43,150 nt of DNA from Defluviicoccus sp. (GTDB lineage Bacteria > Pseudomonadota > Alphaproteobacteria > MPNO01), in NCBI GenBank assembly GCA_022823775.1, contig JAJEHI010000090.1, positions 1 to 43,150 on the forward strand. Direction: 5' to 3'. Both the position numbers and the translations under genes were made by a program. The notes beneath the pieces are model-generated. The model did no database searches. It was not told the origin of the DNA and saw only the letters and a program-made list of their open reading frames with translations. This document shows positions 1-43,150 of the stretch, in pieces. Each line of letters begins with the position of its first letter. The stretch's first letter is position 1.

Positions 1-250
1 GGACAAGACGATCAGGGGCGGCGCGGCGACGTTCTACCTCTCGGTCCACAAGGACATGGCCGACGAGCGGGCCTACAAGATGACCAAGCTCTTCTGGGAC
101 AATCTCGACGAGGTGCACAAGACGTCGGTCATCCTCAAGCCGATCACGATGGAGATGCCCTTCGTCGGCATCAACACGGCGCTGCACCCGGGCGCGGTGA
201 GGTATTACAAGGAGAAGGGGGTTGAGGTGCCGCCGGGGTTGGTGCGGTAG
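1..250 (+). CDS. TAXI-family TRAP transporter solute-binding protein, C-terminal fragment
   Basis: Only the last 82 or so residues are in the window, read in the frame starting at base 2; the 5' part lies outside. The tail contains a GINTALHPGAVRYYKEKGVEVPPGL stretch, which is the characteristic end of TAXI-type periplasmic substrate-binding proteins of TRAP transporters (a mature C-terminal helix in which the protein refers to the growing chain as 'G..kyykEkGv'). These proteins bind a small organic acid in the periplasm and deliver it to a fused DctQM-type permease. The natural partner is the permease at 5030-6997 on the same strand, now about 4.8 kb away. Substrate unknown. The family call is fairly secure despite truncation. 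Confidence 0.8.
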   Translation, partial: DKTIRGGAATFYLSVHKDMADERAYKMTKLFWDNLDEVHKTSVILKPITMEMPFVGINTALHPGAVRYYKEKGVEVPPGLVR

Positions 251-513
251 GAAGTGAGCCCTCCCGGATCCCCGCACTCCGATCCTCACCCCGGCCTTGA
301 GTCCGGGTCCCGTAATCCGTATCGCCATCATTCTCGGGCGGCCCGGTCAGAATCGCCCGCGACACGTTCTCAATCGTGACAGGTATACGCGCCGGCATCG
401 ACTTCTCGACCGAAAGATCTCGGAGCCTCTGCGAGCCACACGCGGCGTACTTTCTTGTTGTCCCCACCGCTCCGAGAATTGCAAAATTCAACATTTTATT
501 CTCACAACACAAA

Positions 514-1575
514 TTATTTTACGGCATGCAAATTAAACCTCTCGCGTGCTCTATTTGAACGGCTTAGACCAACAATCCCTTCAAGCTCGTCTAGAGGGAT
601 GTTCAGTGCCTCAGCTACGTCGGATTTCGTTGTTTTCTCACTCCAAAGCTGCGAAAAAATCTTCCTCCAAACCACTGACTCTTCTCTCTCTATTCCTCCC
701 GGTTCCCCGGACCGAAATCCCCGCTTCCCAAGCTCAATGCAAATTGACTTGTATTGCCAATCCGTAAGCATCTCCAAGGCATGAAGCCTATATGCTAGTG
801 CCATAGCTGAGACCCGCCAACGCAACTTCAATTCCAATATGACATCAATGGATATTTTGCTAGGCACTCGAGAACGAACGTCGTTTCGCGGCATTAGAAA
901 AGCTGACGCAAAGGAATCGGCCTCACGCTCTGCTGGTCGGGAAGGTATTGGTCCAGCATGTTTATGTAGGACCAAATGCCCGAGTTCATGTGCCGCGTCA
1001 TATATGCTGCGCTCTGCCGTCTTGAAATGGTTTAGGAAAACATATGGTTTATCGTTCTTCCAGAATGAGAACGCATCTACAGTTGCCGTATCCTCTGACA
1101 GTGCGAAAACACGAACGCCGTGGGCTTCCAAGAGCCTGACGATGCTTCTTATCGGCCTCTCACCTAATGCCCAATGTTGCCTCAAATGCTGTGCGGCGGC
1201 TTCTGTATCGGTTTCATAGCTCAGATCAAGTAGCTTAACTATCGGAAGACTAAACCGTTCTTCGATCCAACCATTTAACTCTATACCCAAGGATCCAGCG
1301 GTGATTGCAGCGTCACGCTCCCTCGCTGTCATCTTTGTCAAACTGCGAAAGCTGACCGAATTTATGTTTATAGGTTCGGGGTCATCACGAAGGAAGAATT
1401 CAATGGGATAATTGAGAGCATCGGCTAAACGACGAATTGTAGATTCTTCTGGCTGGTTCTCCCCTTTCTCTAGCCTTGTGATCGTGACCGCTGAGACCTT
1501 AGCGTATTCAGCAAGACGCTTAGCCGTAAGCTTCCGTCGCTTACGAGCAAGGACGAGCCTTCTACAATTAAACAT
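514..1575 (-). CDS. XRE-family regulator fused to ImmA/IrrE metallopeptidase
   Basis: 353 aa. Residues about 5-62 form a Cro/C1-type helix-turn-helix (LTAKRLAEYAKVSAVTITRL). The middle carries a zinc-peptidase motif HELGH at 196-200 with a probable third ligand Glu218 in EREADSFASAFLMP, the signature of the ImmA/IrrE (COG2856) family. Family members cleave repressors or antitoxins, in several known cases in response to DNA damage or phage. The gene starts 6 bases after the stop of the unknown gene at 1582-2226, so the two are almost certainly one operon. The DNA is visibly AT-richer than the housekeeping genes and uses codons that are rare elsewhere in the window, which suggests horizontal acquisition. 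Target of the peptidase is unknown. Confidence 0.9.
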   Translation of the reverse strand: MFNCRRLVLARKRRKLTAKRLAEYAKVSAVTITRLEKGENQPEESTIRRLADALNYPIEFFLRDDPEPININSVSFRSLTKMTARERDAAITAGSLGIELNGWIEERFSLPIVKLLDLSYETDTEAAAQHLRQHWALGERPIRSIVRLLEAHGVRVFALSEDTATVDAFSFWKNDKPYVFLNHFKTAERSIYDAAHELGHLVLHKHAGPIPSRPAEREADSFASAFLMPRNDVRSRVPSKISIDVILELKLRWRVSAMALAYRLHALEMLTDWQYKSICIELGKRGFRSGEPGGIEREESVVWRKIFSQLWSEKTTKSDVAEALNIPLDELEGIVGLSRSNRARERFNLHAVK

Positions 1576-1581
1576 AAGCGA

Positions 1582-2226
1582 CTACTTGCGAATAACCAAC
1601 GGATCAAAATCGTTGACAAAGTCTCTATCGCTTATAGAGAACTCTTCGGGGTCAGCACTCTTTCCATCCAAAAGGTATATTCTCTCAATATAGGCGCTGA
1701 AAGTATCTCCGGAAATTACAGGGGACGTAAGTTCGGCCGCGCCTTCCTCATCTACCATTAGGTAGTAAGTCGTCCATTCGCCATTCTGGCGCGGTGCATA
1801 TCTAGGGAGGTCACCAAATAAATTACCGCTACAAGCGCGTTCGGAGCCAGCCCCTTTGGGTGAGCGTGGCTTAGGCATCTGATCGTCGTCGCACGCGATG
1901 TCTACATTAGCGAATGCCACCTTTACCCTAAGTTTATCGTTTCGGATCGCTTCAACTGACTCTTCGCGATGAACGGACCATTTCTTGCCGACGAGCTGAT
2001 CACGTAGAGACCAAACACCATTCTGGTATCTAAGTGTGCCCTCAGCGTTGGCTGGATGATAAGGCGTGGCATCCGCCCCGGCAGAAATGGCAACGTTAAC
2101 CACGTTCAAGAGAGCATCACGTCGCAATTCAAGCTCAGCCAAGCGACGGTCAACGTCCCAAGGCTCTTTCCAGACCTGTGTTGCGATCATATTCATCAGA
2201 ATACCCATGTTAATGTTTCTGACCAT
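1582..2226 (-). CDS. Uncharacterised protein paired with XRE-ImmA
   Basis: 214 aa from the first ATG; I do not recognise a family. Soluble, no signal peptide or membrane segment. The N-terminal third is helical (DRRLAELELRRDALLNVVNVAISAG), the rest looks beta-rich, ending in an acidic tail. It is the first gene of a two-gene operon with the ImmA/IrrE regulator. The start is uncertain: the ATG at 2226 directly abuts a candidate -10 element, so translation would be leaderless or would begin at one of the in-frame ATGs at 2208, 2196 or 2190; none has a clear Shine-Dalgarno sequence. By position it could be the partner (toxin, sensor or substrate) of the metallopeptidase, which is inference only. 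AT-rich like its neighbour. Confidence 0.75.
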   Translation of the reverse strand: MVRNINMGILMNMIATQVWKEPWDVDRRLAELELRRDALLNVVNVAISAGADATPYHPANAEGTLRYQNGVWSLRDQLVGKKWSVHREESVEAIRNDKLRVKVAFANVDIACDDDQMPKPRSPKGAGSERACSGNLFGDLPRYAPRQNGEWTTYYLMVDEEGAAELTSPVISGDTFSAYIERIYLLDGKSADPEEFSISDRDFVNDFDPLVIRK

Positions 2227-2235
2227 ACTGTATGG
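2223..2235. promoter_or_regulatory. Palindromic candidate operator of the XRE-ImmA operon
   Basis: CCATAC-T-GTATGG is a perfect 6+1+6 palindrome overlapping the candidate -10 box and the first start codon of the operon. Short perfect palindromes at the promoter are typical sites for Cro/C1-type autorepressors, and the second gene encodes such a domain. Autoregulation is inferred. Confidence 0.5.
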
Positions 2236-2255
2236 GATCGAAAATTCACATGCAA
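2227..2255 (-). promoter_or_regulatory. Candidate promoter of the unknown gene / XRE-ImmA operon
   Basis: On the minus strand: -35 TTGCAT (2250-2255), 17-base spacer, -10 TACAGT (2227-2232). It lies in the 87-base gap between the restriction endonuclease stop and the first gene of the operon, so the two modules, although co-directional, are probably transcribed separately. Confidence 0.5.
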
Positions 2256-2313
2256 GAACTTTCTCGCAGGGACCAGATGCTCAGCCGAACCCACGCCCCA
2301 TCGTCGCTCGCCC

Positions 2314-3048
2314 TCACGGCACCCTCCCCCGATACACCGCCCCCTCCGGTATCCCGATCAGCAGCAGCGGACACGGGTTCCCCACCCCGCGTTCGATGCG
2401 TTCGCGCAGCTTGTTCCAGTGGGTCGTGGCGCTGCCGAACTTGTCCTGGACGAACCGCCGCGCCCATTCGTCCACGAAATCCACGCCGGTGGCCCTGACC
2501 ATCCGGCGCTGGCGGGCCGTGGGGTCGAGGCCGAAGCGGGCCAGGTCGTCGAAGCCTTGCACGCCGTGATCGGCGGCGCAGGCGGCGACGATACGGACGA
2601 CGTTCGCCTGCAGGGACGCGCCGCGCGTCACGATCGCGCCGACGCTGATCGCGCCCTCGCCGTGGAGCCTCTGGAAGTTCTCGAGATCGCGGTCGAAGAA
2701 CGGATCCTTGTTGTTCCACTCGATTTCCAGGGCGATAGCGCCGTTGCCGGTTCGCCGCACATGGTCGATCTCGTGAGACATCGCGGCGCGTTCGATTTCG
2801 TCGACCGTCTTCCTGATGACGATGTTTCTCTTGACCCAACCCCGGTCGGTCAGGGCCCGGCGCAACCTTTGCGTCGAACCGGCCTCGCCTCCCCCTCCCC
2901 GCACCAGTTCGAAATCCGCGATCCTGACGGCCAACAGGGTGCGGCACAGCTCGTCCAGCGGACCCGGGAAGTCTTCCTGGAGGACGGCCCGGGCATGGTT
3001 CACCGTCCGGACGTCGAAGCCCGCCTCTTCGAGGTCGGCCAGACTCAA
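2314..3048 (-). CDS. BglII/BstYI-like type II restriction endonuclease
   Basis: 244 aa from a TTG start at 3048 chosen because its TTGA overlaps the stop of the methyltransferase, and because it gives a length close to BglII (223 aa). Reading further upstream in this frame only gives an arginine/proline-rich shadow of the methyltransferase. The core ALEIEWNNKDPFFDRDLENF (around residues 106-125) matches the catalytic strand of the BglII/BstYI family, where the known enzymes have E-V-Q-F; here Glu108 and Glu110 would be active-site residues, with acidic residues upstream (Asp95). The segment LLLIGIPEGAVY near the C-terminus resembles the end of BstYI. It would cut unmodified DNA; family members recognise GATC-centred sites, but the target here cannot be predicted safely. 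Confidence 0.75.
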   Translation of the reverse strand: MSLADLEEAGFDVRTVNHARAVLQEDFPGPLDELCRTLLAVRIADFELVRGGGGEAGSTQRLRRALTDRGWVKRNIVIRKTVDEIERAAMSHEIDHVRRTGNGAIALEIEWNNKDPFFDRDLENFQRLHGEGAISVGAIVTRGASLQANVVRIVAACAADHGVQGFDDLARFGLDPTARQRRMVRATGVDFVDEWARRFVQDKFGSATTHWNKLRERIERGVGNPCPLLLIGIPEGAVYRGRVP

Positions 3049-3956
3049 GGCGGGGCCGTCGCCGAATTGTGGCCGTAGGTCGGCCAGTCCGGCTCGTAGC
3101 CCGCCTCGGCCTGGTTGCCCCACACCGTCCAGTTGTCGCGGACCCCGCGCCCGAACAGTTCGAGATACGGCCCCCAGCTGCAGCTTTCGATCAGCTCGTA
3201 TTGCTCGTCCGGCTTGCGGGAATGCTCGCGCTTCCGGCTGGCGATCAGGTTGACCTGGCGGCGCCCGGGAGGGAGCGTGCGCGCGTTTTTCCCCCGGATG
3301 CCGAACAGCACCATCTCGGTCACGTTGCGGAAATAGAACCCGACCCCGCGCCCGTCCGAACCGCCGTCCTTGCGTATCTTGTGCCAGATCAGGTTGCTCT
3401 TGTACTCGAACCCCCACGATTCGAGCACGCGCAGGCCGTAAGGCAGAAGCGCGTTCGGAACCCAGAGATAGCAATGGGCACGCTCTTGCATATGGTCGGC
3501 GACCGGCAGGGCGGCGATTTCCTCGACCGTGAGCGTGCCGTAGCGCGAAAGGCGGCGATGCTCCGGCGCGACCTTTCCGGTCCGGTTGGCGAAGCGCCAG
3601 GGCGGATCGGCGAGGACCGTCCCGAACTTCCCGCCGTTCAGGTATTGGGCGAGATCGGCGGCGGGCGACCGCGGCGCCGGGTCTCCGGGCTCCGCCACGG
3701 CGGCCGCGACCGGCTCGGCAGCCCGGTCTCTCGCCCCCGCGACGATCGACTTGTCCACCCCGTCATGGCCGGCGAGCGCGTTAAGCTCGGCCTTGGGCAT
3801 GTTCTCGCGCCGTCCCCCGATACAGGCCCCGTGGGCCTCGACCGGCTCCGAGAATAGACGAGGCGATTCGTCGGACCAAGGCTCCCCGATTCGCTTCGGC
3901 CCGGTCCGTGCGATCCCGATCTCCCGGCGAGTCCCCGGCGCGCCATTCCGCTCCAT
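3045..3956 (-). CDS. MT-A70 family N6-adenine DNA methyltransferase
   Basis: 303 aa. The catalytic DPPW motif is at residues 117-120 (FGTVLADPPWRF), followed by family-typical stretches (YLWVPNALLPYGLRVLESWGFEYKSNLIW and the later KPDEQYELIE and ELFGRG). It should methylate adenine in the site recognised by the overlapping endonuclease, protecting host DNA. The ATG at 3956 is preferred over one at 3800 because it has a strong Shine-Dalgarno sequence, AGGGAGGT at 3963-3970. The first 105 residues are a low-conservation extension, rich in Ala, Pro and Arg. Its TGA overlaps the TTG start of the endonuclease (4-base overlap), so the pair is translationally coupled with the methylase made first. 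The promoter overlaps a candidate LexA box. Confidence 0.85.
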   Translation of the reverse strand: MERNGAPGTRREIGIARTGPKRIGEPWSDESPRLFSEPVEAHGACIGGRRENMPKAELNALAGHDGVDKSIVAGARDRAAEPVAAAVAEPGDPAPRSPAADLAQYLNGGKFGTVLADPPWRFANRTGKVAPEHRRLSRYGTLTVEEIAALPVADHMQERAHCYLWVPNALLPYGLRVLESWGFEYKSNLIWHKIRKDGGSDGRGVGFYFRNVTEMVLFGIRGKNARTLPPGRRQVNLIASRKREHSRKPDEQYELIESCSWGPYLELFGRGVRDNWTVWGNQAEAGYEPDWPTYGHNSATAPP

Positions 3957-3976
3957 GACCGAACCTCCCTGGCTGA

Positions 3977-3991
3977 GAACATAAAGGGAAC
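3977..3991. promoter_or_regulatory. Candidate LexA (SOS) box upstream of the restriction-modification operon
   Basis: GAACATAAAGGGAAC fits GAAC-N7-GAAC exactly, the direct-repeat LexA site of alphaproteobacteria (GTTC-N7-GTTC on the other strand). It overlaps the candidate -10 of the methyltransferase promoter and sits 21 bases before its start codon, the right place for repression. LexA control is inferred from the match and location. Confidence 0.6.
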
Positions 3992-4017
3992 ATATAGGTG
4001 TTGCGGCGCGCGATCAA
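3989..4017 (-). promoter_or_regulatory. Candidate promoter of the restriction-modification operon
   Basis: On the minus strand: -35 TTGATC (4012-4017), 17-base spacer, -10 TATGTT (3989-3994). Transcription would start near 3982, inside the LexA-like box, and about 25 bases before the ATG. Confidence 0.45.
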
Positions 4018-4161
4018 CTATGGGTTGCGATCTTCTTCCATAGGCTCATGGACGGCCGGACCGGACGGGACGAGCGAGATGGGCTGGGCAGCGACCGCGT
4101 TCGCGGCAACGAAGGCTGCTCCACCACGCCGCGGGCGGCTCCGGTCGATATGACGCGCCGC

Positions 4162-4282
4162 CGATGTCGTGCAATGACAAGTGGATCGTGTTGTGGCGTT
4201 ACACGTCTTTGCCGCGGCGGGCGGCGTCCATGCCGCCGAGCCCCTTCCCACGCCCCCCTGTCGTCATGCCCGGACTTGTTCC
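4162..4282 (+). repeat. Direct repeat, copy 1 (about 120 bp)
   Basis: This segment is repeated at 4624-4743 with scattered mismatches. Shared landmarks are CGATGTCGTGCAATGAC at the left, GGCGGCGTCCATGCCGCCG in the middle (itself an inverted repeat) and CCCGGACTTGTTCC at the right. No coding potential was recognised. Confidence 0.75.
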
Positions 4283-4467
4283 ACTGCTGTCCGGTTTGGA
4301 TTTTCGGGACCGTCTCAGCCCCCTCTCTTGTCACCCCGGACTTGTTCCGGGGTCCAGGCCTGCCCCGGACGCCGAGCTGTCCCGGACTCCGTTCCGGGAT
4401 CCGAGGGAAGCCGGGCGAGATCCGGCCGGATCGCGACGGTCCGTAGCGACCGACCCACCCTCCCCGG

Positions 4468-4489
4468 CCCCTCCCGCGAGCGGGAGGGG
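4468..4489. repeat. Intergenic palindrome (10-bp stem)
   Basis: CCCCTCCCGC and GCGGGAGGGG are separated by two bases, forming a strong hairpin on either strand. A related hairpin, CCCTCTCCC with GGGAGAGGG, follows at 4518-4540. There is no T-tract on either side, so these look like REP-type elements rather than intrinsic terminators. Confidence 0.6.
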
Positions 4490-4623
4490 AGAAGGCAGGG
4501 AGCCGGCGCGCGCGTCCCCCTCTCCCGCACGGGGAGAGGGCCGGGGTGAGGGGGCCTCCCGGGCGAAAAATGCTCCGGCGCGGTGCCTGACAGCCTGGAC
4601 CGGCCCGCGGGCATTCGCGCCGG

Positions 4624-4743
4624 CGATGTCGTGCAATGACACGTGAATCGTGTTGTGTCGTTACACGTTTTTGCTGCCGCGGGCGGCGTCCATGCCGCCG
4701 GCCCCCTTCTCACGCCCCCTGTCGTCCTGCCCGGACTTGTTCC
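4624..4743 (+). repeat. Direct repeat, copy 2 (about 120 bp)
   Basis: Second copy of the repeat at 4162-4282, same orientation, 462 bases downstream. Its right end runs into the left arm of the long inverted repeat at 4726-4832. Confidence 0.75.
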
Positions 4744-4832
4744 GGGCATCCGTGTCTTGCAGCATGGCGGGATGAGCGGGCGACCGGTGAGCCGGCGGAG
4801 GGACGTGGATGCCCGGAACGAGTCCGGGCAGG
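4726..4832. repeat. Long inverted repeat, 26-bp arms
   Basis: Arms at 4726-4751 and 4807-4832 are reverse complements at 25 of 26 positions, with a 55-base loop. The core, a 'gcccggacttgttccgggc' type palindrome, recurs in weaker form near 4335, near 7018 and near 295, which makes it a dispersed REP-like family in this genome. Confidence 0.7.
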
Positions 4833-4875
4833 ACGGGTCTGGTTTCCCGACGGAGCGGGACGGTGGCATGGCCGC

Positions 4876-5002
4876 CCTTCGATACGCCGCTTCGCGGCTA
4901 CTCAGGGTGAGGGAACGGCGGTGGCGATAAGGGTAACCCTCTCATCCCGAGCCCGCCCCGGACCCCTCATCCCGAGTAGGCCCGAAGGGCCGTATCGAGG
5001 GA
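4876..5002. repeat. Inverted pair of a second intergenic repeat
   Basis: 4876-4912 and 4966-5002 are approximate reverse complements sharing CGATACG...CTTCG...CTACTC...TGAG. The right copy ends 27 bases before the TRAP permease start. Structured RNA from this pair could shape the permease leader, but nothing shows that directly. Confidence 0.6.
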
Positions 5003-5029
5003 CCGCCCTCCCCGTGACGCCGCCCTGAC

Positions 5030-6997
5030 ATGGCCGCCTTCGGCGCCGCGCCCGAGCCGTCCTCTTCCCCCCTCGCCCGCGCCGCGACCGCGGCGGCGTT
5101 CGTCGTCGCCCTCTTCATGGCCCTGCTCGGCATCGCCAACTCCTCGCCGAAGTTCTGGATCGTGCCCACCGTCGGGCCGTTCGATTCGGAGTGGATCCGG
5201 CCGGTCATCCTCGGCTGTTCGGTGTTCATCGTGCTGGCCACCAAGGGATTCGCGCGGCACTTGCAGGCACGGAATCCCTCGCGCGCGCGGCTGGGCCTCC
5301 TGATCGATCTCGTTCTGCTCGCCGCCGCGTTCTGGTGTTTCTGGCGCTACTACGTCGACGTCTCGGAGATCGAGGAGGGGCTGTTCGATTTCGAGCCCGT
5401 TCACCCCATCGTGGCCCTGGTCGGGTCGGCCGTCTTCATCGTCATATGCTGGCGGGTGTGGGGCGGGCCGCTCGCGATCTGCGGCATCGTGGCGCTGTTC
5501 TATTTCTTCTCGGGCGAGCACTGGCCCTGGATCTTCCGGACCGCGCCGATCGTCTTCCTCGATACCGCCGAGGACCTCTGGTTCAACCTCAACGACGGCA
5601 TCCTCGGCACGCTGATGGGAATCCTGATCTTCACGGTGTTCCCGTTCGTCCTCCTCGGCACGATGCTGGAGCAGATGGGCGGCGGGCGCTCGCTCATCAA
5701 GCTCGCCTTCCACGCGACGCGCAATTTCCGGGGCGGACCGGCGCACGCGGCGATCCTTGCCTCCGGCCTGTTCGGCACCATGTCGGGCGGCGCGGTCACA
5801 AACGTGGTGGCGACCGGCGTCATCACGATCCCGATGATCAAGCGGCGCGGGTTCAGCCCGGCCTTCGCCGGCGGGGTCGAGGCGACGGCGTCGAGCGCGG
5901 GTCAGATCATGCCGCCGATCATGGGCGCCGCCGCGCTGGTGATGGCCGATTTCACCGGCCTCTCCTACCTCACGATCATCGTCGCGGCCCTGGTCCCGGC
6001 GCTCGCCTACTACGCGAGCCTGTTCGCCAGCGTCGTCTTCGAATCGCGCCGGCTCGGCGTCGAGGCGGTGCCCGACATGGACGACGATTTCGCCGTCGCG
6101 CCGCAGGATTTCGTCAACCTCGCGATGATCCTGATTCCGGTGGCGGTCGTCGTCTTCACCCTCCTCGCCGGGTTCTCGCCGGCGGGCGCGGGCATGCTCG
6201 CGATGTACAGCGTGGTCGTGCTCAGCTTTCTCAACCCCGAGGTCCGGCGCGACCCGTTCAGGATCGTGCGGGCGCTGGTACGCGGCGCGGAAACCCATGC
6301 CTCGCTCCTGATGGCGATCGGCGTGGTCGGCATCGTGGTCGCCGTCCTCGGCGCGACCGGCCTCCCCAACGACTTCGCCCAGCTGGTGGGCCAGGCGACC
6401 GGGACGCAGCTCTTCCTGACGCTGGCGGTCGCGGCGGTCGCCGCGCTGATGCTGGGGATGGGGATGCCGACCCTGCCGGCCTATCTCACCATCATCCTGA
6501 TCCTCGGCCCCTCGATGCAGAGCCTCGGGCTGTCGGTGCTGACCGCGCATCTTTTCGTGTTCTATTTCGGCGTCGCGTCCTCGATCACGCCGCCGGTCGC
6601 GGTCGCGGCCTACGCGGCGGCGTCGATCTCGGGCGGCGCGCCGCTGCTCACCTCGGTTTACGCGATGCGGATCGGGCTGGTGAAGTTCGTCGTCCCCTTC
6701 ATCTTCGCCTTCTATCCCGTCATGCTGATCGTGCCGGAGAGCGGGGCCGACTTCGACGCGCTCGCCTTCGCCTCGATAATCTTCCGCATGCTGGTCGTCA
6801 TCTACCTGGTCTCGAGCGCCGTCATCGCCTTCGACCGCAGGCGTCTCCCGTGGTGGGAAATCGCCGTCCGACTCGCGTTCGCTCTCGGCGCGCTCCTGCC
6901 CGAGCCCGCCATCCACTGGCCGGCGACGGGCGCGGCGTTCGCCTACATCGCCTGGCACCATATGAAGTTCTCGGCGAGGCGGAATGAAGCGGTATAG
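5030..6997 (+). CDS. TRAP transporter fused permease (DctQM type)
   Basis: 655 aa, the usual length of fused 4TM/12TM TRAP permeases that partner TAXI proteins. Multiple hydrophobic segments run the whole length. Family-typical motifs include GGGRSLIKLAFHATRNFRGGPAH, the glycine-rich SGLFGTMSGGAVTNVVATG, ASSAGQIMPPIMGAAA, and GMGMPTLPAYL with SSITPPVA near 480-520. It would import a periplasmically bound organic acid using an ion gradient. The ATG at 5030 has no convincing Shine-Dalgarno sequence and lies just after an intergenic repeat. Its expected TAXI partner ends at base 250, with the defence island and repeats in between. Substrate unknown. Confidence 0.92.
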   Translation: MAAFGAAPEPSSSPLARAATAAAFVVALFMALLGIANSSPKFWIVPTVGPFDSEWIRPVILGCSVFIVLATKGFARHLQARNPSRARLGLLIDLVLLAAAFWCFWRYYVDVSEIEEGLFDFEPVHPIVALVGSAVFIVICWRVWGGPLAICGIVALFYFFSGEHWPWIFRTAPIVFLDTAEDLWFNLNDGILGTLMGILIFTVFPFVLLGTMLEQMGGGRSLIKLAFHATRNFRGGPAHAAILASGLFGTMSGGAVTNVVATGVITIPMIKRRGFSPAFAGGVEATASSAGQIMPPIMGAAALVMADFTGLSYLTIIVAALVPALAYYASLFASVVFESRRLGVEAVPDMDDDFAVAPQDFVNLAMILIPVAVVVFTLLAGFSPAGAGMLAMYSVVVLSFLNPEVRRDPFRIVRALVRGAETHASLLMAIGVVGIVVAVLGATGLPNDFAQLVGQATGTQLFLTLAVAAVAALMLGMGMPTLPAYLTIILILGPSMQSLGLSVLTAHLFVFYFGVASSITPPVAVAAYAAASISGGAPLLTSVYAMRIGLVKFVVPFIFAFYPVMLIVPESGADFDALAFASIIFRMLVVIYLVSSAVIAFDRRRLPWWEIAVRLAFALGALLPEPAIHWPATGAAFAYIAWHHMKFSARRNEAV

Positions 6998-7102
6998 GAC
7001 GGGTCTCCCCCGTCATGCCCGGGCCGTTCCGGGCGTCCGCGAACGCGATATGGCGATAAGGGGGATGGGCCGGCGCGGCGCGGAAGCGCCGTAGCGCGCT
7101 CC

Positions 7103-9262
7103 TCACCCCGCCGCCCTCGCCAGCGCGACGACGTTCCGGATCAGGGCGAGCCCCCTGCCCGCTTCGAGACCCAGGATCGATTCCGGGTGGAACTGGACCG
7201 CCCAGACGGGAAGCGTCCGGTGCTGCAGCGCCATCGCGACGCCGTCGGGGGTCCAGGCCGTGACCTCCAGCGCATCCGGGGCTTCGTCCCTGCCGACATA
7301 GATCGAGTGGTAGCGCCCGACCGGATAGCGCCGCGGCAGGCCGCGGAACAGCGGCACGTCGGCGGCCTCGATCCGCGACGGCTTGCCGTGCACCGGGGTC
7401 TCCAGGATCCGCAGCTTCGCCCCGAAATGCTCGGCGATGCCCTGCAGGCCGAGGCACACGCCGAACACCGGGATGCCGCGCGCGACGCAGGCGGCGACCG
7501 TCTCGGCCACGCGGAAGTCCTTCGGCTCGCCGGGCCCGGGCGACAGCACGACGAGGCCCGGACGGCGTTCGTCCAGCGTCTCCATGCCGAAGCCGAAGCG
7601 GAGCGTCTCGACCCGGGCCCCGGTCTGGCGGAAATAGTCGGCGAGCGTGTGGACGAAAGAGTCCTCATGGTCGACCAGAAGGATCTCGAGCCCCCGCCCG
7701 GCCTGCCCGCCGCCGTCCTCCGGCGCGGCGGGCGGCGCCTCCCCCGCGATCGCGTCGAGGAAGGCCGACGCCTTGACGCCGATCTCGTCCTCCTCCGCGG
7801 CCGGATCGGAATCGAACAACAGGGTGGCGCCGGCCCTGACCGAGGCGATGCCGTCGCGAAACTGGATCGTCCTGAGCGTAAGCCCGGTGTTCATGTTGCC
7901 GTTGGCGAACGCCGCGCCCACAGCGCCGCCGTACCAGCGCCTCGGCGAGCGCTCGTGGTCCTCGATGAACTGCATCGCCCATTTCTTGGGCGCGCCGGTC
8001 ACGGTGACCGCCCAGGCGTGCGAGAGGAACGCGTCCAGCGCGTCGAACCTCTCGCGCAGCGTGCCCTCCACGTGATCGGCGGTGTGGATCAGCCTGGAGT
8101 ACATCTCGATCTGGCGCCGCCCGATCACCTTCACCGAGCCCGGCTCGCAGATGCGCGACTTGTCGTTGCGGTCGACGTCGGTGCACATGGTGAGCTCGGA
8201 TTCGTCCTTCTCCGAGTTGAGGAGCGCGCGGATCTGGCGGGCGTCCGCGATCGGATCGCCGCCGCGCCGGATGGTGCCCGAGATCGGGCAGGTCTCGACC
8301 CGCCGCCCCTCCACCCGGACGAACATCTCGGGCGAGGCGCCGACCAGATATTCCTGCTCCCCAAGGTTCATGAAGAAGCCGTAGGGGGCGGGGTTTACCT
8401 GCATCAGGCGGCGAAAGACGGCCGAGGGAGGCTCGGCCACGGGTCTCCGGATATCGACGCCCGGCACGGTCTCGAACAGATCGCCCGCGCGGAATTTCTC
8501 CTTCGCCTTTCGGACGGTCGCGGCGTAATCGCCCGGCCCGTGGTCGCTGCCGCCGCTTGCAGCGGGGGCGAAGCGGAACGGCCGGTCGGATCCGCCTCGC
8601 CCGATGCCCGCCGTGGTCTCGCCATCGACCTCGAACTCATACGACCTCCAGGTCGCCTCGCCCCGCTGGTGGTCGACGACGAGCAGCCGGTCGGGGAGGT
8701 AGAGCACGAGGTCGCGGCTCCCGTCCTCGCGGTTGCTGCCGCGCCTCAGCGGCTCGAACTGGAAGGCGAGGTTGTAGCCGAACGCGCCGTAGAGGCCGAG
8801 GAAGCGTTCGCGCCCGGGCGCGCGCAGGAAGTCGAGCATCGCGCGCACCAGCGAGAACACCGAGGGCTGGCGGCTTCTCTCCTCCTCCGGGAAACGGCCG
8901 GCGGGCTCGCGGATTTCGACATCGAAACCGTCTTCGCGGATGGCGTGGCTCTCGACGAAATCCCATGCCGGTAATCGCTTCGCGAGCGCGTTCGCGAGGA
9001 TGCATCCGCGCTCCGAAAGCGCCGTGACGCGGGCCGAACGCCCCGCCGCCGAGAGCTCGAGCGGCGGGTCGACGAACCCCATGTCCCAGCGCGTGTAGCG
9101 CCCCGGATACTCGAAATCCGACGACAGCAGCACGCCGCGCCTTCGGTCCAGCCTTTCGACCAGGATCGTCCGGGCGTTTTCGTAAGTCTCGGGCGCGCTC
9201 GCGCAGCGCACCCCCGCCCCGCCCGGCGTGGTGAAGAAATCGGTTTCCGTCGGCTGCGCCAT
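7103..9262 (-). CDS. trpE(G): Anthranilate synthase, fused TrpE-TrpG
   Basis: 719 aa from the ATG at 9262, with a GAAGGGG ribosome-binding site just upstream; the frame stays open further but only through the attenuator. The N-terminal two thirds are the chorismate-binding TrpE domain (EYPGRYTRWD near 51-60, then PISGTIRRGGDP, CTDVDRNDKSRICEPGSV and MQFIEDHE). The C-terminal third is the glutamine amidotransferase domain with the Cys nucleophile in GVCLGLQG and the HPES motif. The enzyme turns chorismate and glutamine into anthranilate, the first step of tryptophan synthesis. Fusion into one chain is the arrangement of Rhizobium and Azospirillum. Regulation by attenuation is supported by the leader peptide and terminator upstream. 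Confidence 0.96.
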   Translation of the reverse strand: MAQPTETDFFTTPGGAGVRCASAPETYENARTILVERLDRRRGVLLSSDFEYPGRYTRWDMGFVDPPLELSAAGRSARVTALSERGCILANALAKRLPAWDFVESHAIREDGFDVEIREPAGRFPEEERSRQPSVFSLVRAMLDFLRAPGRERFLGLYGAFGYNLAFQFEPLRRGSNREDGSRDLVLYLPDRLLVVDHQRGEATWRSYEFEVDGETTAGIGRGGSDRPFRFAPAASGGSDHGPGDYAATVRKAKEKFRAGDLFETVPGVDIRRPVAEPPSAVFRRLMQVNPAPYGFFMNLGEQEYLVGASPEMFVRVEGRRVETCPISGTIRRGGDPIADARQIRALLNSEKDESELTMCTDVDRNDKSRICEPGSVKVIGRRQIEMYSRLIHTADHVEGTLRERFDALDAFLSHAWAVTVTGAPKKWAMQFIEDHERSPRRWYGGAVGAAFANGNMNTGLTLRTIQFRDGIASVRAGATLLFDSDPAAEEDEIGVKASAFLDAIAGEAPPAAPEDGGGQAGRGLEILLVDHEDSFVHTLADYFRQTGARVETLRFGFGMETLDERRPGLVVLSPGPGEPKDFRVAETVAACVARGIPVFGVCLGLQGIAEHFGAKLRILETPVHGKPSRIEAADVPLFRGLPRRYPVGRYHSIYVGRDEAPDALEVTAWTPDGVAMALQHRTLPVWAVQFHPESILGLEAGRGLALIRNVVALARAAG

Positions 9263-9311
9263 GACCGTCCCCCTTCGCCGGGGCCAGCCGGGCTCGCCAT
9301 GCCGTTTCCGG

Positions 9312-9343
9312 AAAAGAAAATGGCTGCCCGGTCCCCGGCAGCC
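9312..9343 (-). terminator. trp attenuator terminator
   Basis: On the minus strand GGCTGCC and GGCAGCC form a 7-bp stem around an 8-base loop (9322-9343), followed by ATTTTCTTTT (9312-9321). It lies between the Trp-codon leader and trpE(G). CCGGCA upstream (9364-9369) can pair with TGCCGG in the 5' arm, giving a plausible anti-terminator. Confidence 0.85.
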
Positions 9344-9376
9344 ACACATGTCACGCGAAATATGCCGGCCGCCGAT

Positions 9377-9424
9377 TCAGACGCGCCGCCACCAGTTCGA
9401 AGAGATCGAAACCGTGTCTCGCAT
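9377..9424 (-). CDS. trpL: trp leader peptide
   Basis: A 15-residue frame, MRDTVSISSNWWRRV, with two adjacent TGG Trp codons five codons before the stop. It sits 33 bases before the attenuator hairpin and just downstream of a good promoter. Ribosome stalling at the Trp pair when charged tRNA-Trp is scarce would favour the anti-terminator and allow trpE(G) transcription. There is no Shine-Dalgarno sequence, and only 9 bases separate the -10 box from the ATG, so the mRNA is probably leaderless, as I recall for S. meliloti trpL. Confidence 0.85.
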   Translation of the reverse strand: MRDTVSISSNWWRRV

Positions 9425-9433
9425 GACGGGGGC

Positions 9434-9461
9434 ACGATACGCAGGGAACGCGCGGGGTCAA
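9434..9461 (-). promoter_or_regulatory. Promoter of trpL-trpE(G)
   Basis: On the minus strand: -35 TTGACC (9456-9461), 16-base spacer, -10 TATCGT (9434-9439). It directly precedes the leader peptide start at 9424. Confidence 0.7.
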
Positions 9462-9558
9462 TGGGGGAAATCGCGGGTCGACCTTCCTCGATATGCCCCG
9501 TTTCGCGGCGGGGCCGATTTGTGGCACAAACCGCCCGGCTGACAGGAAGGACGAAGCC

Positions 9559-9867
9559 ATGTTCATCGCGATGAACCGGTTCCGCATCGCGCGCGGGCGG
9601 GAGGCGGATTTCGAGCGGGTCTGGCGGGAGCGCGATTCCCATCTCGACGGCGTGCCGGGCTTCGTCGAGTTCCGCCTGCTCAAGGGGCCGGAGGCCGACG
9701 ACCACACGCTCTACGCCTCGCACACGATCTGGCGCGAACGCGGCGATTTCGAGGCGTGGACCCGGTCGGAGGCGTTCCGCAAGGCCCATGCCGGCGCCGG
9801 CGGTCAGCGCGGCCTCTATCTCGGCCATCCCGAGTTCGAGGGCTTCGAATCCGTGCTGGAGGGTTAG
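9559..9867 (+). CDS. IsdG/HmoA-like heme-degrading monooxygenase (ABM domain)
   Basis: 102 aa, a single ferredoxin-like antibiotic-biosynthesis-monooxygenase domain. The IsdG-type residues are present at nearly canonical spacing: Asn6 (FIAMNRF), Trp67 (DFEAWTRS) and His77 (FRKAH). In known IsdG/HmoA enzymes these residues act on bound heme to open the ring and release iron. The ATG at 9559 has an AGGAAGG ribosome-binding site. It is divergent from trpL-trpE(G), and the DMT transporter starts right behind it. No heme-uptake genes or Fur box were noticed nearby, so the physiological role (heme turnover or another small-molecule oxidation) is open. Confidence 0.8.
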   Translation: MFIAMNRFRIARGREADFERVWRERDSHLDGVPGFVEFRLLKGPEADDHTLYASHTIWRERGDFEAWTRSEAFRKAHAGAGGQRGLYLGHPEFEGFESVLEG

Positions 9868-9875
9868 CCTCCGTT

Positions 9876-10790
9876 GTGATCGCCGGCATCGGCAACGCCT
9901 TCGGCCGCCTGCCGCCGTCCTGGCAGGGCGCGATCTGGATGACGATGAGCGCGCTGCTCTTCGCCGCGCAGACCGCCATCGTCCGCTATCTCTCGAAGGA
10001 GATGCACTTCCTCGAGATCTCGCTGTTCCGCGCGCTGTTCGGCGTGGTCGCGATGCTTCCCTGGCTGATGCGCGCCGGTATCGGCGTCATGCGGACGCGG
10101 AACACCGGGCTGTACGCGGGCCGCGGCCTGCTCAGCACCATCGCCATGTATGGATGGTTCGGCAGCCTCGCCCTGATTCCGATCGCCGACGCGACCGCGA
10201 TCTCGTTCACCTTCCCGCTCTTCATCGCGCTGTTCGGGGTGATCTTCCTCGGCGAATCGGCGCATCCGATGCGCTGGGCGGCGCTCTTCATGGGGTTCGC
10301 CGGGACGCTGGTGATCGTCCGCCCGGGGTTTCAGGCGCTCGACATCGGCATGGTGATGGTGATCGGCGCCGGGCTCTGCATCGCGTCCTCGGCGATGATG
10401 CTGAAGGTCGCGATCCGCAGCGACCACCCCGACACGGCGGTGCTCTACCAGTCGGTCTACATGCTTCCCTTCGCGGTCGTCGGCGCGGCGTTCGTGTGGC
10501 AATGGCCGACATGGGAGCAATGGCTCTGGGGGCTCGCGCTGGGCGCGGCGTCGGCCACCGCGCAGCGCTTCTACACCCGCGCCTTCGCGGTCGGCGAGAC
10601 CGGCGCCGTCGCGCCCTTCGATTTCGCGCGCCTCCCCTTCGCGGTGGCGATCGGATTCCTGGTTTTCGCCGAGCTGCCGGACCTCTGGACGGTGGCGGGC
10701 GCCGTGATCATCTTCGGCTCGTCCGTCGTCGCCGAACGCAGCGAAGCGCGGCGGACGAGAGGCCAGGCCCGCGGCCGTCCCGGCGTCTAA
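9876..10790 (+). CDS. EamA/DMT-family membrane transporter
   Basis: 304 aa from a GTG at 9876, which is preceded by GGAGGG; an ATG further in, near 9942, is an alternative. About ten hydrophobic segments arranged as two EamA repeats, with a first-repeat end FAGTLVIVRPGF and a second-repeat end WTVAGAVIIFGSSVVAERSEARR, typical of drug/metabolite exporters. Transport direction and substrate cannot be read from sequence. It starts 8 bases after the monooxygenase stop, so the two are likely cotranscribed. Its TAA overlaps the stop codon of the convergent RsbW-like gene. Confidence 0.88.
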   Translation: MIAGIGNAFGRLPPSWQGAIWMTMSALLFAAQTAIVRYLSKEMHFLEISLFRALFGVVAMLPWLMRAGIGVMRTRNTGLYAGRGLLSTIAMYGWFGSLALIPIADATAISFTFPLFIALFGVIFLGESAHPMRWAALFMGFAGTLVIVRPGFQALDIGMVMVIGAGLCIASSAMMLKVAIRSDHPDTAVLYQSVYMLPFAVVGAAFVWQWPTWEQWLWGLALGAASATAQRFYTRAFAVGETGAVAPFDFARLPFAVAIGFLVFAELPDLWTVAGAVIIFGSSVVAERSEARRTRGQARGRPGV

Positions 10791-11215
10791 TCCTCCGCGG
10801 CGAGGCCTTTGGTCAGGACGGTGACGTTGCGCCCGCCCTCCCGCCGGTAGTCCACGCTGTCCATCATCGAGTTGACCAGCAGCAGGCCGAGCCCGCCGGG
10901 GTCGCGCTCGTGCAGGGGCGCGTCGGTGTCGGTTTCCGGCACCTGCCTGGGGTCGAATTCGATGCTGTCGTCGACGATCGTGACGATCAGCGCCCCACCA
11001 TCGCGCCGGACGGCGATCTCGACATTATGCGCCTCGTCGTCCGTGTAGCCGTAGGAAACGATGTTGGTGAGCAGCTCGTCGAGCGCCAGGTTGACCGCAT
11101 AGGCGACCCCCGGCTCCACATCGGCGGCGGCGCAGAACGCGTCGATCCGTTCGGCGATGCCAGGGAGCTCGCCCAGGTCGTTTGCCATCGTCAGATCGAT
11201 ACGGTCTTCGTCCAT
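10787..11215 (-). CDS. RsbW-type anti-sigma factor / GHKL ATPase
   Basis: 142 aa from the ATG at 11215. GHKL-ATPase landmarks are an N-box around 42-58 (NLALDELLTNIVSYGY, Glu47 and Asn51), a G1-like VDDSIEFDP near 81-89 and a glycine-rich GGLGL at 107-111. Proteins of this size and type (HATPase_c_2) act as serine kinases of anti-anti-sigma STAS proteins and can sequester sigma factors. No STAS partner, sigma factor or PP2C phosphatase is adjacent, so it is an orphan here and its partner cannot be named. The frame is open far upstream, but that is a shadow of the hydrolase and copC genes. Confidence 0.85.
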   Translation of the reverse strand: MDEDRIDLTMANDLGELPGIAERIDAFCAAADVEPGVAYAVNLALDELLTNIVSYGYTDDEAHNVEIAVRRDGGALIVTIVDDSIEFDPRQVPETDTDAPLHERDPGGLGLLLVNSMMDSVDYRREGGRNVTVLTKGLAAED

Positions 11216-11455
11216 CCCCGACCCCGCGCTTGGGCGGCGCAGCCTACCACGCGCCGCTGAGCGCGGGTATCGGGGCGGCCGAATCCCTCGGAGACGGTTT
11301 CCGCGCCCGCCCGCACCGTCCGGAGCGGACTCACGGCGTTCGGATACCGTTCGGAGCGGCGCGTTCGTTAATCCTGTCCCGTCATAGGCGCTTACCTTGC
11401 AGAGGTGGCCGGGCTTATCATCGGGGGACCGGACCACGGGAAGAGGAGCGGCTCC

Positions 11456-12358
11456 ATGGGCGCGATCCCCGTCGCGTTTTATTCCGAGGGGTTCAGGCTG
11501 GTGGGCGACCTGTACCGGCCGGACGCGCTCGGGCCGGGCGGGGCGCGGGCCGGGATCGTGCTGTGCCACGGCTATACCGGGGTCAAGGACCTCTACCTGC
11601 CGGACAACGCGCGCGTGCTGACCGAGGCCGGCTACGTCGTGCTCGCCTTCGACTACAAGGGATGGGGCGAGAGCGAAGGGCCGCGCGCGCGCCTCGATCC
11701 GCACGGCCGCGTCGCCGATGTCCAGGCCGCGCTCACCTTTCTCGGCGCGCGGGACGAGGTCGACGGGGATCGGCTCGGTCTTTACGGCACCAGCTACGGC
11801 GGCGCGACGGCGGTATGGGCGGGCGCCGTCGACCGGCGGGTCGGATGCGTGGTCAGCGTGGTGGGCATCGGCCACGGCGAGCGCTGGATGAGAAGCGTGC
11901 GCCGGCCCGACGAATGGCACGACCTTCTCGAACGCTCCGCCGCCGACCGTATCCGGCGCGCGAAGGAAGGCGAATCGGAGCTCGTGGAACGGACCGAGGT
12001 GCTGCTGCCGGACCGCCAGTCGGCGGCGCTCGCCGCGGCGGCGCGGCGCAACGTGAAGGGGGCGATCGACACGCTGCCGCTCGAATACGTGGACGAGACG
12101 ATCTCGTTTCATCCGGAATGGGTGGTCGACCGGATCGCGCCCCGCGCGGCGCTGTTCATCACGACCGACGACGACCGGCTGGTTCCGCCGGAGGAATCCC
12201 GGGCGCTTTACGACAAGGCGGGCGAGCCGAAAAAGCTGGTGGTGCTCGAAGGCTACGGCCATTACGAGGTGTACACGGAGCCCGCCTTCGGCGAAGTGAT
12301 GAGGGAGACTCTCGCGTGGTTCGGCGAACACCTGCCGGCGGAACGGGCAAAGCCGTGA
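11456..12358 (+). CDS. Alpha/beta hydrolase
   Basis: 300 aa from the ATG at 11456, with AGAGGAG upstream; a GTG at 11405 in frame is less likely. The nucleophile elbow is GTSYGG (Ser113), with an oxyanion-type HGY at 38-40, an acidic residue in TTDDDRLVPPEES and the catalytic His in GYGHYEVY. It has no signal peptide, so is probably cytoplasmic. It resembles the broad dienelactone-hydrolase/X-Pro-peptidase-like group; the substrate is unknown. The stop overlaps the GTG start of copC (GTGA), so it is translationally coupled to the copper genes, an association without obvious explanation. Confidence 0.88.
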   Translation: MGAIPVAFYSEGFRLVGDLYRPDALGPGGARAGIVLCHGYTGVKDLYLPDNARVLTEAGYVVLAFDYKGWGESEGPRARLDPHGRVADVQAALTFLGARDEVDGDRLGLYGTSYGGATAVWAGAVDRRVGCVVSVVGIGHGERWMRSVRRPDEWHDLLERSAADRIRRAKEGESELVERTEVLLPDRQSAALAAAARRNVKGAIDTLPLEYVDETISFHPEWVVDRIAPRAALFITTDDDRLVPPEESRALYDKAGEPKKLVVLEGYGHYEVYTEPAFGEVMRETLAWFGEHLPAERAKP

Positions 12359-12690
12359 AGCGGATCCTTCTCGCCGGCCTGCTTCTAGTGCTCGCGGCGG
12401 GCGCGGGCGCGCACTCGAAGCTCGGCGCGTCGATCCCGGCGGACGGCGCGGTGCTGGCGGAAATGCCGGCGAAGATCGTGCTGACCTTCTCCAAGCGGCT
12501 CCGCCTGACCAGGGTGCGCATGACCGGCGACGGTGGCCGATCGGTCGATCTCGAGGCGGCGAAGGCCTTCGATACCCGCTTCGCGATCCCGGTGAAGGAC
12601 GGCGGCAAGGGCACATACCGGATCGAGTGGCGCGGCCTCGCGGCCGACGGTCACGCGATGCGGGGCGCGTTCTCCTTCCGGGTGAAGTAA
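12355..12690 (+). CDS. copC: Periplasmic copper-binding protein CopC
   Basis: 111 aa from the GTG at 12355, which overlaps the previous stop. A signal peptide occupies residues 1-19 and cleavage after Ala19 would leave His20 as the mature N-terminus. With Asp98 and His100 in ADGHAM, this gives the His1/Asp/His copper(II) site known for CopC proteins. The length and the closing GAFSFRV strand match single-domain CopC. It binds copper in the periplasm and probably passes it to the CopD-like membrane protein encoded 3 bases downstream. No copper regulator is adjacent. Confidence 0.9.
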   Translation: MKRILLAGLLLVLAAGAGAHSKLGASIPADGAVLAEMPAKIVLTFSKRLRLTRVRMTGDGGRSVDLEAAKAFDTRFAIPVKDGGKGTYRIEWRGLAADGHAMRGAFSFRVK

Positions 12691-12693
12691 GCC

Positions 12694-13560
12694 TTGCCGG
12701 ATATCTGGCAGCTCGCGTCGGTCCTGGTGAAGTTCCTGCTCTATCTGGGCGTGCTGGGAAGCGTGGGGCTGGTCCTCGTACTCGCGGTCTTCCGCCGCGA
12801 GACCCGTCCGATGGACTCGCCGCTCCGCCGCCGGGCCGCCGCGCTCGCCCTGCTCGCGCTCATCGCCGGCGGGTCGGGCTTTCTTCTCAAGGCCGCAATG
12901 CTGGCGGGCGAGGCTTCGGGCATGGCGGACCCGGAGATGCTGGGCCTTCTCTGGGAAACGCCGGCCGGAACGCGCCAGATATTGCTCGCCGCCGGACTCG
13001 CCCTGGTGTTTGCGGGGCTCTGGCGAGGCGGCCCCGGCATCCGGGTCGCCGCGGCCGGGGGTCTGCTGGCGCTCTGGTCGTTCTCCCGCATCGGCCATGT
13101 GGCGGATGCGGGGTCGTTCTGGCTGGATGCCCTCCTGCTGCTCCACCTCGCTCTGGCGGCTTTCTGGATCGGCATTCTGTCCCCCCTGCGCACGCTGGCG
13201 GCGGCGGAAGGCCGGCTGGCCGGGGCGGCCGGGCTCGGCCGCCGGTTCGGGCGGATCGCGGCCGTTACGGTGCCGCTCCTGATCGCGGCCGGACTCGTCA
13301 TGGCATGGCGGCTCGTGGGCGATCCGGCGGCGCTGCTCGCGACCGGCTACGGGCTCGCCCTGCTGGCCAAGGTCGCCGGCGTCGGGATCCTGCTCGCGGC
13401 GGCGGCGGCCAACAAGCTCCGCTTCGTCCCGGCGATGGAAAGGGGCGATGGGCGGGCCGCGGCGGGGCTCCGCCGGTCGATCGCGCTCGAATGGGTGGCG
13501 GTCTTTGCGATCCTGTTCGCCACCGCCGGGCTCACGAGCCTCGCGGCGGCGCCGGGTTGA
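12694..13560 (+). CDS. copD: CopD-family copper-transport membrane protein
   Basis: 288 aa from a TTG start at 12694, three bases after the copC stop; no ATG fits better. About eight hydrophobic segments. Histidines lie in membrane-adjacent positions (SRIGHVADAG, LLLLHLALAAFWIG) as in CopD/PcoD proteins. It would move copper across the inner membrane together with CopC. The C-terminus ends only 7 bases from the convergent aquaporin gene stop. The family call is firm; import and tolerance roles are both known for CopCD and cannot be told apart here. Confidence 0.87.
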   Translation: MPDIWQLASVLVKFLLYLGVLGSVGLVLVLAVFRRETRPMDSPLRRRAAALALLALIAGGSGFLLKAAMLAGEASGMADPEMLGLLWETPAGTRQILLAAGLALVFAGLWRGGPGIRVAAAGGLLALWSFSRIGHVADAGSFWLDALLLLHLALAAFWIGILSPLRTLAAAEGRLAGAAGLGRRFGRIAAVTVPLLIAAGLVMAWRLVGDPAALLATGYGLALLAKVAGVGILLAAAAANKLRFVPAMERGDGRAAAGLRRSIALEWVAVFAILFATAGLTSLAAAPG

Positions 13561-13567
13561 GCGGCCT

Positions 13568-14230
13568 TCAACCCTCCTTCAGGAGCCAGCGGAAGATCAG
13601 CGTGGCGGCGACGGCACCCGCGAGCTGGGCCAGGATGAACCCCGGCGCGTGCGCCGGCATGATGCCGGAAAACGTGTCGGTCAGGCTCCGCGCGACGGTG
13701 ACCGCCGGGTTGGCGAAGGAGGTGGACGAGGTGAACCAGTACCCCGCCGTGATGAACAGCCCGACCGCGTAGGGCGTCGCGTCCGGGCGGAAGCGGACGG
13801 TGCCCAGGATCGTCGACACCAGACCGAAGGTCGCGACGAACTCGCCGGTCCATTGCGGGAAGCCGGTGCGGGCCTTGAGAGAGGCGGCGAAGGCGGGCTC
13901 GCCGAACATCGCGTGCGCGACCAGCACCCCGGCCAGCCCGGCCGCGATCTGGACCAGGACGTAGATCGCCCCGTCGCGCACGCCGATCTCGCGCCGAATC
14001 AGGAAGGCGAGCGTGACCGCCGGGTTGAAATGGGCGCCGGAAACGGGGCCGAAGATCAGGATCAGCACGACCAGGATCGCGCCCGTCGCCACCGTGTTTC
14101 CCAGGAGCGCGAGCGCGACGTTCCCGCCGGCGAGGGTCTCCGCCATGATCCCCGAGCCGACCACGGTCGCCAGCAGGAAGGCGGTCCCGAGCGCCTCTGC
14201 AGCCAGCTTCCGAGCGAAGGAAAAGGTCAC
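13568..14230 (-). CDS. Aquaporin-family channel (AqpS-like)
   Basis: 220 aa with six hydrophobic segments and both half-helix NPA motifs: Asn69-Pro-Ala in SGAHFNPAVT and Asn174-Pro-Ala in SFANPAVTVARS, with the conserved Arg181 after the second. It lies 27 bases downstream of an arsenate reductase gene on the same strand. In Sinorhizobium meliloti an aquaglyceroporin (AqpS) in the ars operon lets arsenite made by ArsC leave the cell; this pair has the same logic. The sequence alone does not prove arsenite permeability, so I leave the symbol blank. Confidence 0.88.
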   Translation of the reverse strand: MTFSFARKLAAEALGTAFLLATVVGSGIMAETLAGGNVALALLGNTVATGAILVVLILIFGPVSGAHFNPAVTLAFLIRREIGVRDGAIYVLVQIAAGLAGVLVAHAMFGEPAFAASLKARTGFPQWTGEFVATFGLVSTILGTVRFRPDATPYAVGLFITAGYWFTSSTSFANPAVTVARSLTDTFSGIMPAHAPGFILAQLAGAVAATLIFRWLLKEG

Positions 14231-14257
14231 TTGCGCGCGCCGGACGTTGGGCCGCCG

Positions 14258-14758
14258 TCAGCCCGCCCTGGCGATATCGTCGAGACGCTCCTGCAGCGAA
14301 AGCTTGTCGAGCGCGGCGATCGGCAGATTGACAAAGATCGAAATCCTGTTGGTCAGCATGCGGTAGGAATCGGCGAACGCGGCGGCGATCTCCGACTGTG
14401 TGCCGGTCGCGGCCGCGGGGTCGGGCAGTCTCCAATGCGCCGACATCGGCTGGCCGGGCCAGACCGGGCATACCTCGTTGGCGGCGTTGTCGCAGACCGT
14501 GAAGACGAAGTCCATCCAGGGCGCGTCGTCGCGGGCGAACTCGTTCCAGTCCTTGGAGCGGAATCCGGATACGTCGTGGTTGAGCTTGCGCAGGAGGGCG
14601 AGGGCGTTGGGGTTGACCTCCCCGGTCGGCTTGCTGCCCGCGCTGAATGCCCTGAATCGCCCCATCCCCTCGCGCGCCAGGATCGCCTCCGCGAGGATGC
14701 TCCGCGCCGAGTTGCCGGTGCAGAGGAAGAGAACGTTGAAAATCTTGTCGTCCGCCAT
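14258..14758 (-). CDS. arsC: Arsenate reductase, LMW-phosphatase type
   Basis: 166 aa. The anion loop CTGNSARS starts at Cys13, and the resolving cysteines are Cys89 and Cys97 (VCDNAANEVCPVWPG), with the general acid Asp113 in LPDPAAA. This is the fold of thioredoxin- or glutaredoxin-linked arsenate reductases rather than the unrelated ArsC of E. coli plasmids. It reduces arsenate to arsenite in the cytoplasm. The gene is upstream of the aquaporin in a two-gene operon. No ArsR-type repressor is encoded next to it, which is unusual. The C-terminal 25 residues extend past the catalytic domain. Confidence 0.9.
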   Translation of the reverse strand: MADDKIFNVLFLCTGNSARSILAEAILAREGMGRFRAFSAGSKPTGEVNPNALALLRKLNHDVSGFRSKDWNEFARDDAPWMDFVFTVCDNAANEVCPVWPGQPMSAHWRLPDPAAATGTQSEIAAAFADSYRMLTNRISIFVNLPIAALDKLSLQERLDDIARAG

Positions 14759-14859
14759 GGCCGTCGCGAAGGTTCCACACGGCGGTTACGCTTTTGTGAC
14801 AGGGCGGCGCAGGTTCCGGTTTAGAATGACACCGGCCGAAACTCCCCGAGAGGACAGCC

Positions 14860-15189
14860 GTGACCGCCGACGACGTGCTGGCCGAACGCATCCGCCCGCT
14901 GCTCGCGGGCCGCGAGGACTATTCCGAGCGCAGGATGTTCGGCGGGGTCTGCTTCATGATCGGCGGCAATATGTGCGTCGGCACCTGGAGGGACGCGCTG
15001 ATCGCCAGGATCGACCGGGCGGAGCGCAATTCGGCCCTCGCCGAGCCTCATACCCGCCCCGCCGACATGAACGGCCGGGTCATGAAGGGCTGGGTGCTGG
15101 TCGAGCCCGCCGGCATCCGATCCGACCGCGACCTCGAATCGTGGGTCGACCGCGCCGCCGCCTATGCGGCAACGCTGCCGGCGAAGTGA
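14860..15189 (+). CDS. TfoX/Sxy N-terminal domain protein
   Basis: 109 aa from a GTG at 14860, with a GAGAGGA-like ribosome-binding site. The sequence contains the TfoX-N pattern: RRMFGGVCFMIGGNMCVGTW followed by PADMNGRVMKGWVLVEPAG. It lacks the C-terminal TfoX domain of the Haemophilus competence regulator, as do most such alphaproteobacterial proteins, so a role in competence should not be assumed. It is divergent from arsC and convergent with the vapC-like toxin. Function unknown. Confidence 0.85.
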   Translation: MTADDVLAERIRPLLAGREDYSERRMFGGVCFMIGGNMCVGTWRDALIARIDRAERNSALAEPHTRPADMNGRVMKGWVLVEPAGIRSDRDLESWVDRAAAYAATLPAK

Positions 15190-15225
15190 GAAACCCACAA
15201 TACGAAGCGTCGCGGGGACGGAAGA

Positions 15226-15627
15226 TCAGGCGAGCGGGGGCAAGCCTTCCTCCATTGCGGCCTGGTTCAAGCGGCGGTCCAGGCTCGCCAACGGGCAGCC
15301 TTCCCGGATTGCGAGTGCCAGATAGTTCGCGTCACAGGCCGTGAGACGATGACTGCGCGCCAACGCGAGGACATGACGGTCTTCCGCTTCGTCGGGGCAG
15401 CGAATCGGCAGGCGGCGCAGTCGTGTCAGGGAAGCCTCGGCATAACGTTCGTCTATCCGGCCGCGTCGCTCGGCGGACAGAAGCAGATTTCGCAGTTCGT
15501 CCGAGAACGGACCTGGCACGCCGGCCCTTTCTTCAGCCAGCCGGTCGAGGGCCAAATCGGCTAGCGCCGCCTCCTCATCGGGCAAGAGCCACGCGGCGGC
15601 GATCGAGGCGTCGAGCACGAACGCCAT
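15226..15627 (-). CDS. VapC-like PIN-domain toxin
   Basis: 133 aa from the ATG at 15627. PIN-domain acidic residues are visible: Asp6 (FVLDASIAAAWLLPDE), a Glu in SDELRN, and the Asp of the C-terminal TACDANYLALA motif. VapC toxins are magnesium-dependent RNases, usually acting on tRNA or rRNA. The ATG overlaps the antitoxin stop (TGATG), the normal order of antitoxin first. Which RNA it cuts cannot be predicted. Confidence 0.9.
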   Translation of the reverse strand: MAFVLDASIAAAWLLPDEEAALADLALDRLAEERAGVPGPFSDELRNLLLSAERRGRIDERYAEASLTRLRRLPIRCPDEAEDRHVLALARSHRLTACDANYLALAIREGCPLASLDRRLNQAAMEEGLPPLA

Positions 15628-15869
15628 CAGAGTAAATGCCCCTCGTGGCGCCAGGAGAGAATCTCGTGCGTCGTAACAGGCCGCTGCTTCGCCCGCTCCC
15701 GGCGCAGCGTCGCGCACAGGGCGGCGCGATCCTGTTCGCGGACTATCCGCGTAACATGGGCGATCGGTGTAGAACCGCGGCAAATGATGAGATCTTCACC
15801 GGCTTCCACCTCCGCCAACAGGGCGGAGAGATGCGTCTTGGCTTCGCCGATCTTGACCTGACGTGTCAT
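15627..15869 (-). CDS. Phd/YefM-family antitoxin
   Basis: 80 aa from the ATG at 15869, which has a GGGAGG ribosome-binding site; an upstream in-frame ATG at 15905 has none. The N-terminal KIGEAKTHLSALLAEVEAGED and ICRGSTPIAHVTRI are typical of Phd/YefM antitoxins, which bind DNA at the N-terminus and the PIN toxin with the C-terminus. It is coupled to the toxin gene by a one-base overlap. Expected to repress its own promoter. Confidence 0.88.
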   Translation of the reverse strand: MTRQVKIGEAKTHLSALLAEVEAGEDLIICRGSTPIAHVTRIVREQDRAALCATLRRERAKQRPVTTHEILSWRHEGHLL

Positions 15870-15951
15870 GTGCCCCGACCTCCCTGACCTCCCGATTGCG
15901 TGCAACCGGGGCGCCCGCGTTTCCCTCGGGCAAGCTAAGTCCGATATCGAG

Positions 15952-15970
15952 CTTGGTCGAGCACTTGGTC
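15952..15970. promoter_or_regulatory. Direct repeats in the toxin-antitoxin promoter region
   Basis: CTTGGTC occurs at 15952-15958 and again at 15964-15970, 12 bases apart, about one helical turn. The right copy runs into a TTGACC element on the minus strand (15968-15973) that could be the -35 of the antitoxin promoter. This is a reasonable site for antitoxin autorepression. Confidence 0.35.
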
Positions 15971-16016
15971 AACACGATAAAGCGGGACGGGCCGGATTGC
16001 GACCCGACGATCCCCC

Positions 16017-17405
16017 TCACAACGACTGGACGATTTCCTCGGTCATCTTCTTGGCGTCGTCGAAGAGCATCATCGTGTTGTCGCGGTAGAACAGCTCGTT
16101 GTCGACGCCGGCATAGCCCGACGCCAGCGAGCGCTTGACGAACAGCACGGTGCTCGCCTTCTCGACCTCGAGGATGGGCATGCCGAAGATCGCACTCTCG
16201 GGGTCGGACTTTGCCGCCGGGTTGGTCACGTCGTTGGCGCCGATCACATAGGCCACGTCGGCGGTGGCGAACTCGTTGTTGATGTCTTCCAGCTCGAACA
16301 CCTCGTCATAGGGCACGCTCGCCTCGGCCAAAAGCACGTTCATGTGACCCGGCATGCGCCCGGCGACCGGGTGGATGGCGTAGGCGATGTCGATCCCCTG
16401 CCCCTTCAGCGTATCGCACATCTCGCGCAGCGCGTGCTGCGCCTGGGCGACCGCCATGCCGTAGCCCGGAACGACGATCACCTTGGAGGCGTTCTTGAGC
16501 ACGAAGGCCGCGTCCTCGGCGCTGCCCGCCTTGACGTGGCGCTCGTCGTCGTCGCCGCCCGCCGCCTGGCCGCCCTCCACCCCGAACCCGCCGAGGATGA
16601 CGCTGAAGAACGACCGGTTCATGCCGCGGCACATGATGTAGCTGAGGATCGCGCCCGAAGAGCCGACGAGGGCGCCGGTGACGATCAGCAGCGTGTTGGA
16701 GAGCGTGAACCCGATGCCGCAGGCCGCCCAGCCGGAATAGGAGTTGAGCATCGAGATCACCACCGGCATGTCGGCGCCGCCGATGGGAACGATGATCAGG
16801 AAGCCGAGCGCGAGCGCGAGGATCACGATCAGCCAGTAGACCAATGGCGCTTCGGCGAGGCAGAGCCATACGACGAGGAGCACCAGGACCGCCCCGAGCC
16901 CGGCGTTGAGCGGGTGCTGACCCCTGAAGACCAGCGGCGCGCCGCTCACCAGACCCTGCAGCTTGGCGAAGGCAACGACGGAGCCGGTGAAGGTGACGGC
17001 ACCGACCGCAGTGCCGATCGCCATCTCGATCAGGCTCGCCGTCTTGATGTCGCCTACGGTTCCGATGCCGTAGGCCTCGGGCGCATAGAACGCCGCCGTC
17101 GCGACCGCCACGGCGGCCAGCCCGACCAGGCTGTGGAATGCGGCGACGAGCTGGGGCAGCGCGGTCATCTGGATGCGGAGCGCGATGATCGTCCCGATCG
17201 CGCCGCCGATCACGACGCCGGCCGCGATCAGCTCGAACGAGACCACGCCGGGGTCGGCGAGCGTCGTGGCGACGGCGATGACCATCCCCGCGATCCCGAT
17301 CGCATTGCCCCGGCGCGCGGTCTCGGGCGACGACAACCCGCGCAGCGCCATGATGAAGCAGATCGCCGCGGCGAGGTAGGCGAGTCCCGTGAGGTCGGCG
17401 TGCAT
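16017..17405 (-). CDS. pntB: NAD(P) transhydrogenase subunit beta
   Basis: 462 aa, normal PntB length. About nine N-terminal membrane segments are followed by the NADP(H)-binding domain III, with the GYGMAVAQAQHA motif after VIVVPG, then HPVAGRMPGHMNVLLAEA, and a C-terminal ANDVTNPAAKSDPESAIFGMPILEV. With PntAA and PntAB it couples proton flow to hydride transfer from NADH to NADP+, supplying NADPH. It is the last gene of the operon, 12 bases after pntAB. Confidence 0.97.
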   Translation of the reverse strand: MHADLTGLAYLAAAICFIMALRGLSSPETARRGNAIGIAGMVIAVATTLADPGVVSFELIAAGVVIGGAIGTIIALRIQMTALPQLVAAFHSLVGLAAVAVATAAFYAPEAYGIGTVGDIKTASLIEMAIGTAVGAVTFTGSVVAFAKLQGLVSGAPLVFRGQHPLNAGLGAVLVLLVVWLCLAEAPLVYWLIVILALALGFLIIVPIGGADMPVVISMLNSYSGWAACGIGFTLSNTLLIVTGALVGSSGAILSYIMCRGMNRSFFSVILGGFGVEGGQAAGGDDDERHVKAGSAEDAAFVLKNASKVIVVPGYGMAVAQAQHALREMCDTLKGQGIDIAYAIHPVAGRMPGHMNVLLAEASVPYDEVFELEDINNEFATADVAYVIGANDVTNPAAKSDPESAIFGMPILEVEKASTVLFVKRSLASGYAGVDNELFYRDNTMMLFDDAKKMTEEIVQSL

Positions 17406-17417
17406 CGCGGCCGGCCC

Positions 17418-17744
17418 CTAGCGCCGCTTGCGGTACATCCGCAGCATGCGCTGCGAGACGATGAAGCCGCCGAAGATATTGATCGAGGCGAGCGTCACCG
17501 CGATGAAGCCCATGACCTTGGAGAAATCGAGCTCGGCCGGGCCGGCGGCGATCAGCGCCCCGACGACGATTACCGAGGAAATCGCGTTGGTGACGCTCAT
17601 CAGCGGCGAGTGCAGCGCCGGGGTCACGTTCCAGACCACGTAGTAGCCGACGAATATGGCGAGAACGAAAACGGTGAACAGGAATATGAACGGATCGGTG
17701 GAGGCGGCGTCCGCCGCCGATTGCGCCGCTTCTTCGGGTTTCAC
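17418..17744 (-). CDS. pntAB: NAD(P) transhydrogenase subunit alpha, membrane part
   Basis: 108 aa from a GTG at 17744 that overlaps the pntAA stop (GTGA). Three to four membrane helices ([50 protein letters not shown]) correspond to domain II of the alpha subunit. In E. coli this is fused to the soluble part; the separate gene is the Rhodospirillum-type arrangement. It forms the proton channel with PntB. Confidence 0.95.
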
Positions 17745-18913
17745 GCTACATCCTTGTCGGCGTTGGGGGGTACGAGCGAGGGGTGGACGATCTCGCCCTC
17801 GCGGGCGATCAGGCAGGCTGACACGATCTCGTCCTCCCAGTCGATCGCCAGCGTCCCGTTCTCGCGGTCGACCAGGGGGGTGAGGAAATTGAGCAGGTTC
17901 CGGGCGTACATCGACGACGCGTTCTCGGCCAGCCGGCTCGGCACGTTGACGTGGCCGAGAATCGTGACGCCGTGCTTCTCCGCCACCTCGCCGGCTTCGC
18001 TCAACTCGCAATTGCCGCCCTGCTCCACCGCCAGGTCGACGATCACCGATCCGGCGCGCATCCCCTTCACCATGTCGGCGGAAATCAGCAGCGGCGCGGG
18101 CCGGCCGGGGATCAGGGCGGTGCAGATGGCGATGTCGTTCCTCGCCAGCGCCTCCGTCAGCACCTCGGCCTCACGCTCCTTGTAGGACGCGCCCATCTCC
18201 CTCGCGTAGCCGCCGGCGGTCTCGGCGTCCGTCGTCGCCGACTCGTCGACCGCGAGGAACTTGGCGCCCAGGCTCTCGACCTGCTCCTTGACGGCGGGGC
18301 GGACGTCATAGCCGGTGACGATGGCGCCGAGCCGCTTCGCCGTCGCGATGGCCTGCAGCCCGGCGACCCCCGCGCCCAGCACCAGCACGCGGGCGGGCGG
18401 GATGGTGCCGGCCGCGGTCATCATCATCGGCAGCGCGCGGCCGAACGCCCCCGCGCCGTCGAGCACCGCCTTGTAGCCCGCGATGTTCGATTGCGAGGAC
18501 AGGATGTCCATCGACTGCGCCCGGGTGATGCGGGGCAGCAATTCGAGCGAAAACGCCGTCAGACCGGCCTTGGCGTAGGCCTCGGCGTGCGGCGGGTGCT
18601 GCAGCGCGGCGAGCGCGCCGATCACCGTCGCGCCCGGCTTCATCAGCGCGACCTCGTCGCCGCCGTGCTCGGCCTCGATCAGGGGCCGCTGGACCTTGAG
18701 GACCACGTCGCCCCCGGCGAGGGTTTCGGCCTCGTCCGCCGCGATCGCCGCGCCGGCCTCGGTATAGGCATCGTCGGCGAAACCGGACTCCGTTCCGGCG
18801 CCCGTCTCCACGAGGACCTCGAATCCGAGACCCACGAGTTTCTTGACCGTATCGGGGGATGCGGCGACCCGCCGCTCGTCGCGCCGCCGTTCCTTGGGTA
18901 CCGAAAGCTTCAT
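17741..18913 (-). CDS. pntAA: NAD(P) transhydrogenase subunit alpha, NAD-binding part
   Basis: 390 aa soluble domain I related to alanine dehydrogenase. It opens with [19 protein letters not shown] and contains the NAD-binding glycine loop [20 protein letters not shown] followed by [18 protein letters not shown]. The ATG at 18913 gives the canonical family start although the Shine-Dalgarno sequence is poor. First gene of the pntAA-pntAB-pntB operon. A possible -35 TTGACT lies at 19000-19005, with a weak -10 at 18978-18983. Confidence 0.96.
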
Positions 18914-19019
18914 GACTACGTCGTGCCCAGGTACGGGGTTGCACGTGCGGAAGGGGCCCTGACGGCCTCTCCGGCTTGGTATGAGCCAACGGCCATCAAA
19001 GTCAACCGGTTTGATTCGA

Positions 19020-19850
19020 TCAAGAGGAATCCGGCGCCCCGAACGCCGCGGTTAACGCGGAGTTGAACGCTTCCGGCCTTTCCAGGGCGGCGTAATGCCC
19101 CGCCCCTTCGATGACCGTGCAGGTCGCGCCGGACAGGCTCCGGGCGAGGGCCCGGCACCGCTCGGGCGGCGCGAGCGGATCGTCGGACCCGGCGACGATG
19201 TGGACCCGCGCGGCGACGTGCGGAGCCTCGGCCGTAAGGTCGGTATCGGCCATCATCCCCACCGCGGGGACATACCCTTCGGGCCGGGCGTCCGCCATGC
19301 TGCCGACCGCCTCGGCGATCAGGGCTTCGGACGCTCCGGGCGCGAGCAGGCGGGGCCCGCGGTCTTCCGCGAAACCGCGCGGACCGAGCGTCAGGAACGC
19401 GCCGGTTCTTTCCTCGACCGCCGCCGTCCGTTCCCCGGGGGGCAGCGCGCCGAAGCCGAAGAGCGGATGGGCGAGAACGAGCGCGCCGGTGCGTTCGGGG
19501 CAGGCACGGGCGAAGGAGGCCGCAATGAGCGCCGCGACGGACTGCCCGACCGGGCAGACCCGGCCGACGCCGAGCGCATCGAGCAGACCGGCGAGCGCCC
19601 CCGCATAGTCAGCCGGTCCGGGCGTCCCGGGCAAAGGATCGGATCCGCCGTAACCGGGCATGTCCCACCCGATGACGCGAAACCGCTCGGCGAGCGCGGA
19701 ATACTGCCGCCGCCACATCGCGGCATTGCCCCCGAGCCCGTGCAGGAGCACGAGTGCCGGCAGCGACGTATCGCCCGACTCGCGGTAGGCGATTCTCCGT
19801 CCGCCGATGTCGGCGGTTCTCGACGGCGGCGGTTCGGGGCCGACGCGCAT
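19020..19850 (-). CDS. Alpha/beta hydrolase
   Basis: 276 aa. The oxyanion motif LLHGLGG is at 35-41, the nucleophile elbow is VGQSVA (Ser104), and the catalytic acid and base are probably in AGSDDPLAPP and GAGHYAALERPEAFN. The overall pattern fits the MhpC/DmpD-like and 3-oxoadipate enol-lactonase-like group. It is 77 bases downstream of the phytanoyl-CoA-dioxygenase-like gene, so may be the last gene of the dioxygenase operon. In that context it could open a lactone or cleave a C-C or ester product, but this is inference. Confidence 0.87.
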   Translation of the reverse strand: MRVGPEPPPSRTADIGGRRIAYRESGDTSLPALVLLHGLGGNAAMWRRQYSALAERFRVIGWDMPGYGGSDPLPGTPGPADYAGALAGLLDALGVGRVCPVGQSVAALIAASFARACPERTGALVLAHPLFGFGALPPGERTAAVEERTGAFLTLGPRGFAEDRGPRLLAPGASEALIAEAVGSMADARPEGYVPAVGMMADTDLTAEAPHVAARVHIVAGSDDPLAPPERCRALARSLSGATCTVIEGAGHYAALERPEAFNSALTAAFGAPDSS

Positions 19851-19927
19851 ACGCTCACCTCCCGAGACCGGATCGCGCCCCGGTCTGGCAGACTTCCCGT
19901 CCGGGTTGTAACGAGTGCTCCGCGCCC

Positions 19928-20740
19928 TCAGCCCACCCTACCCCTGCCGCTGCGGTACTGGGCATAGACCTCGTCGAGGGCGGCGAGGCAGACGGGGTCG
20001 AGATCGTGCCGGGGCTCGGGCTCGGCGTTCCAGTGGCCGTGGGTGTCGCGCCCGCGCACCACCAGCGCGGAGGCGCCATCGAACGCGGTCTGGCGGACAT
20101 GCGGCGCGATGTAGTGGATCGACAGCCCGATCCTGGGGTTGTCCGAGGTATTCGCGTTCGAGCCGTGCACCACGGACTCGTGATGGATCGAGATTTCGCC
20201 GGCGGACAGCTCGCAATCGACCGCGAGGCTCTCGTCCACGCCGTTGATGGTCTGGCCCTTCATCAGCAGGTTCTCGGGATCCATGGTCTCCTCGTGGTCG
20301 AGGATCCCGCTCTCGTGGGTGCCGGGGAGGAAGCGGACGCAGCCCGATTCGATCCTGCTCTCGGTGAAGGCAACCCAGGTGGTCACCGTCTCCGCCGGCC
20401 TGAGCCCGTAATAGGTCGAATCCTGGTGCCAGGAGACGAAGCGCGGGTCGCGCGCCTTCTTGGTGAAGAAGCTGGAGCCCCAGCACAATATGTCCGGGCC
20501 GATCAGGTCCTCGACCGCGTCCAGCATCACCGGGTTGCGCACCAGCTCGTTGAGCCAGGTGAGCGGCATGTGGGCCTTGATCTTGAACCGGCTTTGCAGC
20601 TCGGCTCCGGTCTCGGCCTCCAGCGCGTCGAACCGGGAGAGCAGCGCGCGGGCCTCCGCCCGTTCCATGATCCGGACGGGGAAGACGAAGCCGTCCCGGC
20701 GATAGGCCTCGACCCGCGCCTCGCTCAGAACCTTTCCCAC
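19928..20740 (-). CDS. Phytanoyl-CoA dioxygenase-family Fe(II)/2-oxoglutarate oxygenase
   Basis: 270 aa. Metal ligands are visible as His105-x-Asp107 (VSWHQDSTYYG) and His192 (ESVVHGSNANTSDNPRIG), with Arg203 as the likely 2-oxoglutarate binder. GCVRFLPGTH is a family signature. These enzymes hydroxylate substrates as different as phytanoyl-CoA, ectoine and natural products. The gene starts 13 bases after a TauD/TfdA-like gene on the same strand, so three 2-oxoglutarate oxygenases lie in a row. Substrate unknown. Confidence 0.9.
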   Translation of the reverse strand: MGKVLSEARVEAYRRDGFVFPVRIMERAEARALLSRFDALEAETGAELQSRFKIKAHMPLTWLNELVRNPVMLDAVEDLIGPDILCWGSSFFTKKARDPRFVSWHQDSTYYGLRPAETVTTWVAFTESRIESGCVRFLPGTHESGILDHEETMDPENLLMKGQTINGVDESLAVDCELSAGEISIHHESVVHGSNANTSDNPRIGLSIHYIAPHVRQTAFDGASALVVRGRDTHGHWNAEPEPRHDLDPVCLAALDEVYAQYRSGRGRVG

Positions 20741-20753
20741 GCGCGCGCCTCCG

Positions 20754-21599
20754 TCAGACCGGCCGTTCCCCGCTGCTCACCGTGGTGCGCCACAAGAGGC
20801 GCCGCTCGTTCGACGGGAAGTCCCTTCGCGCGTGCATCGAGCAGCGGTTGTCCCAGAGCAGCAGATCGCCCTTCCGCCACTCATGCTCGTAGACGAACTC
20901 GTCCTTCTCGGAATGGTCGAACAGCCGGGTGAGCGCGGCCTCGCTCTCGCCCTCCTCCATGCCGACGATCGACGCGGTGATCAGCCGGTCGACGTAGATC
21001 GCCTTGCGTCCGGTCTCGGGGTGGGTGCGGAACACCGGATGCTCGGATTCGGAAAAGGCGGGCGTGCCGATGTCGTCGCCCCGGTGCTGCGAGCCGTAAT
21101 TGTAGTGGTGGAAAGCACGCTTCCCTTCGAGCGCGTCGCGGAGGTCCGAATCCAGCGTTTCGTACGCCGCATAGCCGCTCGCGAACAGCGTGTTGCCGCC
21201 TTCGGACGGGATTTCCACGGCGTAGAGACAGGTCGCCTTGTCCGGGACGTCGGCGTGGATCATGTCGTGGTGGAACATCATGTCGCCGTCGGGCAGCGCG
21301 CCGATCGGCTCGCCGTTGGCCCGGATGTTGCTGATCAGCATGATCCCCGGCAGCATGTCGTGCTGGCCGGAGGTACGGTATTCCTTCGGCCGCGCGTTGG
21401 CTCCCGGGGTGCCGAAATAGGACGTGACCTGGAGCAGCGACTCCTGATCGAGCGACTGGCCGCGGAACACCACCATGACGTGGTCGAGCCAGAGGTCGTA
21501 GATCTCCCGGATCGTCGCATCGTCCGGCCGCGTCGCAAGATCGATGTCGAGGACCTCGACGCCGATATGCGGAGTGAGTTTCTTCGTCCTGAGCGCCAT
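20754..21599 (-). CDS. TauD/TfdA-family dioxygenase, downstream paralog
   Basis: 281 aa from the ATG at 21599, preceded by GGAGG. Iron ligands are His110-x-Asp112 (MMFHHDM) and His256 (CSMHARRDFPSNERRLLWR), with a C-terminal Arg for 2-oxoglutarate. The enzyme family uses Fe(II) and 2-oxoglutarate to hydroxylate substrates such as taurine, alkyl sulfates or aryloxyacetates. It begins 11 bases after the stop of a same-length paralog, with which it shares long aligned blocks (ISNIR-NG-PIG-LPDG, EIPS-GGNTLFA). Probably a tandem duplication that has diverged. Substrate unknown. Confidence 0.9.
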   Translation of the reverse strand: MALRTKKLTPHIGVEVLDIDLATRPDDATIREIYDLWLDHVMVVFRGQSLDQESLLQVTSYFGTPGANARPKEYRTSGQHDMLPGIMLISNIRANGEPIGALPDGDMMFHHDMIHADVPDKATCLYAVEIPSEGGNTLFASGYAAYETLDSDLRDALEGKRAFHHYNYGSQHRGDDIGTPAFSESEHPVFRTHPETGRKAIYVDRLITASIVGMEEGESEAALTRLFDHSEKDEFVYEHEWRKGDLLLWDNRCSMHARRDFPSNERRLLWRTTVSSGERPV

Positions 21600-21610
21600 C
21601 TCCTGCCCTC

Positions 21611-22456
21611 CTACTCGGCCAGCGCTTCGCCGAGGATCGTGCACCGCCGGAGCAAGCGGCGCTCGGTTTCCGGAAAATCGGTGCGCGCGTGGCACGAACA
21701 CCAGTTGTCCCACATCACCAGGTCGCCCTCGCGCCAGACATGCTCGTAGATCAGGCCGCGATCCTCGGCAAAGCCGAACAGCTCCTCCAGCAGGGCGTCG
21801 CTCTCGTCCCCGGGCAGCCCTTCGATCCGGGCGGTGATCAGCGGGTTGACGTAGAGCGCCTTTCGGCGGGTTCGCGGATGGGTGATCGCCACCGGCTGGA
21901 CGTAATGCGGATAGGCGTCGAGGTCGCCGTCGAGCGGAACCTTCTCGGTGACCGAATAGTTGTAGATCTGGAGCGCCCTGGCGCCGGCGATGCGTTCCTT
22001 CGTCGCGGCGCCGAGGCGATCGTAGGCCGCATACATGTCGGCGAACAGCGTGTTGCCGCCATGGGAAGGAATCTCCATCGCATAAAGCATGGTGCCGCGA
22101 TAGGGTTCGGCCACGTAGCACATGTCGTGGTGGAACCACATCTCGCCGTCGGGCAGCGAGCCGATCGGCTTTCCGTTCTCGCGGATGTTGGAGATCAGCA
22201 TGACCGCGGGATGAAAGTCGGCGCCCTCCGGACGGATCGCGGCGGGCCTGGAACGCTCGCCGACGATCCCGAACTGGCCGGCGAAACGAAGCTGCGCCTC
22301 CTGGTCGAGGTCCTGGCCCGGAAAGACGAGGACGATGTGCTCCAGCCAGGCGCGCTCGATCGCCGCCATGTCGGCGTCCGTCAGCGGCTTCGCGAGATCG
22401 ACGCCCGTGATTTCGGCGCCGATGGTCTCGTGCAGCTTCTCGATGCGCAGGCTCAC
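21611..22456 (-). CDS. TauD/TfdA-family dioxygenase, upstream paralog
   Basis: 281 aa from a GTG at 22456, chosen because it has a GAGAGGG site upstream and gives exactly the length and N-terminus of its neighbour; an upstream ATG at 22525 would add an unrelated leader. Ligands His109-x-Asp111 (MWFHHDM) and His256 (CSCHARTDFPETERRLLRR) are intact. It is the first gene of the dioxygenase operon and is divergent from the EmrAB exporter operon with 182 bases between. By eye it is well diverged from its paralog in the substrate-lid regions, so the two probably act on different compounds or steps. Confidence 0.9.
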   Translation of the reverse strand: MSLRIEKLHETIGAEITGVDLAKPLTDADMAAIERAWLEHIVLVFPGQDLDQEAQLRFAGQFGIVGERSRPAAIRPEGADFHPAVMLISNIRENGKPIGSLPDGEMWFHHDMCYVAEPYRGTMLYAMEIPSHGGNTLFADMYAAYDRLGAATKERIAGARALQIYNYSVTEKVPLDGDLDAYPHYVQPVAITHPRTRRKALYVNPLITARIEGLPGDESDALLEELFGFAEDRGLIYEHVWREGDLVMWDNWCSCHARTDFPETERRLLRRCTILGEALAE

Positions 22457-22572
22457 CGTCCCTCTCGCGACCCGTTCCCGTGCGGCCGGGGCCAATAATA
22501 CGCCCGCCGGGGCGCCAGACAACAACTCCGAGCAAGGGGCGGCCCGCTTGCGCTTTGCCGGGGACGGAAAAT

Positions 22573-22586
22573 GTTAGTAACCTAAC
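22573..22586. promoter_or_regulatory. Palindrome in the divergent dioxygenase/exporter promoter region
   Basis: GTTAG-TAAC-CTAAC is a perfect 5-bp-arm inverted repeat in an AT-richer patch between the two divergent operons. TTAG-N4-CTAA sites resemble operators of MarR-type repressors that control emrAB exporters, but no regulator gene is adjacent. Confidence 0.4.
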
Positions 22587-22638
22587 GAATTCCCGGGCGC
22601 GGACCGGGACCGTCCGGACAAGAGAAGGAACCGGCGCG

Positions 22639-23700
22639 GTGAGGCGCGGACTTCTTCGCATATTCCTGCTCATCGTCGTGCCGGTGGCGGCCGTCGTCGC
22701 GGGCGCGCATTACTGGGTCGCGTCCGGGCGCTACGTGACGACCGAGAACGCCTATGTGAAGGCCAACCTCGTTCAGATCAGCGCGGAGATATCGGGCCGG
22801 GTCGCCGACGTGTTCGTCGCGGAGAACGCGATCGTCCGGGCGGGCGATCCGATCTTTTCCATCGATCCCGAGCCGTTCCGCGTCGCTCTCGCGGAGGCGG
22901 ATGCCAAGCTCGCCATGGTGCGGAACGAAATCCTCGCTCTGCGAGCGTCCTGGCGGGGCGCGCGGATGGAGCTCAGGGAGGCCGAGCAGGAAGTCGCCTA
23001 CCACAAACGCATCTTCGACCGCTTCAAGAAGCTCGCCGGGCGCGGCCACGCCTCGCGCGCCAGGTTCGAGGAGGCGGAGCAGAACCTGATCGCCGCCCGC
23101 CAGCGGGCCGGCACGGTGCGCCAGAAAGGCCTTACCGTCCTCGCCAATCTCGGCGGGGATCCGGAGCTGAAGCCGGAGAAAAGCCCGCAATATCTGGAAG
23201 CGCTCGCCGCGCGCGACCGGGCGGCGATCGACGTGAGGCGTACCGTCGTCCATGCCCCGGCGGACGGAAGGATCGGCCGCGTCCGGCTGCAGAAGGGCGA
23301 GTATGTCGACGCGGGCAGGCCGGTCCTGCCGCTGATCGAAACCGCCCGCGCCTGGGTCGAGGCGAACCTCAAGGAGACCCAGCTCACCCATATCCGGGTG
23401 GGCCAGGAGGCGGAAATCGTCGTCGATGCCTTCCCCGATCTCGCCTGGCGGGCGAAGGTCGCCAGCATCAGCCCGTCGACCGGCGCGGAGTTGTCCGTGC
23501 TGCCGCCCCAGAACGCGTCGGGGAACTGGGTCAAGATCGTCCAGCGGGTGCCGGTGCGGCTCGAAATCGACGGCGGGACCGGACGGCCGTTCGACATGCC
23601 CGCGGGCGCCACCGTTTCGGTCAGCATCGACACCGAACGCGATGTGTCCCTGTTCGATGTCGTGGGGTCCGCGCTCGCCTTCATGGCCCCCGGGAAATGA
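22639..23700 (+). CDS. EmrA/HlyD-family membrane fusion protein
   Basis: 353 aa from a GTG at 22639, with AGAAGGAA upstream. One N-terminal membrane anchor (about residues 6-26) is followed by a lipoyl/barrel-sandwich half (VTTENAYVKANLVQISAEISGRV), a coiled coil (about 95-170) and a closing half (VVHAPADGRIGRVRLQKGEYVDAGRPVLPLI). It links an inner-membrane exporter to the outer membrane. Its TGA overlaps the ATG of the EmrB-like gene. First gene of the plus-strand arm of the cluster. The cargo is unknown; the metabolic genes around it are the best hint. Confidence 0.92.
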   Translation: MRRGLLRIFLLIVVPVAAVVAGAHYWVASGRYVTTENAYVKANLVQISAEISGRVADVFVAENAIVRAGDPIFSIDPEPFRVALAEADAKLAMVRNEILALRASWRGARMELREAEQEVAYHKRIFDRFKKLAGRGHASRARFEEAEQNLIAARQRAGTVRQKGLTVLANLGGDPELKPEKSPQYLEALAARDRAAIDVRRTVVHAPADGRIGRVRLQKGEYVDAGRPVLPLIETARAWVEANLKETQLTHIRVGQEAEIVVDAFPDLAWRAKVASISPSTGAELSVLPPQNASGNWVKIVQRVPVRLEIDGGTGRPFDMPAGATVSVSIDTERDVSLFDVVGSALAFMAPGK

Positions 23701-25238
23701 GCTCCGACACGGGGTCGGATCCGCCGCGATCCGACCTGGCGCGCTCGATGGTCACGGTCGCCGTGATGATGGCGACCACGGTCGTGATCCTCGACATGAC
23801 CATCGCGTCGATCGCGCTCCCCCACATGCAGGGGAGTCTGGGCGCGAACCAGGACCAGATCGGCTGGGTGATGACGACCTATTTCGTCTGCCAGGCGATC
23901 TCCACGGCGTGCACCGGATGGATCGCGGGCAGGCTGGGGCGGAAGCGCACCTTCCTGCTGGCGATCGTCGGGTTCACCGGGTTTTCGGTGCTGTCGGGAA
24001 GCGCCACCTCCCTGCCCGAGATCCTCGTCTGGCGCGCCTGCCAGGGCGCGATGAGCGCCCCGGTCATCCCGATCTCCCAGGCGCTGATGCTCGACAACTA
24101 CCCGCCCGAGCGGCACGGCTCGGCGCTCGCGATCTGGGGCACGGGCGTGATGTTCGCGCCTGTGATGGGGCCCGTCGTGGGCGGGTTCGTCACCGAGAAT
24201 TACGGCTGGCAGTGGATTTTCTTCATCGGCATCCCCTTCGCGCTCGCGGGTCTCGCGCTGGGCGCGGCGTTCATGCGCGAGACGGCGGCCAAGCAGGAAC
24301 GCCCCTTCGACCTGTTCGGCTTCGTGGCGCTCGCCTGCGCTCTCGCGGCGCTCCAGCTTTTGCTCGACCGGGGCGAGCTGAAGGGCTGGTTCGAATCGAC
24401 CGAGATCGTGATCGAGGCGGCAATCGTGGTCCTCGGCTTCTACATCTTCGCCGTCCATTCCCTGACCACCGACAACCCGTTCATCTCGCGCGGCATCCTG
24501 GCCGACCGGAACCTGGTGCTCGGCCTTTTCTTCATGTTCCTGCTCGGCGTCTGCGTGCTCGCGCTCAACGTCATCCTGCCGATGTTTCTCCAGGTCTTGC
24601 GGGGGCTGCCGGTGATGACGGCCGGGTTCGTGATGGCGCCGCGCGGGCTCGGCACGTTCGCTTCGCTGCTGCTGGCGGGCTGGATGGTGCGCTACGTCGA
24701 CGGGCGGATCGTGACCGCGCTCGGTTTCGCCTGCGTGGCGGTCTCGTCATACTACCTGTCGACGTTTTCGGCCGATGTGGATCTCTACGATGTCTCCTGG
24801 GCGGCGTTCGTGAACGGGCTCGGTATCGGCTTCATCTGGGTACCGCTCACGGTGATTTCCTTCGAAACCCTGCCGGCGCGGCACCGGACCGAAGCCTCGA
24901 CGCTCACCAGCCTCGCGCGGAACTACGGCTCCGGCGTCGGAGTCTCCATCGTCGTCGCGATCCTGAGCCGCACCCGCGCGGTCTCGCACGGCGAGATTTC
25001 CGCGCGGGTGGATCCCTATGCCGAAGGCGCCCACGCACCCTATTTGCCCGAGGCCTGGGACCTGTCGTCGCAATCCGGGCTCGCCGCGCTCGACGGGGAG
25101 ATCTTCCGCCAGGCCCAGGCGATCGGCTTCACCAACGACTTCCATGCGATCGCGATCGCGGCGCTCGCGACGATTCCGCTGATCGCGCTGCTCAGGACCG
25201 CCGGACCGCCCAACCGGCGGCGAAGGGCGCGCGCATGA
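23697..25238 (+). CDS. EmrB/QacA-family MFS exporter (DHA2, 14 TM)
   Basis: 513 aa with about fourteen membrane segments. Motif C-like and DHA2 features are visible: VVILDMTIASIALPHMQGSLGA near the start, GRLGRKRTFLLAI (motif A), and GTGVMFAPVMGPVVGGFVTENYGWQWIFFIGIPF. It exports drugs or hydrophobic small molecules using protons, working with the EmrA-like adaptor just upstream. Coupled on both sides by 4-base ATGA overlaps: with emrA upstream and with the Cys-rich unknown downstream. The cargo cannot be read from sequence. Confidence 0.93.
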   Translation: MSSDTGSDPPRSDLARSMVTVAVMMATTVVILDMTIASIALPHMQGSLGANQDQIGWVMTTYFVCQAISTACTGWIAGRLGRKRTFLLAIVGFTGFSVLSGSATSLPEILVWRACQGAMSAPVIPISQALMLDNYPPERHGSALAIWGTGVMFAPVMGPVVGGFVTENYGWQWIFFIGIPFALAGLALGAAFMRETAAKQERPFDLFGFVALACALAALQLLLDRGELKGWFESTEIVIEAAIVVLGFYIFAVHSLTTDNPFISRGILADRNLVLGLFFMFLLGVCVLALNVILPMFLQVLRGLPVMTAGFVMAPRGLGTFASLLLAGWMVRYVDGRIVTALGFACVAVSSYYLSTFSADVDLYDVSWAAFVNGLGIGFIWVPLTVISFETLPARHRTEASTLTSLARNYGSGVGVSIVVAILSRTRAVSHGEISARVDPYAEGAHAPYLPEAWDLSSQSGLAALDGEIFRQAQAIGFTNDFHAIAIAALATIPLIALLRTAGPPNRRRRARA

Positions 25239-25993
25239 AGCTCGACAACAAGCCCAGGCTGCGTTCGGCGCTGAAAAAGCTCTACGGCGCGAAGATCGAC
25301 TGGGCCGACAGCTACGTCCGGGGAACCGCCGGCCAGGAGACCGTCGACTTCGTCGCCATGATGGCGGGGCTCAAGCCGGTCTATGTGTCGGGGCGCGGCT
25401 TCGACGAGGAAGGCTGGCATTCCGCGGTGCTGGAGCTGGCGGCGTCGAACGGGCTCTATGTCGTCGCCGGGCCCTACTGGGAGCCGGAGCGGCCGCCGAC
25501 GGACCTGCCCGATTGGTTCGTCGAAAGGGTGCGAAAGGGGCTCGACGAAGGGCGGGCGCACTACGTCACGAAGGCGTGCGCCGCGGCGGACGAGATCAAG
25601 ACGCTCGCCGCGGGCGACCGCCCGACGATGGAGCAGGAGGCGCGGCTGCTGGGCTTCCCGCTCTGCTGCGTGGAGGCGCATTACGCGACCGCCGCCGCCT
25701 TCGAGAACGCGACCTTCGAAATCCTGTCGCGACGCGCCGGCGGCGATGAGACGGAAATGAAGCGCCTCGCCGAAGGCCCCGAACCGGTGGTGCCGGAAAC
25801 CGACGAGGAGCGCGCCATGCTGGCCATGGCGGTGAGCGTCAGACCCGCGCGTCACACCAGCCTCAACATGTGCGAGAAATGCGCCGCCGATCCGGCCAGC
25901 CCGGGAGCGAGGCTGTCCGCCAGCTATGGCGAGCTGATCGACACGCTCGCCGGAAAGCGGAGACGGGACCGGGCCGCACGGCGGCGGGGTTGA
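25235..25993 (+). CDS. Uncharacterised Cys-motif protein coupled to the EmrAB exporter
   Basis: 252 aa, soluble, no signal peptide. I do not recognise a characterised family with confidence. The most striking part is LLGFPLCCVEAHY (residues 138-150), resembling the G-[FY]-P-x-C-C-V motif of DUF483-like proteins, together with Cys115 and a C-terminal CEKC (Cys213, Cys216). These could bind a metal or an iron-sulfur cluster. The C-terminus is basic (RRRDRAARRR). Its ATG overlaps the stop of the exporter gene, so it is translated from the same message. A role in modifying or sensing the exported compound is possible but unproven. Confidence 0.8.
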   Translation: MKLDNKPRLRSALKKLYGAKIDWADSYVRGTAGQETVDFVAMMAGLKPVYVSGRGFDEEGWHSAVLELAASNGLYVVAGPYWEPERPPTDLPDWFVERVRKGLDEGRAHYVTKACAAADEIKTLAAGDRPTMEQEARLLGFPLCCVEAHYATAAAFENATFEILSRRAGGDETEMKRLAEGPEPVVPETDEERAMLAMAVSVRPARHTSLNMCEKCAADPASPGARLSASYGELIDTLAGKRRRDRAARRRG

Positions 25994-26074
25994 ACGCGAC
26001 CCCGTGAATGGGAAGACTGCACGGCGGTCGTCGGGTTCGCGTTCGGTCCTGTTGCCCGATCCTGGAGCCCCTGC

Positions 26075-26839
26075 ATGAGCGAAGAGCGGCGGAAGGCGCT
26101 GGTTACCGGCTCGTCGAGCGGAATAGGCGCGGCGGCGGCCGTGGCGCTCGCCCGGGCGGGATACGACGTCGCGGTCAACTACGCTTCGTCGAAAGCACGC
26201 GCCGAGGAGACCGCGGCCGCCTGCGCGGCGGAAGGCGCGGAGTCTTTCGCGGTGAAGTGCAATGTCGCCGACGAGTCCGGGGTCAGGGCGATGCTCGCGG
26301 CCTGCGAGGATGCCTTCGGTCGCCTCGACGTGCTGATCAACAACGCGGGCACCACGATCGAGACCGAGCCGAAAGACATGGAGGCGGTCGATCTCGATGC
26401 CTGGGATCGCGTGTTCGCGGTCAATGTGCGCGGCCTCTTCCAGGTCACCCGCGCGGCCGTGCCGCTGCTCCGCAAATCGTCGGACCCCTCTATCGTCAAC
26501 ACCTGCTCGATCGCCGGGCTGCGGCCGGGTCCGCAACCGCTCCCCTACGCCGCCAGCAAGGCCGCCGTCGCAAACCTGACGCAGACCCTCGCAGGCGCGC
26601 TCGGACCCGAAATACGGGTCAACGCGGTCGCGCCCGGCTGGATGGAGGGCGAGTGGATGGAGCGCACGCTGGCGGAGAACTACGAGGGGCTGATGGCGCG
26701 GCGCGCGCGGTACACGCCGCTGAAACGCGTCGCCACCGCCGAGGACGTGGCCGAGACCATGCTGGGCCTCATCGAAGGCAACGGGTTCGTCACCGGCCAA
26801 ATCGTCGTCATCGACGGCGGCTTCACCGCCGTCACCTGA
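26075..26839 (+). CDS. Short-chain dehydrogenase/reductase
   Basis: 254 aa classical SDR. It has the NAD(P)-binding TGSSSGIG motif (about 11-18), NNAG (about 89-92), a catalytic Ser in NTCSIAG, and Tyr-x3-Lys in PYAASK, then PGWMEGEW and the C-terminal GQIVVIDGGF. The basic residue pattern after the second strand (NYASSKARAE) hints at NADPH, weakly. It lies 81 bases after the Cys-motif gene and 18 bases before the acyl-AMP ligase, apparently in one operon. It would oxidise an alcohol or reduce a ketone in the pathway; the substrate is not evident. Confidence 0.92.
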   Translation: MSEERRKALVTGSSSGIGAAAAVALARAGYDVAVNYASSKARAEETAAACAAEGAESFAVKCNVADESGVRAMLAACEDAFGRLDVLINNAGTTIETEPKDMEAVDLDAWDRVFAVNVRGLFQVTRAAVPLLRKSSDPSIVNTCSIAGLRPGPQPLPYAASKAAVANLTQTLAGALGPEIRVNAVAPGWMEGEWMERTLAENYEGLMARRARYTPLKRVATAEDVAETMLGLIEGNGFVTGQIVVIDGGFTAVT

Positions 26840-26857
26840 GCCGTCCCGGAGCCCGAA

Positions 26858-28507
26858 ATGCTCGAAGGCGTCGTCCCCTACCCGCCGGAATTCCAGCAAA
26901 TCTATCGCGAGAAGGGCTACTGGGAGGATCGTTCGCTGCGCGACGAGCTGCAGCCCTGCCTGGAGAAATTCGCCGACCGCGTCGCGGTGATCGACGAGAG
27001 CGGCCAATACACCTATGGCGAGCTCGACCGGCTGTCCACCAACCTCGCCCTCAACCTGGTGCAGCTCGGGCTGCGGCCCCTGGACCGCGTCGTCATCCAG
27101 CTTCCCAACGTCCGGGAGTTCGCGGTGCTCTACGTGGCGCTACAGAAGGCGGGCTGCATCCCGATCGCCGCGCTGGTCACCCATCGCTTCGCCGAGATAA
27201 GCCAGTTCGTCGCGCTCTCCGGCGCGACCGCCTGCGTCATCCCCGACATCGTCCGGGGCTTCGACTACCGCGATATGGCGGCCCGGGTGCGGGCGGAAAG
27301 CGGTCATCTGAAGCAACTGATCGTCATGGGGGAGGCGACTGGAGACGCTCTGTCCCTGCACGAGCTGATCGAACGGCCGTCGACGCTGGACGCGGACGCG
27401 CTCGCCTCTATCGAGATCGATCCGACCGATCCCGCGGTGTTCCAGCTTTCCGGCGGGACCACCGGGATCCCGAAGCTGATCCCGCGCACCCACAACGATT
27501 ACGCCTACAACTCGAAACAGGCGGCGAGGGAAACCGAGGTGACGCCGGATTCCCGCCTCCTGATCGTGCTGCCGATCGCGCACAATCTGCCGCTCGCCTG
27601 CCCCGGGTTGCAGGGTTATCTGCTCCACGGCGCGGCGGTGGTGCTGTCGACCGGCGCGCGCGCGCCGGATGCCTTCGCGACGATCGAGAAACACCGCGTG
27701 ACCCATGTCATCGGCGTGCCGGCGCTCCATATCGGCTGGATCAACGATCCCGCGGTCGCCGATTTCGACCTGTCGTCGGTCCGGATGATCGGCAGCGGCG
27801 GCCAACGGCTCCAGCCCGAGGTGAAGCGGAGGATGCGCGAGGTCTATCCCAACGCCTTCGTGCAGGAGAATTTCGGCATGGCGGAAGGCACGCTGATGTT
27901 CGTCCACCGCGGCGACAGCGAGGATGCTCAGCTCGAGACCGTGGGCCAGCCGATGTGTCCGGACGACGAGGTGATGCTGCTCGACGAGGAAGACAATGTG
28001 GTGCCGTTCGGCGAGGTGGGCGAGTTCTGCGTGCGCGGCCCCTACACGCTCAGGGGCTATTTCGCCGCCGAAGAGCACAATGCGCGCGCCTTCACCAATG
28101 ACGGATTCTACCGCTCGGGCGACCTGCTGCGCCAGCACCCGTCCGGTAACTACATGGTCGAGGGAAGGATCAAGGACCTCATCAACCGCGGCGGCGAAAA
28201 GATCTCGGCGGAGGAGATCGAGAACCTGATCCTCATGCACCCCTCGGTCCGGAACGTGGCCTGCGTGCCGATGCCGGACCCGCGCCTCGGCGAGCGCATG
28301 TGCGCCTTCCTGATCCTCCACCCCGGACGCGGAATAACGCTGGAGGATCTGGTGGGGTTCCTGGAGACCAGGGAAATCGCGCGCTTCAAGCTCCCCGAAC
28401 GGATCGAGATCGTCGACAGCTTCCCGGTTTCAGCCTTCGGCAAGGTCTCCAAGAAGACCCTGGTCGAGACCGTCTCCCAGAAGCTCGCCGAAGAGGCGAA
28501 CGGTTAG
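26858..28507 (+). CDS. Aryl-acid-AMP ligase, EntE/DhbE-like
   Basis: 549 aa adenylate-forming enzyme. The P-loop SGGTTGIPKLIPR is at 198-210, and the later motifs include FGMAEG, YRSGDL, GRIKDLINRGGEKIS and a C-terminal catalytic Lys in SAFGKVSKKTL. The opening (YPPEFQQIYREKGYWEDRSL) and LPIAHNLPLACPG at 238-250 resemble 2,3-dihydroxybenzoate and salicylate adenylating enzymes; the Asn243 equivalent in DhbE contacts the ortho-hydroxyl of the acid. It probably activates an aryl or hydroxy-aryl acid. No peptide-synthetase or carrier-protein gene is near, so a siderophore role is not supported and a catabolic CoA-ligase role is plausible. Confidence 0.85.
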   Translation: MLEGVVPYPPEFQQIYREKGYWEDRSLRDELQPCLEKFADRVAVIDESGQYTYGELDRLSTNLALNLVQLGLRPLDRVVIQLPNVREFAVLYVALQKAGCIPIAALVTHRFAEISQFVALSGATACVIPDIVRGFDYRDMAARVRAESGHLKQLIVMGEATGDALSLHELIERPSTLDADALASIEIDPTDPAVFQLSGGTTGIPKLIPRTHNDYAYNSKQAARETEVTPDSRLLIVLPIAHNLPLACPGLQGYLLHGAAVVLSTGARAPDAFATIEKHRVTHVIGVPALHIGWINDPAVADFDLSSVRMIGSGGQRLQPEVKRRMREVYPNAFVQENFGMAEGTLMFVHRGDSEDAQLETVGQPMCPDDEVMLLDEEDNVVPFGEVGEFCVRGPYTLRGYFAAEEHNARAFTNDGFYRSGDLLRQHPSGNYMVEGRIKDLINRGGEKISAEEIENLILMHPSVRNVACVPMPDPRLGERMCAFLILHPGRGITLEDLVGFLETREIARFKLPERIEIVDSFPVSAFGKVSKKTLVETVSQKLAEEANG

Positions 28508-28510
28508 CCG

Positions 28511-29353
28511 ATGCGCATCGTCGATCTGCATTGCTATCCCAACACCCAGCCGTGGATCGACTGCCAGGGGCCCTATGTGAAGGCGCTGGCCGAGTACTGG
28601 AAGCGCGACTGGTCCGCCAAGGAAGAGGACGAGGTCGTCCGGGACTTCGCGGAAGCCGGCGTGGAGGCGGTGCTGGTCGCGCTCGATCTCGAGGAAACGA
28701 TCGGCACGCCGCCCTGCTCGAACGACTACGTCGCCGGCATGTGGAAACGCCATCCGGAACGCATCGTCCAGGCCTGGGGCGCGGTGGATCCCCTGAAGGG
28801 CGAGGCGGCCATCGCGGAGGCCGAGCACGCCGTGAAGGACCTCGGCCTGCTGGGCTTCCATTTCCACCCCATCATGGGGCATTTCGCGGTCAACGAGCCC
28901 CGCTTCTACCCGCTATGGGAGGCGATCGCGGCTCTCGACGTGCCGGTGATGATCGACGTCGGCACGACCGGCATGGGGGCCGGGATGCCGGGCGGCCTGG
29001 GCGCCAGGATACGCCACGCCCATCCATCGGCGATCGACGACCTCGCCGCCGATTTCCCCACGCTCAGGATCGTCGCCGCCCATCCGGGCTGGCCGTGGAT
29101 CGAGGAAATGACCGCGGTCGCGCTGCACAAGGGCAACGTGTTCTGGGAAATGTCCGGCTGGGCGCCCAAATACATCCCCGCGTCGCTGCTGCGCGACATG
29201 CGCTCGCGGCTCAAGGACAAGGTGATGTTCGGCAGCGACTACCCCTCGATGCCGTACAAGCGGCTGTTCGAGGAATGGGGCGAGGTGGGTTACAGCGACG
29301 AGTTCCTGGAAAAATTCTTCCACGGCAACGCCGAGACAATCCTCGGGCTGTAG
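28511..29353 (+). CDS. Amidohydrolase-family protein (Amidohydro_2 group) with altered metal motif
   Basis: 280 aa TIM-barrel fold. Landmarks are DLHCYP at the first strand (His7, Tyr9 where the family usually has a second His), PVMIDVGTTG (Asp149 where a metal-binding His is usual), AAHPGWPW (His191) and MFGSDYPSMPY (Asp243). Family relatives include ACMSD, resorcylate decarboxylases and 4-oxalomesaconate hydratase. It starts 3 bases after the ligase stop, so the same message. The two substitutions suggest an altered metal site. Decarboxylase, hydratase or hydrolase are all possible. Confidence 0.85.
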   Translation: MRIVDLHCYPNTQPWIDCQGPYVKALAEYWKRDWSAKEEDEVVRDFAEAGVEAVLVALDLEETIGTPPCSNDYVAGMWKRHPERIVQAWGAVDPLKGEAAIAEAEHAVKDLGLLGFHFHPIMGHFAVNEPRFYPLWEAIAALDVPVMIDVGTTGMGAGMPGGLGARIRHAHPSAIDDLAADFPTLRIVAAHPGWPWIEEMTAVALHKGNVFWEMSGWAPKYIPASLLRDMRSRLKDKVMFGSDYPSMPYKRLFEEWGEVGYSDEFLEKFFHGNAETILGL

Positions 29354-29361
29354 GCGCCGCC

Positions 29362-30261
29362 CTATACCATCCCGGCCCGTTCGAGCACTCCGTCGAGGCG
29401 CCGTTCGAGCTCGGGAAGCGCGGGGACCATGGGCAGGCGGTGCTCGTTTTCCGGGATCAGCCCGACTTTCTTCATCATGTATTTTATCGGGATCGGATTG
29501 GTGTCGTAGAACACCGCCTGGTTGATCTCGAAGAGCGCGTAGTGGATGTCCCGCGCCTTGTTGAGGTCGCCTTCCCAGACCGCCTCGCACATCGCCGCAA
29601 GCCGCGCCGGGCGGAGATTGCCGACGGCATTCATCAGCCCGCAGGCGCCGACCGCCATCATCGGGTAGCTCAGATCCTCGAGCCCGACGAAGATGCGGAA
29701 GTCCATGCCGAGCTTGGCGAGGCAGCGGCTGACGAAACCGAGATCGTCGACGGCGTGCTTCATGCCGACGAAGTTGGGCGCCTTGTCGGCGATTTCCGCG
29801 AGGGTGTCGAGCGTCACGCTCACCGCCGCGCGGCCCGGGATGTGATAGATCATCCACGGCAATCCGGTGCGCTTGGCAAGCTCCAGGTAATAGGCGGCGA
29901 GCCCGCGCTGCGGCGGTCGGATGAAGTAAGGCGTGACGATCAGCAGCGCATCCGCGCCCGCCTTGTCGGCGTGAAGCGTCAGCGCCTCGGTGTCGGCGAA
30001 GGACTGCGATCCCGTCGCGGCGACGATCGGCACCCGGCCCGCGGCGGCTTCGACCGCCACGTCGACCGCCCGGTTGCGTTCCTCGACCGAAAGCGTCGCG
30101 GGCTCCGACGTCGTTCCGTTTACGAGGATGCCGTGCGAGCCCTCCGCGATCTGGAATTCGACCATCGCGGCATAGGCTTCGTAGTCCACCGTACCGTCGC
30201 GGAACGGGGTGATCAGGGGGGGGATCGAACCGCGCAGAAAATCCTTCGGCAGCTCCATCAT
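29362..30261 (-). CDS. DapA/N-acetylneuraminate lyase superfamily protein
   Basis: 299 aa. The Schiff-base Lys is in NFVGMKHAVDD and the catalytic Tyr in WMIYHIPGRAAV; the substrate-carboxylate motif reads GTTSEPATL, where true dihydrodipicolinate synthases usually have GTTGESATL. Members of this superfamily split or join pyruvate with an aldehyde. It is probably not the essential lysine-pathway DapA, since it follows the bicupin gene by 13 bases and faces the amidohydrolase tail to tail 8 bases away. An aldolase or hydratase-aldolase step in a degradation pathway is likely. Confidence 0.85.
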   Translation of the reverse strand: MMELPKDFLRGSIPPLITPFRDGTVDYEAYAAMVEFQIAEGSHGILVNGTTSEPATLSVEERNRAVDVAVEAAAGRVPIVAATGSQSFADTEALTLHADKAGADALLIVTPYFIRPPQRGLAAYYLELAKRTGLPWMIYHIPGRAAVSVTLDTLAEIADKAPNFVGMKHAVDDLGFVSRCLAKLGMDFRIFVGLEDLSYPMMAVGACGLMNAVGNLRPARLAAMCEAVWEGDLNKARDIHYALFEINQAVFYDTNPIPIKYMMKKVGLIPENEHRLPMVPALPELERRLDGVLERAGMV

Positions 30262-30274
30262 GGTCGGGAAACTC

Positions 30275-31408
30275 CTACTCGCCGAGCGCGGCCCTCAATT
30301 GTTCCTTGTTGGTCTCGAACCCGACATTGGCGCCCAGCACCGACCACGGGTGTTTGAGGTCCTCCTGCCAGAGAAGGGATTCCATGACGATGTTGAGCGG
30401 CTGGTCCTGGACGGTGAGCTCGTAGACCGCCTCGTCGTAGGAGGCGTGGTTATGGACCGCCCAGCCGGGCGCCGAAAGCATCAGGTCGCCGGCCTTCCAC
30501 TCGTACACCTTGCCCTCGACGGTGGAACGCCCGCTGCCCGAGAAATAGTAGTTGATCGCCGCCGAGACATGCCGATGCGGGCGGTCGACGATCTTCGGCG
30601 GGCGCACCGTCATTGTGGCGAAGAAGCTCGGCGTGGTGCCGTTGAACCGGCCGGTCATCGGATTGAACAGCAGGTAAAGCCGCCGGCCGCGATATTCCTT
30701 GCCGAGGGCCTGCAGCTTGTCGAGCTCGCGCTTCACGTCCCGCCACGGCCAGTGGAGCGCCGGCGAATCCACCGACTCGGGGTTGATCAAGGTCTCGTAG
30801 GGCATCAGCCAGGCGCCATCGTCGGTCAGCTGGAAGGTGCCGTAGGGGTTGACGTCGCGCTTATCGGGCGGGGGCTCCGCCGCCGCTTCCTCGCCGGCGC
30901 CGCCGACCGCTTCGATCAGCGGGGGCGGTTCCTCGTCGACGATGTGGACGTTCATCTTCTCCAGCAGGGGCGCGTTGGAATAGGACAGCCGGACCTGCAC
31001 ATCGTCGGTATCGTTGACGTGCCAGTAGGTCGCCATCGACGGAAAATTCCACACGTCGTGGAGCCTGAACGGGATGCGCTTGCCGTTGACGATCGAATGG
31101 CCGCCGCCGCCGATGCAGAAATTGACCTGCGTCGAGTTGTGGCGGATCGGGGCCGACTGCTCGCCGGGCTTGAGGACCTCCAGCGTGACGCGGACCCCCG
31201 GCTGAAGACCGGGCCCGACGCCGAGCGTCTCCCAGTCGGGATGGGCCACGATCGAATGGCGCCGTCCGTTGCCGGGCCGGTCGAGCCTCGCGAGGCGATC
31301 CACCTCGTCGTCGATCTCTTCCTTCGTGATGACCACCGGTTCCCAGAGATCGAGCTTGGAGGTCTCGTAGCCGCTGCGGTCGATGAAGACGGCCTTTTTT
31401 TGCGTCAT
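30275..31408 (-). CDS. Bicupin protein, gentisate 1,2-dioxygenase-like
   Basis: 377 aa from the ATG at 31408, with a GGAGGAG ribosome-binding site. Two cupin domains are visible. The C-terminal one has a complete-looking metal motif, His278-Arg-His280 (RPHRHVSAAINYYFSG) plus His319 or His321 (WAVHNHAS). The N-terminal one has only RHN (His90) where His-x-His is expected, then His104. Known gentisate dioxygenases bind iron in the N-terminal cupin, so the site seems shifted here. It may cleave a hydroxylated aromatic ring or be a related isomerase or oxygenase. Operon with the DapA-family gene. The frame is open far upstream through adk but that is a shadow. Confidence 0.8.
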   Translation of the reverse strand: MTQKKAVFIDRSGYETSKLDLWEPVVITKEEIDDEVDRLARLDRPGNGRRHSIVAHPDWETLGVGPGLQPGVRVTLEVLKPGEQSAPIRHNSTQVNFCIGGGGHSIVNGKRIPFRLHDVWNFPSMATYWHVNDTDDVQVRLSYSNAPLLEKMNVHIVDEEPPPLIEAVGGAGEEAAAEPPPDKRDVNPYGTFQLTDDGAWLMPYETLINPESVDSPALHWPWRDVKRELDKLQALGKEYRGRRLYLLFNPMTGRFNGTTPSFFATMTVRPPKIVDRPHRHVSAAINYYFSGSGRSTVEGKVYEWKAGDLMLSAPGWAVHNHASYDEAVYELTVQDQPLNIVMESLLWQEDLKHPWSVLGANVGFETNKEQLRAALGE

Positions 31409-31486
31409 GTCTGAACTCCTCCGATGGCACCGCCGCCGCTCGAAACGTCGGCGCCCGGTGCCGGGAACGGCTGCGGGGATATCGAA

Positions 31487-31515
31487 AACGTAGCCTTGGG
31501 CCCGGCGGCGGTCAA
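31487..31515 (-). promoter_or_regulatory. Candidate promoter of the bicupin/DapA-family operon
   Basis: On the minus strand: -35 TTGACC (31510-31515), 17-base spacer, -10 TACGTT (31487-31492). It begins directly after the adk stop codon. No T-tailed hairpin is seen between adk and the bicupin gene, so read-through from the ribosomal operon is also possible. Confidence 0.45.
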
Positions 31516-32172
31516 TCAGGCGCGGGCCGCGCCGACCGCCTCGCGCATCCGCGCGGCGACGTCGTCGATGCCGGCCATCGCGTCGACGCTCCTGAGGATA
31601 CCCTGCTCGCGATAATAGGGGAGCAACGGCTCCGTCTGGGCGTGGTAGGCGGCAAGCCGCGTTTTGACGGTCTCCTCGTTGTCGTCCGGCCGCTGCCTGA
31701 ATTCGGTTCCTCCGCACCGGTCGCAAACGCCTTCCACGGCGGTCGGTCGGAACCGCCTGTGATACCCGGCGCCGCAATCCGCGCAAGCGAAACGTCCCGA
31801 GATGCGTTCGATGAGGATCCCGTCGTCCACCGCCATTTCGATCACGGCATCGAGCCGCCTGCCGGTGCGCCGGAGCATGTCGTCGAGCGACTCGGCCTGG
31901 GCCACGGTGCGGGGAAACCCGTCGAGAATGAAACCGTTGGCGCAATCGGACCGGTCGATCCGCTGCTCGATCATCGTCACCATCACGTCGTCCGGAACGA
32001 GATTGCCGGCCTCCATGATGGGCTTTGCGATCCTGCCGATTTCGCTGCCCGACGCCACGGCGGCCCGCAGCATGTCGCCGGTGGAGAGCTGGACGAGCCC
32101 TTCGGATTCCTCCAGACGTTGGGCCTGGGTGCCCTTGCCGGCGCCCGGAGGACCCAACAGGATCAGGTTCAT
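31516..32172 (-). CDS. adk: Adenylate kinase, zinc-lid type
   Basis: 218 aa. P-loop GPPGAGKGT at 7-15, STGDMLR, GFILDGFPRT and a lid domain with four cysteines (CADC and CDRC), which in this family bind a structural zinc. It converts AMP and ATP to two ADP. The ATG overlaps the secY stop (ATGA). Complete to a normal C-terminus. Next on this strand is the bicupin gene instead of rpsM. Confidence 0.97.
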   Translation of the reverse strand: MNLILLGPPGAGKGTQAQRLEESEGLVQLSTGDMLRAAVASGSEIGRIAKPIMEAGNLVPDDVMVTMIEQRIDRSDCANGFILDGFPRTVAQAESLDDMLRRTGRRLDAVIEMAVDDGILIERISGRFACADCGAGYHRRFRPTAVEGVCDRCGGTEFRQRPDDNEETVKTRLAAYHAQTEPLLPYYREQGILRSVDAMAGIDDVAARMREAVGAARA

Positions 32173-33512
32173 CCGCGCCGTCCTCGCAGCCGCGACTTCT
32201 TGATCAGCCCCTCGTATTGATGGGCGATCAGGTGCGATTGCACCTGGGCCACGGTATCCATGGTGACGGTCACGACGATGAGCAGACTCGTCCCGCCGAA
32301 ATAGAACGGCACCGCATATTGAGAGATCAGGATCTCGGGCAAGATGCTGATCGCGGTGAGATAGATCGCGCCGACCACCGTCAGCCTCGTCAGAATGTAA
32401 TCGAGGTGGTCGGCGGTGTTCTTGCCGGGCCGGATCCCGGGAACGAACCCGCCGTATTTCTTGAGGTTGTCGGCGGTCTCCACGGGATTGAAGACGACCG
32501 AGGTGTAGAAGAACGCGAAGAAGACGATCAGCGCGCCGTAGATGAAGAGGTAGGCGGGCTGGCCGCGCCCCATGAGCGCCGTGATGTCGCCGAGCCAGCC
32601 GGGACCCTGCTGGGAGGAGAACCCGGCGACCGTGATCGGGAGCAGCAGGAGCGAGCTCGCGAAGATCGGCGGGATGACGCCCGCGGTGTTGATCTTGAGC
32701 GGAATGTGCGAGCTCTCGCCGCCGAACATGCGGTTGCCGACCTGGCGCTTCGGATACTGGACGACGACCCGGCGCTGGGCGCGCTCGATGAAAACGATGA
32801 AGGTGATCACGGCGACGGCGAGGATCATCAGGGCGACGATGAAGATCGCGGACAGCGCGCCGGTGCGTCCGAGCTCGAGCGTGCCGGCGAGCGCGGCGGG
32901 GAGGTTCGCGACGATACCCGCGAAGATGATCAGCGAAATGCCGTTTCCGACGCCGCGCGCGGTGACCTGCTCGCCGAGCCACATCAGGAAGATCGTCCCG
33001 CCGACCAGGGTGATCACCGTGGTCGCCCGGAAGAACAGGCCGGGATCCAGCACGGCCGAGCCCTGGCTTCCGGTCATGCCCTCGAGCCCGGCCGCGATTC
33101 CGTAGGCCTGCAGCGCGGCCAGCAGCACCGTGCCGTAGCGGGTGTATTGGTTGATCTTCTTGCGGCCCGGCTCGCCCTCCTTCTTGAGCTGCTCGAAATA
33201 GGGCGAGACCGCGGTGAGCAGCTGCATGATGATCATCGCCGAGATGTACGGCATGATGTTGAGCGCGAAGATCGTCATGCGGCCGAACGCGCCGCCCGCG
33301 AACATGTCGAACATGCCGAGGATGCCGCCCGCCTGCTGGCGGAAAATGTCCTCGAGGATCGCCGGATCGATGCCCGGGATCGGAATATAGGTGCCGAGGC
33401 GATAGACGATCAGCGCGCCGAGCGTGAACCAGATGCGCTTCTTGAGCTCGGTCGCCTTGGCGAAATTGGCGAAGCTGATGTGAGAGGCGAGCTGTTCGGC
33501 CGCCGAAGCCAT
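32169..33512 (-). CDS. secY: Preprotein translocase subunit SecY
   Basis: 447 aa with ten membrane helices. Typical stretches are YIPIPGID near the plug, GRMTIFALNIMPYISAMIIMQLL, and the cytoplasmic loop PGIRPGKNTADHLDYILTRLT. Forms the protein-conducting channel with SecE and SecG. It starts 3 bases after the rplO stop. Confidence 0.98.
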   Translation of the reverse strand: MASAAEQLASHISFANFAKATELKKRIWFTLGALIVYRLGTYIPIPGIDPAILEDIFRQQAGGILGMFDMFAGGAFGRMTIFALNIMPYISAMIIMQLLTAVSPYFEQLKKEGEPGRKKINQYTRYGTVLLAALQAYGIAAGLEGMTGSQGSAVLDPGLFFRATTVITLVGGTIFLMWLGEQVTARGVGNGISLIIFAGIVANLPAALAGTLELGRTGALSAIFIVALMILAVAVITFIVFIERAQRRVVVQYPKRQVGNRMFGGESSHIPLKINTAGVIPPIFASSLLLLPITVAGFSSQQGPGWLGDITALMGRGQPAYLFIYGALIVFFAFFYTSVVFNPVETADNLKKYGGFVPGIRPGKNTADHLDYILTRLTVVGAIYLTAISILPEILISQYAVPFYFGGTSLLIVVTVTMDTVAQVQSHLIAHQYEGLIKKSRLRGRRG

Positions 33513-33515
33513 GGG

Positions 33516-34040
33516 CTAGTCCCCCGACCCTGCGCCGTCCCCGTCGTTCCCGTCCGATGCCTTTACGGCCCTGGCGCGTGCCCCGGCATCGACCGAGATG
33601 CTGCCTCCCGCTTTCTCCACCGCCTCGACGGCCGCCTTCGACGCGCCCGAGACCCGCAGGGTCACGCTCGCGGCGATCTCCCCCTTGGCGAGGATGCGGA
33701 TGCCGTCCCGGCGGGTCTTGATCAGCCCGGAAGCGACCAGCGCCTCCTCGTCGATGGGCTGCTTGGGATCGATCTTGCCCGCGTCGATCGCCGCCTGCAG
33801 ACGGCCCAGATTGAGCACGCGGTAGTTCTTGCGGAAGATGTTGTGGAAGCCGCGCTTGGGAAGGCGCCGGTAGAGCGGCATCTGGCCACCCTCGAATCCG
33901 AGCAGCGACACGCCGCTGCGCGACTTCTGGCCCTTCTGGCCCTTGCCTGAGGTCTTGCCGCGGCCGGAGCCGATGCCTCGGCCGACGCGCTTGCGGGGCC
34001 GTTTCGCACCGGGGTTGTCGCGGATTTCGTTCAACTTCAT
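33516..34040 (-). CDS. rplO: 50S ribosomal protein L15
   Basis: 174 aa. The glycine-rich N-terminus [27 protein letters not shown] and [13 protein letters not shown] are diagnostic. It is longer than E. coli L15 (144 aa) because of a C-terminal tail of Ala, Gly and Asp ([14 protein letters not shown]). Confidence 0.97.
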
Positions 34041-34061
34041 CGAATCGCTCCCGGCCTTCCC

Positions 34062-34265
34062 CTAGTCCCGCTCGTCCACGGAAACCAGATGCGCGACCTT
34101 GCGGATCATACCGCGTACCGCGGGCGTGTCCTCAAGCTCGCGGGTGCGGTGCATCTTGTTGAGCCCGAGCCCGATCAACGTCGCCCGCTGGTCCTTGGGA
34201 CGGCCGATCGGGCTCCTGATCTGGGTGACGGTGACCGTCCCGGGCTTGTCGGCCTTCCTAGCCAT
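34062..34265 (-). CDS. rpmD: 50S ribosomal protein L30
   Basis: 67 aa. [42 protein letters not shown] covers the whole L30 fold. The start overlaps the end of rpsE by 8 bases, so it is coupled to it. Confidence 0.97.
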
Positions 34266-34854
34266 TGGCCTCGGCTCCCGCCGCCTGGCTCCGGGTGTCC
34301 TCGCCGGCGCGGCGTCCGACGATATCGCTGACCTTCTTGCCGCGCCGCGCCGCGACGGAGCGCGGCGAATTGAGCCGCGACAACCCGTCGAAGGTCGCCT
34401 TGACCATGTTGTAGGGGTTGGCGGTGCCGATCGACTTGGCGACCACGTCGGCCACGCCCAGCGTCTCGAAGACCGCGCGCATCGGCCCGCCGGCGATAAT
34501 GCCCGTTCCCGGCGGCGCGGCGCGCAGCACGACCCGTCCGGCGCCGAAGCGGCCGACGATATCGTGGTGCAGCGTGCGCCCTTCGCGCAGCGGCACGCGG
34601 ATCAGCTTGCGCTTGGCCTGCTCGGTCGCCTTGCGGATCGCTTCCGGCACCTCGCGGGCCTTGCCGCTCCCGTAGCCGACGCGGCCCTTGGCGTCGCCCA
34701 CCACCACCAGCGCGGCGAAGCCGAACCTGCGCCCGCCCTTCACCACCTTGGCGACGCGGTTGATGCTGACCAGCTTGTCGACGAGCTCGCTCTGCTCCGA
34801 ATCTTCGGAGCGCCGGTTACCGCGGTCGGATCGGGGATTTCGTGCCATCGTCAA
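34258..34854 (-). CDS. rpsE: 30S ribosomal protein S5
   Basis: 198 aa. The double-stranded RNA-binding region ([30 protein letters not shown]) and the C-terminal [33 protein letters not shown] are intact. A short N-terminal arm and a longer C-terminus than E. coli S5 are normal for alphaproteobacteria. Confidence 0.98.
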
Positions 34855-34858
34855 ATCC

Positions 34859-35221
34859 TCAGAACGCCAGACCGCTTTCGCGGGCCGCGTCGGCGAGGGC
34901 CTTCACCCTGCCATGATAAACATAGGAGCCGCGGTCGAAGACGACTTCCTTGACCCCGTTGGCGATCGCGCGCTCGGCGACCAGCCGGCCGATCGTCGTC
35001 GCCGCTTCCTTGTCGGCGCCGCTCTTGAGGCTCTCGCGCAGCTCCTTTTCCAGGCTGGAGGCCGCGGCCAGAGTGCGACCGGCGCGGTCGTCGATCACCT
35101 GGGCCGAAATGTTCCTGTTCGACCGGAAGACCGACAGCCGCGGGCGGTCTTCGTTGCGACGCTTGAGCCGCCGCCGCACCCTGGCGCGACGCTTCGCGGC
35201 GATTTCGGACACGTTTGCCAT
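34859..35221 (-). CDS. rplR: 50S ribosomal protein L18
   Basis: 120 aa. [25 protein letters not shown] and [28 protein letters not shown] are diagnostic of this 5S rRNA-binding protein. Starts 9 bases after rplF. Confidence 0.97.
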
Positions 35222-35230
35222 CGAACGCCC

Positions 35231-35764
35231 TTACTTCTTCTTGCCTTCCTTGCGGACGATGATCTCGTTCGCATAGCGGATACCCTTGCCCTTGTACGGC
35301 TCCGGCTTTCGATAGGCCCGGATCTCGGCGGCGACCTGGCCGACCTGCTGGCGGTCGATGCCGGAGACCGCGATGTGGGTGGGCCGTTCGCAGGCGATTT
35401 CGATTCCGTCGGGGATCGCGTGCCGGACCTCGTGGCTGTAGCCGAGCTGAAGGACGAGCTCCCTGCCCTCGACCGCCGCGCGGTAGCCGACGCCGGTGAT
35501 TTCGAGCTCGACCTTGAAGCCCTCGCTGACGCCGGTAACGATGTTCTGCAAGAGGCTCCGCGTCGTCCCCCACATCGCGCGGGCGCGCTTGGATTCGCCG
35601 CGCGGCGCCACCGTCAGCTTGCCGTCTTCCTGGGTCAGCTCGACATCGTCGGACAGCGTCATCGACAGCGCGCCGAGCTTCCCCTTCGCGTTGATCTCGC
35701 GTCCGGCGACCGCCACCTCGACGCCCGCCGGCAGCGTGACCGGTACCTGTCCCACTCTCGACAT
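35231..35764 (-). CDS. rplF: 50S ribosomal protein L6
   Basis: 177 aa, the usual length. SRVGQVPVTLPAGVEV opens the protein and the C-terminal repeat has IRAYRKPEPYKGKGIRYANE, a nearly invariant L6 stretch. Confidence 0.98.
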   Translation of the reverse strand: MSRVGQVPVTLPAGVEVAVAGREINAKGKLGALSMTLSDDVELTQEDGKLTVAPRGESKRARAMWGTTRSLLQNIVTGVSEGFKVELEITGVGYRAAVEGRELVLQLGYSHEVRHAIPDGIEIACERPTHIAVSGIDRQQVGQVAAEIRAYRKPEPYKGKGIRYANEIIVRKEGKKK

Positions 35765-35772
35765 GCCGCCTC

Positions 35773-36171
35773 CTAAAACACCATGCAGAGGACCTCGCCG
35801 CCGACATTGGCGGCACGGGCCTCGCCGTCGGACATCACGCCCTGCGGGGTGGACAGGATCGAGATGCCGAGTCCGTTATAGACCGGCGAGAGGTCCTTGA
35901 TCTTGGAATAGACCCGCCGCCCGGGCTTGGAGACCCGTCGGATCTCGCGGATCACGGGCTCGCCGTCGTGGTATTTCAGCTCGATCCGCAGTTCGGAAAT
36001 CCCCTTCTTCAGCTCGCTCTCGCTGTAGCCGCGGATGAATCCTTCGCGCTGGAGCACGTCGAGCACGTTCGCGCGCAGCCTGGAGGCGGGCGTGTCGACG
36101 GCCGACTTGTGCGCCCGCTGACCGTTGCGGATACGGGTCAGCATATCGCCGAGGGGATCGCTCATCGTCAT
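35773..36171 (-). CDS. rpsH: 30S ribosomal protein S8
   Basis: 132 aa from the first of two nearby ATGs, chosen because GGAGG lies nine bases before it. [14 protein letters not shown] at the start and [27 protein letters not shown] at the end are diagnostic. In E. coli S8 represses translation of the spc operon; whether it does so here is not visible. Confidence 0.98.
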
Positions 36172-36184
36172 CGCCGCGATCCTC

Positions 36185-36490
36185 CTACCAGCTCGACTTG
36201 ACCATGCCGGGGATCAGCCCGAACGCGGCGAGCTCGCGCAGCGCGATCCTGGAGATGCGGAACTTGCGGTAGTAGCCGCGCGGCCGCCCGCTCAACTCGC
36301 AGCGGTTCCGGATCCGCACCGGCGAGCCGTTGCGATTCATCTTGGCGAGCCTGAGGCGCGCGTTGAACCGCTCCTCCATCGGCAGGTCGCGGTCGTTCGC
36401 GATCTCCTTCAACGCCTTGCGCTTGCCCGCGTCCCGGGCGGCCAGCCGCTTGCGCTTGTTGTTTCTCTCTACGGCGCTTTTCTTCGCCAT
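36185..36490 (-). CDS. rpsN: 30S ribosomal protein S14, zinc-independent type
   Basis: 101 aa, the long form. [27 protein letters not shown] is diagnostic. The CxxC pairs of the short zinc form are absent, leaving a single Cys. Confidence 0.97.
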
Positions 36491-36513
36491 TCGTTCGTTC
36501 CCGATCCTTTACC

Positions 36514-37056
36514 TCAGTTCACGAAGGGAAACTGAAATCCCCTGAGCAGCGACCTCGCCTCCTCGTCGGTCCCCGCGGTGGTGACGACGATGACATCCAT
36601 GCCCCGCATCTGGTCGACCGCGTCGTAATCGATCTCGGGGAAGACGATCTGCTCCTTCAACCCCATCGCGTAGTTGCCGTTGCCGTCGAAGCTGTTCGGC
36701 GACAGTCCGCGGAAGTCGCGCACCCGCGGCAGGGCGATGGTGATCAGACGGTCGAGGAACTCGTACATCATCGCCCGCCTGAGCGTGACCTTCACGCCGA
36801 CCGCCATGCCCTCGCGCAGCTTGAACTGGGCAACCGACTTGCGGGCGCGGATGACGATCGGCTTCTGGCCGGCGATCAGCGTCATGTCCCGGGAGGCCGC
36901 GTCGATTTTCTTGGAATCGCCGACCGCCTCGCCGACCCCCATGTTGAGGACGACCTTCTCCAGCCTCGGCACCTGCATGGCGTTGGCGTAGCCGAACTCC
37001 TCCCGCAGCGCGGGCCGGACGACCTGTTCGTAGTGTTCCTGAAGGCGGGCTGGCAT
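36514..37056 (-). CDS. rplE: 50S ribosomal protein L5
   Basis: 180 aa. [18 protein letters not shown] and [35 protein letters not shown] are typical L5 segments. Binds 5S rRNA. Confidence 0.98.
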
Positions 37057-37067
37057 CGTCTTCGTCC

Positions 37068-37406
37068 CTAGTCGATCAACTCGCCGGACGCCTTGGCGTA
37101 GCGTACCTTGCGGCCGTCCTCGAGCATCCTGAAACCGACGCGCGTCGGCTTGTCGGAAGCGGGGTCGAGCAGCGCCACGTTGGAAACGTGGATCGGGGCT
37201 TCCTTCTCCACGATGCCGCCGGTCTGCGTCTGACTAGGACGGGTGTGGCGCTTGACGATGTTGACCCCCTGGACGATCAGCCGCCCTTCCCTGGGCATCG
37301 CCTTGAGCACGCTGCCGCGCTTTCCCTTGTCGCGCCCGGTCAGCACGATCACGTTGTCTCCCTTGCGGATCCGCTTGATCCGGCCGCCCTTCGCCGCCCG
37401 TCCCAT
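37068..37406 (-). CDS. rplX: 50S ribosomal protein L24
   Basis: 112 aa from the ATG at 37406, one base after the rplN stop; an upstream in-frame start would overlap rplN. KOW-motif sequence [22 protein letters not shown] and [10 protein letters not shown] identify it. Confidence 0.97.
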
Positions 37407-37407
37407 G

Positions 37408-37776
37408 TCACAGCACCTCCGGCGCAAGCGAGATGATCTTCATGTATTGCTTGGCGCGCAGCTCGCGGGTCACGGGGCCGAAGATGCGCGTGCCGATAGG
37501 CTCGCCGGCGGCGCTGATGAGGACGGCGGCGTTGCGGTCGAACCGGATAGCGGTGCCGTCGGGCCGGCGGATCTCCTTGGCGGTACGGACCACCACCGCC
37601 CGGTGGATGTCGCCCTTCTTCACGCGGCCGCGCGGGATCGCCTCCTTGACGGAAACCACGATTACGTCGCCGACCGACGCCCAGCGGCGCCTGGAGCCGC
37701 CCAGAATGCGGATGCACTGCACCCGGCGGGCGCCCGAGTTATCCGCTACGTCGAGATTGCTTTCGGCCTGAATCAT
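37408..37776 (-). CDS. rplN: 50S ribosomal protein L14
   Basis: 122 aa, the universal length. [27 protein letters not shown] and the C-terminal [28 protein letters not shown] are diagnostic. Confidence 0.98.
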
Positions 37777-37783
37777 ACCGTCC

Positions 37784-38035
37784 TCACGTCGCCGAGGCCG
37801 CGCCCGCCTCGTCGATCACTTCCCACCGCTTGGACCGGGACAGCGGCCGGCACTCGCGGATGCGCACCACGTCGCCTTCCTTGCAGCGGTTCCCGGCGTC
37901 GTGCGCCGTGAACTTGCCCGACCGGCGGACGATCTTCTTGTAGATCGGGTGCCGCACGCGGCGTTCAACCCGGACCACCACGGTCTTGTCCATCTTGTCG
38001 CTGACCACGACACCTTGCAGAACGCGTCTCGGCAC
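37784..38035 (-). CDS. rpsQ: 30S ribosomal protein S17
   Basis: 83 aa. [29 protein letters not shown] and [24 protein letters not shown] are typical. Begins 3 bases after rpmC. Confidence 0.97.
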
Positions 38036-38038
38036 CGC

Positions 38039-38245
38039 TCAGCCCTCCTTTTCGGCCGCGCGGCGGCGCTCGTTGACGATGGTCTGGATGCGCGCGATGT
38101 CGCGCCTGACCTCGCGCACGCGGGACGTGGCCTCGAGCTGCCCGCTGGCGCGCTGAAAGCGGAGGTTGAGCGCTTCCTTGCGGAGCGACCTCAGCTGTTC
38201 GGTGAGCTCGTCGGGCGTTTTCTGCCTGACTTCGGCGGCCTTCAT
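38039..38245 (-). CDS. rpmC: 50S ribosomal protein L29
   Basis: 68 aa from the ATG at 38245, two bases after the rplP stop. [30 protein letters not shown] is diagnostic of the helical hairpin near the exit tunnel. Confidence 0.97.
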
Positions 38246-38247
38246 GG

Positions 38248-38667
38248 TCAACTGCCTCCCGCCAGGCGCTGCACGAAGCGCACGGGGATCGGCAGCTTCG
38301 CCGCGGCGAGGGACAGCGCGCTGCGAGCGACATCGTCGGGGACGCCGTCGATCTCGAACATGATCCGGCCCGGCTTCACCCGGCACGCCCAGTATTCGGG
38401 CGTGCCCTTGCCCTTGCCCTGGCGCACCTCGGCCGGTTTCTGCGACACCGGAACATCGGGGAAGATGCGGATCCAGACACGGCCGGAGCGCTTCATGTGG
38501 CGCGTGATCGCGCGCCGCGAGGCCTCGATCTGGCGCGCGGTGACGCGGCCCGGCCCCATCGCCTTCAGCCCGTAGGCGCCGAAATTGAGGGTCGTGCCGG
38601 CCTTGGCGTTGCCGTGAATCCGGCCCTTGTGGGCCTTTCTGAATTTCGTTCGCTTCGGGCTCAGCAT
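38248..38667 (-). CDS. rplP: 50S ribosomal protein L16
   Basis: 139 aa from the ATG at 38667. [19 protein letters not shown] is the canonical start; [26 protein letters not shown] and the tail [12 protein letters not shown] follow. Reading further upstream is a shadow of rpsC. Confidence 0.98.
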
Positions 38668-38689
38668 CGCTCGGTACCCCTGGTGCCGC

Positions 38690-39367
38690 CTAGCGGGCGG
38701 TCTGCATTTCCTGGTTGGTCCTGTCGAGCGCCATCGGGTCGTGGGCCATGATCTCGCCCTTGAAGACCCAGACCTTGACGCCGCAGGTGCCGTAGGTGGT
38801 CCGCGCCGTCGCGATCCCGTAATCGACATTGGCGCGCAGCGTGTGCAGCGGCACCCGGCCCTCGCGATACCACTCCATCCGCGCGATCTCGGCCCCGCCG
38901 AGGCGGCCGCCGCAATTGATCCGGATGCCTTCGGCGCCGAGACGCATCGCCGACTGGACCGCGCGCTTCATCGCGCGGCGGAACGCGACCCGGCGTTCGA
39001 GCTGCTGCGCGATGTTCTCCGCCACCAGCTTGGCGTCGATCTCCGGCTTGCGGAACTCGACGATGTTGATGTGGACGTCGGAATCGGTCATCCGCGAGAC
39101 GTCCTGGCGGAGCTTCTCGATATCGGCGCCCTTCTTGCCGATCACCACGCCGGGCCGCGCCGAATGGATCGTCACCCGTGCCTTTTTGGCGGGCCGCTCG
39201 ATGACCACCCGGCTGACGCCGGCCTGGGACAGGCGCTTGAACAGGTAGTCCCGCAGCTTGAGATCCTCGTGCAGCAGGTCGCCGTACTGCGTATCGGCGT
39301 ACCACCGCGAATCCCAGGTGCGGTTGATACCGACCCTGAGCCCTACCGGATTGACCTTCTGACCCAT
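38690..39367 (-). CDS. rpsC: 30S ribosomal protein S3
   Basis: 225 aa. [25 protein letters not shown] is canonical, with the KH-domain [14 protein letters not shown] in the middle. The ATG shares one base with the rplV stop (TGATG). Confidence 0.98.
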
Positions 39368-39756
39368 CAGGCGTTTTCCTCGTCTTCCCCGCGTTCGCGT
39401 ACCACGACGGTCAGGTTGCTGAACGGTTTTTCCAGCCGCCCGACGCGCCCCCGCGCGCGCGCGCGAAACCTTTTCATCACGAAGCTGCGCCCGACATGGG
39501 CCTCGGCCACAACGAGCCGGTCGACATCGAGCTGATGGTTGTTCTCCGCGTTGGCGATCGCCGATTGCAGCACCTTGCGGACATCCTTCGCGACGCGCCG
39601 ACGCGAAAATGCGAGCGCGGTGAGCGCCTGCGAGGCATCCATGCCACGGATCATCCGCGCAACGAGGTTGAGCTTGCGCGGGCTGACATGGATCGCCTTG
39701 AGATAGGCCATCGCCTCATTCTCGTCCAGGCGCGGCGGTGCCGACGGCTTGCCCAT
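39367..39756 (-). CDS. rplV: 50S ribosomal protein L22
   Basis: 129 aa with a short N-terminal extension. [29 protein letters not shown] and [27 protein letters not shown] are typical; the loop lines the exit tunnel. Starts one base after rpsS. Confidence 0.98.
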
Positions 39757-39757
39757 C

Positions 39758-40036
39758 TCAACCCCGCCTGGCGCGCTTGTCGGCCGCGTGGCCGTGATAG
39801 GTGCGCGTCATCGCGAATTCGCCGAACTTGTGGCCGACCATGTTCTCGGTCACCAGAACGGGCAGGAATTTCTGCCCGTTGTGGACGCCGAAGGTGAGGC
39901 CGACGAACTGCGGCAGGATCGTCGAGCGCCGGGACCATGTCCTGATGATCTCCTTGCGCCCGGACTCGCGGACCCTCTCGGCTTTCTTCAGCAGATAGCC
40001 GTCCACGAAGGGCCCTTTCCAAACCGAACGAGACAC
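39758..40036 (-). CDS. rpsS: 30S ribosomal protein S19
   Basis: 92 aa, the usual length. [15 protein letters not shown] at the start and [25 protein letters not shown] at the end are diagnostic. Confidence 0.98.
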
Positions 40037-40048
40037 CGTCTGCCCCCT

Positions 40049-40879
40049 CTATCTCTTGTGACGCCGGCGCATGATGAGCGAGTCGCTCTTCTTCTTGCCG
40101 CGCCGCGTCCGCTTGCCCTTGGTCGGCACGCCCCAGGGCGTCACCGGGTGGCGGCCGCCGGAACTCCGCCCCTCGCCGCCGCCGTGCGGATGGTCGACCG
40201 GGTTCATCGCGACGCCGCGTACCGAAGGCCGCTTGCCGAGCCAGCGGTTCCGCCCGGCCTTGGCCTTCTTGATGTTCTGGTTGTCCGAATTGGATACCGC
40301 GCCGATCGTCGCCATGCAGCGCGCCGGCACCATCCGCGCCTCGCCGGAGGTCAGGCGAAGCTGGGCATAGCCCGAATCCTTGCCGACCAGCTGGGCGTAG
40401 GTGCCCGCCGCGCGCGCGATCTGGGCGCCCTTGCCGGGGCGCATCTCGATATTGTGGACGATCGTCCCGACCGGGATGTTCTCCATCGGCATCGCGTTGC
40501 CGGGCTTGACGTCCACCGAGCGACCGGCGACCACCACGTCGCCGACGGCGAGGCGCTGCGGGGCGACGATGTAGCTCTGTTCCCCGTCCTCGTATTTGAG
40601 CAGGGCTATGAAAGCCGACCGGTTGGGATCGTACTCGATGCGTTCGACCGTGGCGGGAACGTCGAACTTGCGGCGCTTGAAGTCGATCTTGCGGTAAAGC
40701 CGCTTGTGGCCGCCGCCGCGCCGCCTGGCGGTGATCCGTCCCGCGTTGTTGCGCCCGCCCTTGGACGACAGGCCCTCGGTCAGCTTCTTGACCGGGCGTC
40801 CCTTCCACAGCTCCGAGCGGTCGACGAGAATCAGCCCGCGCTGCGAGGACGTGATCGGGTTGTACTTCTTGAGCGCCAT
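40049..40879 (-). CDS. rplB: 50S ribosomal protein L2
   Basis: 276 aa. [11 protein letters not shown] near the start and the peptidyl-transferase-supporting [29 protein letters not shown] near the end are nearly invariant in L2. Begins 3 bases after rplW. Confidence 0.98.
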
Positions 40880-40882
40880 CGC

Positions 40883-41200
40883 CTAGACCCCCGTCGTCAC
40901 GTCGATCGACTGGCCTTCGGCGAGCGAGACCATGGCCTTCTTGTAATCCGGCCGCTTTCCGACGCGGCCGCGGAAGCGCTTCACCTTGCCCTTCTGTCGG
41001 ATCGTGTTGACCGCGGTGACCTCGACGTCGAACAGCTTCTCCACCGCCGCCTTGATCTCCGGCTTGGTGGCGTCGAGCGGCACGCGGAAGGTGACCTGGT
41101 TGTGCTCGCTCGCCATCGTCGACTTCTCGGTGATGACCGGCGAGCGCAGGAGCTCGCAGGCGCGGCCCTCGGAGACCCGTACGGGACCGGTGCGCTTCAT
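40883..41200 (-). CDS. rplW: 50S ribosomal protein L23
   Basis: 105 aa. [43 protein letters not shown] is diagnostic. Docking site for trigger factor and SRP. Its ATG overlaps the rplD stop. Confidence 0.97.
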
Positions 41201-41817
41201 GACAGGCGCTCCTCGAGATGGGTCACCGCGTCGCGCGTCAGCACCAGCGTATCGCGCCGCAGGATGTCGTAGACGTTGGCGCCCTGCTGCGGCAGCACGT
41301 CGATATTGGGCAGGTTGGCGGCGGCGCGGGCGAAGTTCGCGTCGAGTTCCGGCCCGTCGATGATCAGCGCGGAGGTCCAGCCGAGAGCGGCGATCCGCTC
41401 GGCGAGCGCGGCGGTCTTGTGATCGTCCGCCTTGGCAGCGTCGAGGACGATCAGCCGCCCCTCCTCGCGCTTGCTCGACAGCGCGGAGCGCAGGGCGAGC
41501 CGGCGCACCTTCTTGGGCAGCTTGTGGGCGTGGCTGCGCGGCTTGGGCCCGAAGGTCACCGCGCCGCCCGCGAACTGGGGCGACCGCCGGCTGCCGTGAC
41601 GGGCGCGTCCGGTGCCCTTCTGCTTGTAGGGCTTGGCGGTGGTCCCGCGAATCTCGCTGATGCCCTTGGTGTTGTGGGTGCCGGCACGGCGCTTGGCGCG
41701 CTGCCAGTTGACGACGCGCGCGAGGATGTCGCCCCGCACCGGCGCGGCGAAGACCGGATCGGCGAGCTCGATCGAGCCCGCTTTCTCGTTGTCCAGGGTC
41801 ACGACATCAGCCTTCAT
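41197..41817 (-). CDS. rplD: 50S ribosomal protein L4
   Basis: 206 aa. The loop [35 protein letters not shown] is nearly invariant. In E. coli L4 is the autogenous repressor of the S10 operon; the corresponding leader would lie outside this window or in the tuf-rpsJ gap. The start overlaps the rplC end by 11 bases. Confidence 0.98.
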
Positions 41818-42559
41818 CGTCGTTCCCTTTCTCTTCCGGGGCCGCCTGTTCCGGCGTCTCTTCCTCCGGCGCGGTTTCTTCCGGGGCGGCCCTCACTGCG
41901 CCGGGGAACGGCAGGCCGTCGGGCGCCGGGCGCTTCTTCGCGTCGGAAACCAGCACGTAACCGCCCTTGGCGCCGGGCACCGCGCCGGCGACCAGGATCA
42001 GCCCGCGATCCGCGTCGGTCGAATGGATCTCAAGATTCTGCACCGTGGTCCGCGCATCGCCGAGATGTCCGGCCATCTTCTTGCCCTTGAAGACCTTGCC
42101 GGGATCCTGGCTGTTGCCGGTCGAGCCGTGGCTGCGGTGACTGATGGAAACGCCGTGCGAGGCTTCCAGCCCGCCGAAATTGTGCCGCTTCATGGCGCCG
42201 GCGAAACCCTTGCCGATGCTGGTGCCGACGACATCGACATGCTGGCCGGCGACGAAATGATCCGCGGTCAACTCGGCGCCCACGTCGATCACCGCGTCGT
42301 CGGAAACGCGGAACTCGGCGAGCTTGCGCTTCGGCTCGACCCTGGACTTCGCGAAATGCCCGCGCATCGGCTTCGAGACGTTCTTGACCTTGGCCGCGCC
42401 GACGCCGAGCTGGAGCGCGGTATAGCCGTCGCTTTCCGCCGTCTTGACCGCGACGACCTGACAATTGTCGACCTTGAGCACGGTCACCGGCACGTGCGAT
42501 CCGTCGTCGCGGAACGCGCGCGTCATGCCGAGCTTCTGGGCTATCAGACCGGTCCGCAT
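41807..42559 (-). CDS. rplC: 50S ribosomal protein L3 with acidic C-terminal tail
   Basis: 250 aa. [16 protein letters not shown] is canonical and [34 protein letters not shown] is diagnostic. The last 30 or so residues are a Glu/Pro/Ala-rich tail ([19 protein letters not shown]) not present in E. coli L3, of 209 aa. Confidence 0.98.
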
Positions 42560-42569
42560 CGATCCGTCC

Positions 42570-42878
42570 TCAGAGCTTGATCTCGACGTCGACGCCGGCG
42601 GCGAGGTCGAGCTTCATCAGCGCGTCGACCGTCTGCGGCGTCGGATCGATGATGTCGAGCAGCCGCTTGTGGGTGCGGATCTCGAACTGTTCGCGCGACT
42701 TCTTGTCGATATGCGGCGAGCGCAGCACGGTGTACTTCTCGATCCGCGTCGGCAGCGGGATCGGGCCGCGCACCTCGGCGCCGGTGCGCTTGGCGGTGTT
42801 GACGATCTCGCCGGTCGACTGGTCGAGGACCCGGTGATCGAACGCCTTGAGGCGGATGCGTATGTTCTGGTTGTCCAT
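42570..42878 (-). CDS. rpsJ: 30S ribosomal protein S10
   Basis: 102 aa. [17 protein letters not shown] and [36 protein letters not shown] are diagnostic. It is 28 bases downstream of tuf, the standard str-to-S10 junction. Confidence 0.98.
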
Positions 42879-42906
42879 TGTCGGCTCTCCGCCCCGGCCC
42901 GGGTGC

Positions 42907-43150
42907 TTACTCTATGATCTGCGCGACGACGCCGGCGCCGACGGTGCGCCCGCCCTCGCGGATCGCGAACCGGAGACCCTCGTCCATCGCGATCGGAACG
43001 ATCAGCTCGACGTCCATCGACACATTGTCCCCCGGCATCACCATCTCCGTCCCCTCCGGCAACGCGACCTGACCCGTAACGTCCGTCGTCCGGAAGTAAA
43101 ACTGCGGACGGTAGTTCGAGAAGAACGGCGTGTGACGGCCCCCCTCCTCC
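42907..43150 (-). CDS. tuf: Elongation factor Tu, C-terminal fragment
   Basis: The last 80 residues are in the window; the 5' part continues beyond base 43150. [40 protein letters not shown] and the closing [14 protein letters not shown] are the domain III end of EF-Tu, which delivers aminoacyl-tRNA to the ribosome. Confidence 0.97.

Follow-up and report, generated by a model that had tools for sequence, protein, structure and literature searches.

A predicted LexA operator at the methylase of a BglII-family restriction–modification operon in Defluviicoccus sp. and its alphaproteobacterial relatives

We found that a candidate LexA box overlaps the predicted promoter of a type II restriction–modification (RM) operon in Defluviicoccus sp., and that the same box recurs upstream of homologous methylase genes in many other Alphaproteobacteria. 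The operon lies in a stretch of 43,150 nucleotides (contig JAJEHI010000090.1), hereafter called the window. On balance, we consider it probable that LexA represses the methylase operon and that DNA damage raises methylase, which would protect the chromosome from self-restriction.

RESULTS

The restriction–modification operon

The first gene of the operon (3045–3956, minus strand) encodes an MT-A70 DNA adenine methylase (Pfam PF05063, 1e-28, 100.9 bits; PADLOC type II MTase, 2e-87), whose conserved core, from residue ~97 (DPPW motif), is 64–89% identical in relatives. The second gene (2314–3048, minus strand) encodes a BglII/BstYI-family endonuclease (Pfam PF09195, Endonuc-BglII, 4e-25, 88.9 bits), in which the conserved PD-(D/E)XK-like residues D95, E108 and E110 are invariant in 24 homologues. 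The operon is intact in the window, and the TTG start of the endonuclease overlaps the TGA stop of the methylase, which suggests translational coupling of the two genes. With the conserved residues of the endonuclease and the linked methylase, the operon is, as judged from its sequence, a type II RM system of the BglII/BstYI family. An earlier note on this DNA had described an MT-A70/BglII-like operon with the methylase followed by a TTG-started endonuclease, and the Pfam matches and the junction sequence agree with that description. A PDB sequence search with the endonuclease returned no relative, and the PDB sequence matches of the methylase were eukaryotic-type N6-adenosine methylases, which do not inform its DNA target.

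The methylase family was thus correctly named, with one small correction. The methylase ORF has an N-terminal extension of ~95 amino acids that the fetched relatives lack in their methylases and that contains an in-frame IS1595/ISXO2-type transposase remnant (residues ~11–92; 3681–3926, minus strand; 36% identity, E 6e-10, to the transposase of locus L060; PF12762 sub-threshold, E 0.009). Owing to this extension, the conserved core starts 323 bp from the box described below. The matching L060 transposase sits directly upstream of the L060 methylase. At three loci (L055, L060 and L062), the methylase and endonuclease directly follow IS1595/ISXO2-type transposase sequence, as though carried by the element as passengers.

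Directly behind the endonuclease, on the same strand, the window contains a RosmerTA-like toxin–antitoxin pair (514–2226, minus strand; RmrT, 1582–2226; RmrA, 514–1575, with HTH and ImmA/IrrE peptidase; PADLOC matches). We rejected this pair as a part of the conserved RM system and took it as a neighbor, because its GC content is low (~0.48, compared with ~0.68 around it) and it is absent from all other fetched BglII loci. The intergenic region at 4160–5000 of the window contains repeated 'cccggacttgttccggg'-type and 'tcgtgcaatgaca...cgttacacgt' sequences.

A candidate LexA box over the promoter

The sequence GAACATAAAGGGAAC occurs exactly at 3977–3991 of the plus strand and reads GTTCCCTTTATGTTC on the gene strand, which is a candidate LexA box of the form GTTC-N7-GTTC, the type also found at lexA of this genome and at the homologous methylases. 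It overlaps the –10 element of a predicted promoter (3989–4017, minus strand) composed of a –35 TTGATC (4017–4012), a 17-bp spacer and a –10 TATGTT (3994–3989); downstream of the –10, the minus strand presents the box (3991–3977), GGGAGG (3969–3964) and the ATG (3956) in this order. Both the GAAC-N7-GAAC sequence at 3977–3991 and its position over a candidate –10 (3989–3994), as the earlier note had them, were confirmed in the exact sequence. A generic sigma-70 scan, which applied a stricter threshold, did not list this promoter.

LexA and its operator type in the host genome

The genome encodes a single LexA (one TIGR00498 match, 159.9 bits; cut-off, 110.95). Its lexA gene has an exact box, GAACTTTACTAGAAC, ~60 bp before it, a sequence that four congeners share without change, whereas recA carries GAACAAATCATGTAC, which matches at 7/8 positions and is one mismatch from the rule. 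Because lexA has an exact box and recA the 7/8 form, the LexA of this genome most likely reads the GTTC-N7-GTTC motif. The earlier note had proposed looking for the same box at both genes and had named a missing LexA or a different genomic consensus as grounds for abandoning the idea; LexA is present, the operator type at lexA is the same, and recA shows only the near match. A lexA box of this type was also found in 27/27 other genomes examined, a set picked mainly, but not solely, for the methylase box. The genome was searched by pattern matching. The bare pattern matched 71 times per strand genome-wide (20 for the reversed control), a count inflated by coding DNA, and close examination was therefore confined to an AT-rich subset of matches.

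Conservation of the box at homologous methylases

We fetched 80 loci containing BglII homologues and sought the box in the 300 bp that precede the conserved core of the methylase. An exact box was found in 26 of the 46 alphaproteobacterial loci whose methylase does not follow the endonuclease (27 with that of the window). Markov shuffles predicted 0.43, and the frequency of boxes in other parts of these loci predicted ~0.52. By contrast, none of the 18 non-alphaproteobacterial loci had a box; LexA motifs outside Alphaproteobacteria differ. These counts ignore shared ancestry, and even with ten independent lineages P would be ~2e-10. At three more loci (L049–L051), a box that matches at 7/8 positions, either GTTCTTGTTATATTC or GTTCCTGTTATATTC, stands at –95, and a Rhizobium plasmid (L190) has GAACAAATAAAGAAC 274 bp upstream of the annotated methylase start. 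When 20 convergent loci were aligned, the box was the main conserved block, the rest of the upstream DNA aligning poorly (median pairwise identity, 46%).

Approximately 40% of the alphaproteobacterial loci lacked an exact box, and none was found in the operon-type relatives L052, L055, L056, L059 and L060. In a class-wide sample drawn irrespective of the endonuclease, 3 of 17 methylase orthologues had an exact box, and several of the box-less orthologues have the methylase behind the endonuclease. MT-A70 paralogues of the same class (34–40% identity) had no box (0/12).

Within the genus, genome G004 retains the footprint of the window's box, with 29/34 nucleotides identical around the box and the Shine–Dalgarno sequence; the DNA further upstream does not align, and the methylase and endonuclease matches of G004 are broken or partial. 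Genome G002 has a different box, GAACAAACTAGGAAC, which lies on the 3΄ side of the remnant region and does not align with that of the window; this is consistent with an independently gained operator.

Pattern counts within the window were not above chance (3 matches; shuffled sequences had a mean of 1.37, and 15 of 100 reached 3), as expected if the motif were accidental and LexA did not act at the methylase operon. We nevertheless regard such an accident as very improbable, given the 26 of 46 relatives against 0.5 expected and the footprint common to the window and G004. What gives the box significance is its place in the promoter, the box of like type at this genome's lexA, and its conservation in relatives.

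The box accompanies the methylase

In convergent loci, each gene has its own promoter, and the two can therefore be compared directly. The box was present at the methylase in 20 of 29 such loci and at the endonuclease in one of 29 (p ~2e-7, relatedness ignored), and in ~10 of them it covers a –10 of the TTGxxx-17-TATTGT type. Because the box in these loci stands at the methylase and hardly ever at the endonuclease, the conserved predicted SOS target is the methylase, not the endonuclease.

This distribution bears on the possibility that LexA holds down the whole operon for the sake of restriction, in which case damage would raise the endonuclease as well, to strengthen defence or to help kill damaged cells, and making the methylase first would provide safety. 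In the window, as in a number of other operon-type loci, the endonuclease does lie directly behind the methylase with the TGA/TTG overlap, and an SOS-induced endonuclease, BapE, exists in Caulobacter (PMC12700426). However, the single endonuclease box among 29 convergent relatives and the solitary BglII homologues, which had no box (0/4), make this rather unlikely; the pattern favours SOS-coupled protection from self-restriction over damage-induced restriction. We also considered a tie between the BglII-family endonuclease and BapE but dropped it, having found nothing that links BapE to this family. LexA control of the RM system, as the earlier note had proposed, is thus well supported by the presence of LexA, the operator type and its conservation, whereas the emphasis of that note on damage-induced restriction, with gene order as the safeguard, does not match the conserved theme.

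Boxes at unrelated methylases

Two further methylases of the genome that contains the window have boxes. A PstI/BsuBI-type RM operon in G000:C158 (L191, 2868–5755, minus strand), in which an Eco57I-like methylase precedes a BsuBI/PstI endonuclease, has an AT-rich box, GTTCTATTTTTGTTC, ~80 bp upstream of the methylase. Among nine class orthologues of this methylase, L203 has GTTCACTTTTCGTTC, and L204 and L205, a pair from the same genus, share GAACGATCATGGAAC; PstI-type loci on five named plasmids (four of them alphaproteobacterial) had no exact box. A Vsr–Dcm pair, also in G000:C158 (L192, 3936–5150, plus strand), has GAACAAATAGAGAAC in the 3΄ end of vsr, 28 bp before the dcm start. Of nine homologues, two have a box at precisely this position (–43), namely L233 and L236, the second of which shares just 57% protein identity. 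Conservation at the PstI-type and Vsr-linked Dcm methylases is weaker than at MT-A70, and we treat these boxes as leads.

Other matches included GAACGAAAGAAGAAC inside vsr of a second Vsr–Dcm pair (G000:C103; L036, 1501–1515), and AT-rich LexA-type boxes upstream of an MraZ-like gene (by ~265 bp), of the gene for a DUF6338 membrane protein (by 20 bp) and of a radical SAM gene (L034, L037 and L043).

DISCUSSION

From the position of the box we infer that LexA bound to GTTCCCTTTATGTTC would cover the –10 and the promoter start and repress the methylase operon. DNA damage, including cuts made by the cell's own endonuclease at under-methylated sites, would lead RecA to trigger LexA self-cleavage, and methylase synthesis would increase. 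The extra methylase may then act on sites that repair and restarted replication leave unmodified or hemimethylated, sparing the chromosome from restriction. Such an arrangement would form a negative feedback through SOS, in which cutting induces SOS, SOS yields more methylase, and more methylase reduces cutting. In the window, where the endonuclease shares the promoter of the methylase, SOS would be expected to increase the two enzymes together, with the methylase presumably translated first, which leaves damage-induced restriction some likelihood in this operon; because only the methylase carries the box in convergent relatives, with the one exception noted above, extra modification is the likely purpose.

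The operator might instead serve establishment, if incoming single-stranded DNA or the first cuts in a new host induced SOS and the resulting burst of methylase allowed a mobile RM system to settle safely. The system is indeed mobile, being found on plasmids and a phage and beside IS1595-type transposase sequence. However, LexA already present in the new host would keep the incoming methylase repressed, and the box is kept across chromosomal loci, suggesting value in established hosts; we therefore judge this explanation to be distinctly unlikely and retain protection from self-restriction as the preferred one.

The operon resembles known BglII/BstYI-family type II systems with MT-A70 methylases (e.g. 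those of Rhizobium sp. B230/85 and Roseomonas mucosa plasmids) in both enzyme families, in their adjacency and in the existence of orientation variants, and differs from them by the predicted LexA operator on the methylase promoter. In the open-licence literature searched, where absence is no proof, we found no mention of a LexA operator on a BglII/MT-A70 methylase, and the two papers that combined LexA with MT-A70 concerned phages of other bacteria. A GTTC-N7-GTTC box over the promoter, as at lexA here, is shared with the alphaproteobacterial SOS regulon and is the exact Caulobacter LexA consensus (PMC12907096), although the target here is an RM methylase, compared with repair, mutagenesis or division in that regulon. 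The closest published case is Caulobacter ScmA/VsrA, in which a DNA methylase is likewise functionally tied to an endonuclease and SOS control of VsrA through an internal GTTC-N7-GTTC is suspected by the authors (PMC12907096); the suspected target there is a Vsr-like endonuclease, not the methylase, and the enzyme families differ.

Imbalance of RM systems and post-segregational cutting are both established inducers of SOS (PMC3874152). Two papers describe a likewise damage-linked relief from self-restriction in Escherichia coli, the alleviation of type I restriction by ClpXP degradation of HsdR (PMC4231737; PMC12707154). The route proposed here is by contrast transcriptional, acts through more modification, concerns a type II system and implies no proteolysis. 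One of these sources, a 2025 review of RM biology, refers to SOS and to restriction alleviation and does not mention LexA (PMC12707154).

Restriction alleviation in the cited papers concerns type I enzymes and operates via proteolysis or assembly; the present case bears on how type II systems keep from cutting the host chromosome during DNA damage and re-synthesis. Defluviicoccus sp. and many of its relatives probably make more of the protective methylase whenever their DNA is broken. A wider idea, which we entertain as a tentative possibility, is that Alphaproteobacteria have repeatedly put unrelated RM methylases (MT-A70/BglII, Eco57I-like/PstI and Vsr-linked Dcm) under LexA, with SOS as a general sensor of, and brake on, type II self-restriction. 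Marinovum algicola, Silicimonas algicola and Alloyangia pacifica are culturable relatives suited to testing. If true, a LexA-controlled methylase would constitute a transcriptional feedback from self-restriction to the SOS response, present across several orders.
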